The notes under the pieces were generated by a model, which did no database searches, was not told the DNA's origin, and saw nothing but the letters and a program-made list of their open reading frames with translations. From positions 3,841,501 through 3,905,500 of the forward strand of contig NZ_CP080025.1 in NCBI RefSeq assembly GCF_020463795.1: 64,000 nucleotides of DNA, written 5' to 3'. The translations under genes were made by a program, and so were the position numbers. Positions 1 to 64,000 of the stretch are shown here, one piece after another (within the stretch, counting starts at the first letter, position 1; each line of letters starts with the position of its first letter). Source of the stretch: Echinicola marina (GTDB lineage Bacteria > Bacteroidota > Bacteroidia > Cytophagales > Cyclobacteriaceae).

Positions 1-1
1 A

Positions 2-2452
2 ATTTCTGTACTAAAGGATGCCTCTGCTTCAGCCATCTATGGGGCCAGAGCGGCCAATGGCGTTATTTTGGTCACCACCAAAAGAGGAAGAGTAAATGTT
101 GAACCTCAAATTACCTTTAATGCTTATTGGGGAATAAGCAATGAGAGTAACTTGAAGCATGAACTGTTGAATGCAGACCAGTTTTTGGAGCTTTGGACAG
201 AGTCTTATGAGAACTCCAATATCCCTTTGGATTGGGAGCAAAGTGATTTGGCTTATTATGAAGGCGTCGATACCAACTGGAAAGACCTGATGCTACAACA
301 GGGCGGTATACAATCATATGATGTATCGGTAGCAGGAGGTTCTGAGCGTTCCAATTATTTTGTGTCTGCCAATTTAGTAGATCAGGATGGGATGGTAATT
401 GGTACTGGACAAAAGAAATATACTTTCAGAATCAATACCGATCACAAGATCCGAGATTGGTTCAAATTCGGTAATTCCCTGAACATTAGCTCTAATAAGG
501 TGCTGGGAGACCAAACCTACTATAGAAAAGCACTAACCAAGGTGCCACTTACAAGAAATAAGGAGGAAGATGGAGACTGGGGGATCATTCACAATCCCGG
601 ATTGGAGCACTTCTTTGCCAATCCAATATGGGAGGCACAAAATAGCAGCCAGGAAGCCATTTGGAAGGGATTACAGGGAAACCTTTATATCACCGTTTCT
701 CCGGTGAAAAACCTTGAGTTTACTGTAAGGGGAAGTCTTAACTATTCGGGGAAAAAACAATCTGATTTTGTTCCAGGTGTGCCTCCAGAGTATGGATGGG
801 GAGGTACTAATGTCAATACCGTTTATAAGGAATCCTATGAAAATGTTTATTGGAGCAATGACTACTTGTTAAAGTACAAACTTGATGTCAAGGACCATGC
901 TTTTAACTTTTTGTTGGGCTATTCCAGAGAAGAAAATTCTGCAGAAACCCTTTCAGCTCAGCGTACTGGTACGATTAATAATGACATCCGGTATTTGGAT
1001 GCAGGAGATCCTACTAGCCAGATCAATAGTAACTTTTTCAGGGACTGGGCTTTGGTATCCATGTTTGGAAGGCTGAATTATTCCTTCAAGGACAAATACC
1101 TTTTTACCGGTACTATCCGTAGAGATGGTACTTCCAGACTTACGGAGGATAATAGATGGGGAGTTTTTCCTTCAGGTTCTATTGCTTGGAAGATTTCTGA
1201 AGAGGCTTTTTTGGAAAACAGTGCTGTATTGGAAGAATTGAAGTTGCGGGCCAGTTATGGTTCCTTGGGTAATGTAAACTCCATCGGAATATATGGGACC
1301 AGTGCCGCACTTACCAGTGAACGAGCCGTATCGAATAATCAACCTGCTTTGGGTTATACGATGACCTCAGCGGTCAACAGGGACGTGACTTGGGAGTCAG
1401 CCAATAAGGCTAACCTCGGTGTTGATGCCAGTGTAATCAACGGACGTTTTTATGGTTCTCTCGATTACTTTATTGAAAACACCTTTGATATGCTTTTTGC
1501 AGAGCCCATTCCTCGCTCATCTGGATTGTCCGGCTTTCCGGTGATCAATGGGGGCAATGTAAGAAACAAAGGTTTTGAAGTGGTTTTGGGAGCAAGAGGA
1601 GGCAATTCAGATTGGTTTTATGATGTCAGCTTTAACCTGTCCAAAATTAAAAATGAGGTGACTGATTTGGCAGGTAGGGAAGAAATCAATTTGGGCAGTA
1701 GTAGGATCAGTTATAAACATAAGGTAGGAGCACCGGCCCATTCATTTTTTGGCTATAAGTCAGATGGACTTATCCGTGAGGAAAGCGAATTGGACAAATA
1801 TGCTGGAGGGAGCTTCCCCACCAAAAAAGTAGGAGACATCGCCCTGATGGATATCAATGGGTATGATGCAGAGGGAAATTTGACAGGCGAACCTGATGGT
1901 GTGGTGAATGAAGCCGACAGAACCATCATTGGAAGCAGGTACCCTGAATTTTTTTACGGAGGGGTGATTTCCGGAGGTTATAAGAACCTTAGTTTATCCA
2001 TTCAGTTACAAGGCTCGCATGGTTCTGATGAATATTTTGGACCGGGCCAGTCCACTGACTTGTTTCAGTTGATGACCAGTTTTGCCCAAAATGAAGATGT
2101 TAGACTTTATGACCGTTATCACCCTACTAAAAACCCTGATGGAACCTTTCCGCTTTTGAACAAAAATGGTTCTGGTGGAAATGAACAGTTTTCGGATTTT
2201 TGGCTGGAAAATGCCTCTTATCTGCGAATTCAGAACATTACCTTGAGCTATGATTTGCCTACAGCGTTGATCTCAAAAGCTCAAATTGACAATTTGGGTG
2301 TTTACTTCAGTGTGCAAAATGCCCATACTTTTACCAAAAACCATAATCCAGAAGTAGGAAATGCCACTGCCACCGGATCTGGTTTGAATGCCTTCGTTAC
2401 TGGGGTACCTATCCCCAGAACGCTTACACTAGGTATAAAAGCAGCATTTTAA
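2..2452 (+). CDS. SusC-like TonB-dependent outer-membrane receptor, C-terminal part
   Basis: The reading frame is open from the left edge of the window, so the gene starts upstream; 816 residues are visible. It opens inside the plug domain with the SusC signature LKDASASAIYGARAANGV followed by ILVTTKRG, and then runs through a long beta-barrel region to a C-terminal beta strand ending in KAAF. SusC proteins form the outer-membrane channel that imports oligosaccharides with TonB energy, capped by the SusD partner encoded 18 bp downstream. The N-terminal signal, the carboxypeptidase-like domain and most of the plug are outside the window, so it cannot be told whether an STN signalling domain is present. 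The frame is intact, with no sign of decay. Substrate is inferred only from the genes downstream. Confidence 0.95.
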   Translation: MSVLKDASASAIYGARAANGVILVTTKRGRVNVEPQITFNAYWGISNESNLKHELLNADQFLELWTESYENSNIPLDWEQSDLAYYEGVDTNWKDLMLQQGGIQSYDVSVAGGSERSNYFVSANLVDQDGMVIGTGQKKYTFRINTDHKIRDWFKFGNSLNISSNKVLGDQTYYRKALTKVPLTRNKEEDGDWGIIHNPGLEHFFANPIWEAQNSSQEAIWKGLQGNLYITVSPVKNLEFTVRGSLNYSGKKQSDFVPGVPPEYGWGGTNVNTVYKESYENVYWSNDYLLKYKLDVKDHAFNFLLGYSREENSAETLSAQRTGTINNDIRYLDAGDPTSQINSNFFRDWALVSMFGRLNYSFKDKYLFTGTIRRDGTSRLTEDNRWGVFPSGSIAWKISEEAFLENSAVLEELKLRASYGSLGNVNSIGIYGTSAALTSERAVSNNQPALGYTMTSAVNRDVTWESANKANLGVDASVINGRFYGSLDYFIENTFDMLFAEPIPRSSGLSGFPVINGGNVRNKGFEVVLGARGGNSDWFYDVSFNLSKIKNEVTDLAGREEINLGSSRISYKHKVGAPAHSFFGYKSDGLIREESELDKYAGGSFPTKKVGDIALMDINGYDAEGNLTGEPDGVVNEADRTIIGSRYPEFFYGGVISGGYKNLSLSIQLQGSHGSDEYFGPGQSTDLFQLMTSFAQNEDVRLYDRYHPTKNPDGTFPLLNKNGSGGNEQFSDFWLENASYLRIQNITLSYDLPTALISKAQIDNLGVYFSVQNAHTFTKNHNPEVGNATATGSGLNAFVTGVPIPRTLTLGIKAAF

Positions 2453-2470
2453 ACCCAAAAGAGTTAAACC

Positions 2471-4111
2471 ATGAATTCAATAAAAAATATTAAATATATA
2501 GCGAGTTTCTTTTCTTTGATCATGCTAATGTCCAGCTGTAATGAAGAGGAATTTCTGAACAGATATCCTTTGGATAGACCTAATTCAGCCAATTTCTTTG
2601 TAGGTCCGGAATCTGCTAGAGCGGCGGTCAATGCCTGTTATGAACCTTGGCACAGAGGTAATGCCAATATGCTTTATAGAGATATGACGATCCATCTGGA
2701 TGCCCTTACGGATGATGGCTACTGGCGTCCAGTGAGAGCGGCTTCCATAGCGCTTGAAGAATGGAACATTACACCTACCCATGAAAATGTCAAAAGCTGG
2801 TGGAGATACCCTTATGTGTGTATCAATGCGGCTAACTTTGCCCTAGCCAATATTCCACAATCTACAGACGAAAGTTTTACGCCTGAGCAGCAGGCACCTT
2901 ATTTGGGAGAAGCAGCTTTTTATAGGGCCTATTCTTATCAATTTTTAACCATGTTATATGGGGATGTGCCTTTGTATTTGGATTTGGCGGGTAGTTTTGA
3001 TGATTTCCATTTGCCCAGATCACCCAAGGATGAGGTGCTGGCGCAAGTAATTGCAGATTTTACTTTTGCCAAAGAAAACCTGAAGAACCAACCGATTTTT
3101 CCAGGAGCTCCTTCAAAGCCCATTGCAGCCGCCATGCTGGCCAAAACCTATTTGATTTTAGGAGATTGGATCAATGCAGAAGCTGCCGCCAGGGAAGCCA
3201 TAGAAATTGCAGAAGCAGCTGGTAAGCATTTGATGGATGACTTCGAGGCTATCTGGGCCCTTGAAAATGAAGGGGACAGTAATCCTGAGTTATTGTGGTA
3301 TTGGGGATTTGTGGAAAACGATGAATTCCACGGTGGAAACCATGCGGTTCAAAGATTGACCAGGGACCTGCCTGCAGAACTTAAGACGGCCATTGACGGG
3401 GATGGTTGGGGCTATGCTTTGCCTCAGCGGGATCTTTATGACGCCTTTGAAGCAGGCGATCCCAGAAGGGAATATACCATTTTTGCTCCTGGTGATGATT
3501 ATAAGATATATCCAGGTGAAGACTTTTCCTATAGACACCAAAAATTGGATGAGAATGGGGATACGCTTAGATGGGATGTGGTGTATTCAGCAGGAGATAT
3601 GGTGGAGTATGATTACCGTTGGTCTCCATCGGGCATGAATGTTAGAAAGATGATCAGGACAGTCATTAATTTGGCAAATGTCCGCTGGTCCGGTCAGGAT
3701 GTTCCTGTGATGAGAATGTCTGAACTTTACCTGATTTTGGCAGAAGCCCTCGCAGAACAGGGTGATGCAGAAGCCTATACTTGGGTAAACAAGGTAAGGG
3801 CTAGACCCTCGGTAAACATGCCTCCGGTAAACAGTGGTGATCTGGTAGAAGTGGTTCGCCATGAGAGAAGGGTAGAACTGGCTTTTGAAGGATTGCGCCT
3901 TTTTGATCTGATCAGATGGGGTGAAATTGATGATGTTTTTGGTGATGGTACCAAGGTGAAGCGGCATTTTTATTCAGACTTTTTACCTGATAATTCGCTG
4001 CTTAAATACGATCATCCTATTGGAAAACTTAATTTGGATCCTTTGTTCCCTATACCACAGGAAGAAATTGATAATAATATCAATATCAATTCGAACAACC
4101 CCGGATGGTAA
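2471..4111 (+). CDS. SusD/RagB-family substrate-binding lipoprotein
   Basis: This 546-residue protein has a lipoprotein signal ending in MLMSSC (Cys23), followed by the EEFLNRYPLD segment typical of SusD N termini. It ends in NNPGW, the usual end of the family. The C-terminal SusD region includes RMSELYLILAEALAEQG and the ERRVELAFEGLRLFDLIRWG block. SusD lipoproteins sit on the outer face of the outer membrane and act as the lid of the SusC channel, capturing glycan fragments. It follows susC by 18 bp and is clearly in the same operon. A hairpin lies just after its stop codon. The fold assignment is secure; the ligand is unknown. Confidence 0.95.
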   Translation: MNSIKNIKYIASFFSLIMLMSSCNEEEFLNRYPLDRPNSANFFVGPESARAAVNACYEPWHRGNANMLYRDMTIHLDALTDDGYWRPVRAASIALEEWNITPTHENVKSWWRYPYVCINAANFALANIPQSTDESFTPEQQAPYLGEAAFYRAYSYQFLTMLYGDVPLYLDLAGSFDDFHLPRSPKDEVLAQVIADFTFAKENLKNQPIFPGAPSKPIAAAMLAKTYLILGDWINAEAAAREAIEIAEAAGKHLMDDFEAIWALENEGDSNPELLWYWGFVENDEFHGGNHAVQRLTRDLPAELKTAIDGDGWGYALPQRDLYDAFEAGDPRREYTIFAPGDDYKIYPGEDFSYRHQKLDENGDTLRWDVVYSAGDMVEYDYRWSPSGMNVRKMIRTVINLANVRWSGQDVPVMRMSELYLILAEALAEQGDAEAYTWVNKVRARPSVNMPPVNSGDLVEVVRHERRVELAFEGLRLFDLIRWGEIDDVFGDGTKVKRHFYSDFLPDNSLLKYDHPIGKLNLDPLFPIPQEEIDNNININSNNPGW

Positions 4112-4137
4112 TTCTTTTTAGGCTAAACGGTTGATGT

Positions 4138-4164
4138 GTTCCTGGAGGCTGTGCCTCTAGGAAC
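4138..4164 (+). other. Intercistronic hairpin after susD
   Basis: Twelve-base arms (GTTCCTGGAGGC and GCCTCTAGGAAC) with one mismatch flank a 3-base loop, 27 bp after the susD stop. No T-tract follows, so it looks more like an mRNA-stability or processing hairpin than a classical terminator. It would separate susCD messages from those of the downstream enzyme genes. Confidence 0.6.
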
Positions 4165-4320
4165 CATTTATCAAAGCGTAATACGTCCTTTTTCTAAGGC
4201 GAACGGGAAGGCTATAACCTTACCTATGATCCTATGTGGTTTTTGAAAAGAGAAACCCGAGGAAATGGGGGATTTTGTGCTTTTCCCCATCAATCAAAAT
4301 TAAACCAAACCCAAAATTCC

Positions 4321-7300
4321 ATGCTTTTATCTCGACAAATATATATCCCAATTTATTTGGTGCTGTGCTTGCTTTTGGCCAGTGCACAAGCTGTATTGGC
4401 CAATGTGATCCAGGTAAACCCTGGAGATGATGTGGCCGCCATTATTCAAAACGCAAATGGTGGAGACGAACTGGTATTCAGCCCAGGTACTTACAGTAAA
4501 GTGTTGATACAAAACCGACAATTCACAGAAAATGCGCCCCTGATTATCAAATCTGATGGAACCGGAGAAGTGATTTTCGAAACGGTAACCAATACTGGTA
4601 CGGCTTTTAAGATTATTAATAGCAGTTATATAGTGTTGCAAGGTGTCTTTGTTCGAGGAGGACTAAACGGAATAGTTCTAGAGGGAAGTGACCATATTAT
4701 GATCCTCAACAACGATATCAGTGGACCAGGTCAGGCAGGCATACATGTTCATTACAGCTGTTCATATGTGGATATTATTGGGAATCATATTTATAATACT
4801 GGATTAAGAAACTCCCAATATGGAGAAGGCATCTATGTGGGCACAGGCAATTATGCCTACACGACCTTTCCGGATAACTGTGAAAATATTTGGATAGAAA
4901 ACAATGAACTTCATCATTGCGGCAATGGTGAGGCCATCAATATCAAGGGAGAGAGCTTCCATGTGACGGTCAGGGATAATGTCATGTATGATATTGCACC
5001 TGGAACGGCTACACAGTATAACCAAGCGGCGGTGACCGTGGAAGCTGCTTCAGTTTCCATTACCAATGATTACCGTTTGGATGAGTGGCGCGATACCTGG
5101 GTGGAAAACAATATCATCTATAATGTGGCAGGAGGTTATGAAGAGCGAAGCTCCAATAATGGGATCATGTTCGGGGGATCTGGATGTTATATCATCGGAA
5201 ATACCGTTTTTAATTGTGAAGAACGAGGGCTATATGGCAATTCTTTTAAAAGTTTGGGCTTTGACACCTACGTTTACAATAACAATACTTATGATAATGG
5301 TATCAATACGCTCTACAATTCGGCATTGACCATTCTGGATCAGGATCCTGGACCAAACCCGAATGTGCCACAAAATTGGTACAGCGCTCCTGCTTTTTCA
5401 GTTGATACAGTCCTTTTGGATTTAACTTCGGTATTGATGGAAGTGGGGGATAAACAACAGCTAGTGGATCAGGTTTTGCCCTTAATGGCCAATGACCGGT
5501 CGGTGACCTGGAGCTCATCAAACACCAATGTAGTGACGGTGGATGAAAATGGTTTGCTAAGGGCCATAGGCTTGGGGCAAGGGATCATTTCAGTGGTCAG
5601 TACAGACGGTAGTAAGACAGCTACCTGTTCTGTAATCGTCAATGATGGAGACATTGCTTTGGGCAATACAGCCATTTATCCAATGATCAGCACGGCAAGT
5701 AACAGAAGTGCTATTCCTGTGGAGGTAACACAGCCAGGTGCCATCAACGAAATTTCTATTTATCATGAAGGAGGAACAGGAAATATGTTACTGGGGGTCT
5801 ATGAAGGGGAAGTGGCTCCTACTAATTTATTGAGCAATACAGCCATTACAGCCGTCAATGCAACTGCTGGTTGGCAGCACCTTCCTTTGGACAGTTTAGT
5901 GGAAGTCAACTTGGGGCAAAAGATATGGTTAGCTTGGAATTTTGAAAATAATCCGGGGATTCATTACCAGTCGGGAAGCCCTGGAGTCCATCATTCATCA
6001 GGTTCTTGGCAAAGTGGAATGCCTCTGACTTTTGGTGCCACTACAGAAGAAAATAAGGTTTATTCTATTTTTGCCTCATTGGATCCTGAAAATATCCCCC
6101 CAAGTATTGAACTGACAAATCCATCAGCAGGAATACTGGAAATTAACCCTGGATTGGCCCTGGTAGAATTATTGGCATCTGCCAACGATCTTGATGGGGA
6201 AGTAACACAAGTGAATTTTTTCGTGGATGGCAATTTGGTGGGAAGTGCAAATGGTTCTCCTTTTACGGTGGATTGGGTAAATGTTAGTGCAGGTACTTAT
6301 TCACTTAGCGCAACAGTACAAGATAATGAAGGGGCGGTTGCATATTCAGATACCAGCATGGTTACCATCACAGAGAAGGACTTGGTTCCGGGTACAGTAG
6401 GTATTACCGATGTGTTGGGAATCAATACCACCAATAATAAAAGAAGAGCGCAACCTTTTGTGATGCCTGAGGATGGAAGGATAGAGAGTATGTCCATGTA
6501 CCATAATGCAGGCAGTGGCGGAATGATTTTGGCCATTTATAATGGCACCTCGGCCCCAGATAGTTTGTTGGCCATTACACCGGTGACTCCTGTGGACAAT
6601 GTGGAAGGTTGGCAGACCATTGGCCTTTTGGACAGTGTGGAAGTCAGTGCTGGAGAAACGGTATGGTTGGCTTGGTTGTATGAAAGTAACCCAGGGATTC
6701 GCTATGATAAGGGAAGCCCTGGTCGATTTGATTCCAATATCGCTTGGACAGGGGGAATGCCTGCTTTGTTTGGAAGTGGCACTCAGGGAACAGCCATGTA
6801 TTCCCTTTATGCTTCTTATGTACCCACTTCAACCCCTTATGTTAATCTTACTAGTCCGGCAGAAGGAGCGGTTTTTTCAGCACCTGCAGATATTGAAGTG
6901 ACGGCAGAAGTGCTCAATATTGAGGGACTGTCGGAGCTGACTTTCTTTCAGGACAGTCTACCTTTACAAACACTCCAGTCTGGACCGTATACCTTTAATT
7001 GGGCAGATGTTTCTCCTGGAGCATATAGTCTTTATGCTGTGGCCACGGACAGTGCTTCCAATGAAGTAGCTTCCGAGATAGTAAATTTCACGGTGGAATC
7101 TCCCGATTCCTTGCTCAACACAATTGGAATTACCGATCGTCTGGCCAGTGCGACCAATTATATCAATAGAAGAGCAGTACCGTATACCATGCCTGAAAAT
7201 GGAACAATAGAAAGCATCAGTATGTATCATTTGGCGGGTAACGGTAATATGCTGTTGGCAGTTTATGAAGGAGACAGTGTGCCGACCAACAGAATTGCGA

Positions 7301-8616
7301 TTACACCCCTTACCGCTGTAAATCAAGTGGATGGATGGCAGAAAGTGATGTTAGAAACTCCCATAAGCGTAAATGCTGGAGAAACGGTATGGTTGGCCTG
7401 GGTATATGAAAATGCAACGGTCATTTATTATGAATCAGGAAGTCCTGGACGCTTTGATTCTGGAAAAACATGGAGTGGTGGCATGCCTGAGGAATTTGGT
7501 TCAGGCACCCAGGGAAATGCTGTTTATTCCATTTATGCCTCTTATATTCCGGACGCAGCTCCTGCTGTGAACCTGATCAGTCCTTTGGATGGGGCTGTAT
7601 ATGACGCACCAGCAGCTATTGAAATGACAGCGGAGGTGTTTAATATGGAAGGCCTGTCCCAGGTGACCTTTTATCAAGATAGCGTTCCATTGCAGGCTGT
7701 TTATACTGCCCCCTATACTTTTACATGGCAGGATATTTTCCCTGGTGTCTATAGTGTATATGCTTCCGCTATGGATAGCTCTTCTAATGAGGTGTTCTCT
7801 GAGCTGGTCAATTTCACAGTGGAGTCACCTGATTCCCTGCTCAATACTGTGGGAATTACCAGTCGTTTGGCCAGTGCCACCAATAATGCCAACAGAAGGG
7901 CAGTGCCTTATACCATGCCTGAAAATGGTAAGATAGAAAGTGTAACCATGTACCATAGGGCAGGAACTGGAAACATGATTTTGGCAGTGTATGAAGGAGA
8001 TAGTATACCGACCAATAGGATTGCCATAACTCCACTTACCCCTGTCAGTCAAACTGATGGTTGGCAGGAGGTATTGCTGGAGTCTGCTATCAGTGTGGGG
8101 GCCGGAGAGACCATCTGGCTGGCTTGGGTGTATGAAAGTCCGACATCGATCTATTATGAATCTGGTAGCCCCGGGCGTTTTGATTCGGGTGACAACTGGA
8201 CAGGTGGAATGCCTGAGCAGTTTGGCAGCGGGAGTCAGGGAGATGCCCTTTATTCCATTTATGCTTCGTATGTAGTGGAGGAGTCCTTAGGGGATACGAC
8301 AAGTAGTGAAAATAAAGATAAAAAAGTCAAGACAGGCAAAAAGCCTAAGGTGAAAGTTTATCCAAATCCATTTGAATATGAAGTAAGCATAGGTTATGAA
8401 ATAAGCGAAACATCTCAGGTGCTTTTGGTCATCTATGACTTAAATGGAAATGAAATTGATCGATTGGATCAAGGGCAAGTAGAGTCGGGATACCATGAAA
8501 TCCATTGGGATCTTTCCCAATCCAATGCAGCCAATAAAAAACTATTTGTCTATCACCTTTCTGTGGTGACGGAAAGTGAGGATCATTTGATCATGGGCAA
8601 ATTGAAGGTAAAATAA
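4321..8616 (+). CDS. Large secreted right-handed beta-helix protein with four repeated modules and a type IX sorting domain; candidate polysaccharide lyase
   Basis: The start is placed at 4321 because a signal peptide (about residues 1-27, ending in AVLA) begins there; the open frame extends 29 codons further upstream. The protein has 1431 residues. Residues about 28-350 form a right-handed parallel beta-helix (VNPGDDVAAIIQ, then repeated INxSxxxxLxGxxxxGG and NNxIxxxG turns). About 360-441 is a BIG2-like Ig domain. Four copies of an approximately 145-residue module follow (near 445, 691, 931 and 1174; shared NRRAVPYTMPENG, WLAWVYE and SGSPGRFDSG motifs), separated by three Ig-like domains. 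A basic linker precedes a type IX C-terminal domain from about 1344 (VKVYPNPF). Beta-helix proteins include lyases of families PL1, PL6 and PL9. The nearby GH88 supports lyase activity, but no catalytic residue was pinned down. Export to the surface by T9SS is well supported. Confidence 0.85.
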   Translation: MLLSRQIYIPIYLVLCLLLASAQAVLANVIQVNPGDDVAAIIQNANGGDELVFSPGTYSKVLIQNRQFTENAPLIIKSDGTGEVIFETVTNTGTAFKIINSSYIVLQGVFVRGGLNGIVLEGSDHIMILNNDISGPGQAGIHVHYSCSYVDIIGNHIYNTGLRNSQYGEGIYVGTGNYAYTTFPDNCENIWIENNELHHCGNGEAINIKGESFHVTVRDNVMYDIAPGTATQYNQAAVTVEAASVSITNDYRLDEWRDTWVENNIIYNVAGGYEERSSNNGIMFGGSGCYIIGNTVFNCEERGLYGNSFKSLGFDTYVYNNNTYDNGINTLYNSALTILDQDPGPNPNVPQNWYSAPAFSVDTVLLDLTSVLMEVGDKQQLVDQVLPLMANDRSVTWSSSNTNVVTVDENGLLRAIGLGQGIISVVSTDGSKTATCSVIVNDGDIALGNTAIYPMISTASNRSAIPVEVTQPGAINEISIYHEGGTGNMLLGVYEGEVAPTNLLSNTAITAVNATAGWQHLPLDSLVEVNLGQKIWLAWNFENNPGIHYQSGSPGVHHSSGSWQSGMPLTFGATTEENKVYSIFASLDPENIPPSIELTNPSAGILEINPGLALVELLASANDLDGEVTQVNFFVDGNLVGSANGSPFTVDWVNVSAGTYSLSATVQDNEGAVAYSDTSMVTITEKDLVPGTVGITDVLGINTTNNKRRAQPFVMPEDGRIESMSMYHNAGSGGMILAIYNGTSAPDSLLAITPVTPVDNVEGWQTIGLLDSVEVSAGETVWLAWLYESNPGIRYDKGSPGRFDSNIAWTGGMPALFGSGTQGTAMYSLYASYVPTSTPYVNLTSPAEGAVFSAPADIEVTAEVLNIEGLSELTFFQDSLPLQTLQSGPYTFNWADVSPGAYSLYAVATDSASNEVASEIVNFTVESPDSLLNTIGITDRLASATNYINRRAVPYTMPENGTIESISMYHLAGNGNMLLAVYEGDSVPTNRIAITPLTAVNQVDGWQKVMLETPISVNAGETVWLAWVYENATVIYYESGSPGRFDSGKTWSGGMPEEFGSGTQGNAVYSIYASYIPDAAPAVNLISPLDGAVYDAPAAIEMTAEVFNMEGLSQVTFYQDSVPLQAVYTAPYTFTWQDIFPGVYSVYASAMDSSSNEVFSELVNFTVESPDSLLNTVGITSRLASATNNANRRAVPYTMPENGKIESVTMYHRAGTGNMILAVYEGDSIPTNRIAITPLTPVSQTDGWQEVLLESAISVGAGETIWLAWVYESPTSIYYESGSPGRFDSGDNWTGGMPEQFGSGSQGDALYSIYASYVVEESLGDTTSSENKDKKVKTGKKPKVKVYPNPFEYEVSIGYEISETSQVLLVIYDLNGNEIDRLDQGQVESGYHEIHWDLSQSNAANKKLFVYHLSVVTESEDHLIMGKLKVK

Positions 8617-8622
8617 TCCAAA

Positions 8623-8665
8623 TTAGCCAGAGGTGGGGACTTAGAAGGAATTCACCTCTGGCTAA
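8623..8665 (+). other. Intercistronic inverted repeat, 13-bp perfect arms
   Basis: The arms TTAGCCAGAGGTG and CACCTCTGGCTAA are exact reverse complements around a 17-base loop. The structure lies between the beta-helix gene and the acetylesterase gene, and no T-run follows. It may be a 3'-end stabilising hairpin or a weak terminator that tunes expression of the downstream genes. Confidence 0.65.
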
Positions 8666-8687
8666 CTACCATAAAAATTATCATCAG

Positions 8688-10649
8688 ATGAAAAGAAAAC
8701 ATTTGTCGAGTTTTTTTTGTCTACTAGCGGTATGGACTATGATGGCCTGTGGGGATAGGCCTGCGAGTCTAACATTGCATAGTCTGTTTTCAGATCATAT
8801 GGTACTGCAAAGGGAACAGCCCATTCCCATATGGGGAAAGGCTCTTCCAGGAACAGTGGTGACGGTAAAGCTGAATAGTTTTACGGCGAGTTCCGAAGCA
8901 GGAGAAGATAGCACTTGGCTAGTAGAGCTGCCTGCCCAGAAGAAGGGCGGACCTTATCAATTAGAGGTGCTTGCGGATAGTACACTGAGATTGGAGGATG
9001 TGTGGCTTGGGGATGTGTGGATTTGCTCCGGTCAGTCCAATATGGAGTGGCCACTCGAAAGGGTCGGAAATGCCAGTGAAGAAATCCGTCAGGCCAATTA
9101 TGGCCAAATAAGACTGTTTGATGTACCGCATCAAATGGAGCAATCCCCCTCTGAATCTTTGCCTGATAGCGTAGCATGGAAGGTATGCTCTCCGGAGACC
9201 ATTAAGAATTTTTCAGCAGTGGGGTATTTTTTTGGTAGAGAATTGCAACAGGAACTGGATGTGCCCATTGGTTTGATCAGCAGTAATTGGGGCGGTACCA
9301 ATGTGGAGGCCTGGACCAGCGCAGTCATGTTAGGTGAATTCCCTTCGCATAGGGCTACAATTGCGGCATATGATACCATCAATTTAAAGGAAATGGCCTC
9401 AATAGCTTCATTGGCCACAGATAGTTGGGTACAGGCCATCGACTCACTGGACCTGGGCTTGCAGGAAAATTGGTCCAATCCTGAAATTGAATGGGAAAAT
9501 AGTAGTACTGTGGTTTTGCCCGAAGTATTTGAACGTTTAGATGTCCCAAATACAGATGGGGTTATTTGGTTCAAGAAGACCCTTTATCTTTCAGAAAATG
9601 AAGCAAATCAGGATGCTGAAATTTCCTTAGGAAGAATAGATGAGGAAGATTTTACCTATGTGAATGGACAACTTGTAGGATCGATGATCGGAACCGATCC
9701 CCTGAGGTCTTATAAAATCAAACAAGGAGTACTGAATGAAGGACTTAATACCATCATAGTAAGGGTAAAAGACAAAGGTTGGACCGGTGGTTTTAAAGGC
9801 ACTCCCCAACAGATGAATTTGGCATTGGAAAATAAAAAGTTGGACTTATCAGGAGAGTGGGAGATGAATATTGGAACTGTGGATTTGCCCATTGCTCCCA
9901 AGAATATCCATCCAAATAATTTTCCGACCACACTCTTTAATGGGATGATAAAACCGCTAATTCCCTTTAGTATCAAAGGTGCTATTTGGTATCAAGGAGA
10001 AAGCAACGCTACAAGGGCATATGCTTACAGGGAGATGTTTCCCGCCATGATCAAGGATTGGAGAGTACACTGGGGACAAGGTGATTTTCCTTTTTACTTT
10101 GTTCAACTGGCCAATTACAGGGCTGAACAAGCAAGTCCCGGTGAAAGTACCTGGGCAGAAGTACGGGAATCCCAAATGGCCGCCTTAAAAATACCTCATA
10201 CGGGAATGGCCGTGGCCATCGATCTGGGGGAAGCAGACAATATACATCCCAAAAACAAACAGGAGGTGGGACGAAGATTGGCCTTAGAGGCCCTTTCAAA
10301 GACATATCACCATGATATATTGAGTACAGGTCCAACCTATTCCCGACAGGAAGTTTTGGGAGATAAGCTGCGTTTAGTCTTTTCAAATATTGGTGATGGG
10401 ATGAAGACTGGAAAGAATGATAAGGAGCTGAGAGGTTTTGCCATCGCTGGCAAGGATAAACAGTTTTATTGGGCCAAGGCAGTCCTTGAATCTGATTCAA
10501 CCATTTTGGTCAGTAGCCAGTATGTAGTCCGACCCCAGGCCGTAAGGTATGCTTGGGCAGATAATCCCGGAGCACTCAATCTGTACAATAGTGTGCATTT
10601 ACCCGCCAGTCCATTTAGAACGGATAGTTGGAAAGTATCTACAGAATAA
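8688..10649 (+). CDS. Sialate O-acetylesterase-like SGNH lipoprotein (carbohydrate acetylesterase)
   Basis: The product has 653 residues and a lipobox MMAC (Cys21). SGNH hydrolase blocks are clear: WICSGQSNMEWPL with the nucleophile serine, GLISSNWGGTNVEAW, IWYQGESNA, and DLGEADNIHP with the catalytic Asp/His pair. About residues 255-400 look like an inserted beta-sandwich (galactose-binding-like), as is common in this family (seen: WFKKTLYL, GRIDEEDFTYVNG, VRVKDKGWTGG). The family removes O-acetyl groups from sugars. Here it probably deacetylates oligosaccharides in the periplasm or at the outer membrane before glycosidase attack. True sialate specificity is not implied, since no sialidase or sialate catabolism gene is nearby. 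Confidence 0.9.
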   Translation: MKRKHLSSFFCLLAVWTMMACGDRPASLTLHSLFSDHMVLQREQPIPIWGKALPGTVVTVKLNSFTASSEAGEDSTWLVELPAQKKGGPYQLEVLADSTLRLEDVWLGDVWICSGQSNMEWPLERVGNASEEIRQANYGQIRLFDVPHQMEQSPSESLPDSVAWKVCSPETIKNFSAVGYFFGRELQQELDVPIGLISSNWGGTNVEAWTSAVMLGEFPSHRATIAAYDTINLKEMASIASLATDSWVQAIDSLDLGLQENWSNPEIEWENSSTVVLPEVFERLDVPNTDGVIWFKKTLYLSENEANQDAEISLGRIDEEDFTYVNGQLVGSMIGTDPLRSYKIKQGVLNEGLNTIIVRVKDKGWTGGFKGTPQQMNLALENKKLDLSGEWEMNIGTVDLPIAPKNIHPNNFPTTLFNGMIKPLIPFSIKGAIWYQGESNATRAYAYREMFPAMIKDWRVHWGQGDFPFYFVQLANYRAEQASPGESTWAEVRESQMAALKIPHTGMAVAIDLGEADNIHPKNKQEVGRRLALEALSKTYHHDILSTGPTYSRQEVLGDKLRLVFSNIGDGMKTGKNDKELRGFAIAGKDKQFYWAKAVLESDSTILVSSQYVVRPQAVRYAWADNPGALNLYNSVHLPASPFRTDSWKVSTE

Positions 10650-10672
10650 AATATATAAATAGAAATATCTTA

Positions 10673-11944
10673 ATGAATAGTCAACCAGTAATATCCATGT
10701 TAGCCTATCCTGTCAAGGTCGTATCATCCATTGGCCTATTGATCTTTGTACTGTCCTTGTGGATGCTGCCTTTGCGCACAAATGCACAAATGACTGAAAA
10801 GAATCCATATGCGAGAGAGTTGGATAGGATCGTTTTAGAGATGGCAGGGAAATTAGAGCTTTTGGAAGTGGATTCTACCATGATTCCCCGCTCATTAAGG
10901 GCACAAGGCGACTTGGCAGGAGTGGGCTCCAGGGATTGGACTAGCGGTTTTTTCCCGGGCACGCTTTGGTACCTGTACGGATATTCAGGAAACCCGGCAC
11001 TCTTGTCCGCAGCCAGGACTTGGACAGCCTTTATAGAAAAGGAAAAATATGATGGGCATACGCATGATACGGGGTTTAAGGTATATTGCAGCTTTGGCAA
11101 TGCCTATAAAGTCCAAGAAAAGGAGAGCGATAGAAATATCATCGTACAAACGGCTAACACATTGATGGGGAGGTTTGACCCAAAGATAGCTTGTATTCGT
11201 TCATGGGACTTTAACCAGGAAACTTGGCAATATCCTGTCATCATAGACAATATGATGAATTTGGAAATATTGTTTGCTGCCACACGCTTTACAGGGGATT
11301 CGAGTTATTATCAAGTGGCAAAAGCACATGCATATACTACACTCAAAAATCATTTTAGAGCGGATTATTCCAGTTACCATGTGGTCGATTATGATACCAT
11401 ATCCGGAATGCCCAGACTGAAAACTACCCATCAGGGATATGGAAAAAACTCCAGCTGGTCGAGGGGTCAGGCTTGGGCATTGTATGGTTATACCATGTGC
11501 TATAGGGAGACCGCTGATCCGGTATTTTTCGAGCAGGCACAGAAGGTCGCTAGATTTATTCTCGATCATCCAAGGCTGCCTAAGGATAAAATTCCCTATT
11601 GGGATTTTGATGATCCCAAGATCCCAAATACACCGCGGGATGCTTCCGCAGCCGCTGTGATCGCTGCTGCATTATTGGAACTCTCCACCTATAGCCGTCA
11701 GGAACAGACTAGGAGATATTGGCAGGCAGCAAATACCATTCTGAAGCATTTGTCTTCCTCAACCTACCGCATGAAAGGAGAGGAATTACCTTTTCTTTTG
11801 GACCATAGTGTAGGCTCAAAGCCTCATGACGCTGAAGTAGATGTCCCTTTGGTCTATGCGGATTATTATTATGTGGAGGCCTTAATCCGGGCCAATAACT
11901 ATGCTTTATCAAACATGAATAATGGATCAGGATTATCTTGGTAG
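10673..11944 (+). CDS. GH88 unsaturated glucuronyl hydrolase
   Basis: The chosen start at 10673 gives an N terminus with a hydrophobic segment ending in RTNAQ, a plausible signal peptide; the frame is open to 10628, which overlaps the upstream gene. The GH88 pattern includes DWTSGFFPGTLW near the N terminus, HDTGFKVYCSFGNAY with a likely catalytic Asp, IIDNMMNLEILF with the second conserved Asp, and GYGKNSSWSRGQAWALYG. GH88 enzymes hydrate the 4,5-unsaturated uronic acid left at the non-reducing end by polysaccharide lyases and so release it. Its presence implies that a lyase acts upstream in the pathway, most simply the beta-helix protein of this locus. Length (423 residues) is normal for the family. 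Confidence 0.92.
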   Translation: MNSQPVISMLAYPVKVVSSIGLLIFVLSLWMLPLRTNAQMTEKNPYARELDRIVLEMAGKLELLEVDSTMIPRSLRAQGDLAGVGSRDWTSGFFPGTLWYLYGYSGNPALLSAARTWTAFIEKEKYDGHTHDTGFKVYCSFGNAYKVQEKESDRNIIVQTANTLMGRFDPKIACIRSWDFNQETWQYPVIIDNMMNLEILFAATRFTGDSSYYQVAKAHAYTTLKNHFRADYSSYHVVDYDTISGMPRLKTTHQGYGKNSSWSRGQAWALYGYTMCYRETADPVFFEQAQKVARFILDHPRLPKDKIPYWDFDDPKIPNTPRDASAAAVIAAALLELSTYSRQEQTRRYWQAANTILKHLSSSTYRMKGEELPFLLDHSVGSKPHDAEVDVPLVYADYYYVEALIRANNYALSNMNNGSGLSW

Positions 11945-11985
11945 GTGATGTTTTATTTTGATGAACAAAAACTAAAAAAGTACTT

Positions 11986-12756
11986 ATGTTGAAATTCAAT
12001 TATCTGAAGTCCAATCTTTTATTATTGGCCTTATTGCTTTCCCTGAATGTTTTAGGTCAGGAGAAGGAGACATTGAGGGTGTTGTTTGTAGGAAACAGCT
12101 ATACTTATTTTTGGAATTTACCTCAAATGGTAAGTGCTCTTGCAGCGGATCAGGGGATGTCCATTATTACACGAAAATCAACTTTGGGCGGCGCCACACT
12201 CAAGCAACATTGGGAGGGTGAGCGTGGCTTGGAATCAAAGAAAATGATTTCAGAAGGGGAATGGGATGTGGTTGTCCTTCAAAACCACAGCAAGAGCACC
12301 ATTAATGATCCTGTGGAATTTGAGGATTATGGTAAAAAGTTCATAGAGCTGGTGAAAGCAAAGGGGGCGAAACCATTGCTTTATATGACCTGGGCCAGGA
12401 ACTGGAATCCCTTAATGCAAGAGGCCGTTTCTACAGGATACCGTGATTTGGCCAAAAGCACAGGAGTGGATTTGGCCCCTGTGGGAGAAGTATGGGGGCA
12501 GGCAAGGATATTACGTCCAGATTTAAGTTTGTTTGATCCCGACGGAAGCCATCCCTCTCAGATAGGGACTTATCTTACAGCCTGTGTTTTTTATAGGATA
12601 CTGAGTGGCAAAGCGAGCCAAGGTTTGTCGGGAAGGCTTTCTTGGGTGGATCAGGATGGTGAGGAAATCTTTTTGGCTATTATTCCTGAAGGTGAGGCTG
12701 AATTTATCCATCAGTTGGTAGATAAGGTGCTTGTTAAAACTATGGAGCAGGAATAA
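11986..12756 (+). CDS. Secreted SGNH/GDSL-type hydrolase
   Basis: A 256-residue protein with a signal peptide (hydrophobic stretch to NVLGQ). Residues about 30-37 contain FVGNSYTYFWN, an SGNH block I variant in which the serine lies in GNSYT. GGATLKQH, VVVLQNHS and the C-terminal DGSHPSQIGTYLTA (catalytic Asp-x-x-His) complete the pattern. Such proteins are usually esterases acting on acetylated or otherwise acylated sugars. It is the second predicted esterase of this locus, which suggests a substrate with more than one acyl position. Its stop codon overlaps the start of the transporter gene by one base. The exact substrate is unknown. Confidence 0.82.
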   Translation: MLKFNYLKSNLLLLALLLSLNVLGQEKETLRVLFVGNSYTYFWNLPQMVSALAADQGMSIITRKSTLGGATLKQHWEGERGLESKKMISEGEWDVVVLQNHSKSTINDPVEFEDYGKKFIELVKAKGAKPLLYMTWARNWNPLMQEAVSTGYRDLAKSTGVDLAPVGEVWGQARILRPDLSLFDPDGSHPSQIGTYLTACVFYRILSGKASQGLSGRLSWVDQDGEEIFLAIIPEGEAEFIHQLVDKVLVKTMEQE

Positions 12757-14246
12757 TGGGAAAAACTTTCAGTAAAAAGTGGTCACTTATTCTAGGCCCA
12801 ATGGTTTTTATCGGGTTGATTTTGTTGGATCCTCCAAGTGGCATGAGTGAGGAGGCTTTGAAGGTGTTAGCGGTGACGCTATGGATGGCCATTTGGTGGA
12901 TAGCGGAAGCAGTCCCCATAGCTGTGACGGCATTACTTCCTATTGTTTTATTTCCAATAACGGGAGCGGTAGAAATCGGTATTACTACCGAGGCATATGG
13001 TCATAAGTATATTTTTCTTTATATGGGAGGGTTTATCTTGGCCCTGGCCATTGAAAGGTGGGGCTTACACCAACGTATTGCCCTGATCATCATTTCCCTG
13101 ATCGGTTCCAATATGAACAGTATTATGATGGGTTTTATGCTTGCGACGGCCTTCTTGTCCATGTGGATCTCCAATACAGCCACTGCTGTGATGATGCTGC
13201 CCATAGGGATGGCCATTGTCAATCAATTTGCAAAAGTGAGTGATATCTATCCTGATAACAGGGAAAAAGAGGTGGGCAAAGCTTTAATGTTGGCGATTGC
13301 CTACAGTGCTTCTATTGGCGGTTTTGCCACATTGATCGGCACGCCCCCCAATTTGGTACTGGCAGGGATTATAGAAGAATTATATGATGTGAAACTGAGC
13401 TTTCTTGATTGGATGAAATTTGGTTTTCCTTTAAGCATGCTATTGCTGATCATTTGTTGGAAATACCTGACCACTTATGCGTTCGACTGTAAAAAGGTGG
13501 ATTTTCCAGGGGGAAAACAGGAGATCAATAAAATGTTGAAGGCCTTGGGCAAAATAAGTTTTGAAGAAAAATGGGTGCTGATCATATTTGCCTTAACAGC
13601 AGCGGCATGGATACTAAGGTCCTTTATCCAAAGGTTGCTTCCGGGTATTGACGATGCCGTGATTGCATTGATGGCTGCCATTACTTTGTTTGTTTTGCCA
13701 AGTAAAAGCGGGAAGAGAAAACTGATCAATTGGGAAGAGGCTGTAAAACTCCCATGGGGCATTATTTTACTTTTTGGTGGAGGAATGGCTTTGGCCAAGG
13801 GTTTTGGTATTACAGGTCTTGCGGAGTGGATTGCCGGAAAGATGGGACAGATGAATGGCATGTCCATGATACTGATGATATTGATTTTGGTCGCCATGGT
13901 CAATTTTCTTACAGAAATCACTTCCAATTTGGCCACCACAGCCATGATTTTGCCGGTATTGGCGCCATTGGCCATGTCTTTTAATGCACATCCATTTATG
14001 TTGATGGTTCCAGTAACTGTTGCTGCCTCTTGTGCATTTATGCTTCCTGTGGCCACTCCACCAAATGCCGTGGTGTTTGGTTCAGGCTATTTGAAAATTC
14101 CAGACATGGTTAAGGCTGGTTTCTGGATGAATATTTTTTCTATTCTATTGATCAGCTTATTGTGCTATTATATCTTACCCTCAATTTGGAATATTGAGCC
14201 GGAAATATTCCCTGAGGCGTTTAAGAGGACCAAAATCATTCCTTAA
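12756..14246 (+). CDS. DASS/SLC13-family sodium-coupled anion transporter
   Basis: This 496-residue polytopic inner-membrane protein has the divalent anion:sodium symporter hallmarks: WISNTATAVMMLPIG, GTPPNLVLAG, TEITSNLATTAMILP and MLPVATPPNAVVFGSG, which carry the paired SNT and TPPN-type motifs of the two pseudo-symmetric halves. Known substrates of the family are dicarboxylates, citrate and sulfate. The ATG overlaps the stop codon of the SGNH gene (TAATG), so translation is probably coupled. In this setting it may take up a uronic-acid-derived anion, or move sulfate, but the sequence does not decide. The last codon and stop run into a 176-bp palindromic repeat. Confidence 0.9.
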   Translation: MGKTFSKKWSLILGPMVFIGLILLDPPSGMSEEALKVLAVTLWMAIWWIAEAVPIAVTALLPIVLFPITGAVEIGITTEAYGHKYIFLYMGGFILALAIERWGLHQRIALIIISLIGSNMNSIMMGFMLATAFLSMWISNTATAVMMLPIGMAIVNQFAKVSDIYPDNREKEVGKALMLAIAYSASIGGFATLIGTPPNLVLAGIIEELYDVKLSFLDWMKFGFPLSMLLLIICWKYLTTYAFDCKKVDFPGGKQEINKMLKALGKISFEEKWVLIIFALTAAAWILRSFIQRLLPGIDDAVIALMAAITLFVLPSKSGKRKLINWEEAVKLPWGIILLFGGGMALAKGFGITGLAEWIAGKMGQMNGMSMILMILILVAMVNFLTEITSNLATTAMILPVLAPLAMSFNAHPFMLMVPVTVAASCAFMLPVATPPNAVVFGSGYLKIPDMVKAGFWMNIFSILLISLLCYYILPSIWNIEPEIFPEAFKRTKIIP

Positions 14247-14418
14247 ACCCGGATTATGCATTAGCAATCGTAGTGAGGGCTGAAAATGCAAGAAAATCAG
14301 GCTGTTTGGAGACTGAGGCATAGCACCGCTATGGTGAAGTCGAAAACAGCAGCAAAGCGACTGATTTTATAGCATTTTCAGTCCGTAATAGATAAGCTAA
14401 TGCATATTTCGGGTTAAA
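14243..14418. repeat. 176-bp near-palindromic repeat element, copy 1
   Basis: The terminal arms read TTAAACCCGGATTATGCATTAG and its near reverse complement at the far end (CTAATGCATATTTCGGGTTAA). Inner segments also pair in order: CTGAAAATGC with GCATTTTCAG, AAAATCAG with CTGATTTT, GCTGTTT with AAAACAGC, and CATAGC with GCTATG at the tip. A second copy of the same length lies at 60566. No protein-coding capacity is seen. It resembles a non-autonomous mobile repeat (REP- or MITE-like) able to form a long hairpin. Its left end supplies the stop codon of the transporter gene and may act as that operon's 3' end. Confidence 0.85.
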
Positions 14419-14808
14419 TATTTGAATAAACCCAAAGGATTGACAGTTTTTTATAGCCGGGGGCGGAGACATAATTGTTTCATATGGCAGAATATGTCCT
14501 GATTTTGTCAACATGGATTTGTAATTCATTAATATTGTTTATTTTAGGACAGTGAAAAATATCCTGTGATAGGCAAGAATTAAATCCAATAAATATTTTT
14601 TAAGCTGGTTTACTTTTTGTCTTTTTGAGCAAGGGGCTGTGTGATGACCATGGGAAGTTTAGGTGATGGACTAATAGACCTATTTTAATAAATTGATAAC
14701 ACGGTTTTGAAACCGTTTGGAAAATCGCTGATTAATTTTACAAGTAGAATTGATCATTATAGGATTTATGCTGATCATTTTTACCTCGATATATAGAAAA
14801 ATAAAATA
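14419..14808. other. Non-coding upstream region of the first ECF sigma gene
   Basis: AT-rich stretch with no convincing reading frame. It holds an inverted repeat CGGTTTTGAAACCG at 14702-14715. No clear Bacteroidota -33/-7 promoter could be assigned by eye. Confidence 0.4.
14702..14718. promoter_or_regulatory. Palindromic possible operator upstream of ECF sigma 1
   Basis: CGGTTTTGAAACCG (14702-14715) is a perfect palindrome, and the overlapping AAACCGTTT (14710-14718) is a LacI-like core. It lies about 91 bp upstream of the sigma gene. This is suggested by symmetry alone. Confidence 0.35.
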
Positions 14809-15384
14809 ATGGACGATAATAAGAATCATAAAATTCTTCCTGCTGATACTAAATCACCTGCTGATTCATTGAAGGAGTTATTTTATACTTATCATAAGAA
14901 ATTGGTTTATTTTTCCATGCAGATTGTGGGAGATCAATCGCTCGCTGATGATTTGGTCCAAGAGGTTTTTATACATATTTCGCAGTGGCCGGCCTCCAAT
15001 TTTTATAGAGAAGAAGATTATATTAGGAATTATCTGTACAAGGCTGTAAAAAACCAAAGTATCAATGCCCTAAAAGGCCAACAAAAGCTAATGGATAAAT
15101 CAGGGGATTTACAGGAACCGGTACAAGATACTACAGTTTTGCATCACCTTATCCAATCAGAACTTGTAGGTATGGTATATGAAGCAATGGAAAGCCTTCC
15201 AGAAGGATGCAGGACTGTTGCGGAGTTGGCCTATTTAGAAGGGAAGAACAATAAGGAAGTGGCGGAGATCTTAGGTGTTACGGTGAATACAGTAAAGACC
15301 CAAAAGCAAAGAAGTTTAAAGCTGCTGAGGTTAAGGCTTAATCCTGAAGTGTTTATGACTTTTGTTATATTAATTAATGGTTAA
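14809..15384 (+). CDS. ECF-type RNA polymerase sigma factor (locus 2)
   Basis: The 191-residue protein has region 2 near residues 25-60 (FYTYHKKLVYFSM, ADDLVQEVFIHI) and a region 4 helix-turn-helix near 125-175 (LPEGCRTVAELAYLEGKNNKEVAEILG and VNTVKTQKQRSLKLLR). Sigma-70 factors of this type pair with the FecR anti-sigma encoded 100 bp downstream. In Bacteroidota they are released when the STN domain of the cognate SusC signals that ligand is present, and they then activate the susC operon. The order sigma, fecR, susC, susD is the standard arrangement. Starts further downstream would cut region 2. Confidence 0.93.
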   Translation: MDDNKNHKILPADTKSPADSLKELFYTYHKKLVYFSMQIVGDQSLADDLVQEVFIHISQWPASNFYREEDYIRNYLYKAVKNQSINALKGQQKLMDKSGDLQEPVQDTTVLHHLIQSELVGMVYEAMESLPEGCRTVAELAYLEGKNNKEVAEILGVTVNTVKTQKQRSLKLLRLRLNPEVFMTFVILING

Positions 15385-15454
15385 GAATGTAAAGACAGTG
15401 TTAATTTGAGGTATTTTTTGAAAAAACCTTAATTTTCTTTCACCCCATTTTGCA

Positions 15455-15486
15455 ATTCCAATGTAATAAGGTAAAGACATTGGAAT
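15455..15486 (+). promoter_or_regulatory. Hairpin overlapping the fecR start codon
   Basis: ATTCCAATGT (15455-15464) and ACATTGGAAT (15477-15486) are exact reverse complements around a 12-base loop. The first two bases of the fecR ATG (15485-15487) lie in the 3' arm, and the loop holds AAGG and AAAG purine runs. Folding would hide the start codon, so the structure may limit anti-sigma translation. This is inferred from sequence symmetry only. Confidence 0.5.
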
Positions 15487-16675
15487 GAATAAAGACAATT
15501 TATATCACTTTTATGCCAAACTGATCCATAAGGAGTTAGCAGAGGAACTCTCTGCCAAGGAAAAAACAGCATTGGATAAATGGCTTCTGGAAGATCCCGA
15601 ACATAAGATATTTTATGATAAACTGGTTTCAGATGGCTTCATTGATGGTGAATTGCGCAAGTTGGAGCGAATCGATACCGACAAGTCTTTTCAACAACTT
15701 CAATCCAGAATTTCTTACAGAAAGCAAGTGCCGGTAATCCATCATTTATGGTTCAAGAGGATGGCATCAGTAGCAGCGGTTTTGGCTTTGTTTATATCTG
15801 CATGGATTACCTTCCAATCTATCCAAAAGTCAGTTTTCAATGGAAGCAATAAGGATAAGGCTGTCATCACAGATGTTTCGCCAGGTGAGGACAAGGCCAT
15901 TTTGGTATTGCCCAATGGAGAGGAAATCGCCTTGGAGGATTTGGAAGAAGGAAACGATAGGAAAATCGCAGGGATGCAGGTCAGCAAAAGAAAGGATTTT
16001 GTGGCCATTAGTTTAGCGGCAGCACCCCAATTCGTACCCGAAAAAATTTCTAAGATCATCGTTCCCATTGGCGGCAAGTACAGCGTGGAACTTCAAGATG
16101 GAACAAAGGTATGGTTAAACAGTGCCTCTTCATTAAGTTTTCCATCAGCATTTGAAAAGGACAAACGGGAAGTAAGCCTTGATGGAGAGGCTTATTTCGA
16201 GGTCGCCCACAATCCCCGATCACCTTTTACAGTGGACGCAAATGGAACCAAGGTCAAGGTTTTGGGAACGCATTTCAATATCAAGGCATATAAAAATGAA
16301 GTCGCTACCAAGACGACTTTGCTGGAAGGAAAAGTAGAAGTAGCGCATAATGGTCAAAAGAAAATGTTGGTTCCTGGGGATCAGGTGATTTCCGGCCAGC
16401 AGCTTTTGGTTTCACAGGTCTCTACCAAAGAGGTAATCGCTTGGAAAGAGGGATATTTTTTATTCCAAAGCACCAGGTTGGATGAAATTCTCCGTCAGTT
16501 GGAGCGCTGGTACAATATCAAAGTGGATGCAAAAGGGAGCATTCCTATGCGGCATTTTAATGCCGCTATAGATATGGATACTCCACTATCCAAAGTGATA
16601 GAAGTGTTGGAGCTTTCTGGCGGAATTGATTTTGAATTTAAAAATGGGATACTCTATGTAACAGAAAAGGACTAA
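15485..16675 (+). CDS. FecR-family anti-sigma factor (locus 2)
   Basis: The product has 396 residues. A cytoplasmic N-terminal region binds the sigma factor, a single membrane segment lies at about residues 92-112 (MASVAAVLALFISAWI), and a periplasmic FecR domain contains GGKYSVELQDGTKVWLNSASSLSFP and GEAYFEVAHN. A C-terminal DUF4974-like region follows (DEILRQLERWYNIKV). It is longer than the FecR proteins of the other two loci because of extra sequence before the FecR core (about residues 125-190). It holds the ECF sigma factor inactive until contacted by the STN domain of the SusC encoded next. Confidence 0.93.
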   Translation: MNKDNLYHFYAKLIHKELAEELSAKEKTALDKWLLEDPEHKIFYDKLVSDGFIDGELRKLERIDTDKSFQQLQSRISYRKQVPVIHHLWFKRMASVAAVLALFISAWITFQSIQKSVFNGSNKDKAVITDVSPGEDKAILVLPNGEEIALEDLEEGNDRKIAGMQVSKRKDFVAISLAAAPQFVPEKISKIIVPIGGKYSVELQDGTKVWLNSASSLSFPSAFEKDKREVSLDGEAYFEVAHNPRSPFTVDANGTKVKVLGTHFNIKAYKNEVATKTTLLEGKVEVAHNGQKKMLVPGDQVISGQQLLVSQVSTKEVIAWKEGYFLFQSTRLDEILRQLERWYNIKVDAKGSIPMRHFNAAIDMDTPLSKVIEVLELSGGIDFEFKNGILYVTEKD

Positions 16676-16680
16676 AAAAA

Positions 16681-16705
16681 CCAGTGGTCCTCGGAAAACC
16701 ACTGG
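16681..16705 (+). terminator. Hairpin between fecR and susC (locus 2)
   Basis: CCAGTGGT and ACCACTGG are exact reverse complements around a 9-base loop, 5 bp after the fecR stop and about 70 bp before susC. There is an A-run before it but no T-run after it. Similar hairpins occupy this position in the two other loci, so it may end or attenuate the sigma-fecR transcript. Confidence 0.6.
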
Positions 16706-16775
16706 CTTGGCTGATCAACGCCATTCAATTCATCACAATTAAAATTTTATCGATCAACTTCTAAACTGTAAAGTT

Positions 16776-19700
16776 ATGAAATTTACCCACTTGGGACAAG
16801 GAAGGGACAGGCTTTCCTTCGCTCCACCAAATTACCTTTTGGCTATGAAATGGACTTTTATTTTAAGTATTGCCCTGGTTTTTCAGGTAAATGCCAAAGT
16901 ACATTCCCAAGATCTTACTGTAGATGTTTATGAAAAGCAATTCACTGAGGTCTTAAGCATGATTGAAGCTCAGACGGATATAAGTTTTGTCTATTCGGAT
17001 GAAATTATCAAGACTGCCATGCCAGTAAGCATCAGTCTCCAAAATGTTAAACTGGAAGATGCTTTAAATGCACTTTTCGCCCAACAGCCGCTTTCTTATA
17101 AGGTCGTGGATGATTTTGTGGTGATCCAAAAAAGAGGAGTTGCAGGACTGGAAAATATAGATATTACCGGAACAGTTACAAGTGTGGATGGAGAAATCCT
17201 TCCTGGGGCCACTATTAGGTTGAAGGGAGCTTCTAAGGGAACCATTACGGATTTGGACGGAAAGTTTAGTCTTAAAGATATTCCCGAAGGATCCGTTTTG
17301 GTGATCAGTTATATCGGCTATAATCCAAAAGAAGTAACCATCAGCAACCAATCTGTCATTGAGGTTGCCTTGACGCCAACTGAGACAGCTCTTTCAGAAG
17401 TAGTGATCATAGGTTATGGTCAACAGGAAAGAAAGAAGGTAACCAGTGCCATCGCAGACTTTAAACCTACAGAAGAAAATTTCAGACAAGTTCAGGGACC
17501 AGATCAACTGATGCAAGGCCGTATGCCTGGTGTATATGTGGGCGCCGGTGGAGGTACTCCTGGCAGTGCCCTAAGAGTCAGTATCAGGGGGATTGGTTCT
17601 TTGAGTGGTGAAAATGAGCCATTATATGTGGTAGACGGAATTCCCTTGGTCAATAGCAATGCTGCCTTGTTCAATCTAGGTGAGGGAATGAACCCTTTGT
17701 CCCAGCTCAATCCAGCCGATATAGAATCAATAGAAGTGCTTAAAGATGCGGCTTCTGCAGCGATATATGGTTCCAGAGCTACCAATGGGGTGGTTATTAT
17801 CACTACAAAATCTGGTAAGGAAGGACAGTCCAGTTTTTCCATAAACTCCAACTTCGGTGTTCAGTACCTTCCAAATGTAGATAAGCTGAAAATGGCAGAA
17901 ACCGATCTCTATTTGGAAGTACAAAATGAAGCCAAATACAATTTCAACCAACAATATGGCTATCAACCAGGAGATGGCAACTTCGTGGAATACCTGGAAA
18001 ATCCATATCCTGGCATGCCTTCAACGGATTGGTTGGATTGGGTGACCAGAAATGCCTTGGTATCGAATGTAAACATGTCATTTAGCACTGGAACCAAAAA
18101 GACCAAATTATTTATATCAGGAGGATTTTTGGATCAGCAAGGGGTAATCGAAACCAATGAGTACAAAAAGTATAACGGTAAGGTAAATGTAAGCCACCAA
18201 GCGACAGACTGGTTAAAAGTAGGGGTAAACACGAATTTAAGTTTTTCCAGGAATCATAGAATTCCCAACGGCGATTATGGATCTTCTATTTTCCTCAGAA
18301 GTATGGGACAGCGTCCCTATGATAGGCCTTTCAAGCCCAATGGAGATTATTATGTGGGGGGAACTGAAGAGTTGGTATACCATAACAATGTCCAGATCCT
18401 TAATGAGCAAAAGACCAAATTGGACAATTACAGGATGTTGGGCAATGCTTTTGCAGATATTCAATTTAGTCCATCCTTACATTTGAAGAATAGCTTTGGG
18501 ATGGATGCCAGCTATACGGAAGACTACCTTCACTATACAGATGTCCACCCATATGGCGCTGGTCAAGGAAGGGTTTTGGATGAGCGAAGGATGTTGACCA
18601 ATGGTTTGATAGAAAATACCCTTTATTATGATCATGATTTTGGAAAGCTGAGCATCAATGCCTTAGTGGGCCATTCTTATCAGAAAGTAACTTCAAGTAC
18701 CAATTATATCGATGGCAGGGGTTTTCCTTCAGCTTCTTTTGATGTGATATCAGTGGCCAGTGAGATTGCCAATGCCACTTCAGGTTTTGGAGAGAGTGCC
18801 TTGGAATCTTATTACAGTAGGGCCAATCTGAGCTATGCTGATAAATATATGCTTTCACTTTCCCTAAGAGCTGATGGCTCATCCAGATTTTCACCTGAAA
18901 AGCGATATGGTTCTTTCCCTTCAGTCTCTGCGGGTTGGAATGTATCTGATGAACCATTTTGGAATTTGAACAAGACGGATTTGAAACTTCGGGCCAGTTA
19001 TGGGGCCACGGGTAACCAAGATGGCATTGGCAGTTATGCTTATCAAGCCCTGATGAGCGGTGGTGCCAACTATAATGGGAATAGTGGTTTGGCTATATCC
19101 ACTTTTGGGAATTCCAATTTGACATGGGAAACAGCCAAGCAGTTTGATATAGGCCTAGATGCAGGCTTCTTGGAGGGCAAATTTAACCTTACTGCTGATT
19201 ATTTTATCAAGAATACCGAAAACCTCCTGTACAGTATGCCCATCCATGCGACCTCTGGATTTAGCAGCATTACCAGTAATATTGGGAGCATGCAAAACCG
19301 TGGCCTTGAATTGATGTTGGCTTATAATAACCGTTTTGGTGAGCTTCAGTGGCAATCAGACTTCAATATCTCATTCATAGATAATGAATTGACGTCTTTG
19401 TTGGGAGACGAGGCCCTGTTGATCGGTGCCAACCGCACCCTGCAAGTGGGCCAGGAAGTGGGCAGTTTTTATATGTATAAAATGCTGGGCATTTACCAGT
19501 ACGACGAAGAAGTACCTCAAACCTTATATGATCAAGGCGTTCGTGCTGGTGATGTAATCTACGAAGATGTAAATGACGATGGGATCATTAATGTAGATGA
19601 CCGTCAAATTATTGGTACTTCCAATCCTGATTTTTATGGTGGTTGGTCCAATACCTTAAAATACAGAAATTTTGATTTATCGGCTTTTTTGACCTACTCC

Positions 19701-20126
19701 AAGGGTGCAGAGATATACGCCAACTGGAGATTGACCACAGATAGGATAGGCTATGGTAAGCAAGGATTTAGGGAAGAAGTGGCGTTGGAGAGATGGACTG
19801 GTCCAGGAAGCAGCAATGAAGTGCCTAGGGCGATCCATGGGAATAGTTATAATCTCTATAATTCATCCAGGTTTTTGGAAGATGGCTCTTTTATCCGACT
19901 TCGTACATTGAGTTTGGGCTATACCTTGCCAAAAACTTTATTGTCCAAATTGGATATGTCGCATTGCAGATTATATGTGCAGGGTGAAAACCTATTGATT
20001 CTCACCAAGTATTCCGGTTTGGATCCTGAGGTCTCCAAAAATTACGATGCGCGATTTATGGGGGATGATAATATGAACCTGCCTCAGCCTAGAACCTTGC
20101 GTTTAGGCCTAAACATTACTTTCTAA
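16776..20126 (+). CDS. SusC-like TonB-dependent receptor with STN signalling domain (locus 2)
   Basis: This 1116-residue protein has a signal region (ILSIALVFQVNAKVHS), an STN domain at about 48-118 (FTEVLSMIEAQTDISFVYSD, LEDALNALF), a carboxypeptidase-regulatory-like domain at about 128-205 (ITGTVTSVDGEILPGATI), a TonB plug with LKDAASAAIYGSRATNGV near residue 325, and a beta barrel to the C-terminal LRLGLNITF. The STN domain talks to FecR in the periplasm, so this receptor both imports ligand and reports it. It precedes susD by 7 bp. The accessory genes that follow are phosphodiester glycosidases, so the imported ligand may carry phosphodiester links; this is inference. Confidence 0.95.
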   Translation: MKFTHLGQGRDRLSFAPPNYLLAMKWTFILSIALVFQVNAKVHSQDLTVDVYEKQFTEVLSMIEAQTDISFVYSDEIIKTAMPVSISLQNVKLEDALNALFAQQPLSYKVVDDFVVIQKRGVAGLENIDITGTVTSVDGEILPGATIRLKGASKGTITDLDGKFSLKDIPEGSVLVISYIGYNPKEVTISNQSVIEVALTPTETALSEVVIIGYGQQERKKVTSAIADFKPTEENFRQVQGPDQLMQGRMPGVYVGAGGGTPGSALRVSIRGIGSLSGENEPLYVVDGIPLVNSNAALFNLGEGMNPLSQLNPADIESIEVLKDAASAAIYGSRATNGVVIITTKSGKEGQSSFSINSNFGVQYLPNVDKLKMAETDLYLEVQNEAKYNFNQQYGYQPGDGNFVEYLENPYPGMPSTDWLDWVTRNALVSNVNMSFSTGTKKTKLFISGGFLDQQGVIETNEYKKYNGKVNVSHQATDWLKVGVNTNLSFSRNHRIPNGDYGSSIFLRSMGQRPYDRPFKPNGDYYVGGTEELVYHNNVQILNEQKTKLDNYRMLGNAFADIQFSPSLHLKNSFGMDASYTEDYLHYTDVHPYGAGQGRVLDERRMLTNGLIENTLYYDHDFGKLSINALVGHSYQKVTSSTNYIDGRGFPSASFDVISVASEIANATSGFGESALESYYSRANLSYADKYMLSLSLRADGSSRFSPEKRYGSFPSVSAGWNVSDEPFWNLNKTDLKLRASYGATGNQDGIGSYAYQALMSGGANYNGNSGLAISTFGNSNLTWETAKQFDIGLDAGFLEGKFNLTADYFIKNTENLLYSMPIHATSGFSSITSNIGSMQNRGLELMLAYNNRFGELQWQSDFNISFIDNELTSLLGDEALLIGANRTLQVGQEVGSFYMYKMLGIYQYDEEVPQTLYDQGVRAGDVIYEDVNDDGIINVDDRQIIGTSNPDFYGGWSNTLKYRNFDLSAFLTYSKGAEIYANWRLTTDRIGYGKQGFREEVALERWTGPGSSNEVPRAIHGNSYNLYNSSRFLEDGSFIRLRTLSLGYTLPKTLLSKLDMSHCRLYVQGENLLILTKYSGLDPEVSKNYDARFMGDDNMNLPQPRTLRLGLNITF

Positions 20127-20133
20127 CATTTAA

Positions 20134-21441
20134 ATGAAAGCAATCATGAAGTTTAATTTATCCATATTTATAGTGGCTTTGTTTTTGGCCACATCCTGTA
20201 GTAACCAGTTGGACTTATATCCAAGATCTGCGGTTTCTTCGGAATCTGAACTTTCAGAAGAGGATGCTCAGTCCTTCCTTATAGGTGTTTACCAATCTGT
20301 GCAAAATGATCCGGGAAGGGAATCTTATATTATGGGGGATCTCTTGGGAGGTGATCTCAACTCAGCAGGTTCGGTAAATGGTGGTGGTACCAATGCTTTT
20401 ATCAGCAATATCTTGAGACCTGAGCATGCCTATCCCAAAAATATTTGGATTGGGTATTACGAGGCCTTGTACCAAGTAAACACCTTGCTTGAAAGTTTGG
20501 AAAGCTTATCTGATTCTCCAGAACTCAACCAAGTACGAGGTGTTTCCCACTATTTCAGGGCCTATATTTATTATAATTTGGTCTCCAAATATGGTGGAGT
20601 GCCCATAATGAGGGAAAACACCATGGAAAAACTTCCTAGAAACACGCTGGAGGAAGTGTATGCATTTATAGAAGAGGATTTGGAATATGCCGTGCAGTAT
20701 GCTCCCGATTTCTCGGCTGATTTGGGAGGTGATTACCATTATGTCTCCAAAGATGCCGCCATGGCCATGATGGCAAGGGTGAAATTGCAGCAGGGTAAAA
20801 ATTCAGCGGCTGCTGCTTTGGCAGAAGAACTGATTGCCAAGCCCTATTTTAAGCTGGATAGTTTCGAGAAAATATTCCGGAGACAGGCTAATTCCGAGTT
20901 GATATTTGCTTTTGTCAACCTGACCATTGAGTCAAGTATCAACTTAAGCACTTGGTTCTATACTTATGCCCATCCCCAAAGCGGTTCCTACGTGTTCAAA
21001 CCAAACCCTTGGGCCATGGATATATTTACCGCAGAAGACAATAGGACGGACGTCTCTGTAGACATCTATGAAGGACTTGATGTGGTCAATAAATACCCTA
21101 GTGGACAAACAGGTACTGATCAATTGAATGTGAGTAGACTCGCCGAAATGTACCTGATCAGCGCAGAGGGGCAAGGCTTGGCCGGGTTGGATCGGTTGAA
21201 TGAGTTGAGAGCAGCGAGGGGATTAGGTCCTGTTACTGCTTCTTCAGAAGACCAATACCTTGATTTGGTATTGGAAGAACGTCGCAGGGAACTGTTTGCA
21301 GAAGGATTTAGATGGGTGGATTTGGTAAGGACAGGCAAAGCCATAACGGAAATAGGGATTCAAGAAAGGGAAACCTTATTGCCTATTCCTGAAACCGAAT
21401 TGATGCTGAACGAGAAGCTTGTTCAAAACCCTGGTTATTAA
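20134..21441 (+). CDS. SusD/RagB-family lipoprotein (locus 2)
   Basis: 435 residues with a lipobox LATSC (Cys22); an internal ATG at 20146 would still keep the signal. The N-terminal NQLDLYPRSAV segment, a TPR-like core (FRAYIYYNLVSKYGGVP) and the C-terminal LVLEERRRELFAEGFRWVDLVRTG and NPGY are standard for SusD. It is about 100-180 residues shorter than the other SusD proteins in this window. It forms the lid of the SusC encoded just upstream and binds the ligand at the cell surface. Confidence 0.94.
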   Translation: MKAIMKFNLSIFIVALFLATSCSNQLDLYPRSAVSSESELSEEDAQSFLIGVYQSVQNDPGRESYIMGDLLGGDLNSAGSVNGGGTNAFISNILRPEHAYPKNIWIGYYEALYQVNTLLESLESLSDSPELNQVRGVSHYFRAYIYYNLVSKYGGVPIMRENTMEKLPRNTLEEVYAFIEEDLEYAVQYAPDFSADLGGDYHYVSKDAAMAMMARVKLQQGKNSAAAALAEELIAKPYFKLDSFEKIFRRQANSELIFAFVNLTIESSINLSTWFYTYAHPQSGSYVFKPNPWAMDIFTAEDNRTDVSVDIYEGLDVVNKYPSGQTGTDQLNVSRLAEMYLISAEGQGLAGLDRLNELRAARGLGPVTASSEDQYLDLVLEERRRELFAEGFRWVDLVRTGKAITEIGIQERETLLPIPETELMLNEKLVQNPGY

Positions 21442-21460
21442 TCACAAACTTTAGAAAAGG

Positions 21461-22378
21461 ATGACTAAAAATATAAAATATTATTATTCCTTGTTCCTGC
21501 TGGCAGTATTGTCCATGATAACGGTCAGCTGCGAAAATGAGGATGTGCAGCCTTCCATAATAGAGGAAGAGCTTTCGGCCATCACCCAACGCTTAATGGA
21601 CAGTACAAGCTTGGTGAGCAATGTGTTTTGGGATAGCACTTTTATGGTAGCTCCAGGTGTGGAAGAGACCGATATTCATTATTTGTCCATGAAAGGTTTG
21701 TCCATGAGGATGTTTGTTTTCAAAGTAGACCTAAAAGAGGATGGAGTGGAGCTGAACGCCTTAATGCCTTATGGAAGTAAGGCTTATGGTATGCAAGCTA
21801 TTCCGGAGATGATGACTTATATGGAAGTGCCCGGAAAAAAGGTCGTTGGGGCGGTCAATGCCGATTTTTTCAATACTAGTACCGGTGTGCCAAGAGGAAT
21901 AGTGGTGCTTGATGGTGAAGTAATTAAATCATCTGCATTATTGGCGTCATTCTTCGGAGTGGATAAAAACGGCAAGCCGGTGATTGGTCTCTCAGAAGAT
22001 TTTGAGCAATACAAAGAAGAGCTGCAGTTTGGTCTTGGTGCTGGAGATATTCTGGTGAAAGATTATGATTTGGCACCGATCAGTAGCACAGATATTCATC
22101 CTAGGACGGGCGTAGGGCTCACCGATAATCAAGAAGTATATTTCATTGTAGTGGATGGACGGGATTTTGATTATTCCAATGGTTTGGCTTTGTCGGAACT
22201 TGCAGAAATATTCAAGGCATTAGGGGTAAAGGATGCTACCAATATAGATGGAGGTGGTTCTTCTACATTTGTCACTTTGCATAGCTTGTCAGATGTATTT
22301 CATGTCAGAAATAAGCCTTCAGATGGCAGTCCTAGAGCGGTAGCCAATGGCTGGGCTATTTTGGTAAATGAAAACTAA
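21461..22378 (+). CDS. Phosphodiester glycosidase family lipoprotein (NAGPA/DUF2233), first paralog
   Basis: 305 residues with lipobox TVSC (Cys24). The NAGPA/DUF2233 core is recognisable from VVGAVNADFFNTSTGVPRG and from the C-terminal NIDGGGSSTF, the glycine-rich block conserved with the human mannose-6-phosphate uncovering enzyme. Members cleave sugar-1-phosphodiesters. As a lipoprotein encoded directly behind susD, it probably acts on the ligand at the outer membrane. A second, non-lipoprotein paralog lies at 23914. No other glycosidase is in the locus, which makes a phosphodiester-linked sugar the likeliest target. Its end slightly overlaps the open frame of the next gene, whose real start is placed later. 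Confidence 0.88.
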   Translation: MTKNIKYYYSLFLLAVLSMITVSCENEDVQPSIIEEELSAITQRLMDSTSLVSNVFWDSTFMVAPGVEETDIHYLSMKGLSMRMFVFKVDLKEDGVELNALMPYGSKAYGMQAIPEMMTYMEVPGKKVVGAVNADFFNTSTGVPRGIVVLDGEVIKSSALLASFFGVDKNGKPVIGLSEDFEQYKEELQFGLGAGDILVKDYDLAPISSTDIHPRTGVGLTDNQEVYFIVVDGRDFDYSNGLALSELAEIFKALGVKDATNIDGGGSSTFVTLHSLSDVFHVRNKPSDGSPRAVANGWAILVNEN

Positions 22379-22406
22379 TATTCAACCCACTAAAGCATTA
22401 AAAATC

Positions 22407-23726
22407 ATGAAATATATCAATATTCTATTTTTAGCCATATTGAACACTGTTTTTTGGTCTTGTACCGAAGAGGATACTTCTCCGAAAGTGAGCCAAGGAG
22501 CCTTTGTATATACGATGAATCCTCAAGAGGGCTATGCCAAGGATGCGGTCATCATATTAGGTAGGGGCTTTTCGTCCTTGCGGGAAAATAATGAAGTCCT
22601 GTTCAATGGAAGTCCAGCCACCGTTTTGGAAGCCAGTACTGAGCAATTGCAGGTGGTGGTACCTGAAGGTGAAGGACAGGTCAATTTGACCGTGAGTGTT
22701 AGTGGGGAACCGGCTGCGGGAGCCGATCTCGCATTTAATTTTATCCAAGCTCCGGCAGCGTACAAAGTCATCTCATTAGCGGGTAGCAGCGATTACGGCT
22801 TGACTGATGGTCAAGGTACAAATGCCTTTTTTAGGAATCCAGAAGGAATAGCTACACATCCTGCTGGCTACCTTATCGTTACTGACCGTACAAATAATGC
22901 GATTAGAAAGCTGGATTTAGAGGGAAACGTAAGTACTATTCTTGGAAATGGTAATAATGGTTTTCAAAATGGTCCGGTTGCCACTGCCACATTGGATTAC
23001 CCATGGAGGTCCTGTGTGGACAAAGAGGGGAATATTTATGTGGCTGACCGAAACAATCATGCGGTAAGAAAAATTGATGTGGATGGAAATGTGAGTACAT
23101 TGGCCGGTACAGGCACTGCTGGATATCAAGATGGCCCAGGCACTACTGCACAGTTTAACCAACCTATAGATGTTACTGTGGATGAGAACGGGGTAATATA
23201 TGTGGCCGACAATATCAACCATAGGATCCGTAAAATTGATAAGGATGGAACAGTGAGTACGGTGGCTGGTAATGGTGAAAAGGGTTATCAGGATGGGGAC
23301 TGGTCAGCAGCAATGTTCAGCAATCCTTCGGGCTTGGATATGGACAATGAAGGTAATATCATTGTCGCTGACCGGCTCAATCATTTGATACGAAAAATCA
23401 ACTTGGGTACCGGTGAGGTGAGTACAGTTGCAGGTAGTAGCCAAGGCTCCATCGATGGATTGGCAGAGGAAGCCCAGTTTAATAACCCGTATGGCGTAGC
23501 GGTGGGAGTGTCCGGAGAAATTGTTGTGGCAGACCTGACCAATCATAAAATTAGAATGATAAGGGAAGGAGAAGTGTCGACTGTCAGTGGTACTGTTCGC
23601 GGCTTTTTGGATGGTCCAAGTGCAGTAGCTCAATTTAATAGTCCTACGGATGTGGAAATATTGGACGGAGCGATATATGTGGCCGACTTAGGAAATCACA
23701 GGATCAGAAAAATCGTGGAAAAATAA
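22407..23726 (+). CDS. IPT/TIG plus NHL-repeat surface lipoprotein
   Basis: The start at 22407 gives a compact lipoprotein signal (WSC, Cys19); an in-frame ATG at 22368 overlaps the previous gene and is less likely. The 439-residue product has an IPT/TIG Ig-like domain at about 35-120 (YAKDAVIILGRGFSSL, VLFNGSPATV) and then about six NHL repeats from 130 to the end, each with the pattern VADxxNHxIRKID and STxAGxG separated by about 55 residues. NHL repeats form a beta propeller. Proteins of this design often accompany SusCD in Bacteroidota and are thought to bind glycan or position the complex; no catalytic role is evident. Confidence 0.88.
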   Translation: MKYINILFLAILNTVFWSCTEEDTSPKVSQGAFVYTMNPQEGYAKDAVIILGRGFSSLRENNEVLFNGSPATVLEASTEQLQVVVPEGEGQVNLTVSVSGEPAAGADLAFNFIQAPAAYKVISLAGSSDYGLTDGQGTNAFFRNPEGIATHPAGYLIVTDRTNNAIRKLDLEGNVSTILGNGNNGFQNGPVATATLDYPWRSCVDKEGNIYVADRNNHAVRKIDVDGNVSTLAGTGTAGYQDGPGTTAQFNQPIDVTVDENGVIYVADNINHRIRKIDKDGTVSTVAGNGEKGYQDGDWSAAMFSNPSGLDMDNEGNIIVADRLNHLIRKINLGTGEVSTVAGSSQGSIDGLAEEAQFNNPYGVAVGVSGEIVVADLTNHKIRMIREGEVSTVSGTVRGFLDGPSAVAQFNSPTDVEILDGAIYVADLGNHRIRKIVEK

Positions 23727-23788
23727 GCCAAAAGAGGGATTCAAATAGATGGCTTGATTTTGGCCGATTGCTTAAAAGTTAAATTGAA

Positions 23789-23825
23789 AAGGGGGAAGTC
23801 AGTATTTTGGGCTTCCCCTTGTTTT
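23789..23825 (+). terminator. Rho-independent terminator after the NHL gene
   Basis: AAGGGGGAAG and CTTCCCCTT form a GC-rich stem (one bulged G) around a 13-base loop, followed by GTTTT. It lies about 60 bp after the NHL gene and before the second phosphodiester glycosidase, so that gene may have its own promoter. Confidence 0.75.
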
Positions 23826-23872
23826 ACCCGAAATATACATTGCCTAATTATAGACTTAAAATGCATAGTCAG
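23822..23872. repeat. Possible decayed half copy of the 176-bp palindromic element
   Basis: The stretch TTTTACCCGAAATATACATT, followed by CTTAAAATGCATAGTCAG, resembles the reverse complement of the right half of copy 1 (TTTAACCCGAAATATGCATT, then CTGAAAATGCTATAAAATCAG). Similarity stops after about 50 bp and no matching right arm follows. It could be a degenerate fragment or chance. Confidence 0.35.
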
Positions 23873-23913
23873 GAATGTAGAAATGAATTATTAAAATTTT
23901 AATCAGGACTAGA

Positions 23914-24765
23914 ATGATGATGAGAATATACCTATTGTTGATGCTAATAAGTAGTGGCGTCACTGCACAACAAGTATCCACTGTCAAGTGGAATGAGGCA
24001 GACAAAGAAAAGATTCAAAGCGTAGAATGGGAAACCAAAAAGGTAGCCAAAGGCATGAGGGTCAAGACTGCCAGTATGCGGCTATTTGATGCTCCACAGG
24101 AAATATTTATGTTGGAAATAGATACGGCCAAGGCTAAAGTAAATTATTTGGTTGGAATGGCAGATTATATGGAAAAGACCTCTGTGCAAGCCAAAGCAAA
24201 TGATGCCATTGCTGCCATAAATGGGTCTTTCTTTAGGAATCATGCAGAACCACTGGGAGATAGCCGTCATTTGGTGATGGTTGATGGAAAAGTACTTGCA
24301 AGAACTGACTCCGCCGAATTTGAGACAAGGGGCACTGGGGCCGTGGTGGTTTTTAATAATCAGGTGGATATCACAGGTTGGTCCAGGGAGAAGGAAAAGG
24401 GGATTGCAGGGAAGGCCGACCATGCCCTTACCTCTGGTCCGCTGCTCATGGATAATGAAAAGATGGTAGACCTGTCAGGCACTCCTTTTGTTCTCAAGAG
24501 ACACCCTCGCTCTGTAATTGCCTTTAATAATGGTCACCTATTGTTGATTGTTATTGGAGGAAGGTCTGAAAATGCCGCGGGTATGAGCCTGGATGAGGTT
24601 CAGTTCTTTTGCGATGCGCTAGGCTGTGATGATATCCTTAATCTTGATGGGGGAGGTTCCAGTACCTTGTATGTGAAGGGCTATGATGAAGATGATATTG
24701 TGAATGTACCCACTGATGGGAGTGAAAGGGCTGTTAAAGGTATATTCTATATCACTAAGGATTGA
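23914..24765 (+). CDS. Phosphodiester glycosidase family protein (NAGPA/DUF2233), second paralog
   Basis: 283 residues with a type I signal peptide (MRIYLLLMLISSGVTAQ), thus predicted soluble and secreted or periplasmic. Three ATG codons are clustered at 23914-23926 region starts; the exact choice is uncertain by a few codons. Core motifs are AIAAINGSFFRNH, GPLLMDNEKMV, RHPRSVIAFNNGHLLLIVIGG and NLDGGGSSTLYVKG. It is divergent from the lipoprotein paralog at 21461 but shares the same glycine-rich active-site block. It probably completes the hydrolysis of a phosphodiester-linked sugar in the periplasm. A terminator and about 190 bp separate it from the upstream operon, so it may be transcribed separately. 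Confidence 0.85.
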   Translation: MMMRIYLLLMLISSGVTAQQVSTVKWNEADKEKIQSVEWETKKVAKGMRVKTASMRLFDAPQEIFMLEIDTAKAKVNYLVGMADYMEKTSVQAKANDAIAAINGSFFRNHAEPLGDSRHLVMVDGKVLARTDSAEFETRGTGAVVVFNNQVDITGWSREKEKGIAGKADHALTSGPLLMDNEKMVDLSGTPFVLKRHPRSVIAFNNGHLLLIVIGGRSENAAGMSLDEVQFFCDALGCDDILNLDGGGSSTLYVKGYDEDDIVNVPTDGSERAVKGIFYITKD

Positions 24766-24986
24766 TAAGAATCGCGAATGTTATTTAGTTGGAGATGATA
24801 AAAAACATCCAGCTGAGCCAATATGTATTCTAGGTCATTGGTAGACTTAAATGAGCTGTATTGGCAAGGGGCTGTGGCAGCCTCCATCAAGAAGGGGGGG
24901 GCGGCCTTTGCAATTCAGGTCTTATCTTAAAGGGGCTAGCAATGAATGTTTGACATGGATTTATAGGGCAAACTAGAGTTAATATT
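24766..24986. other. Non-coding stretch before the MITE-like element
   Basis: No supported gene. It contains an eight-G run at 24894-24901 and nothing else recognisable. Confidence 0.4.
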
Positions 24987-25367
24987 ATAAGAGGCTGTCT
25001 CAAAAGGAATGTTCAGGATTCGTAGACCAAAGATTCTTCAGATTTCAGGACAATAATGAATTGCTAATCGACATTCGACCGGTACTTAGCTAGTCTGTTA
25101 ATCTAGACACAAATTATTCAATACCGATCCACTGCTGATCATTCATTTGAGGTGAAATATTAAATGTATATCCGCAATTGCACCAGTAAAAGTTAAAAGC
25201 GAATCGAAATGTTCGTTTTAATTAAAACATCAACTGCTTCGGTCTTCAGTCTTCAAACTCCCGACCACTTAAGCAAAGGATTTAAGGTTACTGGCATCAT
25301 TGCGGATAATCAGAAAATATTATTTGTTCAACTTTGCTGAGCTTTGATTATGAGACAGCCTCTTATT
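24987..25367. mobile_element. MITE-like element or IS remnant with 16-bp terminal inverted repeats
   Basis: ATAAGAGGCTGTCTCA at 24987-25002 is the exact reverse complement of TGAGACAGCCTCTTAT at 25352-25367. GAGGCTGTCTCA-type ends are common on bacterial insertion sequences. The 381-bp element has no reading frame long enough for a transposase, so it is either a non-autonomous element moved in trans or the ends of a deleted IS. No clear target-site duplication could be read. It sits just downstream of the convergently placed dehydrogenase gene. Confidence 0.8.
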
Positions 25368-25381
25368 GGCTAATTTAAGGG

Positions 25382-26146
25382 TTATTTCAAGAAATCAGCT
25401 TTTTGATAGTTGGGATTGGGGTAGGAATAAAATCCTTCCCCAGTGGATACACCCAATTTATTTTTCTTGATAAAGTTGTCCTGTAGGTATTCCAAAATAT
25501 TGTTCATCAAAGGATCCTGGGTTTGTTCAGCGATGTTTTTATTGATATTATACATGGTTGTAATGCCGATAATATCCAGAATGGCCACAGGTCCTAAAGG
25601 AGCTCCGGTACCTTTCATCCATGTTTTATCAATGTCTACTATGGCCTGGAAAACCTCCGGATCTGTTTGCGAATGTCCCATCACTTCTGCGGTATTATGT
25701 TTCCAGATTTCATTGGCAAAATGCAAGGCCAAAAATTTTGATGGTCTTCCTGTATGAGCCGCAAATTGGCTGGGAAGCAGGGTAGAAGAATTGGTGGCAA
25801 ACACCGTTTTTTCAGGTGCCACTTTGGCCAGCTTTTCATAAAACTCAATTTTGATTTTGGGATTTTCAGGAATGGCCTCTATCATCAGGTCTGCGTCCTT
25901 AACTGCTTCGGCAAGGTTTGATTGGTAGTTTAAATTCTCATAGGTGGCTTGCAGTTGCTCTTCCGTGGCCTTCAGGTCTCTTTTATAGGCCGCTTTTAAG
26001 CCTTCAAATTTGCCTTTTGCTTTTTCCAATACTTTATCAGAGATATCATACACGGTAACATTATAGCCGTGAAAAGCAGACTGAAATGCGATTTGGTAAC
26101 CCAATACGCCGCTTCCAGCAAGGGTTATATTTTTGAAATTTATCAC
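25382..26146 (-). CDS. 3-hydroxyacyl-CoA (3-hydroxybutyryl-CoA) dehydrogenase family protein, apparently internally shortened
   Basis: 254 residues. The NAD-binding Rossmann domain has ITLAGSGVLGYQIA at the N terminus, followed by LMIEAIPENPKIK, FATNSSTLLPSQFA and a catalytic-type LHFANEIWKH. The C-terminal part has GAPLGPVAILDIIGI and the family ending GVSTGEGFYSYPNP. Family members usually run to about 280-300 residues. Between VFQAIVD and IDKTWMKGTG the normal segment containing PGFxxNxLLxP and the next helices, about 40 residues, is absent although the frame is intact. The enzyme would oxidise 3-hydroxyacyl-CoA with NAD, but this deletion removes part of the C-terminal dimer and active-site domain. 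It may be inactive or altered. Confidence 0.85.
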   Translation of the reverse strand: MINFKNITLAGSGVLGYQIAFQSAFHGYNVTVYDISDKVLEKAKGKFEGLKAAYKRDLKATEEQLQATYENLNYQSNLAEAVKDADLMIEAIPENPKIKIEFYEKLAKVAPEKTVFATNSSTLLPSQFAAHTGRPSKFLALHFANEIWKHNTAEVMGHSQTDPEVFQAIVDIDKTWMKGTGAPLGPVAILDIIGITTMYNINKNIAEQTQDPLMNNILEYLQDNFIKKNKLGVSTGEGFYSYPNPNYQKADFLK

Positions 26147-26770
26147 AGTATGATTTGATTAAGGATTTGATGTTGAAATGATTAACGTAATTTTCTATCA
26201 TTTGGGTGCAAAGGCCTCTAATTCCGTAGGCTTAAGTGTATTTAGGGCCTCCTCTCCCTATGATTGTCTTGATATCACTCTACTTGATGTGCTTTTTGTT
26301 GATGGAGCAGGCTGTTCATTTCTTTTAAATGGTCAAATATTATCGAATAATTCGAATTAAATTCACTTACACTGGGTTTGTTTAGTGCTTTTGGTCTAAA
26401 TTTGAATGGTGAGTTTAGGGAGGTCAGACGAAATTTGTCGATTCCAACTTGGAGAGACCAAAGGCATAAGGTGTAGTAATAGCTAAAAAATCATTTTTGA
26501 TGGATCACCAGTAGATAGGCCCATATAATGATTTCAAAGCGGTTGGCAATTCCAGGGAAATTGCCTTTAGGCCAATGTTGTGATTTAATGGCTAATAAGG
26601 GGTAGAACGAGCTGAGTTGAGGTCCTACGTTTAGCTTTCGACTCTAGCTGGTGCTTAGACAGGTCCGCTAAGGCTGATATCTATACACTGATACCTTAAA
26701 AACGATTTCCCTCTTGGCAATTCCCAAATTAACCTGAAAAAGATAATTTATTATATTTTATTAAGATCAA
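26147..26770. other. Non-coding region between the dehydrogenase and fucosidase genes
   Basis: No supported reading frame. It contains weak inverted repeats (GCTTTTGGTCT near 26388 with AGAGACCAAAGGC near 26453, and a small hairpin GGCAATTCC/GGAAATTGCC near 26546) and a LacI-like motif at 26698. No RNA family was recognised. Confidence 0.35.
26698..26709. promoter_or_regulatory. LacI-type half-symmetric motif upstream of GH29
   Basis: AAAACGATTTCC lies about 60 bp before the fucosidase start. It differs from the AAAACGGTTTC core of the stronger palindrome upstream of the GH115 gene by one base. Regulatory function is a guess from similarity. Confidence 0.3.
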
Positions 26771-28969
26771 ATGAGTTTATCTATTAAGAATCAGCAGGGC
26801 ATATTGGCTGCAATGGCAGTTTTTATATTGGGCCTGTTTGGATGTCAAGAACAAAAAGAGCAAGGAGCCACAAAGGATAATGCTTCCATGAATTTTGATC
26901 CTACGGAGCTTGAAACAGATCCTTTGGTATTGGAAAAGCTGGAGCAATGGCAGGATCAAAAGTTTGGTTTTTTTGTGCATTGGGGGATTTACAGCCAATG
27001 GGGAGCGGTAGCTTCTTGGCCTTTAATCAAGAATTTTGAAGGCACTAGGGAGATTGGGCCAGCCTTTGCTGAGCGAGATCGGGATTTTGACAGGTATTTT
27101 AAGGATTATTACAGGCTTAATGAGACCTTTAATCCTGAGCAATTCGATCCTGAGCAATGGGCCAACGCGGCCAGTTCAGCAGGGATGAAATACTTTGTGA
27201 TGGTGACCAAGCACCATGACGGCTTTTGTCTGTTTGATACCCAGCAAACGGATTTTAGCACTACTGGGGCAGCTTGTCCTTTCCATTCCAATGAAAATGC
27301 CAATGTTACCAAAGTTTTGTTTGAGGCATTCAGGGACAAGGGAATCAGTGTAGGAACCTATTTTTCCAAACCAGATTGGCATAATGAAAATTACTGGTCA
27401 CCAGATTTCCCGGTTACCGACCACAGTGTGAATTATGACCCCAGGGAATATCCGGAAAAGTGGAAGCGCTTTAAGGATTATACTTATAAGCAGATAGAAG
27501 AGTTAATGACAGGATATGGGCCCATTGATATTTTGTGGCTGGATGGGGCACAGGTGCTGCCTGTGGCCAATCAGGATATAGATATGGATAGGATAGCCAG
27601 TATGACCAGAAAGCACCAACCAGGCCTGATCGTGGTTGACCGACTTGCAGGAGGCAGGCATGAAAACTATATGTCCCCTGAAGGAAGGCACCATCTTCCT
27701 GAGAAACCTCTTCCAAAGCCTTGGGAATTATGTATGTCTTTGGGAGAAGGATGGTCCCATAGGATCAATGATGTCTTTAAACCTTCTAAAGAGATCATTG
27801 ATGTACTGATTGAGGTGGTAGCCAAAGGAGGAAATTTGCTTTTGGATGTCGGCCCACCTGCCAGTGGGGAGATCCCTGAGGCTGCGAGGGCAAGTATGAA
27901 GGAAATAGGGGAATGGTTGGATATTAATGGAGAGGGAATCTATAAAACGAGAAGTTTTGACTATTTCAGTGAAAATGAACAGGTTTATTATACCAGAAGC
28001 AAAGATGGCAAGACCGTTTATGCCCTATGTTTATCTTGGCCGGAAGAAGCCTTGGAATTGACCAAAGTGATACCTGCAAAGGAGGCGAGTATACAATTGT
28101 TGGGCTCGGACAAGGCCCTGAACTGGCATTTTGATGATGGGGTGTTAAGGATAGCAACCCCGGCAAGTATAAAAAACGCTTTGCCGCATGCTTCCCATCA
28201 AGCCTATGTTTTTAAGATTGAAGGAAAAGCTTCTGCTTCACTGGAAGAAGTACACGTAAAAAGTATCCATACAGACCATGAGGACATCTATTTATTCAGT
28301 GATACTTATACCTTTCAACTGGAAAACAGCACCCCTGGAGCGACCATTTATTATACATTGGATGGCTCCATGCCTGATGAAAGTTCTTCAGTGTATGAGC
28401 ATGAGATCAGCATTGATGAGACTAAGCTCATCAAAACATTGGCCAAGAAAAAGGGCTATGCAGACAGTCCGGTGGGTACTCAGTTGGTGACCAAGGTGAA
28501 GAAAAATGCAGGGCTTACACTCAAAGAACCATGGGATAATGAGCACAGGGGCTTGACAGCAGAAAGTCTTATGGATTATGATAGAGGGGGGCTTGACCAT
28601 CGTTCTGGTGAATGGTTGGGATTTGAAGGCCGCGATTTTGATGTGACGATAGATTTAGGTGAGGAAGTGGCGCTTGAAAGGATTTCTGTGGGTTTTTTGA
28701 AGAATGTATATGAATCGATTTTTGTACCTGATTCAGTCAATTTCCATTTATCGAAGGATGGTAAAGATTTTAAATTGGGGGGAACCGTGAAGTATAATAT
28801 CTCTCCCTTTGCCATGGAGATTTATAAGAAAGATTATGTACTGGACAGCATGTCGGAAGCCGCAAGGTATATCAGGATCGACGCTGCGAATATTGGGGTT
28901 TGTCCGCATCCGCATTTTAATTCCGGAGGAAAGGCATGGTTATATGTGGATGAGGTAATTGTAGAATAA
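26771..28969 (+). CDS. GH29 alpha-L-fucosidase lipoprotein with C-terminal carbohydrate-binding domains
   Basis: 732 residues with lipobox LFGC (Cys25). The GH29 catalytic barrel is shown by KFGFFVHWGIYSQWG, YFVMVTKHHDGFCLFD, the nucleophile region GPIDILWLDGAQ (Asp258), PWELCMSLGEGWSHR and GGNLLLDVGPPASGEIP. After the barrel, about residues 500-575 form a chitobiase/FN3-like segment (GATIYYTLDGSMPDESS) and about 600-732 an F5/8 type C-like domain (DVTIDLGEEVALERISVGF, ARYIRIDAANIG). It would release fucose from glycans at the cell surface or in the periplasm. It is convergent with a sulfatase and shares a terminator with it, which fits sulfated fucose-containing algal glycans; that substrate is inference. 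Confidence 0.93.
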   Translation: MSLSIKNQQGILAAMAVFILGLFGCQEQKEQGATKDNASMNFDPTELETDPLVLEKLEQWQDQKFGFFVHWGIYSQWGAVASWPLIKNFEGTREIGPAFAERDRDFDRYFKDYYRLNETFNPEQFDPEQWANAASSAGMKYFVMVTKHHDGFCLFDTQQTDFSTTGAACPFHSNENANVTKVLFEAFRDKGISVGTYFSKPDWHNENYWSPDFPVTDHSVNYDPREYPEKWKRFKDYTYKQIEELMTGYGPIDILWLDGAQVLPVANQDIDMDRIASMTRKHQPGLIVVDRLAGGRHENYMSPEGRHHLPEKPLPKPWELCMSLGEGWSHRINDVFKPSKEIIDVLIEVVAKGGNLLLDVGPPASGEIPEAARASMKEIGEWLDINGEGIYKTRSFDYFSENEQVYYTRSKDGKTVYALCLSWPEEALELTKVIPAKEASIQLLGSDKALNWHFDDGVLRIATPASIKNALPHASHQAYVFKIEGKASASLEEVHVKSIHTDHEDIYLFSDTYTFQLENSTPGATIYYTLDGSMPDESSSVYEHEISIDETKLIKTLAKKKGYADSPVGTQLVTKVKKNAGLTLKEPWDNEHRGLTAESLMDYDRGGLDHRSGEWLGFEGRDFDVTIDLGEEVALERISVGFLKNVYESIFVPDSVNFHLSKDGKDFKLGGTVKYNISPFAMEIYKKDYVLDSMSEAARYIRIDAANIGVCPHPHFNSGGKAWLYVDEVIVE

Positions 28970-29003
28970 GGAAGGATAATACTTCCTCACTGGAATAAAT
29001 AAA

Positions 29004-29036
29004 AGCGCCCGATACCTTGATGTCGGGCGTTTTTAT
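29004..29036. terminator. Bidirectional terminator between GH29 and sulfatase
   Basis: CGCCCGA (29006-29012) pairs with TCGGGCG (29023-29029). An A-run precedes and a T-run follows, so the structure reads as an intrinsic terminator on both strands between two convergent genes. Confidence 0.85.
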
Positions 29037-29064
29037 TCTGGTTATTGAAATGAAATATAATAGC

Positions 29065-30405
29065 TCAGGAGATGTCTTCTTCAGCCGCTTTTATCATGCT
29101 TGTCAGCTTTTTGACCATATCAGGGTATTTATCTGCCACATTGCTTTCTTCAGAAATATCCTCATCCAGATTATAAAGGGATACTGTGAAAGTGCCATTA
29201 TCTTGCTGATTCCAGCCAATGGATTTTTCTATATGTAACTTCCATTTTCCAAGCCTGACAGCTTCCACTTTTCCATTCCTTGCAAAGTAATATAGAGGAC
29301 GTTCCGGAAGTGTAGTTTTATTAGGTTTATACAGGTGTTTGCTGATGTCCATTCCATCCATTTTCAAGTCTTCGGGGATTTTGGCCCCAGCAATATGGGC
29401 GAGGGTAGGAAAGAGGTCCATGGTGCTTACAAACTGATGGCTTTCGATACCTGCGGGGATCGCTGCTGGCCAGGATATGATTCCTGGTACACGTTGACCG
29501 CCTTCCCATGTTTGGGCTTTTTTGCCTCTTAGGGGTTTGGCAGAACCTACTTGTGGACCATTATCGGACGTGAAAATAATGATGGTGTTATCATAAATAC
29601 CTTCTTCTTTTAAGGTTTTAACGATTTCTCCCATGCTCCAATCCAATTCCATGATCACATCTGCATATATCCCTTTACCGCTTTTTCCCTCAAATTCTGG
29701 TGAGGCATATAATGGCTTATGCGGCATATTATGAGCCAGGTAAATAAAGAAAGGCTTTTCTCCGCGACCCTGTATTTGTCGAATAGTTTCCTCAGTATAT
29801 CTTTTGGTCAGGTAGTGCTGGTCAGGACCTTCTTCTATCAATTCAGTATTTCTGTAAAAAGGAAGTGGGGGAGATTGGAAATCATTATTTTTATAATAGT
29901 ATCCATCCATATCATTGGAATAGGGCACGCCATAAAATTCATCAAAGCCTTGGTTATTGGGCATATACACTTCTTTGTGTCCCAAGTGCCATTTGCCAAT
30001 GCAGGAAGTGGTGTAACCACTGGCTTTGAGCATTTCAGCCATGGTATATTCTTCAGGGGCTAATCCTCCTTCAGAATAAGGAAATAGGACTGCTTCGTGG
30101 AGATCACTTCTTTTGGGATAGCGACCAGTCAATAGTCCAGCCCTGGAGGGGGTACATACCGTAGCAGGTACATAAAAATCGGTGAATCTGATGCCATTGG
30201 CAGCTAATTCATCAAAGTTGGGCGTTTCATAGCCTTCAGCGCCGTAACTGCCCACATCTGCATAGCCTTGGTCATCGGTGAAAAAGATGATGATATTAGG
30301 GGGAGTAGTAGCTGCATTTGTGTCCTGATGAATGCCTGCTGTAAAGAGGAAAGTAGTGAAAACAACTAAAATGTAATTGAAGAGATTTTTCTTATTCATA
30401 ATCAT
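29065..30405 (-). CDS. Secreted type I sulfatase (arylsulfatase family)
   Basis: 446 residues with a signal peptide ending near TNAA. NIIIFFTDDQGYADVG carries the metal-binding Asp pair. CTPSRAGLLTGR holds the C-x-P-S-R signature, with Cys84 as the residue converted to formylglycine. GKWHLGH and FTSDNGPQVGSAKPLRGKK are further sulfatase blocks. Sulfatases of this type remove sulfate esters from glycans and need a formylglycine-generating or anaerobic maturase enzyme, which is not in this window. The gene points towards the GH29 fucosidase; co-function on sulfated fucan-like material is plausible. An internal ATG two codons in gives an equally good signal peptide. Confidence 0.93.
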   Translation of the reverse strand: MIMNKKNLFNYILVVFTTFLFTAGIHQDTNAATTPPNIIIFFTDDQGYADVGSYGAEGYETPNFDELAANGIRFTDFYVPATVCTPSRAGLLTGRYPKRSDLHEAVLFPYSEGGLAPEEYTMAEMLKASGYTTSCIGKWHLGHKEVYMPNNQGFDEFYGVPYSNDMDGYYYKNNDFQSPPLPFYRNTELIEEGPDQHYLTKRYTEETIRQIQGRGEKPFFIYLAHNMPHKPLYASPEFEGKSGKGIYADVIMELDWSMGEIVKTLKEEGIYDNTIIIFTSDNGPQVGSAKPLRGKKAQTWEGGQRVPGIISWPAAIPAGIESHQFVSTMDLFPTLAHIAGAKIPEDLKMDGMDISKHLYKPNKTTLPERPLYYFARNGKVEAVRLGKWKLHIEKSIGWNQQDNGTFTVSLYNLDEDISEESNVADKYPDMVKKLTSMIKAAEEDIS

Positions 30406-30814
30406 ATAATTTTAGATAGCTGATACCCATATGCAGCCAGTTTTCTGCTCCGGTTGATTGTCTTTGGCATTGGTCGGTATATGGGCATAAAAGAAAATGA
30501 TCAAATTAGCTGTATAGGTTAAGTATAAAATGAAAAAAATAAACTTGTTGAAGGTAAATTTATTTCAGATAGCAATGTTATGCTAAATTTTGTATTAATT
30601 ACTTTTATTAAATGATAAATTTTGAATATATTACAAAGCAAGGAGAATAAACTATTAAAGTTCGTTATTGATGATTGAATATTTGTTTAATTAAAATATT
30701 TTTGGGTTTATGATTGTAGAGAATTGTTAAAGAAAGCATAATATATGTTTTTCAATTTTTCTTGATAATTCTTAGACTTTTGTAAACGTTTTCTAAAAGT
30801 TAGATACTTAGGAT
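30406..30814. other. Non-coding region between sulfatase and ECF sigma 2
   Basis: Very AT-rich with no gene. It must contain divergent promoters for the sulfatase (minus strand) and the sigma gene. A palindromic motif at 30781 is listed separately. Confidence 0.4.
30781..30794. promoter_or_regulatory. LacI-type palindromic motif just upstream of ECF sigma 2
   Basis: TGTAAACGTTTTCT has the perfect 8-bp core AAACGTTT and lies 21 bp before the sigma start, within the longer imperfect palindrome from CTTTTG to TAAAAG. It resembles LacI-family operators. A repressor here would block the sigma switch of this locus. Confidence 0.4.
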
Positions 30815-31399
30815 ATGTCCCAAATTTACGAAAAGGAACTCAGCGAAGATTGTTATGAAATAGCAGCAATGAAAGAAGGCTCTTGGGAGGCTTTTGAGCA
30901 CCTATACAATAAATATTGGGAGAAGCTTTTCAAATTGAGTGTTAGGGTAACAGGGGATGAGGAGCTGAGCAAGGACTTTGTACAGGAGATATTTTTGGAC
31001 TTATGGAACAGAAGACAGTCTTTATCCATCAAGAATCCATATGCTTATCTTTATCAAGCAACGAAATACCGTTTTGTAGAACATATCAGGAGACAAGATT
31101 TACAGAAAAAGTTCATAGCACATTTTAATGAAGTCCTTCACTTAAGCAATGATGTAGAAGAAAAGATTTATTTTGAAGAGCTTCATCATCAAATTGATAG
31201 TCGGCTGGTTGAACTGCCCTCCAGGTGTAGGGAAATTTTTACTTTGAGCAGGTACCAGCATTTGTCCAATCAGGAAATCGCCAATAGGTTGGGGATTTCA
31301 AAGAGTACCGTTGAAAACCAATTAAATAAGGCATTAAACCATTTAAGAAAATCAGCCGATTTGGGTGTGGCCATGATGTTTATTTTGGGTATTTTGTGA
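30815..31399 (+). CDS. ECF-type RNA polymerase sigma factor (locus 3)
   Basis: 194 residues. Region 2 lies around residues 25-65 (WEAFEHLYNKYWEKLFKLSVR, LSKDFVQEIFLDLWNRRQSL), and region 4 around 125-180 (LPSRCREIFTLSRYQHLSNQEIANRLGIS, STVENQLNKALNHLR). It belongs to the group that works with FecR and STN-type SusC receptors in Bacteroidota. fecR follows after 116 bp. This sigma factor is more like the one at 44620 than the one at 14809, since both share the DIVQEI/DFVQEI and NRRxSLxIK patterns. Confidence 0.93.
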   Translation: MSQIYEKELSEDCYEIAAMKEGSWEAFEHLYNKYWEKLFKLSVRVTGDEELSKDFVQEIFLDLWNRRQSLSIKNPYAYLYQATKYRFVEHIRRQDLQKKFIAHFNEVLHLSNDVEEKIYFEELHHQIDSRLVELPSRCREIFTLSRYQHLSNQEIANRLGISKSTVENQLNKALNHLRKSADLGVAMMFILGIL

Positions 31400-31515
31400 T
31401 TTTCAGTGTTAAGTATAGGTTTTGTTTGTTAACTAATTATTAAAATTCTGATTTTTTATATTTTTTCATAGGTGCAGCGCATCTCTTCTTCTACTATAGA
31501 TCAAATGACACGCGA

Positions 31516-32478
31516 ATGATGAGCGAAAGAGAATTTGATCAGCTTCTAAAAAAATACCTTGAGGGAAAGACATCCGAGGATGAAAATCAAATCATAGATA
31601 AATGGTTTGAACAGCTGAGTACATCTAAATATGACTTGGCAGAGGAAGATCTGGGAAATGTCAAGAGAGAGATTTTTAGTCGTATTCAGGAGCAAGCCAA
31701 GCCTGCCCATACAGATGTGCCGAAAGCCAGCTCCCATTCTATTGGTCTATGGAAGTATGCGGCTACGGTGACAGTTTTGTTACTGGCCGGGTATTGGATT
31801 TATTCTACTGTAGTAGATGATACTGAAAAAAACTGGGTGACTCAGCAAACCGCCACAGGAGAGGTCTTAGAACTTAGCCTACAAGATGGCAGTAAGGTCT
31901 TTTTGAATGCCCTTTCCAGTATATCTTACCCCAAACACTTTGGCAAATCAAGCAGAGAAGTAAAGGTGACTGGTGAAGTTTATTTTGAAGTGGCCAAGGA
32001 TGCCAAAAGGCCTTTTAAAGTTTATGCTGAGAAACTGAATACCAGTGTGCTGGGGACCTCCTTTAACGTAAATGCCTATAAGAATGAACTTCCTAGGGTC
32101 AGTGTGCTGGAAGGGAAGGTGCTGGTGGAAAGCATATCAAAAGGAGAAAAGGTGACCCTGCTTGCCCATCAAGAAGCACAGCTGGATGGAAATAATGCAT
32201 TGTCTAAGCATGCAGTGGATATGGACAGGGTATTGGCCTGGAGAAGGGGGATTTTTTATTTGAACAATATCTCATTGGAGGAAGTGGGGCGGATTATTGA
32301 GCGGAATTATGATGTTCGGATCATTTTTGAAGATCAGGCCACGGCCATGCAGACCGTATCAGGAAAATTCAAAAAGGACAGTTTGTCCAATCTTTTAAAT
32401 CAAATCCAGTTTATCAAAGACATTCATTGGGAAAAAACTTCCAATGGTACTATAAAAATAGCTTCCAACAAAAAATGA
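31516..32478 (+). CDS. FecR-family anti-sigma factor (locus 3)
   Basis: 320 residues with a membrane segment at about 76-95 (YAATVTVLLLAGYWIYS) between a cytoplasmic sigma-binding region and the periplasmic FecR domain (LSLQDGSKVFLNALSSISYP, GEVYFEVAKD, VLGTSFNVNAY). A C-terminal DUF4974-like domain follows (EEVGRIIERNYDVRIIF). Two adjacent ATGs (31516 and 31519) are possible starts. It should restrain the sigma factor encoded upstream until the STN domain of the next gene product signals. Confidence 0.93.
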   Translation: MMSEREFDQLLKKYLEGKTSEDENQIIDKWFEQLSTSKYDLAEEDLGNVKREIFSRIQEQAKPAHTDVPKASSHSIGLWKYAATVTVLLLAGYWIYSTVVDDTEKNWVTQQTATGEVLELSLQDGSKVFLNALSSISYPKHFGKSSREVKVTGEVYFEVAKDAKRPFKVYAEKLNTSVLGTSFNVNAYKNELPRVSVLEGKVLVESISKGEKVTLLAHQEAQLDGNNALSKHAVDMDRVLAWRRGIFYLNNISLEEVGRIIERNYDVRIIFEDQATAMQTVSGKFKKDSLSNLLNQIQFIKDIHWEKTSNGTIKIASNKK

Positions 32479-32529
32479 GATGCCTATGAATTAATACCAA
32501 ATCCAGAAGAATCCTGCGCTTAAAAAAAA

Positions 32530-32566
32530 GCGGTAAGCCAGGGGTCGAAAATTGGCTTACCACTGC
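32530..32566 (+). terminator. Hairpin between fecR and susC (locus 3)
   Basis: GGTAAGCCA (32532-32540) is the exact reverse complement of TGGCTTACC (32553-32561), preceded by an A-run. It is 53 bp after fecR and about 65 bp before susC. It matches in position the hairpins at 16681 and 46529. Confidence 0.6.
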
Positions 32567-32629
32567 TAACAAGCATTTTAAGTACCAGTAAATTAAACCT
32601 TAAAATTAACTTAATTAACCTTTGAATTT

Positions 32630-35600
32630 ATGTTTAATACTATTACAAAACAATTGCTGCGCAAGACAAAGCTGTTGTCCCTACTTTTGGGACTGCAGTT
32701 ATTGAGTATGCAGCTATCCTTGGCGAATGTCGTTCAAGGCCAAAATCCCAAAGAGATCAGTATAGAATTTGAGGCAAAAAATGCCAGTTTGGAATCGGTG
32801 TTCGAGCAAGTCGAGGCGATGACTGACTTTGTATTTCTCTATGATGAGCGTATCATAGAAAGTGATTTGAAATTTAGCTTGGCCAAGCGGCAAATTACTG
32901 TGGCGGAACTTTTGGATATCCTGGCCAAAACCCACCCTTTGAAGTTTCAGCAACTTAATAATAGCATTTCAGTGAAGCTTGAAGAGGGCAAAACTGCAGT
33001 TTTAGATAAGATATTGATTACCGGAACCATCCGTGATCAAGCAGGTCAGCCACTTCCGGGGGCGACAGTATTGGTTAAAGGAACCAATATAGGTACGGTA
33101 GCGGATTTGGATGGGAAATTCTCCTTAAAAGCGGATAATAATGCCATATTGATATTTAGCATGCTTGGTTTTAGTGACCAAGAGATATCGGTAAACAACC
33201 GCTCGACTATCAATATGGTGTTACAGGAAGAAAGTGCGTCTTTGGATGAGGTGGTTGTTTTTGGTTATAGTGCAGTAGAGAAGAAGCACGTAGCATCAGC
33301 TGTTTCTGATTTGGATATGGAAAGAGCGGTAAACCGTCCTCTTGGAAAATTGCAGGAAGTATTCAGTGGGACTATTCCAGGTGTGACGATGATGCAAGCT
33401 TCCAATATTCCTGGCGGTACACCGGGAAGTATCAATATTCGTGGTATTGCAACACTTCAAAGTGCTTCTCCATTGGTCATTGTGGATGGTATGGAGCAAA
33501 GCTTAACAGACCTTGATCCCAACCAAATCAAGAGCATCAGTGTGCTAAAAGATGCCGCTTCAGCCTCTATGTACGGTTCTAGGGGAGCCAATGGGGTAAT
33601 CATCATCGAAACCAAAAGAGGTACTACGGGTAAGTTCAAGGTAGATATGCACGCTTGGACGGCGGTCAATGATCCTATTATGATGCCTGACTTTGTGAAT
33701 TCAGCTGATTATATGAGGCTTAATAATGAAGCCAGAACGATTCAGGGCCAGAGCTTACTTTATACAGATGAAGATATCGCTTTGAGTGAGCAGGGTGAAT
33801 TGCCCAATACCAATTGGTTAGAAGAGATCATGGAGAGGAAGGCACATTCCTATAATGTTTCTTCCAATATCTCAGGAGGAGGTGGTGTAGGTACCTTCAA
33901 CTTAATGCTGGCATACTTAAAGGAGAATGGCTTGAATATCAATGAAGGAAGTGAAAGATTTTCTGCCCGTTTCAATACCAATATCAATATCAATGATAAG
34001 TTTGTGCTTTTGGCTGATTTTTATGCAAGAAGGTTACAAGTAGACAGACTTTATGCCAATACAAACGGTCATGGCCTATATACTGATGCTTGGAGAATGA
34101 ACCCTACCCAGGCAGTATTTTATGATTCTGATCTTCCAGAGCATTATGCCTTATATGATGACAGAAACCCTGTAGCCAGTATCCACCATGGAGGGCTCTA
34201 TAATAACTTGTATGACAGGAGCACCATTAACCTGAGACCAAAGTATCATATCAATGACAACTTGCACTTAAGCGGCAATGTATCCTATATGATCAATAAG
34301 TCTGCAAATAAATATAAAAGAGAGACTTTTAAATTCTACGATGAAGAAGGAAGGCCAACTACTACTTGGGCCAATGCCGTAGGTGCTTCCCAAGGAGTAA
34401 GTGTCAGCCAGTTTACTGCTAGGGGTAATATCAACTATGAGAGTAAGTTAAGAAAGGAAAAGGACAAAATTTATTTGATAGCCGGTTCTGAGATCATGAA
34501 CCATGTCTATACGGACTATAGGGAGATTGCCAAGGCTTCTTTTTATACCAAAGTGAACTATTCTTTTGATGAGCGTTACTTATTGGAAGTGACAGCAAGA
34601 AGGGATGGTAGTTCCAAGTTTGCTCCTGGCTATCGTTGGGGATTCTTCCCTTCAGCAGCAGTTGCCTGGAACATGCACAATGAAAGCTTCTTTAGAGATC
34701 TTAATGAAAGAGGTATTGTCAATAATATCAAGTTGAGGATGTCCTATGGTAAAGTAGGGAACGAAAACGTGGACCCTTATTTATGGCAGGAAGATGTAAA
34801 TACCTGGGGATGGACCATGAGGGTACCTAATCCTAGCTTTACTTGGGAAAACCAAACACAAAGCAATATTGGCCTAGATGTAAGCTTATTGAAGAACAGG
34901 CTGATGTTTACAGGAGAGCTTTACAATAAGCTCTCTACAGACCTTGTGTATGGGAATTTTCCAGTACCACCTCTTACTGGATCCTATTATTTAGAAACTT
35001 CTGTAAATATCGGTGAAGTGGAAAACAAGGGTTGGGAAGTATCAGCCAATTGGAGTGATAAAGTAGGGGATTTTGAGTACAGCATTGGTGGTATGTTGTT
35101 TGACAATAAAAACAAAATCCTCAAAGCGGGCTATAATGAATCGGATACTTTGGTCTTTAAAGGAGATATAGATAAAATCTGGTATAATGGAAGTTCCATC
35201 AATAATTATTATGGTTATGAAAGTGATGGTTATTTTCAAACAGAAGAAGAGATAAATTCCACAGAAGCCAAGCTACCTAACACCCTTCCAGGTGATATCC
35301 GCTATATAGATCAAAACAATGACGGTATCATCAATGAGAACGATAGGGTATATCTAGGTGATCCTTTTCCTCATATGAACTATTCGGTAAATATGAATTT
35401 AAGGTTTAAGAACTGGGATTTCAGTTTCTTGGGCCAAGGAGTTGGCAAAAGACTGGGAAGGGTAAATGGTCTTGAGGGATATCCAGTCATCATGGACGGG
35501 AATACCAATGCTCTTGGAACCCCAAGACAATATTATATGGATAATAGATGGACACCAGAAACCCCTAACAGTAGATTTCCTAGAGTATGGACAGGGACAA

Positions 35601-35848
35601 GTCCAAATGCCAATTTAAGTGATATATGGTTAAGTGATGCTTCTTATTTCAGAATCAAGACCTTGCAATTGGGCTATACGATTCCAAAACCAATCAAAGG
35701 TGTACAAAACTTACGCATGTACATCAATGCACAAGATGCATTCACTTTTACCAACTGGGAAGGATTGGAGCCTGAAGACAATGGAGGAAATGGAAGCTAT
35801 CCAAGAATGGCTACATATAGTCTTGGCGTGAAATTCACCATACTTTAA
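32630..35848 (+). CDS. SusC-like TonB-dependent receptor with STN domain (locus 3)
   Basis: 1072 residues: signal peptide (LLGLQLLSMQLSLANVVQG), STN domain at about 48-118 (ASLESVFEQVEAMTDFVFLYD, TVAELLDIL), carboxypeptidase-like domain at about 130-205 (ITGTIRDQAGQPLPGATVLV), plug with LKDAASASMYGSRGANGV near residue 305, and a beta barrel to the end. It is the transport and sensing component for the ligand of this locus. susD follows 14 bp later. Downstream genes are a glycerophosphodiester phosphodiesterase and an EEP-fold enzyme, so the ligand may be a glycerophosphodiester or phospho-inositol-like compound; this rests on context. Confidence 0.95.
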   Translation: MFNTITKQLLRKTKLLSLLLGLQLLSMQLSLANVVQGQNPKEISIEFEAKNASLESVFEQVEAMTDFVFLYDERIIESDLKFSLAKRQITVAELLDILAKTHPLKFQQLNNSISVKLEEGKTAVLDKILITGTIRDQAGQPLPGATVLVKGTNIGTVADLDGKFSLKADNNAILIFSMLGFSDQEISVNNRSTINMVLQEESASLDEVVVFGYSAVEKKHVASAVSDLDMERAVNRPLGKLQEVFSGTIPGVTMMQASNIPGGTPGSINIRGIATLQSASPLVIVDGMEQSLTDLDPNQIKSISVLKDAASASMYGSRGANGVIIIETKRGTTGKFKVDMHAWTAVNDPIMMPDFVNSADYMRLNNEARTIQGQSLLYTDEDIALSEQGELPNTNWLEEIMERKAHSYNVSSNISGGGGVGTFNLMLAYLKENGLNINEGSERFSARFNTNININDKFVLLADFYARRLQVDRLYANTNGHGLYTDAWRMNPTQAVFYDSDLPEHYALYDDRNPVASIHHGGLYNNLYDRSTINLRPKYHINDNLHLSGNVSYMINKSANKYKRETFKFYDEEGRPTTTWANAVGASQGVSVSQFTARGNINYESKLRKEKDKIYLIAGSEIMNHVYTDYREIAKASFYTKVNYSFDERYLLEVTARRDGSSKFAPGYRWGFFPSAAVAWNMHNESFFRDLNERGIVNNIKLRMSYGKVGNENVDPYLWQEDVNTWGWTMRVPNPSFTWENQTQSNIGLDVSLLKNRLMFTGELYNKLSTDLVYGNFPVPPLTGSYYLETSVNIGEVENKGWEVSANWSDKVGDFEYSIGGMLFDNKNKILKAGYNESDTLVFKGDIDKIWYNGSSINNYYGYESDGYFQTEEEINSTEAKLPNTLPGDIRYIDQNNDGIINENDRVYLGDPFPHMNYSVNMNLRFKNWDFSFLGQGVGKRLGRVNGLEGYPVIMDGNTNALGTPRQYYMDNRWTPETPNSRFPRVWTGTSPNANLSDIWLSDASYFRIKTLQLGYTIPKPIKGVQNLRMYINAQDAFTFTNWEGLEPEDNGGNGSYPRMATYSLGVKFTIL

Positions 35849-35862
35849 ATCAATAGTGAGCA

Positions 35863-37461
35863 ATGAGAAAATTAACGATAATATTAATTCTAGCATGTAT
35901 GTCCCTTATGGGCTGCGAGAACTTCTTGGACAAGACCGATCCAACGGCTACATCATTTGATGAATTTTATAATGATGAAGAGGACCTACGTCGAGTAGTT
36001 TACAGTAGTTATAGAGATGTTTTTACTCACAATAGCGATCGTAGGTTGTTGATTTATATGCAGGATGGACGATCTGACAATGCTTATGCCCGACTTAGCG
36101 GAGACCACCATCAGGTCATTGCCAATGGTAATTTGAATGCCAATTCCAGGGTAGTGGAATATTATTATAGTTTGCATATGAAGCACTTAGGAAGGTTGAA
36201 TACGTTTATAGACAAGGTAGGTGTGCCTTATGTGGAAGATGAAGCCGTAAGAGAAAGATATTCTAATATCCTTCAGGGTATCCGTGTTTGGCATTATTTT
36301 ATTTTGACCTCGAGATGGGGGGATGTTCCCTTCGTTCTTGAACCTGCTGATTTGGATGAAGCCAGACAGCCTGTTACCCCCAAAGAAGAAGTATTGAATA
36401 CCATCTTTCCTCTAGGAGAAGAAATCGCCAATAAGCTTCCTGTGGGAACTTATTCTTCCAATAAATACATGTTTAACCAACTTTCTATGAAGGCTATCGT
36501 CATGCGTTATGCCTTGTATTTTGAGCGTTACGAGTTAGCAGCAAGGTTGGCCAAAGAAATTATAGACAGCAAAGAATATTCATTGCATCCGGTTTATGGG
36601 GAATTGTTCCAATATGAGGCTTCCGATAAAAATGATGAGGTGATCCTTCATCAAAATAGAGAAAGTTACAGTGGTAGCACCTATGCATTTCCACATTTAG
36701 GTCCCCATTTTAGAACTGGTTATGGCCAATCTTATGTTGTGCCGTTGAAATCCCTGGTAGACAGTTATTGGACTTTACAAGGCAATGCCATTGATGATTG
36801 TCCTTATCATACGAAGGAGGAATACGAACTTGATCCTAATTTGAACAGGGATCCAAGGTATGCATTCAGTATTATGGGGCATGGGGATGAATTCTATGGA
36901 GAACCTATTGATGTTTATAACCCTGAATCTACCATGTTTTATGAAAAAAACCGTGCAAGTGGTTCAGGTTATTGGTTCCGTAAGTTCGTCTCTGATGATG
37001 ATGCTTTCAAAAATGGCAGTAATATGGAATTTCCGCTTTTGAGGTATGCAGAAGTATTATTGACCTATGCAGAAGCTAAGATCATGATGAATGATGTGGA
37101 TGCATTGGCCAAGGACTGCATTAACCAATTGAGAGAACGCGCTGGTCTGGACATGTCCGAAGCAGATGTGACCCTTCCTGAATACAGCGCGTTTAGCCAA
37201 AACGAGTGGGTTGAGCTGATCAGAAATGAAAGAAGGATAGAATTGGCTGCAGAAGGCCGTAGATATGATGATATTATCCGTTGGAGGATCGCCGAAGAGG
37301 TATTGAACCAACCAGCTTTGGGGCATACAAGAAAAGTCGATGGACAATTGGTTTCCTTAAAAATCGAGGATAGGTCTTTTGCCCAGCACCAGTATTTATG
37401 GCCATACCATGAAAGTAGTTTAAAAGTTAATCCTGGATTGAAACAAAATCCTGGTTATTAA
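35863..37461 (+). CDS. SusD/RagB-family lipoprotein (locus 3)
   Basis: 532 residues with lipobox LMGC (Cys18) followed by ENFLDKTDPTA. The C-terminal SusD region has FPLLRYAEVLLTYAEAK, IRNERRIELAAEGRRYDDIIRW and the terminal KQNPGY. It partners the SusC encoded immediately upstream. A strong terminator follows, so the two phosphodiesterase genes downstream are probably transcribed from their own promoter or by read-through. Confidence 0.95.
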   Translation: MRKLTIILILACMSLMGCENFLDKTDPTATSFDEFYNDEEDLRRVVYSSYRDVFTHNSDRRLLIYMQDGRSDNAYARLSGDHHQVIANGNLNANSRVVEYYYSLHMKHLGRLNTFIDKVGVPYVEDEAVRERYSNILQGIRVWHYFILTSRWGDVPFVLEPADLDEARQPVTPKEEVLNTIFPLGEEIANKLPVGTYSSNKYMFNQLSMKAIVMRYALYFERYELAARLAKEIIDSKEYSLHPVYGELFQYEASDKNDEVILHQNRESYSGSTYAFPHLGPHFRTGYGQSYVVPLKSLVDSYWTLQGNAIDDCPYHTKEEYELDPNLNRDPRYAFSIMGHGDEFYGEPIDVYNPESTMFYEKNRASGSGYWFRKFVSDDDAFKNGSNMEFPLLRYAEVLLTYAEAKIMMNDVDALAKDCINQLRERAGLDMSEADVTLPEYSAFSQNEWVELIRNERRIELAAEGRRYDDIIRWRIAEEVLNQPALGHTRKVDGQLVSLKIEDRSFAQHQYLWPYHESSLKVNPGLKQNPGY

Positions 37462-37488
37462 TTTTACTTGTTTTGTATAATTGAATTT

Positions 37489-37523
37489 GGGCCCAAATAG
37501 TCATGCTTTTTGGGCCCTTTTTT
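37489..37523 (+). terminator. Rho-independent terminator after susD (locus 3)
   Basis: GGGCCCAAA and TTTGGGCCC are exact reverse complements around an 11-base loop, followed by six T residues. This is a classical intrinsic terminator 27 bp after the susD stop. Confidence 0.9.
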
Positions 37524-37615
37524 AAAATCAGTTATAGGATTCTTTTCAAGGATTTTTTACTTCAAACTCTAGCTACTATTATCTCAATCTATACCTCAAA
37601 AATCATCAAACTTAT

Positions 37616-38536
37616 ATGAGAGGACCACAACTAATTTTGTTTGCGACACTGGTATTTGGTTTACATCCTTTATTGGCACGACAAGAAACATATGGCCCAC
37701 AGCCTCAAAAAACCAAAGTAGAAGGCCACAGGGGAGCTGCAGGATTGATGCCCCAAAACACCTTGGAGGCGATGATTGAAGCTGTCAAATTAGGAGTAAA
37801 TACCTTGGAGTTCGATCTCCAAATATCAAAGGACGGAAAGGTCATCTTAGCGCATGATGCCCATATTAATCCAAAATATACCTTAGGTACTCAAGGAGAA
37901 GAAATACCGGAAGAAGAGGCCAAAAGGTTGATTTTCTGCAAAATGAATTACGCTGATATAAAGGAATATGACATCGGCAGTAAGTATTATGATAGGTTTC
38001 CAGATAAAAAAAGGTTTAAAACAAGCATTCCACTGGCCTCTGATGTGATTGATTCAGTGGAGAATTTCATCCAAGAAAACAGTTTGGAACCTATATGCTA
38101 CAATATCGAAATAAAATCAAGTAAGCTAAAAGAAGAGAATGGACTCGTTTATCCCTATGAGGAATATACAGACAAGGTGATGGATGTTTTATTAAGCAAA
38201 AACCTGAAAGGCCGCTTGGTAATCCAGTCAGGAGATCCCAGGTGTTTAAACTATCTTCATAAGAAATATCCTGATGTGAAATTGTCGTATTTGGCTGTTT
38301 ATAAAAAGGATTTTGAAACCTATATGTCCAAGTTGGATTTTGTGCCTGAAGTGTATAGTCCCTTGTACACGATGGTAAATGAAGCATTATTAAAAAAATG
38401 CAAAAGTGCAGGAATGAAGCTGGTAACTTGGACAGTAGATGAAGAAGCTGATATCGCCAAAATGATTGAATTGGGAGTGGACGGAATTATCAGTAACTAC
38501 CCGAATAGGGTTCTTGAACAACTGGCCAATCAATAA
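37616..38536 (+). CDS. Secreted glycerophosphodiester phosphodiesterase
   Basis: 306 residues with an N-terminal signal (hydrophobic stretch to LLARQ). The GDPD active-site pattern is complete: EGHRGAAG (His38, Arg39), MPQNTLEA, LEFDLQ (Glu65, Asp67) and LAHD (His80). The C-terminal WTVDEEADIAKMIELGVDGIISNYP is the usual end of the barrel. GDPD enzymes hydrolyse glycerophosphodiesters to glycerol-3-phosphate and an alcohol such as choline, ethanolamine, glycerol or inositol. Export and proximity to susCD suggest action on imported deacylated phospholipid or glycerophosphoryl compounds. It lies between two terminators with an EEP lipoprotein gene. Confidence 0.92.
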   Translation: MRGPQLILFATLVFGLHPLLARQETYGPQPQKTKVEGHRGAAGLMPQNTLEAMIEAVKLGVNTLEFDLQISKDGKVILAHDAHINPKYTLGTQGEEIPEEEAKRLIFCKMNYADIKEYDIGSKYYDRFPDKKRFKTSIPLASDVIDSVENFIQENSLEPICYNIEIKSSKLKEENGLVYPYEEYTDKVMDVLLSKNLKGRLVIQSGDPRCLNYLHKKYPDVKLSYLAVYKKDFETYMSKLDFVPEVYSPLYTMVNEALLKKCKSAGMKLVTWTVDEEADIAKMIELGVDGIISNYPNRVLEQLANQ

Positions 38537-38668
38537 ATAAAAGTAGGTTAATTGGCTTGGGCCATTTAACCCGTTTTTGAAAGTTTCAAATAGCTTGTTT
38601 TGACTCCATATTAGAAGCTTTCCATAGATGACTAATTCTATTTACACAAAAAATAATCCATAAGAAAA

Positions 38669-39499
38669 ATGAAATTCATTTATATCCTATTATCTATCTG
38701 GTTGGGCTTACTTTCCTGCAAAGAAGGTGAGCAGCCTACACCAGAAATAGAAAAACCAAAAAGCACAAAGGAAATCACCGTATTGTCCTATAATATCCAC
38801 CATTCCAATCCACCATCCAAGCCTGATTTGATTGACTTGGATGCCGTGGCCAAGGTAATCAAAGAGAGCAATGCTGATATTGTGGGTTTGCAGGAAGTCG
38901 ATGTGTATACCGAGCGGTCCGGAACAGATTTGCATATGGCAAAAAAATTGGCCGAGATGACTGGTTTTGATTATTTTTATTTCTCCAAGGGTATTGATTA
39001 TAGGGGAGGTGAATATGGAACAGCCATTTTGTCCAAGTATCCTATATCAAATGAAAAGACGATCAAGCTACCTAAAGAAGAGGGAACTGAACAGCGTACC
39101 CTTTCTTTGGTAACGGTAAGTCTTACTGAAGAATCAAAGCTTTATTTTGGAAATACCCATATGGATTTTACGAGTGAGTCCAATGGCTTAGCGCAAGCAA
39201 AATTTATCACCAAATATTTTGATGAATCTACGGATAATGAAATTCCCGCAATTGTAGTGGGTGATTTTAATGCCGTTCCCAGCAGCCCGGCCATACTTCA
39301 TTTTGACAGGTATTTTGAACGGAGCTGTAAAACAGGCTGCGCCAATACCGCTTCTACAAATAATCCAAGAAAGATCATTGATTATATCATCTATAAATCC
39401 TCTAAGGATTTTGATGTGTCATCCCATCAGGTGATCGATGAAACTTATGCCTCAGATCATTTCCCCGTTTTGGCAAAGCTGGTGTTAAAGGAGTTTTGA
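38669..39499 (+). CDS. EEP-fold (endonuclease/exonuclease/phosphatase) lipoprotein, first paralog
   Basis: 276 residues with lipobox GLLSC (Cys17). EEP motifs are all visible: VLSYNIHH, VGLQEVD with the metal-binding Glu, NTHMDF, VVGDFNAVPSSP, DYIIYK and the terminal SDHFPV with the catalytic Asp-His. The superfamily covers sphingomyelinases, inositol phosphatases and nucleases. An extracytoplasmic lipoprotein encoded next to a GDPD gene is more likely a phosphodiesterase or phosphatase on a small ligand or lipid head group than a DNA enzyme. It is clearly related to the protein at 52864, which belongs to the third sigma/SusCD locus. Confidence 0.9.
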   Translation: MKFIYILLSIWLGLLSCKEGEQPTPEIEKPKSTKEITVLSYNIHHSNPPSKPDLIDLDAVAKVIKESNADIVGLQEVDVYTERSGTDLHMAKKLAEMTGFDYFYFSKGIDYRGGEYGTAILSKYPISNEKTIKLPKEEGTEQRTLSLVTVSLTEESKLYFGNTHMDFTSESNGLAQAKFITKYFDESTDNEIPAIVVGDFNAVPSSPAILHFDRYFERSCKTGCANTASTNNPRKIIDYIIYKSSKDFDVSSHQVIDETYASDHFPVLAKLVLKEF

Positions 39500-39535
39500 G
39501 CATTAATTGTAAATGATTACTAAAAGTATTTCAGT

Positions 39536-39572
39536 AATAAATCCCCTATATTGCCCGGGGATTTATTGTTTT
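39536..39572 (+). terminator. Rho-independent terminator after EEP gene 1
   Basis: AATAAATCCCC and GGGGATTTATT are exact reverse complements around a 10-base loop, followed by GTTTTCT. It lies 36 bp after the stop and closes the GDPD-EEP unit. Confidence 0.85.
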
Positions 39573-39645
39573 CTATGATTTTTTGGGCATATATTTGATC
39601 AGACTGGAAAAGTTAGCTATTAAGTATTAACCCAAAAAGCTTTTC

Positions 39646-40749
39646 ATGAACCGTAATTTATCCATACTGCAATCCTTTACCTATTTTTTGATTGCCCTAT
39701 GCTTGATATTTGTGGTTTTGAAAACAGCCTCATTTATTTTTATTCCTGTGGCTTGGTCCGCACTTTTGGCCATTGCTTTATTGCCGGTATGTGACTGGAT
39801 GGAAGAAAAGGGGATTCCAAGACAAATTGCCATTATAGTAAGTATTCTCTTGACGACATTGCTTGTTGTGGTCGTGATATATGTACTGGCCAACCAGCTG
39901 GTGGGCTTATTAAAGAGTAGCCCTGCCATAGGAAATAAGCTGGAGCAATACTTGGTTTATGTCCAGGATAAATTAGATGTTTTGGGCGTACAAGTGACAG
40001 TAGCTGATTTGGATAAGCAGCTATCCAGCCTGGTGAATACCAAGACCATCAGTAGTTTTTTGATGGATTCGGTAGAGACCATCATGACCTTGGGGATCAT
40101 GCCGGTATTGGTTTTCTTTTTTATGTATTACCAGGAGTTTTTTATGGAGTTTTTGCGAAAGCTTCAAATGAGCCATGCGGAAAAAGGTTTTGGGGATCGG
40201 AGCTGGATCGTTGAAGCCAGTGGCCTGATCAAAAACTATTTGATAGGCTTGTCTCTGGTAACGATCATTGTATTTGTCATGGCCAGTGTGGTTTTTTATC
40301 TATTGGGGGTTAAATACTTTTTGTTTTTTGCTTTGTTTGTGTCCATATTTAATTTGATCCCCTATATAGGGGTGTTTCTCTCTTCTCTGATTTCGGTGGT
40401 TTATGTTTTGTTGATCACTGATTCGATCATTTATCCGCTGCTTACACTTTTGCTGCTATGGGGCATCCAATTGATAGAGAACAACCTGATTACCCCTATG
40501 GTGGTGGGGATGAAGATAAAACTCAATCCATTGGCGGTCATCCTGGCGATTATTTTGGGTGGTTGGACCTGGGGGATTTCCGGGGTAATGCTCTTTATAC
40601 CATTGATGGGGGTCATCAAGATTGTATTTGACCATATAGCATCCTTGCGTCCATTTGGGTATTTGCTGGGCAATGAAATGCCTGAATTCCGCCAGAAGGA
40701 GACTTTGTGGACCAAATTCAAACAAAGATGGAGCAGGAAAGAAAAATAA
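39646..40749 (+). CDS. AI-2E family transporter (PerM/TqsA-like membrane protein)
   Basis: 367 residues with paired N-terminal membrane helices (YFLIALCLIFVVLKTASFIFIPVAWSALLAIALLP), a central soluble segment at about 90-145, and four or more C-terminal helices. The family signature region FNLIPYIGVFLSSLIS and ENNLITPMVVG are clear. Members include the AI-2 exporter TqsA and sodium/proton antiporters, and for most the substrate is unknown. It belongs to the housekeeping block between two SusCD loci. Its stop lies 6 bp from the stop of the convergent universal stress protein gene. Confidence 0.9.
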   Translation: MNRNLSILQSFTYFLIALCLIFVVLKTASFIFIPVAWSALLAIALLPVCDWMEEKGIPRQIAIIVSILLTTLLVVVVIYVLANQLVGLLKSSPAIGNKLEQYLVYVQDKLDVLGVQVTVADLDKQLSSLVNTKTISSFLMDSVETIMTLGIMPVLVFFFMYYQEFFMEFLRKLQMSHAEKGFGDRSWIVEASGLIKNYLIGLSLVTIIVFVMASVVFYLLGVKYFLFFALFVSIFNLIPYIGVFLSSLISVVYVLLITDSIIYPLLTLLLLWGIQLIENNLITPMVVGMKIKLNPLAVILAIILGGWTWGISGVMLFIPLMGVIKIVFDHIASLRPFGYLLGNEMPEFRQKETLWTKFKQRWSRKEK

Positions 40750-40755
40750 TGATTG

Positions 40756-41616
40756 CTATCCTGTCTTTTTATCGGTTTTATGGATGCGAAAGGTCCAAAT
40801 AGGACATAGGGAATGATTGACCACATCCTCTGTGATACTTCCATAAAACGCATGACTTATACCGGTCCTGCCATGGGTGGACATGGTGATAAGGTCTATA
40901 TTATGGGATTTTTGAAATTGGATGATTCCCTTTTCCTCTGTCCAATGTGAAGTGAAATGGGGTTGACAATTTTGCAATTGGTGCCGTTCGATAAAATTGC
41001 CTAGTTCCTTTTTTCCTTCTTCTTCTGGCTGGAAATGTACAGGTGTATTGATCAGCAATAAATGGAGTTTTGCACCGAAAAATGCTTGAACTGATTTGAG
41101 TTTTTCGATGAATTTTTCTTGTCCATGTTCCAGGTTGGATGGGAGCAGGATGTTCTTGATGGCAGCTACCTTTGTCTCCTTATGCAAGGCCAATACAGGA
41201 ACGCTGGATTTGCGCACTATTTTTGCAGTGACCGAACCAAAAACAAGCCCATCAAAACCCTTAATGCCTGTTGTCCCCATCAAGACAAGGTCAATGTTCC
41301 AAGCGATTATTTTTTCCAATAGACTAGCGGATATATTATTATGGGTTGTCAAGACCTTTGTACTGATATTAGGAAGAGGTGTATTGTCCAAGAGCTTTAG
41401 CATTTCTGTATGGACAGATTGCTGCATCTCTTGGATAATGTCAAAATCCATACTGTTGCCAAGACCTTTGACGTACATGGTTTCATACATAGGAGAGGCG
41501 TAAATGATATGAAGTAATATCACTTCTCCACCACTTTTTTCGGCAATATCCACCGCAAATCGGAATGCATATTTAGCGGGTGTAGAAAAATCATAAGGAA
41601 CTAAAATCTTGTTCAT
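40756..41616 (-). CDS. Tandem universal stress protein (two UspA domains)
   Basis: 286 residues containing two Usp domains: the first begins ILVPYDFSTPAKYAFRFAVDIA and ends with MGTTGIKGFDGLVFGSVTAKIVRKSSVPVL; the second runs from about residue 150 to the end and has MSTHGRTGISHAFYGSITEDVVNHSLCPIW. The G-x-x-G-x(9)-G-S/T nucleotide-binding pattern is present in both. The protein is cytoplasmic and probably binds ATP under stress or growth arrest. It is encoded 28 bp downstream of PEP synthase on the same strand and may be co-transcribed with it. Confidence 0.92.
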   Translation of the reverse strand: MNKILVPYDFSTPAKYAFRFAVDIAEKSGGEVILLHIIYASPMYETMYVKGLGNSMDFDIIQEMQQSVHTEMLKLLDNTPLPNISTKVLTTHNNISASLLEKIIAWNIDLVLMGTTGIKGFDGLVFGSVTAKIVRKSSVPVLALHKETKVAAIKNILLPSNLEHGQEKFIEKLKSVQAFFGAKLHLLLINTPVHFQPEEEGKKELGNFIERHQLQNCQPHFTSHWTEEKGIIQFQKSHNIDLITMSTHGRTGISHAFYGSITEDVVNHSLCPIWTFRIHKTDKKTG

Positions 41617-41644
41617 ATTTCAAGGGGTTGGATGTAAGGAGGTA

Positions 41645-44068
41645 TTATCGCTTTAACAAAGGTGGTCTGTTCAAGGAAGGCTTACTTAGTAGCTTTTCCG
41701 CTTTGCTGATATTTTCAATGCCCGTTAAGAGGGCATCAGCATTGAAAGAAATACTGTCTATTCCTTCCGTGACAAGAAATTGGGTGAAGGCTGGGTAATC
41801 ACTGGGAGCCTGTCCACACAGCCCCACCTTTATTCCCTTAGCATGTGCGGTCTGTATCAACTGGGAAATCATTTTTTTTACTGCGGGATTTCTTTCATCG
41901 AATAAATGGTGGATGATGGTGGAATCCCTATCCACGCCAAGTACAAGTTGGGTCAGATCATTGGAGCCAATGGAAAAACCATCGAATAAATCGGCAAAGT
42001 CTTCGGCAAGCACCGCATTACAGGGAAGCTCGGCCATAACATATATTTCAAGGCCATTTTTGCCTCTTTCCAAGCCAAATTCTTTCATGGTATTCAAGAC
42101 TTTCTTGCCTTCTTCGGGGGTTCTGCAAAAAGGGATCATGATTTTGATATTGGTCATGTCCATTTCGTCCCTCAGGATTCTAATGGCTTCACATTCCAGT
42201 GCAAATCCAGCTTTATAATTTTCGTGGTAATACTTGGAAGCTCCCCTGAAGCCCAGCATGGGATTTTCTTCCAAGGGTTCAAAAGTGCTGCCACCGAGTA
42301 GCTGGGCATATTCATTACTTTTGAAATCACTCATGCGTACGATGACCTCTTTGGGGTAAAAGGCTGCGGCCACCAAAGCCAGGTGTTGGGAAAGGTTAGT
42401 AGTGAAATAGTGTTTTTTGTCTTTGAAAAGTGCCGTTTTTCGCTCAATTGCTGTTTTTTCAGGACCAGCAGGAAGTTGGTCATATCGCGCCAAGGCCATG
42501 GGGTGAATACCAATGACATCGGCTATGATAAATTCCATCCTTAATAGGCCCACACCCAAATTGGGATAATTCGCTAAGCGGAAGGCCTGAAAGGGATTGG
42601 CCAAAATAAACTTGGCCTCGGTATTTGTACTTAGTTGTCGGGGAATGGTGAGGGCTTTTTCTTCCCAGCTGATTTTTCCATTATAGATATGGCCTGTTTC
42701 TCCCTCTACGCAGGAAACGGTGATTATCTGTCCGTCTTTTAATATTTCCGTGGCATTTTGGGTGCCCACCACCGCATGAATGCCCAGTTCCCTGGCCACA
42801 ATGGAAGCATGGCTGGTTCTTCCCCCTTTATTGGTCACAATGCTCACTGCTTTGCGCAATAAGGAATTCCAGTCTGGACTGGTAATGTCTGCTACGATGA
42901 TATCACCTTGTTGGACTTTGGCCTCGTCCGCCAAGCTGTTGACCAGGCAGACCCGTCCTGAGATGATCGCCCTGCCCACTGCCGTGCCGGAACATAATGG
43001 CTTTGGCTTGGCTTTTATTTGGTATTCGATTTCATGCAATTGGTCTTTGTCCTTTTGGGAATGGATGGTTTCCGGCCGTGCCTGTACAATATAGATGGTT
43101 CCTGTATTGCCATCTTTTGCCCATTCTATGTCCATGGGCATGCCATAGTGTTGTTCTATTTGATGACAATCCATGGCCAGCTTTTTTACTTCTGTATCCG
43201 TCAAGGAGTAGTTATTCCTTTCTATATCGGTACAAGGGATGTTTTTGATAGGCTTTGGACCTTCTTCTGCATAAACCATCTTGTTTTGTTTTAGCCCCAA
43301 TTTTTTAAAAAGCAGCTTAGCCTTGTTTTGCGCCAAGAATGGTTTGAACAGATAAAATTCATCAGGATTTACGGCACCCTGCACGATATTTTCACCCAGT
43401 CCATAGGCCGCGGTAATATAAACTATTTGATCAAATCCCGTCTCCGGTTCCAGGGTAAAGGCTACGCCTGCGGCGGATAGGTCGGACCTGACCATTTTTT
43501 GGACCCCCACGGAGAGGGCTACCTTCATATGGTCAAAACCATGGTCTATGCGGTATTTGATGGCATGGTCATTAAATAGAGAGACATAGCATGCTTGGAT
43601 TGCTGCGATGAGTTTTTGAAAGTCAGTAATGTGCAGAAAGCTATCATGCTGTCCTGCAAAACTGGCTGTCGGAAGGTCTTCGGCTGTGGCACTGCTGCGA
43701 ACAGCAAAACTCAGCCCTTTATGGTTCAGTTGGTTAAAAGCCAGGTGGATGGTTGAACTGATTTCTTGTGGAAAATGCCCAGCGGCGATGATTTTTCTGC
43801 ATTGGCTACCGATTTCTGCCAAGTTGCTTAACTGTTCCAAGTCTAGCTTTTGCAATTGTTCATTCAGGGGAGCGAGGAGCTGATTGAAGTGTATAAATTC
43901 CCAATAGGCATCAGCAGTGATGGCGAAGCCTTCCGGGATATGGATACCCAGCGGCTGAAGCTTTTGGGTCATCTCTCCAAGGGAAGCGTTTTTGCCGCCT
44001 ACCTTTTGAATGTCCTTGTTGGAGATATCCTTAAAATGGATACAATATGAATTTGGGGGAGCTGACAT
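41645..44068 (-). CDS. ppsA: Phosphoenolpyruvate synthase
   Basis: 807 residues, the normal length. The N-terminal ATP/pyruvate-binding domain has VGGKNASLGEM and FAVRSSATAEDLPTASFAGQHDSFL. The central swivelling domain has the phospho-histidine motif GGRTSHASIVARELGI. The C-terminal PEP-binding barrel has LLRMEFI, GFRGASKYY, EIYVMAELPCN, FSIGSNDLTQL and GLCGQAPSDYP with the catalytic Cys. The enzyme converts pyruvate plus ATP to PEP, AMP and phosphate in gluconeogenesis. It is upstream of the universal stress protein gene. Nothing unusual was seen in the sequence. Confidence 0.96.
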   Translation of the reverse strand: MSAPPNSYCIHFKDISNKDIQKVGGKNASLGEMTQKLQPLGIHIPEGFAITADAYWEFIHFNQLLAPLNEQLQKLDLEQLSNLAEIGSQCRKIIAAGHFPQEISSTIHLAFNQLNHKGLSFAVRSSATAEDLPTASFAGQHDSFLHITDFQKLIAAIQACYVSLFNDHAIKYRIDHGFDHMKVALSVGVQKMVRSDLSAAGVAFTLEPETGFDQIVYITAAYGLGENIVQGAVNPDEFYLFKPFLAQNKAKLLFKKLGLKQNKMVYAEEGPKPIKNIPCTDIERNNYSLTDTEVKKLAMDCHQIEQHYGMPMDIEWAKDGNTGTIYIVQARPETIHSQKDKDQLHEIEYQIKAKPKPLCSGTAVGRAIISGRVCLVNSLADEAKVQQGDIIVADITSPDWNSLLRKAVSIVTNKGGRTSHASIVARELGIHAVVGTQNATEILKDGQIITVSCVEGETGHIYNGKISWEEKALTIPRQLSTNTEAKFILANPFQAFRLANYPNLGVGLLRMEFIIADVIGIHPMALARYDQLPAGPEKTAIERKTALFKDKKHYFTTNLSQHLALVAAAFYPKEVIVRMSDFKSNEYAQLLGGSTFEPLEENPMLGFRGASKYYHENYKAGFALECEAIRILRDEMDMTNIKIMIPFCRTPEEGKKVLNTMKEFGLERGKNGLEIYVMAELPCNAVLAEDFADLFDGFSIGSNDLTQLVLGVDRDSTIIHHLFDERNPAVKKMISQLIQTAHAKGIKVGLCGQAPSDYPAFTQFLVTEGIDSISFNADALLTGIENISKAEKLLSKPSLNRPPLLKR

Positions 44069-44619
44069 GGATAGCGTTCTGGCTTAAGTCTGTGTTGATC
44101 TATTCAATCTAGTTTGATTATAGTTCAGTTCAAATGATGCCAATTGCCTTGAATGATGATCAGTATCATCATGAAAAATTGAAATAGGAATACAGTATGG
44201 GGGTATGAGCTGAGTCAGGAATGGGAATGCAATAAGGGGGGGAGGGAGAAGCTTAGCCTTATAAAATAGGTGATAAATAAGAAAAACTGAAGATTTTATA
44301 GCCCAAACCCAGCTTTACCCTAGCTTTGATATAGCTTTGCCCTAGCTTTGGTACTACTTTGAGGTAGGGGGAGAGGTTGGATTATGTGGGATCTTTCGTG
44401 TTAATTTTAAGAGATTAACAATATTTGTTTTAGGACTTATACATGGGAATATGTCCTAAAATAGTCTATATTATAGGTTTTGGTTGATGTTTTTATGGAA
44501 TTAAATTTCAAAGTGTAATGATTTAGTAGGTGATTCAGATGTTTTTTTTAATAAAATGATAACAATGATCATGTTAATTAAGGTGAAATGATTAATTTAA
44601 TTTGGTTAAAAATTTTTGG
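44069..44619. other. Non-coding region between ppsA and ECF sigma 3
   Basis: Contains the ppsA promoter on the minus strand, a 7-base G run near 44236, an 11-bp phased repeat (listed separately) and an AT-rich stretch before the sigma gene. No reading frame looks real. Confidence 0.4.
44311..44365. repeat. Five 11-bp phased direct repeats upstream of ECF sigma 3
   Basis: Consecutive 11-mers AGCTTTACCCT, AGCTTTGATAT, AGCTTTGCCCT, AGCTTTGGTAC and TACTTTGAGGT share AGCTTTG at close to one helical turn spacing. It lies about 255 bp before the sigma gene. Helical phasing would suit cooperative binding by a regulator or intrinsic bending, but it could be a slippage product. Confidence 0.6.
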
Positions 44620-45192
44620 ATGTATACTTACAGCAGCGATAAGGAAATATTAGATAGGATAAAGAACAACGATGCTATGGCATTTCGTGTACTATTTGAG
44701 CACTTCTGGGAATCATTGTTTGCTGCTGCCTTAAAAAGAATAAAATCCCAAGATCTCAGCAAGGATATCGTACAGGAGATACTGGCAGATATTTGGAATC
44801 GTAGACATAGTTTGGAAATTAAAAGCAGCTTGAAATCCTACCTTCATACCGCGGTAAAATACCATGTCCTAAAGGTTTATCAACAAAATAGGATGCTTGA
44901 GGAATTTGATATCAGTAGGGCTTTTCAGCATAGTGATACTGATAATCACCTTGCTTTTAATGAATTGCTTGACACTCTTGAGATTGCTTTGGACAAATTA
45001 CCAGAAAGACAGCAGCTTATTTTTAGGATGAGTCGCTATGATGGTTTGAGTAGTCAGGAAATAGCAGAAAAACTTAACCTTTCTGAGCAGACTATTTTCA
45101 ATAATCTTCATAAGACACTTTCCACCCTTAGGACGGAACTGAAAGATTATAGTCCTGTTGTTATTTTGTTTTTAATGGGGCTATTGGAGTAG
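44620..45192 (+). CDS. ECF-type RNA polymerase sigma factor (locus 4)
   Basis: The ATG at 44620 is chosen over an upstream TTG, giving 190 residues. Region 2 is at about 15-60 (AMAFRVLFEHFWESLFAAALKR, LSKDIVQEILADIWNRRHSLEIK). Region 4 is at about 120-175 (LPERQQLIFRMSRYDGLSSQEIAEKLNLS, QTIFNNLHKTLSTLR). It heads the third complete sigma/FecR/SusCD locus of the window. The gap to fecR is unusually long at 371 bp, compared with 100 and 116 bp in the other loci. Confidence 0.92.
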   Translation: MYTYSSDKEILDRIKNNDAMAFRVLFEHFWESLFAAALKRIKSQDLSKDIVQEILADIWNRRHSLEIKSSLKSYLHTAVKYHVLKVYQQNRMLEEFDISRAFQHSDTDNHLAFNELLDTLEIALDKLPERQQLIFRMSRYDGLSSQEIAEKLNLSEQTIFNNLHKTLSTLRTELKDYSPVVILFLMGLLE

Positions 45193-45563
45193 TGAGACCA
45201 ATTGTTAAAAAACTGCATTTTCCTCTATGCAGTGCGTCTTTGTTTGATTATACAAATTGATGGCGGTAGATCATTTCAGCTTATTATTTCAGAAAACTGG
45301 ATAGAAACACCTTGATGTTTTGTTAAATACTTGATGTTGTGTCTTATAATTTTATGTTTTTCACCAAAAAAATAAAATATATTGAAATTTTAATTTTTTG
45401 TAGTTTATTATTTTATTGCTGGTTCTTTTTAAGTGTTAGGTTAAGGGAAATGCAATGATTGATGCTAATTGTTAATAATTTGTTAAGCTTGAACCATGCC
45501 TTTTAACCTATAATTCATCTAAAATGGAGGTAGTGATTTTTAATTTTTCTCACTTACCTATAT
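45193..45563. other. Long AT-rich gap between ECF sigma 3 and fecR 3
   Basis: No reading frame. A hairpin AGGTAGTGA/TCACTTACCT (45528-45559, one bulge) ends 4 bp before the fecR ATG, next to a GGAGG at 45526-45530. The rest is featureless AT-rich DNA that could hold a separate fecR promoter. Confidence 0.4.
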
Positions 45564-46529
45564 ATGAAAGAAGAGAGACCTCATCCTCGTGAATTAAAAA
45601 TGCTGATAGATAAAGCGCTTCAAGGAAAGTTAACAGCTGAAGAGAAGATGATTCTGGATCAGTGGTATACTTCCTTTGAGGAAGTGCTTCCTGTGGTTTA
45701 TAGTGATCTGTCGAAGGAAGATTTCAAAATGAAATTTTATCAGGAAACCTTGGAAAAGATCGAAAATAATAAAGCTAGGATCAATTCACCTCGTTTTTTA
45801 TGGCGTAAAATTGCCGCATCTGTGGTATTGTTGGCTGCAACGATTTCAGTATTGTTTTATATTCTTCCCAAGGGAGCCAATGATTTATCCTATATAGAAT
45901 ATAGTACAGGTAAAGGTGAACGAAAGTCAGTATTACTCAGTGATGGAAGCAAGGTGGTCTTAGATGGTCATACTCAGCTGCTTGTAGCTGATAATTTTGA
46001 AGGACAGAGAAATGTAAAGCTAATAGGAAGGGCATTTTTTGAAGTGAAAAGGAATGAAGCTTCACCTTTTACCATTAGCACAGAAAGCCTTAAGACTACC
46101 GTATTGGGAACCTCATTTGTAATAGATGCGCTGCCTGGTGGGCAAGAAGCAGTTGCGGTAAAATCTGGACGGGTACAAGTGGCATATGGAATAAAGGATG
46201 AGGTGGTTTTACAGCAAGGTGAGCAAGCCCTGCTGGTAGAAAATACGCTAGGACATTCGGTAATTAAAAATCCGTTGGAAGTATTCGGATGGATGGAGAA
46301 TAAATTGGTCTTTTATAATGATGATTTGGATGAAGTAGCGAGCAAAATAGGAAATTGGTATGGGGTAAAAATTGATCTGAAAGTAAGCCCCGAAAATACA
46401 TGCTTGCTCACAGGAACCTATAGTAATCTCAAACTCAGTGAACTTCTGGAAGTAATAAGTTTTTCAATCCCAATAAAATATGAAATCAATGATGCAACTG
46501 TAAAAATTATTTCGGAAGCATGTGAATAG
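45564..46529 (+). CDS. FecR-family anti-sigma factor (locus 4)
   Basis: 321 residues. A membrane segment lies at about 84-103 (IAASVVLLAATISVLFYILP). The periplasmic FecR domain has KSVLLSDGSKVVLDGHTQLLV, GRAFFEVKRN and VLGTSFVIDALPG, and the C-terminal DUF4974-like region has VASKIGNWYGVKI and ISFSIPIKYEIN. It should bind the sigma factor encoded upstream and be relieved by the STN-domain SusC encoded downstream. Confidence 0.92.
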   Translation: MKEERPHPRELKMLIDKALQGKLTAEEKMILDQWYTSFEEVLPVVYSDLSKEDFKMKFYQETLEKIENNKARINSPRFLWRKIAASVVLLAATISVLFYILPKGANDLSYIEYSTGKGERKSVLLSDGSKVVLDGHTQLLVADNFEGQRNVKLIGRAFFEVKRNEASPFTISTESLKTTVLGTSFVIDALPGGQEAVAVKSGRVQVAYGIKDEVVLQQGEQALLVENTLGHSVIKNPLEVFGWMENKLVFYNDDLDEVASKIGNWYGVKIDLKVSPENTCLLTGTYSNLKLSELLEVISFSIPIKYEINDATVKIISEACE

Positions 46530-46554
46530 GTAGAGCTGCTGCAACAGCCCTACC
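46529..46554 (+). terminator. Hairpin at the fecR stop, before susC (locus 4)
   Basis: GGTAGAGCTG and CAGCCCTACC pair at 9 of 10 positions around a 6-base loop. The 5' arm starts at the last base of the fecR stop codon. No T-run follows. It is weaker than the hairpins in the same position of the other two loci. Confidence 0.5.
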
Positions 46555-46610
46555 AAATCATGGCTAAAGCAATTAAGGACATTACTTTAACTCAAGAACA
46601 AGTCTAAATT

Positions 46611-49600
46611 ATGAAAAAAAACCTAATTATCCTGCTTATGCGGATAACAACGAGAATGCTTTGTTTGGCTTTAATGATAGGTTTCAGTGTTTCGCTTAGT
46701 TTAGCGGGAAACCTTAGGGCCCAAGAAATCGAAGAGACGATGATTAATATAAAAGATCATCATTATACGATTTTAGAATTAATTAAAATAGTTGAAGACC
46801 AGTCGGAATTTTATTTTTCCTATAGGGGAGATCTTGATCTGAGGACCTCCATAGCAGTAAATCCGGGGAAAATTAATTTAAAGCGCCTATTGGAGCGTGT
46901 TTCAGACCAATCAGATTATGCATTCAAACATGTCAATAATTCTATTGGCCTCAGTAGGAAAAAGCAATTGAAAGCGGCCATCCGGAAAGAAGTTACTGTG
47001 ACAGGCAAGGTGAGTACAAAGGAAGGAGAAAGCCTTCCTGGAGCATCTGTGTCGGTAGAAGGGACCACCAAAGGAACAATAACAGATGTGGACGGTAATT
47101 ATATCATCAGTGTAGATGAAGGAGCTGTATTGGTTTTTGGGTATTTGGGATTTAAAACCCAAAAGGTGACCGTTAAAAGTCAATCCAAGATCGATATCCG
47201 ATTGGAAGCGGATGAAACTTCCCTTGATGAAGTGGTGGTGGTAGGTTTTGGTACCCAAAGAAAAGTCAGTTTGGTAGGTGCGCAGTCTACCGTAGAGGCG
47301 CAGGATTTGCAGATTCCCTCAGGTAACCTGACGAATTCGCTTGCCGGCAGACTTTCTGGGGTGGTTGGGGTCCAAAGAACGGGCGAACCTGGTTTTGATG
47401 ATTCAGATATTTGGATCCGGGGGATTTCTACTTTTAGCCAAAGTTTAAGCAAACCACTTATTTTGGTAGATGGAGTTCCTAGAGTTATGGCCAATGTAGA
47501 TCCTGAAGATATTGAGAGCTTCACGGTGTTGAAAGATGCTTCTGCGACGGCAGTTTATGGTGTACGGGGAGCAAATGGTGTGATCATTATTAAGACAAAA
47601 AGCGGAGCTGTAGGCAAGCCGAAATTTTCTTTTCGCTATTATGAAGGACTGACCAAATTCACCAAGTTACCAGAGTTTGCTGATGGACCTACCTATATGC
47701 GTATGTCCAATGAGGCGATTAGTAACCGAGGCGGAGTACCCATATACAGCGAGGATGTCATTCAGATGACCGCAGATGGAACAGATCCCTATCTGTACCC
47801 CAATGTAAATTGGATGGATGAGCTGTTCAATGATTTTGGACATCAAAGAAGGGCCAATCTCAATATAAGTGGAGGATCAGAGAATACTACTTTCTATGTA
47901 GGAACCAGTTATTTTGATGAAATAGGCTTATATAAACAAGGAGAAGCTGCTAACTATAACAATCAAATAGGTTTTAAGAGATATAATTTGACGGCCAATT
48001 TGGGTATTAAAGCCTCCAATACCACCAAGGTAGATTTAGGGATACAAGGTTATCTTGCCAATGCCAATTATCCCGGTTCTGGGCAAGCGACCATTTTTGA
48101 AAATGCTTTTTATATGACTCCTGTGGTGCATCCTGTTGTCTACGAAAATGGTGCTATAGCCGATCAAAGACAAGGGAGTTTGGCTAATCCCTGGGGGCAC
48201 CTTACTGCTACGGGATATGCTAACCAGTGGAGAAATCAGTTGTTTTCCAATTTAAGAGTCACACAGGAAATTCCAGCCATAAAGGGTTTGTCAGCTACTG
48301 CCATGTTTTCTTTTGATGTATATAATTATACCAGTATGAGAAGGACGAAGAGGCCGGATACTTTTTTGGCAACAGGGAGGGATGAAGACGGTAATATGTT
48401 ATATGAGGAAACCTATAGAGGAGAGCGGTATTTAAGTTTTTCTAGGAACAGTTCCGGCGAAAGGACCTTGTACTGGGAAGCTGCTTTAAAATACGATCGA
48501 TATTTTGACGATAAGCATGAGGTAACAGGAATGTTATTGTTCAATAAAAGTGATAAGTTAAATTCCCAAGCCGGAGATTTTAACAGTTCATTGCCCTATC
48601 GGTATTTGGGGATTTCCGGTCGTGGTACCTATGGTTATGCCGACAAGTACTTCTTGGAATTGAATTTTGGTTATAACGGATCGGAAAATTTCAATCCTGA
48701 GAACCGTTTCGGATTCTTCCCAGCGATGGGCTTAGGATGGGTAGCGAGTGAGGAAAGTTTTTTTGAGCCGTTGAAAGACGTGATTCCCATGCTTAAGTTC
48801 CGTTTTAGCCATGGCAAAGTGGGTAACAGTCAGATAGTGGGGAGGCGTTTTGCTTATCTGACGACCATTGATCAAACAGGCGGATATTCTTATGGAAAGG
48901 AGCGGAACAATAATTATGGGGGCTATGATATTGGGGATTATGGTGTAGATGTTACTTGGGAAACCGCAACCAAAACCAATATAGGTGTTGATTTGTATAG
49001 CCTAGGCAATGACCTGAACTTGCAGGTTGATTATTTCAAAGAGCTACGTGAGGGGATTTTTCTGAACAGGGAAGCTGTTCCAGCTTATGTTGGTTTACAA
49101 AGTGCACCATATGGCAACTTGGGAATAATAGAGAATAAAGGGATAGATGCTTCTTTGACCTTTTCCAAACGTTTTAAAAAATTCCATTTAAAAGCACTGG
49201 GTAATTTCACCTTTAGCAGAAACAAGGTCATTGAAAATGATAAACCTGATCCGACTTATCCATGGTTAGACCAAAAGAACAGGAAGGTAGGGCAGCGTTT
49301 TGGATATAATGCTTTAGGACTTTTTGAAAGCGAAGAAGAGATCAATAACGGCCCTGTGCATCCTGGATTGGTGCAAGCGGGGGATATTAAGTTTCAGGAT
49401 GTTAACGGAGATGGTTTGATCAATGACTTCGATAGGATTCCCATCGGATACGGAACAGTTCCTGAAATCGTTTATGGTTTTGGTCTGACCTTGGGTTATG
49501 GGAATTTCACCCTTTCTTCACTTTTCCAAGGTGTAGGGAATGTAGATATTTTTATGAATGGAGAAGGGTTTATGCCATTTATGGTTTCTATGAGCAGGGG

Positions 49601-49946
49601 CAATTTATTGAGCAATATTGAGGACAGGTGGACTGTGGAAGATCCCCGTCAAGATGTTTTTTATCCACGTTTGTCAGATGGAAGCCCCAATAGTAACTAT
49701 GCTACCAGTAGTTGGTGGTTAAAAAACGGTAAATACCTACGATTAAAAAATGTGCAATTGACTTATAATCTTCCCAAAACGTTTGTTGATCGGCTGAAGC
49801 TAGATAATGCAAGTTTGTTTTTGACGGGCTATAATGTGCTGACCTGGAGTCCATTTGATTTTTGGGATGTAGAGTTAGGGGATGGAAGAGGTGCCAGGTA
49901 TCCAAATGTTTCCAGTTATACCTTGGGAATTGATTTAAAATTCTAA
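46611..49946 (+). CDS. SusC-like TonB-dependent receptor with STN domain (locus 4)
   Basis: 1111 residues: signal segment (MLCLALMIGFSVSLSLAGNLRA), STN domain at about 45-120 (YTILELIKIVEDQSEFYFSYRG, LKRLLERVSDQSDYAFKHV), carboxypeptidase-like domain at about 127-200 (VTGKVSTKEGESLPGASVSV), plug with LKDASATAVYGVRGANGV near residue 305, and a beta barrel ending in LGIDLKF. It is the receptor and signalling partner of the FecR encoded upstream. susD follows within about 40 bp. The downstream EEP enzyme and metallophosphoesterase suggest a phosphate-bearing ligand. Confidence 0.95.
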   Translation: MKKNLIILLMRITTRMLCLALMIGFSVSLSLAGNLRAQEIEETMINIKDHHYTILELIKIVEDQSEFYFSYRGDLDLRTSIAVNPGKINLKRLLERVSDQSDYAFKHVNNSIGLSRKKQLKAAIRKEVTVTGKVSTKEGESLPGASVSVEGTTKGTITDVDGNYIISVDEGAVLVFGYLGFKTQKVTVKSQSKIDIRLEADETSLDEVVVVGFGTQRKVSLVGAQSTVEAQDLQIPSGNLTNSLAGRLSGVVGVQRTGEPGFDDSDIWIRGISTFSQSLSKPLILVDGVPRVMANVDPEDIESFTVLKDASATAVYGVRGANGVIIIKTKSGAVGKPKFSFRYYEGLTKFTKLPEFADGPTYMRMSNEAISNRGGVPIYSEDVIQMTADGTDPYLYPNVNWMDELFNDFGHQRRANLNISGGSENTTFYVGTSYFDEIGLYKQGEAANYNNQIGFKRYNLTANLGIKASNTTKVDLGIQGYLANANYPGSGQATIFENAFYMTPVVHPVVYENGAIADQRQGSLANPWGHLTATGYANQWRNQLFSNLRVTQEIPAIKGLSATAMFSFDVYNYTSMRRTKRPDTFLATGRDEDGNMLYEETYRGERYLSFSRNSSGERTLYWEAALKYDRYFDDKHEVTGMLLFNKSDKLNSQAGDFNSSLPYRYLGISGRGTYGYADKYFLELNFGYNGSENFNPENRFGFFPAMGLGWVASEESFFEPLKDVIPMLKFRFSHGKVGNSQIVGRRFAYLTTIDQTGGYSYGKERNNNYGGYDIGDYGVDVTWETATKTNIGVDLYSLGNDLNLQVDYFKELREGIFLNREAVPAYVGLQSAPYGNLGIIENKGIDASLTFSKRFKKFHLKALGNFTFSRNKVIENDKPDPTYPWLDQKNRKVGQRFGYNALGLFESEEEINNGPVHPGLVQAGDIKFQDVNGDGLINDFDRIPIGYGTVPEIVYGFGLTLGYGNFTLSSLFQGVGNVDIFMNGEGFMPFMVSMSRGNLLSNIEDRWTVEDPRQDVFYPRLSDGSPNSNYATSSWWLKNGKYLRLKNVQLTYNLPKTFVDRLKLDNASLFLTGYNVLTWSPFDFWDVELGDGRGARYPNVSSYTLGIDLKF

Positions 49947-49984
49947 CCGCAATTACGATGAATAGCAATAAAGAATTTATAAGC

Positions 49985-51814
49985 ATGAATAAGTATAAGT
50001 TTTCTTGGGTTATGGCTTTTCTGATGGTTTTCATACAGGGATGTAATGAAGATTTTTTGGACCAGGTCCCGGATGATATCATGACTTTGGAAGAAGTTTT
50101 TAATAGAAAAGACTTATCGGAATCCTATTTGGCCAATGTATACAATTATCTTAGGGATGAAGCCCATAGAACGAACAATACGCCATGGGATGTGATTTCT
50201 GATGATATTGATGTGTCCCAGAAAAACAATCCATTTCGTGTAAATTTGGGAAACTGGAGTGCCGCTTCCAATTATTGGGTGTTCTGGAATCATTATTATA
50301 AGGGAATAAGGTCTGCGACGACTTTTCTGAATAATATAGATGGTAATGAGCAGATACTTCAGGATAGGGCAGGACCAGCACTTATCATTCAATATAAGGC
50401 AGAAGCGAGGTTTTTAAGGGCTTATTTTTATTTTGAGCTTCTTAAACAATATGGTCCGGTGATTATTCTGGGAGAGGATGTTATTGATCCTGATCTGTCC
50501 ACAGAGGATCCGCTGATGCAAGCTGCCCGTACCCCTTTTGACCAGTGTGTTGATTATATTGTCGATGAGTTGGATATGGCAGCGGAAGATTTGCCCTTGC
50601 ACTATACCGATCAGCCTGACCAGGATTATGGGAGAGCGACCAAATTAATGTGCATGGCAGTGAAAAGTAGGATGCTACTTTATGCGGCCAGCCCTTTGTT
50701 TAATGGTAATGGTGATTATAATGACTTCAAAAATCAGGATGGTACCAGCTTGATGAACACCCAATATGATGCGTCCAAGTGGAAGCGGGCAGCAGATGCG
50801 GCAAAAGAAATTATTGATTTGGGCGTATTGTCATTGTACAAAGAATATGATTCAAATGGAGAATTGGATCCTTTGCTGTCATACAGGAATCTCTTTTTGA
50901 AACCTTGGAACGCTGAATGGATTCTTTCCAGAAACAGTAATTCCCTTTCCAATTATGAAAGGTCACTTACTCCGCGCCTGGCCAACGGTTATGCCAGTAT
51001 GGGGCCTACTCAAAAATTAGTGGATACCTATCATATGGCCAATGGACAAGTACCTGTATTGGGCTATCAAAATGATGGTACCCCAATAATCAACACTGCT
51101 TCAGGTTATACAGAAGATGGTTTTAGTGAAGAAGCTGAGGGGTATACCAAAGCAAATACTTTTAATATGTATGTGGGGAGAGAGCCTCGTTTTTATGCCT
51201 CAGTTACATATAGTGGTAGCGATTGGATCAACACTTCATCTAGTCTGGGCGTAAGGGAAATAGAATTATGGTATAATGGCGAGTCAGGGAAAGGAGGTTC
51301 TCATGATTATTCAGAGACAGGTTATTTGTTTAGAAAAAATGTACATCCAGACAGTAATCCCCGTGAATCCAAATATGTTTCAAGGCCACATGTGATGTAC
51401 CGTTATGCGGAAATTCTTTTGAACTATGTGGAGGCATTAAATGAATATGATCCTGGAAATACAGCGGTCTTGGCCTATTTGAATTTGATACGGGAAAGGG
51501 GAGGAATTCCCGGCCATTTATCTGACAATGGGCAGAGTGGTATGAGAGAACGGATTTGGAGGGAAAGGCGAATTGAATTGGCCATGGAGCATTTGAGGTA
51601 CTTCGATACTAGGAGGTGGAAGATTGCTGAAGAAACCGATGCGGGGCCTTTTTGGGGAATGAATGTCAATGCAGGAAATTTTGCTACTGATCCGGCATTT
51701 TTCCAAAGGACGATTTTTGAAAACAGGATATTTAGGAAGGCTTTTTATTTGTTTCCAATTCCCCAAGCAGAAATTGAACGAAATCCAAATTGTGTCCAAA
51801 ATCCAGGATGGTAA
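49985..51814 (+). CDS. SusD/RagB-family lipoprotein (locus 4)
   Basis: The ATG at 49985 gives a compact lipoprotein signal (VFIQGC, Cys20) followed by NEDFLDQVPDD; an ATG at 49958 would add nine residues. The mature protein of about 590 residues is among the larger SusD types. RPHVMYRYAEILLNYVEALNEY, WRERRIELAMEHLRYFDTRRW and VQNPGW mark the family. It sits on the cell surface with the SusC encoded upstream. Its end runs directly into the next lipoprotein gene, only 8 bp away. Confidence 0.95.
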   Translation: MNKYKFSWVMAFLMVFIQGCNEDFLDQVPDDIMTLEEVFNRKDLSESYLANVYNYLRDEAHRTNNTPWDVISDDIDVSQKNNPFRVNLGNWSAASNYWVFWNHYYKGIRSATTFLNNIDGNEQILQDRAGPALIIQYKAEARFLRAYFYFELLKQYGPVIILGEDVIDPDLSTEDPLMQAARTPFDQCVDYIVDELDMAAEDLPLHYTDQPDQDYGRATKLMCMAVKSRMLLYAASPLFNGNGDYNDFKNQDGTSLMNTQYDASKWKRAADAAKEIIDLGVLSLYKEYDSNGELDPLLSYRNLFLKPWNAEWILSRNSNSLSNYERSLTPRLANGYASMGPTQKLVDTYHMANGQVPVLGYQNDGTPIINTASGYTEDGFSEEAEGYTKANTFNMYVGREPRFYASVTYSGSDWINTSSSLGVREIELWYNGESGKGGSHDYSETGYLFRKNVHPDSNPRESKYVSRPHVMYRYAEILLNYVEALNEYDPGNTAVLAYLNLIRERGGIPGHLSDNGQSGMRERIWRERRIELAMEHLRYFDTRRWKIAEETDAGPFWGMNVNAGNFATDPAFFQRTIFENRIFRKAFYLFPIPQAEIERNPNCVQNPGW

Positions 51815-51822
51815 TAGAAAAC

Positions 51823-52803
51823 ATGAGAAAAATGAATTCAAAATTTAAAAATAATTGGTTTTTGGGCCTCATGTGCTTGCTTTCTGCTTGCGAAATAGAG
51901 GATTTAGAGGTGCCCAATAGTAGTGATTATTCTAAGGTTTATATCAGTGCTGCTGTCGAAAATCCAGTTGGTTTTACGGTTGCTGTAAAAGATGAGTGGT
52001 TCCCTATTCCTTTGGGGGTTGGTTATGGAGGGCTGACATTGCCTCAAAATGACTTGCAGGTAAAATTACTTGTAGAACCCCAGCTCGCTGCTGAGTATAA
52101 TGAAAATAATGGAACCAACTATCCGTTAATGCCCGAGGATAGCTACGAATTGGAAAATGATGTGCTGACTATCCTTAAAGGGGAAAATAGCAGTGGGAAT
52201 GCAATTATTAAGTTTAACCCTTTAAGATTTACCGGTCTTAGGCCCCATATACTTCCTGTTTCTATTTCTGAAGTGGATGGACAAGCACAAATTAATGAGG
52301 ATCTTAAAACTGTTTACCTACTTGTTACAGGCAGGTATGAAGAGAATCCTTTTACCAAATTTTCCCAAGAAAACTGGACAATAATGGATGTTTCATCTGA
52401 TGAGAATGATGGTCCAACTACAGGTGGGCGTGCTCATCATGCCATTGATGGAAGTTTGGATACTTTTTGGCACAGCCAATGGAGGAGGGATGAGAACGGG
52501 AACAGGCCAGGCCATCCTCATTATATTGTCATTGATATGAATGAGACAAAGCCCATTCATGGACTTGAGCTCTTTGGGAGGACCAATCAAATTGGGGGAA
52601 ATGGCAATCCAAGGGACATATATGTGGAAGTGAGTACAGATGGAGAGCACTGGACAGGAACCTTGGATTATGTTTTGGAAAATACAGCATCCAACACCAT
52701 TTACTTTCCTGAAGTTTTGGAAGCCAGGTATTTTAAGATTACCGTCAAGGCAAGTCATCAGGATGTTTATAGAACGCATATAGCAGAGATTGAAGCTTTC
52801 TAG
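51823..52803 (+). CDS. Surface lipoprotein with DUF1735-like and F5/8 type C domains
   Basis: The start at 51823 gives a lipoprotein signal (CLLSAC, Cys23). The frame opens at 51790 inside the end of susD with a TTG, which is unlikely to be used. After the signal, about residues 40-155 resemble the DUF1735 (BT_3987-like N-terminal) domain: YISAAVENP, LVEPQLAAEYNENNGTNY, LPVSISEVDG. About 175-326 form a discoidin-like F5/8 type C domain (HHAIDGSLDTFWHSQW, HYIVIDMNETKPIHGLEL, ARYFKITVKAS, HIAEIEAF). It has no catalytic domain and fits a SusE/F-type surface binding protein. The domain borders are approximate. Confidence 0.85.
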   Translation: MRKMNSKFKNNWFLGLMCLLSACEIEDLEVPNSSDYSKVYISAAVENPVGFTVAVKDEWFPIPLGVGYGGLTLPQNDLQVKLLVEPQLAAEYNENNGTNYPLMPEDSYELENDVLTILKGENSSGNAIIKFNPLRFTGLRPHILPVSISEVDGQAQINEDLKTVYLLVTGRYEENPFTKFSQENWTIMDVSSDENDGPTTGGRAHHAIDGSLDTFWHSQWRRDENGNRPGHPHYIVIDMNETKPIHGLELFGRTNQIGGNGNPRDIYVEVSTDGEHWTGTLDYVLENTASNTIYFPEVLEARYFKITVKASHQDVYRTHIAEIEAF

Positions 52804-52811
52804 GCCTAATG

Positions 52812-52839
52812 CCGTATGGGGCGGATTTGCTCCATAAGG
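52812..52839 (+). other. Intercistronic hairpin before EEP gene 2
   Basis: CCGTATGGGGC and GCTCCATAAGG pair at 9 of 11 positions around a 6-base loop, 8 bp after the upstream stop codon and about 25 bp before the EEP start. It has no T-run. It may be a processing or stability element. Confidence 0.5.
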
Positions 52840-52863
52840 TTATGTTATTTGTAGCAATCATAG

Positions 52864-53721
52864 ATGATGAAAGAAACAGGAAGAAAGATAAGTAGATTAT
52901 TAAAACCTTGGGTGACCAAGGTTTTAATAATCTTAATGCTGGCAGCATGTAGTGCAGAAGAGGCTGTAGTCCCGGACAAGCCAAAGACCAATGGTCTGAA
53001 AATCAAAACCATGTCTTACAATATTTATGGGGCAAGGCAGGGAGGGATTCCTGATTTGGCTGCATTAGCGGCGGTAATAAAGGAGTCAAATCCTGATTTG
53101 GTAGCGTTACAAGAAGTGGACCGGTTTACAGAGAGGAACGGTAAAGAGGTAGATATTGCCAAGGAATTAGGGGAAATGTGTGGGATGGAATATTTCTTTG
53201 CCAAGGCAATGGATTTGGGAAGTGGTGAATATGGAGATGCGATACTGTCAAAATTCCCTATTGAATCCAAGCACGCATTTAATATGGGTGTGGATCCCTT
53301 ATTGGGAGGAGAGCAGCGTTCCGTGGCTGTCATCAAGGTAGCTATAGAGGGGCAGGGACTTTATTTTGCCAGTACTCATTTGGACCATTTAGGTAATGAA
53401 CAAAACAGGTTGAAACAGGCACATGAGTTGAATGATATCGTGAAGCAATTTGACGGACCTATGATTCTGGGTGGTGATTTTAATGCTGTGCCAGATTCAG
53501 AAACCATTTCTATCATAAAGCAGACCCTCGTTCTTGGATGTAAGAACAATAACTGTAGTCAGCATACCTTTTCCACCTCCAAGCCAAACCGGACCATCGA
53601 TTATATTTTTTACAAGGGTATAAATAGACTTAGAGTAGAAAACTATGGTGTTTTCGATTGGGCCGACAGAGAATCGGATCACTTCCCAGTTGTAGCCACA
53701 TTTAATTTAAAACAGGATTAA
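52864..53721 (+). CDS. EEP-fold (endonuclease/exonuclease/phosphatase) lipoprotein, second paralog
   Basis: 285 residues with lipobox LAAC (Cys29). Motifs match the paralog at 38669: MSYNIYG, VALQEVDRFTERNG, SGEYGDAILSKFPI, STHLDHLGN, LGGDFNAVPDSE, IDYIFYK and SDHFPVVATF. It should hydrolyse a phosphate ester or phosphodiester outside the cytoplasm. The signal-peptide region is odd: codons 11-24 are encoded by a perfect 18-bp inverted repeat (52894-52933), and the hydrophobic core (VLIILMLAAC) is short and mostly encoded by its right arm. The metallophosphoesterase gene starts 5 bp after its stop, so the two are surely co-transcribed. Confidence 0.9.
   Translation: MMKETGRKISRLLKPWVTKVLIILMLAACSAEEAVVPDKPKTNGLKIKTMSYNIYGARQGGIPDLAALAAVIKESNPDLVALQEVDRFTERNGKEVDIAKELGEMCGMEYFFAKAMDLGSGEYGDAILSKFPIESKHAFNMGVDPLLGGEQRSVAVIKVAIEGQGLYFASTHLDHLGNEQNRLKQAHELNDIVKQFDGPMILGGDFNAVPDSETISIIKQTLVLGCKNNNCSQHTFSTSKPNRTIDYIFYKGINRLRVENYGVFDWADRESDHFPVVATFNLKQD
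52894..52933 (+). promoter_or_regulatory. Perfect 18-bp inverted repeat with GTGA loop inside the EEP gene 2 leader
   Basis: The arms AGATTATTAAAACCTTGG (52894-52911) and CCAAGGTTTTAATAATCT (52916-52933) are exact reverse complements with a 4-base loop GTGA, a GNRA-type tetraloop in RNA. The structure begins 30 bases into the coding region. It could hinder early elongation, protect the mRNA or be a protein-binding site. No similar structure is seen in the paralogous gene at 38669. Confidence 0.85.
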
Positions 53722-53725
53722 GATC

Positions 53726-54931
53726 ATGAAAAAAAGTGCCAATAAAAGTAGGAGAAAGTTCATCAATGGTCTTGGGAAAGCAGCCATATTCGGGGTTGCA
53801 ACGCCTGCTTCAGCCAGTTTTGAACTGTCCAAAAATGAAGCCATTCGGACTGAAAATTATTCAGCACCCTATCTTCAAAATTTGAAAGAAGATGGGGTAA
53901 GTATCATGTTTATCACCCAAGAGAATTCCTTGAGTTGGGTACAGTATGGTGAAGAAAGTTGTGATAAAAAGGCATTTACAAAGATAGATGGATTTATCCA
54001 GGCCAATAACCGTTTGAATAAAGTTCAACTGAAAGGCCTGAAGCCCAATACAAATTATCAGTACCGGGTTGTTTCCAAGCCATTGATCAAGTTTGAACCC
54101 TATGACCAACAATTTGGAGAGGAGATTCAAGGAGAAGTATATCATTTTAGCACTCCTGCAGCAACTGGTGAAGCTGTCTCATGTATTATCTTGAACGATA
54201 TTCATGACCGACCCTATTCATTTGGAGAATTGTTAGGATTGAACAAGGACTTTCATTATGATTTTGTTGCGCTGAACGGAGATATGTTTGATTACCAGTC
54301 AGACGAACAGCAGTTGATAGACCATCTGATAAGGCCATGTACAAGTTTGTTTGCCAGTGAAAAGCCCTTTATAATGATTAGGGGAAATCATGAAACGAGA
54401 GGAAGGTATGCGAGGCAATTTAAAGATTATTTTGATTACGAAGGAAATGAGTACTATTTTTCTTTCAGACAAGGACCTGTACATTTTATAGTTTTGGATT
54501 CAGGAGAGGATAAGGAAGATGATCATGAGGCTTATCATGGAATGGTTGATTTTGATGCTTTCAGAGAACAGCAGGCTGCATGGCTGGAAAATGAGTTGGA
54601 AAACAGTGCTTACAGCACCTGTAAATATAAAGTTGTCTTAATGCATATTCCTCCTTATCATTCTGGCGACTGGCATGGAACCACCCATTGCAGGGAGGTG
54701 TTTTCTCCCATTTTTGAAAAGCATCGGATCGATATGGTGATCTCAGGCCATACCCACCGTTATGGAATTCATAAGGCCAATGCCGAACATAATTATCCAA
54801 TCATTATAGGAGGTGGTCCTAAGACTGGTAGCAGGACTTTGATCCAGTTGGATGCCAATCTTGAAAGGTTGTATATCAAAATGCTCAACGATCAGGGAGA
54901 AGTGGTAGGGGAGAATGTGGTGAAGGGTTAG
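53726..54931 (+). CDS. Tat-exported metallophosphoesterase, purple-acid-phosphatase-like
   Basis: 401 residues with a probable twin-arginine signal (KSRRKFINGLGKAAIFG, then PASA). About 45-150 is a fibronectin-like N-terminal domain as in purple acid phosphatases (PYLQNLKEDGVSIMFITQ, LKGLKPNTNYQYRV). About 155-370 is the calcineurin-like metallophosphoesterase domain with metal-ligand motifs LNDIHD, LNGDMFDY, IRGNHETRG, LMHIPPYH and SGHTHRYG. Tat export fits a metal centre loaded before export. It probably releases phosphate from the product of the EEP enzyme encoded 5 bp upstream. It is the last gene of the locus. Confidence 0.9.
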   Translation: MKKSANKSRRKFINGLGKAAIFGVATPASASFELSKNEAIRTENYSAPYLQNLKEDGVSIMFITQENSLSWVQYGEESCDKKAFTKIDGFIQANNRLNKVQLKGLKPNTNYQYRVVSKPLIKFEPYDQQFGEEIQGEVYHFSTPAATGEAVSCIILNDIHDRPYSFGELLGLNKDFHYDFVALNGDMFDYQSDEQQLIDHLIRPCTSLFASEKPFIMIRGNHETRGRYARQFKDYFDYEGNEYYFSFRQGPVHFIVLDSGEDKEDDHEAYHGMVDFDAFREQQAAWLENELENSAYSTCKYKVVLMHIPPYHSGDWHGTTHCREVFSPIFEKHRIDMVISGHTHRYGIHKANAEHNYPIIIGGGPKTGSRTLIQLDANLERLYIKMLNDQGEVVGENVVKG

Positions 54932-55003
54932 CAGAAAAGGCTCCGGGAGGGGCTTCTGACCATTGGATGAATGCTTGGTTGAGCTGTCTGTTGTGGTAAG
55001 CTT

Positions 55004-56053
55004 CTAATGATGGATGTTATTTCTGTTTTTCTTTCTTAATGAAGAATCCCTGATGATAAGGTCTGCCTTTAAGGTGATTGTATTGGTATTTTGTAAAACA
55101 TCGTCTCCGGTTTCATTTAGTCGGGTAATCAGGTTTTTCATGGCTATTTCCCCCATTTCGTAGCCGGGGTAGTTGATAGTGGTGAGATTAGGGGCTATTA
55201 GCCTGGAGACGGTGTCATTATTAAAGCCCACCACGGCCATGTCCTTTGGGATTTTTACGCCAGCTTTTTTAAGTTGGATCAGGCAGCTTGCGGCACAGCT
55301 GTCATTGGATACAAAGAGCCCATCTGGTAAGGGATTCATAGAAAGGATTTTTCGGGAAATGTCTATACCTGCGGTTTCGTTCAGATCAGATATAATGATA
55401 TTATCCTCCTCGAAGGCTATGCCATTGTCCATCAAAGCATATTTATAGCCCTTTAGTCTGTCGGCATATACATTTATCTGAGGATTGCCCAAAACATGCA
55501 CAATGTTCTTGCAGCCTTGATCAATCAGATGTTTAACGGCATGATAAGCTGCTTTCGAATTGTCTATCATTACTCCGGTCATATTGCTTTCTTCTGCCAC
55601 GCGATCAAAGAAGATCACAGGGGTGCCCTTTTGGAGGAATGGTTTGAAATGGGCTATTTCTTTGGTGCTGCTGGCCAAGGACACCAGTAAGCCATCTACA
55701 CGGCTATTATACATCGATTTGGCATTGGACTTTTCTTTATCTTCAGATTCAAGGGACTGGCTAATGATCAGGTTGAAACCAGCTTCATTGGCCACTTTTT
55801 CCATTCCCGCAAGCACGGAAGATTGGAAGGGACTGTTGAGCCTAGGGACGATTACACCAATATTATGTGTGGATTTGCTACGGAGGTTGGAGGCGAAGAT
55901 ATTGGAACGATAGCCTAATTTATCTGCGGCCTCATAAATCTTTTTCTTGGTCTTTTCCTTTACTGCGGGGTGTTTGTTCAATGCCCTGCTCACAGTAGCA
56001 GGGGAGACCCCTGTTTCTTTGGCTATATCATAAATTGTTATTTCTTTGCTCAT
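55004..56053 (-). CDS. LacI-family transcriptional regulator
   Basis: 349 residues. An N-terminal helix-turn-helix (TIYDIAKETGVSPATVSRALN) and hinge helix (YRSNIFASNLRSK) precede a periplasmic-binding-protein-like ligand domain (IGVIVPRLNSPFQSSVLAGME, VDGLLVSLASS, LFVSNDSCAASCLIQLKKAG, VVGFNNDTVSRLIAPNLTTI). It is transcribed away from the GH115/glucuronate genes, and LacI-type palindromes lie in the shared intergenic region. It is therefore the likely regulator of that operon, responding to a glucuronate-derived ligand; the ligand is inferred. Confidence 0.93.
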   Translation of the reverse strand: MSKEITIYDIAKETGVSPATVSRALNKHPAVKEKTKKKIYEAADKLGYRSNIFASNLRSKSTHNIGVIVPRLNSPFQSSVLAGMEKVANEAGFNLIISQSLESEDKEKSNAKSMYNSRVDGLLVSLASSTKEIAHFKPFLQKGTPVIFFDRVAEESNMTGVMIDNSKAAYHAVKHLIDQGCKNIVHVLGNPQINVYADRLKGYKYALMDNGIAFEEDNIIISDLNETAGIDISRKILSMNPLPDGLFVSNDSCAASCLIQLKKAGVKIPKDMAVVGFNNDTVSRLIAPNLTTINYPGYEMGEIAMKNLITRLNETGDDVLQNTNTITLKADLIIRDSSLRKKNRNNIHH

Positions 56054-56225
56054 CTTAATTATGCCTTTGGTGAGTAGCCCTTCTCTTTTTTATTTCAGGT
56101 CTTTTTGCATTTTAATGATTACTAGATCAGACCGGTATTAAGTATTAAATAAGTGCCCAATGTCAAAGTTATTAAAGCCCTGTTTAGGCAGTACATTATC
56201 ATGGTATAAAATTAGCATATGATAA

Positions 56226-56239
56226 TGAAAACGGTTTCA
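56226..56239. promoter_or_regulatory. LacI-type operator in the divergent region
   Basis: TGAAAACGGTTTCA is a 14-bp palindrome with one mismatched symmetric pair, of the classic LacI-family operator form. It is 173 bp upstream of the regulator start and 430 bp upstream of GH115. It is a good candidate site for the regulator encoded at 55004. Confidence 0.6.
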
Positions 56240-56400
56240 TTTATTTCATAATATATTTAAATTTTTTAGTTAATACTATTTTATATGCACCTGCTTTTAG
56301 GGGATAGGTGAAGGGCTTGATTTGCTTATTAGAGCTGAAAATTGATCGTTTTAGCTTATTTGCAGATTAGAATATTTTTTGTTAATTCTTAAAATAAAAA

Positions 56401-56414
56401 TGAAACCGATTGCA
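56401..56414. promoter_or_regulatory. Second, weaker LacI-type operator
   Basis: TGAAACCGATTGCA shares the TGAAACCG half-site with the LacI consensus and with the site at 56226. It is 255 bp before the GH115 start and could allow looping between two sites. Confidence 0.45.
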
Positions 56415-56668
56415 TAAATTGAAATTTATTTTCAGGTTTGTAATGCTGGTATTGTGAGTGGAGATAGTGGGAAAAGCAGGATATCCCAATGGTGTATGCC
56501 CCATAAACCAGTATGCAGGATTGATGGAAAATGCTGAATATTGATTGTGAAGAGGAAGGTCCTGTAAATGCGAAAGAGCTTTGTTCTCCTGTAGAAAAGA
56601 TTAGAATAGTGGAAACAAATAAAGCCCATTTTGAGATCAATAGAAATGCCTAAAAATAAACCTGAACT

Positions 56669-59600
56669 ATGATTAGCATGAAATCCGTATGCAGTTTTTT
56701 GTTTCTTATCACTATCCTGTTTTTGTTGGTCGTGGAGAGGAGCTTTGCTTTTAAACAGCCACTTAAGGAAAGTCTTCTGACCTTTGAGGAGGCTAAGGTG
56801 CCCAAGGATGTTGTGTATGATAAGCAGGAAAGGGATTTGGCCATCCATAAATTTACCCTTGAAGAAAAGAAAAGTGTCTTGTTTGAAAAGAATGGTCATA
56901 GCTCCGTGTTACTTGATCCAGGAGAAAGTGAAGTGGTCCATGCGGCATTCGCTATGCTCCAAGGGGATATTAAAACTGTTTTTGATGCCCAACTTGACCT
57001 GACTTCTGAAATATTACAAAATACCAATGTGGTGGCAGGAACAGTCGGTAAAAGCTGGGTGATTTCAGCAATGGAAGAAAAGGGGCTTGTTGACCTTTCT
57101 TCCCTTAAAAGTCAGTGGGAGACCTATTTGATTAAAAATATAAATTGGAAGGGGAGACAGGTACTGGTAATTGCAGGAAGTGATAGCAGGGCGACCGCTT
57201 ATGGTTTGCTAGAATTATCCAGGATGGTGGGAGTTTCGCCTTGGGTATGGTGGGCAGATGTTGTTCCTGAAAAGAAAGAGATCTTTGAAATTCCTAAGGA
57301 GCTATTGGTACAAGATGCACCAAAGGTGAAGTTTAGGGGGATTTTTCTAAACGATGAAGACTGGGGATTGCAGCCTTGGGCAGCCAAGACCTTTGAGCCG
57401 GAGACAGGAGATATAGGCCCCAAAACCTATGAAAAAATCTTTCAGCTCCTGTTGCGATTGCGTGCCAATGCTATTTGGCCAGCCATGCATCCTTCAACCA
57501 AAGCTTTCTATTCCATAGATGGCAATAAGGAAATGGCTGCAAAGTACCAGATTTTTGTGGGGACTTCCCATGCAGAACCCATGTTGAGAAATAATGTAGG
57601 GGAATGGGACCATGATAGATATGGGGAGTACAATTATGCCAGTAATCGCGATATGGTAAAGGAATATTGGCAGGAGCGTATTGAAGAGCTGGATGATGAG
57701 GACCGCTATATAGTGACCCTTGGGATGCGTGGGATCCATGATTCCGGAATGCAGGGGGACTTTACTGCAGAGGAAAAAGTGGATATGCTGGAGACCATTA
57801 TCGGTGATCAAAGGAAAATGCTTCAGAATACCTTGAAAAAAAAGGTCACAGGGATACCACAGGCATTTGTTCCTTATAAGGAAGTTTTAGAAATATACAG
57901 TGAAGGTGCCAAGATCCCAGAAGATATCACACTTGTCTGGCCTGATGACAACCATGGCTATATCCGTCAGCTGTCCAATAACTATGAGCAGCAACGATCA
58001 GGTGGAGCAGGAGTCTATTACCATATTTCCTATTGGGGAAGACCTCATGATTTCTTATGGTTGGAATCCATTCCAGTAGCACTTATTTGGGAGGAGATGA
58101 ACAAGGCTTATCACAGCAATGCCAAGGACATCTGGATCGTAAATGTCGGTGATATTAAGCCCAATGAAATTGGAATGAACTTTTTTCTGGAAATGGCATG
58201 GGATCCAGACCAATTTTCAGCAGAAGATCTTAATAGTTATTATTCACGCTTTGCCGAAGAGCAATTTGGAAAAAGCTATTCGGGGGAAATTGGGGAAATA
58301 CTTGCCCGCTATTTCCAGTTGGGCTTTTCAAGGAAACCAGAACATATGGGATGGTCAACTATCTATCCTAATACACCCATACAAGATCCTGAGCTTTCCC
58401 TTTTTGATCAGGGCGATGAAGTGCAGCAGCGTTTAGATGCCTATATTCTGTTGGAAGAACAGGTAGCAACCTTACAAAAGAAATTACCTGAGCATTTAAA
58501 GGATGCATTTTATCAGTTGGTGGGTTATAAAGTATTAGGGGCGGCCAATATGAATAAAAAGCTGCTATACGCCTATAAGAGCCGTGCTTATGCCGAGCAA
58601 GGGCGGGCCAGTGCTCAAATCTATGCGGACAAGTCAAAGGAAGCATTTGAGCAAATTAAGGAAATTACCCAGCGCTATCATCAACAAAATGGCGGGAAGT
58701 GGTCTTATATGATGACTTATAATCCAAGGAAGCTTCCTGTTTATAGCATGCCTGAAACAGGCTCCATGACAAAACCTTCTAAAAAAGGAGGCGGAGGAAT
58801 CGTTCCTGAAGGCTTTTTCAGACCGATTGCTCCAGGTCAGGAAGTTACTTTGCCCAGCTTTATTTCCTCCACTGACCGGGAATATTTTATAGATGTTTTT
58901 AGCACGGGGCAGGAGGCCATTAGCTGGACAGCCCAATCCAACGATCCATGGATTAAAATTTCCGCCAAAGAAGGAGAAACATCTTCAGAAGAGCGCATAT
59001 GGGTTTCAGTGGACTGGTCACTTTTCCCTATGGGACAGGAAAGCAGCTCATTGATCAATATCAGTTTGGACGAGGAAAACTATTCCATTAAGGTACAAGC
59101 CAAGCAGTTGGATTTAAGGGATAGGCAGCAAGTATTTGTGGAAGATAATGGCATAGTTTCGATGGAGGTGGAGCATTTTAGTGAAGTACTTCCTACTGAA
59201 GGGGCTGAATGGAAACTGATACAGGGTTTAGGGAGACAAAGTGATGCAGTAGGCACTTTCCCTGTATCCTCTGGTTCACTGCTTGGCCGAGAAGAGCATG
59301 CTCCAGCTTTGAAGTATGAATTTATCAACGAATCTACTGGTGAGTTTACCCTGAGGATGCATTGTTTGCCGTCGCAGCCAATTAATGGGGATTATAGGCT
59401 CAGGTTTGCCGTAAGCATAGATGGTGGAAGTCCAATTCTTATGGATGCCTCGCTCCAGGAAGTGATGGATGAGCATAACCGTGAATGGAATAGCAATGTG
59501 CTTAGAGCTGTTAATTATGTGGAGACGGAGATCCATCTTCCATTTTCAGGGAAGCATAGTTTAAAAATCACCATGGTGGATCCAGGAGTGGTATTGGATA

Positions 59601-59674
59601 AAATAGAGCTTATCAAAGCAGGTCAGTCTTCAGGTTATTTTGGAGCAAGGGAAACAAAAATCAATAATAGATAA
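56669..59674 (+). CDS. GH115 xylan alpha-1,2-glucuronidase
   Basis: 1001 residues with a signal peptide (FLFLITILFLLVVERSFAF). After an N-terminal domain, the GH115 core is recognisable from VIAGSDSRATAYGLLELSRM, VSPWVWWADVVPEKK, FRGIFLNDEDWGLQPWAAKTF, RLRANAIWPAMHPSTKAFY, FVGTSHAEPMLRNN, LGMRGIHDSGM and VWPDDNHGYIRQL. The C-terminal GH115 domain carries EVEHFSEVLP-type beta-sandwich sequence to the end. The family removes (4-O-methyl-)glucuronic acid side chains from glucuronoxylan, including internal ones. It heads an operon with two glucuronate-pathway enzymes and a divergent LacI regulator, which supports this role strongly. Confidence 0.95.
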   Translation: MISMKSVCSFLFLITILFLLVVERSFAFKQPLKESLLTFEEAKVPKDVVYDKQERDLAIHKFTLEEKKSVLFEKNGHSSVLLDPGESEVVHAAFAMLQGDIKTVFDAQLDLTSEILQNTNVVAGTVGKSWVISAMEEKGLVDLSSLKSQWETYLIKNINWKGRQVLVIAGSDSRATAYGLLELSRMVGVSPWVWWADVVPEKKEIFEIPKELLVQDAPKVKFRGIFLNDEDWGLQPWAAKTFEPETGDIGPKTYEKIFQLLLRLRANAIWPAMHPSTKAFYSIDGNKEMAAKYQIFVGTSHAEPMLRNNVGEWDHDRYGEYNYASNRDMVKEYWQERIEELDDEDRYIVTLGMRGIHDSGMQGDFTAEEKVDMLETIIGDQRKMLQNTLKKKVTGIPQAFVPYKEVLEIYSEGAKIPEDITLVWPDDNHGYIRQLSNNYEQQRSGGAGVYYHISYWGRPHDFLWLESIPVALIWEEMNKAYHSNAKDIWIVNVGDIKPNEIGMNFFLEMAWDPDQFSAEDLNSYYSRFAEEQFGKSYSGEIGEILARYFQLGFSRKPEHMGWSTIYPNTPIQDPELSLFDQGDEVQQRLDAYILLEEQVATLQKKLPEHLKDAFYQLVGYKVLGAANMNKKLLYAYKSRAYAEQGRASAQIYADKSKEAFEQIKEITQRYHQQNGGKWSYMMTYNPRKLPVYSMPETGSMTKPSKKGGGGIVPEGFFRPIAPGQEVTLPSFISSTDREYFIDVFSTGQEAISWTAQSNDPWIKISAKEGETSSEERIWVSVDWSLFPMGQESSSLINISLDEENYSIKVQAKQLDLRDRQQVFVEDNGIVSMEVEHFSEVLPTEGAEWKLIQGLGRQSDAVGTFPVSSGSLLGREEHAPALKYEFINESTGEFTLRMHCLPSQPINGDYRLRFAVSIDGGSPILMDASLQEVMDEHNREWNSNVLRAVNYVETEIHLPFSGKHSLKITMVDPGVVLDKIELIKAGQSSGYFGARETKINNR

Positions 59675-59678
59675 ATCA

Positions 59679-60482
59679 ATGTTTGAAGTAGTAGATAAAG
59701 TCATCGTCATAACCGGGGGGACTGGCGTCTTGGGAAGTAATATCGCAAAATCTTTGCTTGAGGCAGGCGCGAAGGTAGTGATCCTCGGACGTAATCAAGA
59801 CAAGCTAAACAGTGTCCTTGACACCTTGGGCAAGCAGGGGGATCTGATTGGTTTTTCTTGTGATGTGTTGGACAAGAGCAGGCTTCATAAAGTCCGTGAC
59901 GCAGTAATACAAAAATGGGGATCTATTCAGGTGCTGATCAATGTGGCTGGGGGAAATATGGCGGAGGCCAATGTGAATGAGGACCAGACCGTCTTTGACA
60001 TTGATGTAGCTGAGCACAAAAAGGTAATAGACCTCAATTTAGATGGAACTATAGTTCCCAGTTTGGTTTTTGGGAAAGCTATAGCCGAAGGAGGGGAAGG
60101 GAGTATCATCAATATATCCTCCATGGCGACTTATTCTGCGATAAGTCGTGTAATGGGCTATTCGGCGGCCAAGACCGGAATCAATAACTTTACCCAATGG
60201 ATGGCCATGGAAATGGCATTGAAATTTGGAGAAAAAGTGAGGGTAAATGCGATTGCGCCTGGTTTTTTTATAGGAGAGCAAAATCGAAAAGTATTGATCC
60301 ATCCTGATGGTTCTTATACCGATCGCAGTAAGAAGGTATTGGCCCGAACGCCCATGAAGCGTTTTGGACATATCGATGAGTTAAATGGTGCCGTACAATT
60401 TTTGTGCTCCGAGGCAGCCTCCTTTATCACGGGCGTAATTCTTCCTGTAGATGGTGGTTTTAGTTCATTTAGTGGGGTTTAG
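59679..60482 (+). CDS. SDR-family oxidoreductase, probable D-mannonate oxidoreductase
   Basis: The ATG at 59679, 4 bp after the GH115 stop, is preferred to an in-frame ATG at 59640 that lies within GH115. The 267-residue product has a classical SDR Rossmann fold: VITGGTGVLGSNIA for NAD(P) binding, NVAGGN, the catalytic Ser in NISSMATYSAISRV, YSAAKTG with catalytic Tyr and Lys, and the C-terminal FITGVILPVDGGFSSFSGV. SDR proteins paired with uxuA commonly interconvert fructuronate and mannonate, replacing the unrelated UxuB. That specific reaction is taken from context. Confidence 0.85.
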   Translation: MFEVVDKVIVITGGTGVLGSNIAKSLLEAGAKVVILGRNQDKLNSVLDTLGKQGDLIGFSCDVLDKSRLHKVRDAVIQKWGSIQVLINVAGGNMAEANVNEDQTVFDIDVAEHKKVIDLNLDGTIVPSLVFGKAIAEGGEGSIINISSMATYSAISRVMGYSAAKTGINNFTQWMAMEMALKFGEKVRVNAIAPGFFIGEQNRKVLIHPDGSYTDRSKKVLARTPMKRFGHIDELNGAVQFLCSEAASFITGVILPVDGGFSSFSGV

Positions 60483-60802
60483 TAGAGGAAGTTTATTGGG
60501 CGAATACATTTTTACGCTAGGAAAATTGAGATGAGGAATCAGGCTAAGATAAGTGGTGTCAAATATTAAACCCGCATTATGCATTAGGAATCGTTATGAG
60601 AACTGAAACTACAAGAAAATCAGGCTGTTTGGAGATTGAATCATAGCATCGCTATGGTGAAATCGAAAACAGCAGCGAAGCGACTGATTTTAAAGTAGTT
60701 TCAGGTCGTAATAGATAGGCTAATGCATAATGCGGGTTAAAAAAGTAAAGTTAAAGAAGAACCAAAATATACGGTCTTAAAGACCATCAATGAATATATA
60801 AA
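60483..60802. other. Intergenic region containing repeat copy 2
   Basis: The 320 bp between the SDR and uxuA genes is largely occupied by the 176-bp palindromic element; the remaining 60 bp before uxuA show no clear signal. Confidence 0.5.
60566..60741. repeat. 176-bp near-palindromic repeat element, copy 2
   Basis: Outer arms TTAAACCCGCATTATGCATT and the reverse complement (AATGCATAATGCGGGTTAA) match almost perfectly. Inner stems are CTGAAACTAC with GTAGTTTCAG, AAAATCAG with CTGATTTT, GCTGTTT with AAAACAGC, and CATAGC-ATC-GCTATG at the tip. It has the same length as copy 1 at 14243. The CTGAAACTAC stem differs from copy 1 (CTGAAAATGC) with matching changes on the partner strand, so pairing is conserved. 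It separates the SDR and uxuA genes. Confidence 0.88.
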
Positions 60803-61969
60803 ATGGGATTGATTCAAACATGGAGATGGTACGGGCCAGAGGATCCCGTCACACTTAGTGATATCAGGCAAGCAGGGGCTTCAGGAGTCGTTACAGCCTT
60901 GCATCAAATTCCTCACGGGGATGTTTGGCCGCTTGAGTTGATTAAAGAAAGGAAAGCAATGATAGCCCAAGCAGGGCTGGAATGGTCAGTGGTGGAAAGC
61001 GTTCCTGTCCATGAGGCCATAAAAACCAGGAATGAGCATGCGGGTTTTTATTTGGAAAATTACCGTAAAACTTTGCGGAACCTTTCTTCCTGTGGCATCA
61101 AAACAGTTTGTTATAATTTTATGCCAGTCTTGGATTGGACACGGACAGACCTGAGGATTACTTTGGATAATGGTGCCAAAGCGCTGTATTTTGATTGGGT
61201 GGATTTGGCTGTTTTTGATACCAAAGTCTTGAAGCGAGCAGAAGCCAGTTCCTTTTATCAAGCTTCAGTTTTAAATCAGGTGGAAGAGCGCTATGAAAAG
61301 ATGTCCAAAGAGCGTTTAGAGGAACTTTCTGCTGTCATCCTAATGGGGGTACCCACAGAAGGTGGGGTCAGTTTAGAGGATTTAAAGCAGAGTATTGAAA
61401 TTTACAAGAAAATCGGAAAAGCTGGTTTGAGGGAAAACTTGGTGTATTTTCTGGAAAGTATAGCCGAGCTTTGTCTGGAAGAAGGAATACAGATGACCAT
61501 ACATCCAGATGATCCTCCTTTCCCAATATTGGGTTTGCCACGAATCGCTTCTTCCAAAGAAGATTTGGAATATATTCTAGCAGAAGTTGATCAGTCCTTT
61601 AATGGAATTTGCTTTTGTACCGGTTCTCTTGGTGCAGGAGGCCATAATGACTTAGTGGAAATTTTGAAGGCTGTAGGAGAAAGAGTGTATTTCGCCCATC
61701 TTAGGAATATCAAAAAGGATGCGATGGGCAATTTTTATGAATCCGACCATTTGGATGGAGATGTGGATATGCCAGCAATCATGACTTTATTGGTGACACT
61801 CAATAAAAAGAGGAAGCAAAGGATTCCCTTTAGGCCTGATCATGGTCATGAACTATTGGATGATATAGGAAAGGCTACCAATCCCGGCTATTCGGCAATA
61901 GGAAGGCTAAAAGGTTTAGCGGAATTAAGGGGATTGGAATTGGGGATCAACTGTACATTGAAGGATTAA
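60803..61969 (+). CDS. uxuA: Mannonate dehydratase
   Basis: 388 residues, normal for the family. The N terminus has TWRWYGPEDPVTLSDIRQAGA and VTALHQIPHGDVWP. The metal-binding and active-site motifs are IHPDDPPFPILGLPR, NGICFCTGSLGA, FAHLRNIKKD and FRPDHGHELLDD. The enzyme dehydrates D-mannonate to 2-keto-3-deoxygluconate. With GH115 and the SDR it completes the early part of glucuronate catabolism; kinase and aldolase for the product are not in the window. It is separated from the SDR gene by the palindromic element, so its expression may differ from the upstream genes. Confidence 0.95.
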   Translation: MGLIQTWRWYGPEDPVTLSDIRQAGASGVVTALHQIPHGDVWPLELIKERKAMIAQAGLEWSVVESVPVHEAIKTRNEHAGFYLENYRKTLRNLSSCGIKTVCYNFMPVLDWTRTDLRITLDNGAKALYFDWVDLAVFDTKVLKRAEASSFYQASVLNQVEERYEKMSKERLEELSAVILMGVPTEGGVSLEDLKQSIEIYKKIGKAGLRENLVYFLESIAELCLEEGIQMTIHPDDPPFPILGLPRIASSKEDLEYILAEVDQSFNGICFCTGSLGAGGHNDLVEILKAVGERVYFAHLRNIKKDAMGNFYESDHLDGDVDMPAIMTLLVTLNKKRKQRIPFRPDHGHELLDDIGKATNPGYSAIGRLKGLAELRGLELGINCTLKD

Positions 61970-62082
61970 TATTTGTGGTTTTAGGCCATTACCAATTGTA
62001 TCGTAGAAATTTGAAGAGTAAGCATATTTGGGTCGTTTCGATGGATCTGTTGGGGCAAAAACATGTGCAGGGAAATATAAGG

Positions 62083-62690
62083 TCAATCAAAATTTCTGTG
62101 GCAACTCTTAAAATGCTTCTTTTAAAAAAATCAGACCTATACTGTAGTCGTTCAATGCTGAATTAATTGAAATGTGGTAAAACATCTGTGTTGATCTATG
62201 TTTATCCGTGTATAAAAATTATTGACCACAGATAAAAATGATGCACACTGATATATGGTTATACGCTTGGTTTTAAAAGGTGTTTATCTGACTGCGTCTG
62301 TATGTTAGGTGCTTTTTGAATGACCTAAAGCAGGACATTGAAGGCTGTTAATCTTCAATTTTTCTGCATGATCCTCAATTTATTGGATCAATCAAAATTT
62401 CTGGTGGCAACTCTTAAAATGCTTCTTTTAAATAATTCAGACCTATACTGTAGTCGTTCAATGCTGAATTAATTGAAATGTGCTAAAACACCTGCGTTGA
62501 TCAATGTTTATCCGTGTATAAAAATTATTGACCACAGATAAAAATGATGCACACTGATATATGGTAATACACTTGGTTTTGAAAGGTGTTTATCTGACTG
62601 TATCTGTATGTTAGACGTCTTGTCAAATGACCTAAAGAAAGGAGTTGAAGACTGTTAATTCTCAATTTATCAGCATTTCTCAATGGGATT
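62083..62690. repeat. Tandem direct duplication, period about 305 bp
   Basis: Unit 1 starts TCAATCAAAATTTCTG at 62083 and unit 2 repeats it at 62388. Similarity continues through CTTAAAATGCTTCTTTTAAA, CAGACCTATACTGTAGTCGT, TTGACCACAGATAAAAATGA and TGACCTAAAG to about 62690. Each unit has an internal stem TTTATCCGTG with CACAGATAAA. No protein is encoded. It is an old duplication, since scattered differences have accumulated. Confidence 0.85.
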
Positions 62691-62726
62691 AAAAAATAAA
62701 ATCCCCATGGTAGGCATCGACCGGAT

Positions 62727-62757
62727 CAAATTCCTTTAAACATTTTAAAAGAATTTG
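62727..62757. other. AT-rich hairpin downstream of the duplication
   Basis: CAAATTCCTTTAAA and TTTAAAAGAATTTG pair at 13 of 14 positions around CAT. No T-run follows immediately. Function unknown. Confidence 0.45.
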
Positions 62758-63020
62758 GTCTGATTAATTTCCTTAACGACCATGGAGACCTTACTAATAT
62801 TTATTAACCCTAAGCCTAGATTAATATCTAAACCTTAGTCATAAAGTTGATGAAATTTAGGTCATTACACCTATCCAAAGCGTTCTAAAAACTATCATTT
62901 TTGGACAGTCTTAATGTGTTGGTTTTGTGTAAGTGTTTTGTTTTTAGGTGATTGTGTTTTTTTTGATGATGGTTTGGTGATTTGTGCAATAAATTTAAAA
63001 ACAAGAACCTTGGCAAATGA

Positions 63021-63058
63021 ACAAAAAAAATGGGTAAGCATTAAGCCACCCATTTTTA
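63021..63058 (-). terminator. Rho-independent terminator of the PKD protein gene
   Basis: On the minus strand ATGGGTGGC pairs with GCTTACCCAT (one bulge) and is followed by a run of eight T residues (A-run at 63023-63030 on the plus strand). It lies about 25 bp after the stop codon of the PKD gene. Confidence 0.75.
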
Positions 63059-63081
63059 CATTAATATTATTGAGCTGAGGT

Positions 63082-64000
63082 TTATTTGGCCTGGACCGCC
63101 ACATCATCAAATGCAAACCAACCCGCACTACTAGGTGCGGTGGCTCCGAACTCAATCCCCACCTTGGCACCAACAGCTTGTTCATTGGCTATTGCAGTGA
63201 AATCAATGGCAGCAGTTTCACCAGCTGCGATAGCCGTTGTTTGTGATCCCAATACATTTCTAATACCATCACCTGAGTCATAGTATATGATAACCGTAAA
63301 ATCTTGTCCATTCCATGAATTTGAAGCGGTCATGGTCAGTTTAAATTCTTCATCTGTCCTTGTGATTACATGATCCAGTAGATTATAGACATTGGGGTCA
63401 CTTGTCTTGATGAAACCATGATAATTTCCAGTATTATCCGCTTCCACACCTGAGTCGGTAGCTTGGGTATCGGTGTTCCAACCAGGGACATTGGACCAAT
63501 TTTTATATTTTTGATCTCCGGGAAGTGAGAAATCTGCATTCTCTACGCTAATGGGTGCAAATACCCGGAGTTTCATAGCTGTTACAGTTTTGGTAAGGAT
63601 TACAGGGCTAGTGCCTTCCTCTCCGGAAACTGTCAGTTTTACGGTGTACTCTCCTTCAGCATCATAGGTATGGACGGGATTTTCTTCTGTAGAAGTATTA
63701 CCGTCTCCAAAGTCCCAAAGATAAGCATTGGCATAACTGGATTTTACCATAAAGTTGATTTTCAATTCTTCCGCTTCATAGATAAAGTCAGCTATGGGAT
63801 CGTTAACGATGCTTACACTAAGGGTTTCATTTACTTCTGCCGGCTTGGTTCCATCTGTCCCGTAAACCATTAGTTTTACATTATAATCACCTTCTTTTTC
63901 ATAATTGTGTACGGGATCCTCATCCGTAGAATTATATCCATCACCAAAATCCCAAAAGTAAATATTGGCATGACTGGCCTCTGCATCAAACTTTATTTTC
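63082..64000 (-). CDS. PKD-repeat protein, C-terminal part
   Basis: The frame is open to the right edge of the window, so the N terminus is missing; about 305 residues are visible. Two PKD domains are present, each with the YxWDFGDG-type motif (FWDFGDGYNSTDEDPVHNYE at the edge and LWDFGDGNTSTEENPVHTYD), and the AEVNETLSVSI linker between them. The last approximately 150 residues form a beta-rich domain (ADFSLPGDQKYKNWSNVPGW, FKLTMTASNSWNG, GWFAFDDVAVQ) resembling carbohydrate-binding beta sandwiches. PKD arrays are typical of surface glycan-binding or degrading proteins in Bacteroidota. No type IX sorting domain is seen at the C terminus, so it is probably a lipoprotein or SusE/F-like protein. 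Any catalytic domain would be outside the window. Confidence 0.85.
   Translation of the reverse strand, partial: KIKFDAEASHANIYFWDFGDGYNSTDEDPVHNYEKEGDYNVKLMVYGTDGTKPAEVNETLSVSIVNDPIADFIYEAEELKINFMVKSSYANAYLWDFGDGNTSTEENPVHTYDAEGEYTVKLTVSGEEGTSPVILTKTVTAMKLRVFAPISVENADFSLPGDQKYKNWSNVPGWNTDTQATDSGVEADNTGNYHGFIKTSDPNVYNLLDHVITRTDEEFKLTMTASNSWNGQDFTVIIYYDSGDGIRNVLGSQTTAIAAGETAAIDFTAIANEQAVGAKVGIEFGATAPSSAGWFAFDDVAVQAK

Follow-up and report, generated by a model that had tools for sequence, protein, structure and literature searches.

A perfect 18-bp palindrome in the signal-peptide coding region of an Echinicola marina EEP-family gene: a candidate product of template switching

How does a long and perfect inverted repeat come to lie inside a protein-coding gene, and does it serve any purpose there? 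The question is raised by a hairpin found in the window, i.e. the whole stretch of 64,000 nucleotides of the Echinicola marina genome analysed here (contig NZ_CP080025.1, positions 3,841,501 to 3,905,500). Its arms, AGATTATTAAAACCTTGG and CCAAGGTTTTAATAATCT, are complementary at 18/18 positions and are joined by the loop GTGA, close to the 5' end of a gene encoding an EEP (endonuclease/exonuclease/phosphatase) family protein (Table 1). An earlier reading of the letters alone (the sequence-only reading) had described an 18-bp inverted repeat with a GNRA-type loop in codons 11–24 of a lipoprotein-type EEP gene; the repeat is indeed exact, GTGA fits GNRA, and the palindrome extends over codons 11–23 and the first base of codon 24. 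It precedes a lipobox-like LAAC, and the Cys of this predicted lipobox, identified by eye, is residue 29 (52948–52950). The gene order at the locus is SusC-like (named by eye), SusD-like, F5/8 type C, EEP with the hairpin, and calcineurin-like phosphatase. The hairpin-bearing gene was called EEP gene 2 because another EEP gene is matched in the window at 38693–39493; the two are 43% identical.

Table 1. Coordinates, in the window, of the palindrome, its host gene and the neighbouring features.
Feature	Position	Strand	Remarks
SusC-like gene, upstream	46611..49946	+	Named by eye from translation; G009 protein 93% identical
SusD-like gene	49958..51814	+	Pfam SusD_RagB, E 9.3e-63
BT_3987-like_N and F5/8 type C domain protein	51823..52803	+	Domain search; start by eye, ORF listed from TTG at 51790
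Intergenic stem-loop, gap between F5/8 type C and EEP genes	52815..52836	+	Separate from the 18-bp hairpin; G009 has a hairpin at the equivalent place
EEP family protein, 285 aa, carries the hairpin	52864..53721	+	Pfam PF03372 Exo_endo_phos, E 3.4e-24
Lipoprotein-type signal peptide including Cys, MMKETGRKISRLLKPWVTKVLIILMLAAC (then SAEE)	52864..52950	+	Translation; lipobox by eye
Left arm of perfect inverted repeat	52894..52911	+	Codons 11–16, RLLKPW, signal-peptide n-region
Loop GTGA, GNRA type	52912..52915	+	In-frame GTG is codon 17
Right arm	52916..52933	+	Second base of codon 18 to first base of codon 24; hydrophobic run begins, KVLII
Calcineurin-like metallophosphatase, purple-acid-phosphatase type N-domain	53726..54931	+	Pfam PF00149, E 3.7e-21; PF16656, E 5e-8
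LacI-type regulator-like gene	55004..56053		Type named by eye

The RNA folding energy calculated for the 40-mer is -24.1 kcal/mol. Folded as RNA in its 131-nt context, the sequence has a z of -4.4, and none of 200 shuffles was equally stable; a 60-nt context folded as single-stranded DNA gave a z of -8.3. Beyond the arms, pairing ends abruptly (2/24 flanking positions paired), which, together with the perfection of the arms, points to one copying event of limited length and not to a longer palindrome in decay. Arms paired at 18/18 positions and a spacer of 4 agree with what characterizes template switching, namely a perfect or improved inverted repeat with a short spacer.

Perfect hairpins with loops of 3–10 were counted in a sample composed of 79 stretches of 20 kb plus the window (1.644 Mb, 29% of the genome), ORFs being taken by a mechanical rule (first ATG, length of 80 aa or more). 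Third-order Markov copies of the 1.644 Mb, in three replicates, contained a mean of 2.3 hairpins with 12-bp arms and zero longer ones; by extrapolation, arms of 18 would be expected about 0.0003 times in the sample and about 0.001 times in the whole genome. The 18-bp hairpin is therefore real, beyond chance. The actual sample contained 80 perfect hairpins with arms of at least 12, eight inside called ORFs and 72 outside. Ten had arms of at least 18, and eight of these lay outside called ORFs, where terminators would sit; the two inside were the EEP-leader hairpin and a 19-bp one of doubtful coding status. Since long hairpins are common outside called ORFs, the EEP hairpin is unusual for its coding location, not for its length. 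Hairpins with arms of at least 10 in coding sequence appeared enriched near gene starts, 7/27 beginning within 100 nt of a called start, where 9.2% of coding bases are found (nominal P 0.009), but this was not relied on, because the first-ATG rule stretches ORFs into terminator-bearing intergenic DNA.

The sequence-only reading had suggested searching the genome for the hairpin and aligning orthologs. The hairpin turned out to be present in a single copy, a 131-bp query matching only itself and its own palindromic match. The ortholog search covered 59 relatives, 11 genomes of the genus and 295 of the family, with one scan of genome contigs, and the only close ortholog found was in a genome of the same genus, G009 (69% protein identity; next best matches no higher than 44%). 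G009 shares the gene order, and besides the SusC-like protein (Table 1) its neighbouring SusD, F5/8 type C and phosphatase proteins are 91, 83 and 79% identical. Its leader, MMLNTKKLPYLLYSRVLFWTILIMVIWIISC from the aligned ATGATG, has 30 residues before the Cys vs 28 in the hairpin gene, and shows how freely this signal peptide has changed. The G009 ortholog lacks the palindrome, the longest perfect stem in its first 110 nt being of 6 bp (counted from an in-frame ATG further upstream, the true G009 start being not certain). More generally, no perfect stem of more than 10 bp was present in 29 homolog leaders, which, the hairpin gene itself excluded, comprise the G009 ortholog, the paralog in this genome and more distant homologs, and include two loci (L016 and L023) at which the called start gives no comparable leader; nine loci stand outside this count, i.e. 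L025–L032, whose matches are weak and mostly partial, and L035 from the contig scan, a relative at 41%. The palindrome is thus not conserved, being absent from G009 and from 28 further homolog leaders, and a conserved leader hairpin was rejected as an explanation. As a separate observation, a perfect stem of 10 bp, TCATCTTCCGATGCGGAAGATGA, unrelated in sequence, lies just past the lipobox region of a distant EEP homolog in another genome (L084 in G062).

We consider it somewhat probable (roughly 0.58) that the palindrome arose recently and in this lineage alone, through template switching at an inverted-repeat seed, and is tolerated within a signal peptide. The switch event, its direction, its seed and its near-neutrality are what we infer; the switch itself is suggested by the perfection, sharp edges, uniqueness and youth of the palindrome, taken together with a mechanism documented elsewhere. 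On this reading a short inverted-repeat seed, for which CCTTGG..CCAAGG is a candidate, would have halted the polymerase during replication; after brief synthesis with the nascent or the complementary strand as template, the enzyme would have returned to its original template, leaving one arm as the exact reverse complement of the other. Signal peptides conserve a general character rather than a sequence, and the n-region of a lipoprotein signal peptide needs little beyond a positive charge. The palindrome may have persisted for this reason, as the left arm would have fallen in the tolerant n-region (RLLKPW) while the hydrophobic run VLIILMLAAC remained; a peptide lacking RLLKPW would keep its hydrophobic run unchanged and would still begin with charged residues.

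A recent inverted insertion that remade the signal peptide had been put forward in the sequence-only reading, and one part of this proposal agrees with the data: a single-copy palindrome, perfect, sharp-edged and absent in G009, does suggest a young inverted event. The other part, an added 40-bp insertion, agrees less, given a leader of 28 residues vs 30; these lengths make replacement by template switching the more likely form of the event. Two observations speak against template switching. Selection for an RNA hairpin would also be expected to yield a perfect stem closed by a GNRA loop, and the similarity of either arm to the G009 leader is no greater than that of shuffled letters (10/18, P 0.65, and 9/18, P 0.98). 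The leader is too diverged from that of G009 for a mutation or an imperfect precursor to be read at the EEP site.

The main alternative to be weighed is that the palindrome is a cis-acting RNA hairpin gained in this lineage. It could attenuate or partly terminate transcription within the operon, or its stem could make the mRNA of the EEP-phosphatase pair decay or be translated more slowly. The palindrome may act in one of these ways, and we regard a hairpin gained for such a role as rather unlikely. The stability given above for the stem, alone and in context, favours it, and so does the position of the hairpin soon after the largest gap among genes 49958–54931 (60 nt), a gap with a stem-loop of its own. 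Moreover, the core AAAACCTTGG-GTGA-CCAAGGTTTT has the A-tract, stem and T-tract look of many long hairpins outside ORFs in this genome, and with its G+C-containing stem and short loop it resembles an intrinsic terminator or intra-operon attenuator. As an attenuator it would act when EEP is untranslated, the stem and the TTTTAATA following its G+C core stopping RNA polymerase, and a close ribosome preventing the stop. However, the EEP hairpin differs from such elements in lying in coding sequence, in its weak forward T-tract and in its lack of conservation. Its best 8 bases hold 5 T in the forward and 6 in the reverse direction, whereas on their better strand 56/72 of the long hairpins outside called ORFs reach at least 6, and 40/72 reach 7 or 8, as is expected of terminators. 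A terminator scan flagged the minus strand only, the T-tract in the gene direction falling short of a strong one, and as a forward terminator the hairpin is a weak candidate. Also against a cis-acting role are the absence of the palindrome from the G009 ortholog and the 28 other homolog leaders, and a search of 46000–60500 against Rfam, in which nothing matched at E ≤ 1. The control of translation or mRNA decay of the EEP-phosphatase pair proposed in the sequence-only reading accordingly finds no comparative support, the nearest ortholog being without the palindrome, which is one half of what that reading had named as its refutation. As to translation, the hairpin begins 31 nt into the ORF, which is past the usual footprint of an initiating ribosome, and the start region (52844–52893) folds only weakly by itself (-3.6 kcal/mol), so that the start codon should not be hidden. 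The mRNA should thus form a strong hairpin beyond that footprint, and for this reason its effect on expression, if any, is probably modest.

A different role for the structure would follow if the true start were the GTG of the loop (52912), giving MTKVLIILMLAAC; the hairpin would then belong to the 5' leader and display the start codon in its loop. This loop GTG does agree with the reading frame, and the short form would keep a charged start, the hydrophobic run and the lipobox; we nevertheless judge this very improbable, because the ATGATG at 52864 is matched in G009 at about equal distance from the Cys, and because only 12 residues would precede the Cys, whereas four homologs of the genus (L007, L008, L033 and L034) have 16 and another (L006) has 17. 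ATGATG is the better start. Still less probable, and disfavoured here, is a mobile palindromic element (REP or MITE-like) or the operator of some regulator, for instance the product of the LacI-type gene nearby, even though the size of the palindrome suits a REP. The BLAST search found a single copy, and the stem core, with up to two mismatches allowed, matched 29 places vs 14 for its reversed control, with one exact match (the EEP leader) and two with one mismatch; dispersed repeats of either type, which require multiple copies, were rejected, as no family emerged from either search. The leader, besides, is no longer than that of G009, which argues against an inserted element, and arms of 18 bp are long for an operator of one dimer. 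A fold-back artefact of sequencing or assembly seems just as remote. Inverted duplications can arise in this way, and a second assembly of the species was not found, but the reading frame is intact, the signal peptide is sensible, and the genome is a single contig, 100% complete with 0.14% contamination.

Template switching, which we prefer, has been described elsewhere in three settings. Quasipalindrome-associated template-switch mutation is established in E. coli, where it occurs within genes (lacZ reporters, thyA) (PMC7202029); the imperfect precursor of that system is not visible at the EEP hairpin, whose leader is too diverged from its sole close ortholog. In coding genes of S. cerevisiae the mechanism leads to homogenization of the arms (PMC8604942), and the outcome, a perfect inverted repeat inside a gene with neighbouring codons changed, is like the EEP hairpin; the yeast case, however, was shown between strains and parental nodes, while ours is deduced from the end state alone. 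Template switching has also been presented as a source of RNA hairpins, a single event being able to yield a perfect stem (PMC8794818). This possibility is shared by the EEP hairpin, although that work concerns RNA genes and the EEP hairpin is coding and not conserved. Literature searches on template switching and inverted repeats, on hairpins downstream of start codons, on attenuation in SusC operons and on template switching with signal peptides brought up no account of this case. As a template-switch product, the EEP hairpin would be a fresh example of an already known mutational kind. It may show, in nature, how a single copying slip equips a bacterial gene with a perfect hairpin, and it raises the question of whether change-tolerant signal peptides let such hairpins survive.

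Besides the EEP hairpin, seven palindromes with arms of at least 12 lie inside called ORFs, and three of them (15, 13 and 13 bp) were compared with congeners. Each is perfect in this genome only; it should be noted that they were picked for being perfect here, so that relatives must look worse, and that the two 13-bp cases were read by eye. The 15-bp palindrome (L064:16367–16399) lies in the middle of a gene present in all 11 genomes of the genus and is imperfect in the 10 others, where 6–10 of the 15 positions pair. Its right arm differs from theirs at 1–4 positions and its left arm at 3–10, the right being nearer in 9/10; the exception is G009, with 3 differences on the left and 4 on the right. 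For one 13-bp palindrome (L075, gene in 7/11 genomes, all 7 aligned), the same three bases of one arm differ from the two nearest relatives (86% protein identity), and each of the bases found here complements the other arm. L152, which is more distantly related, has two of the three codons in common, so that the change may have gone either way. At the other 13-bp palindrome (L111:13356), both arms differ from the relatives, as judged on the 8/12 fetched loci that were aligned, four distant ones being left out. To judge from these alignments, the comparison palindromes would fit a conversion of imperfect into perfect repeats.

The two main readings could also be combined, in that one mutational event may have put a strong hairpin into the signal-peptide coding region, which has since come into use as an intra-operon control point, in tandem with the intergenic stem-loop or replacing it; this would be a regulatory RNA hairpin at birth. 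The intergenic stem-loop is weaker here than its G009 counterpart, and we regard such a sequel as improbable. If it is true that the hairpin gained a role, it would record how a regulatory structure of an mRNA comes into being.

The 60-nt gap between the F5/8 type C and EEP genes folds, over 52806–52850, with -15.7 kcal/mol, and the equivalent gap of G009 (L004, about 1394–1426) contains a 13-bp stem-loop of -19.8 kcal/mol with partly different letters. Comparison of the two gaps suggests that the fold may be preserved although its letters change.

Further palindromes were noticed during the census. In one sampled stretch, a 19-bp perfect palindrome is located close to the called start of a long ORF. 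In addition, four near-identical 36-base palindromes of the type TTTCCCTTCCC..GGGGCTAGCCCC..GGGAAGGGAAA occur outside called ORFs in the 29% sample (L062:14948–14983, L118:13023–13058, L124:18776–18811 and L135:19822–19857), and are likely to represent a dispersed palindromic repeat family of this genome.
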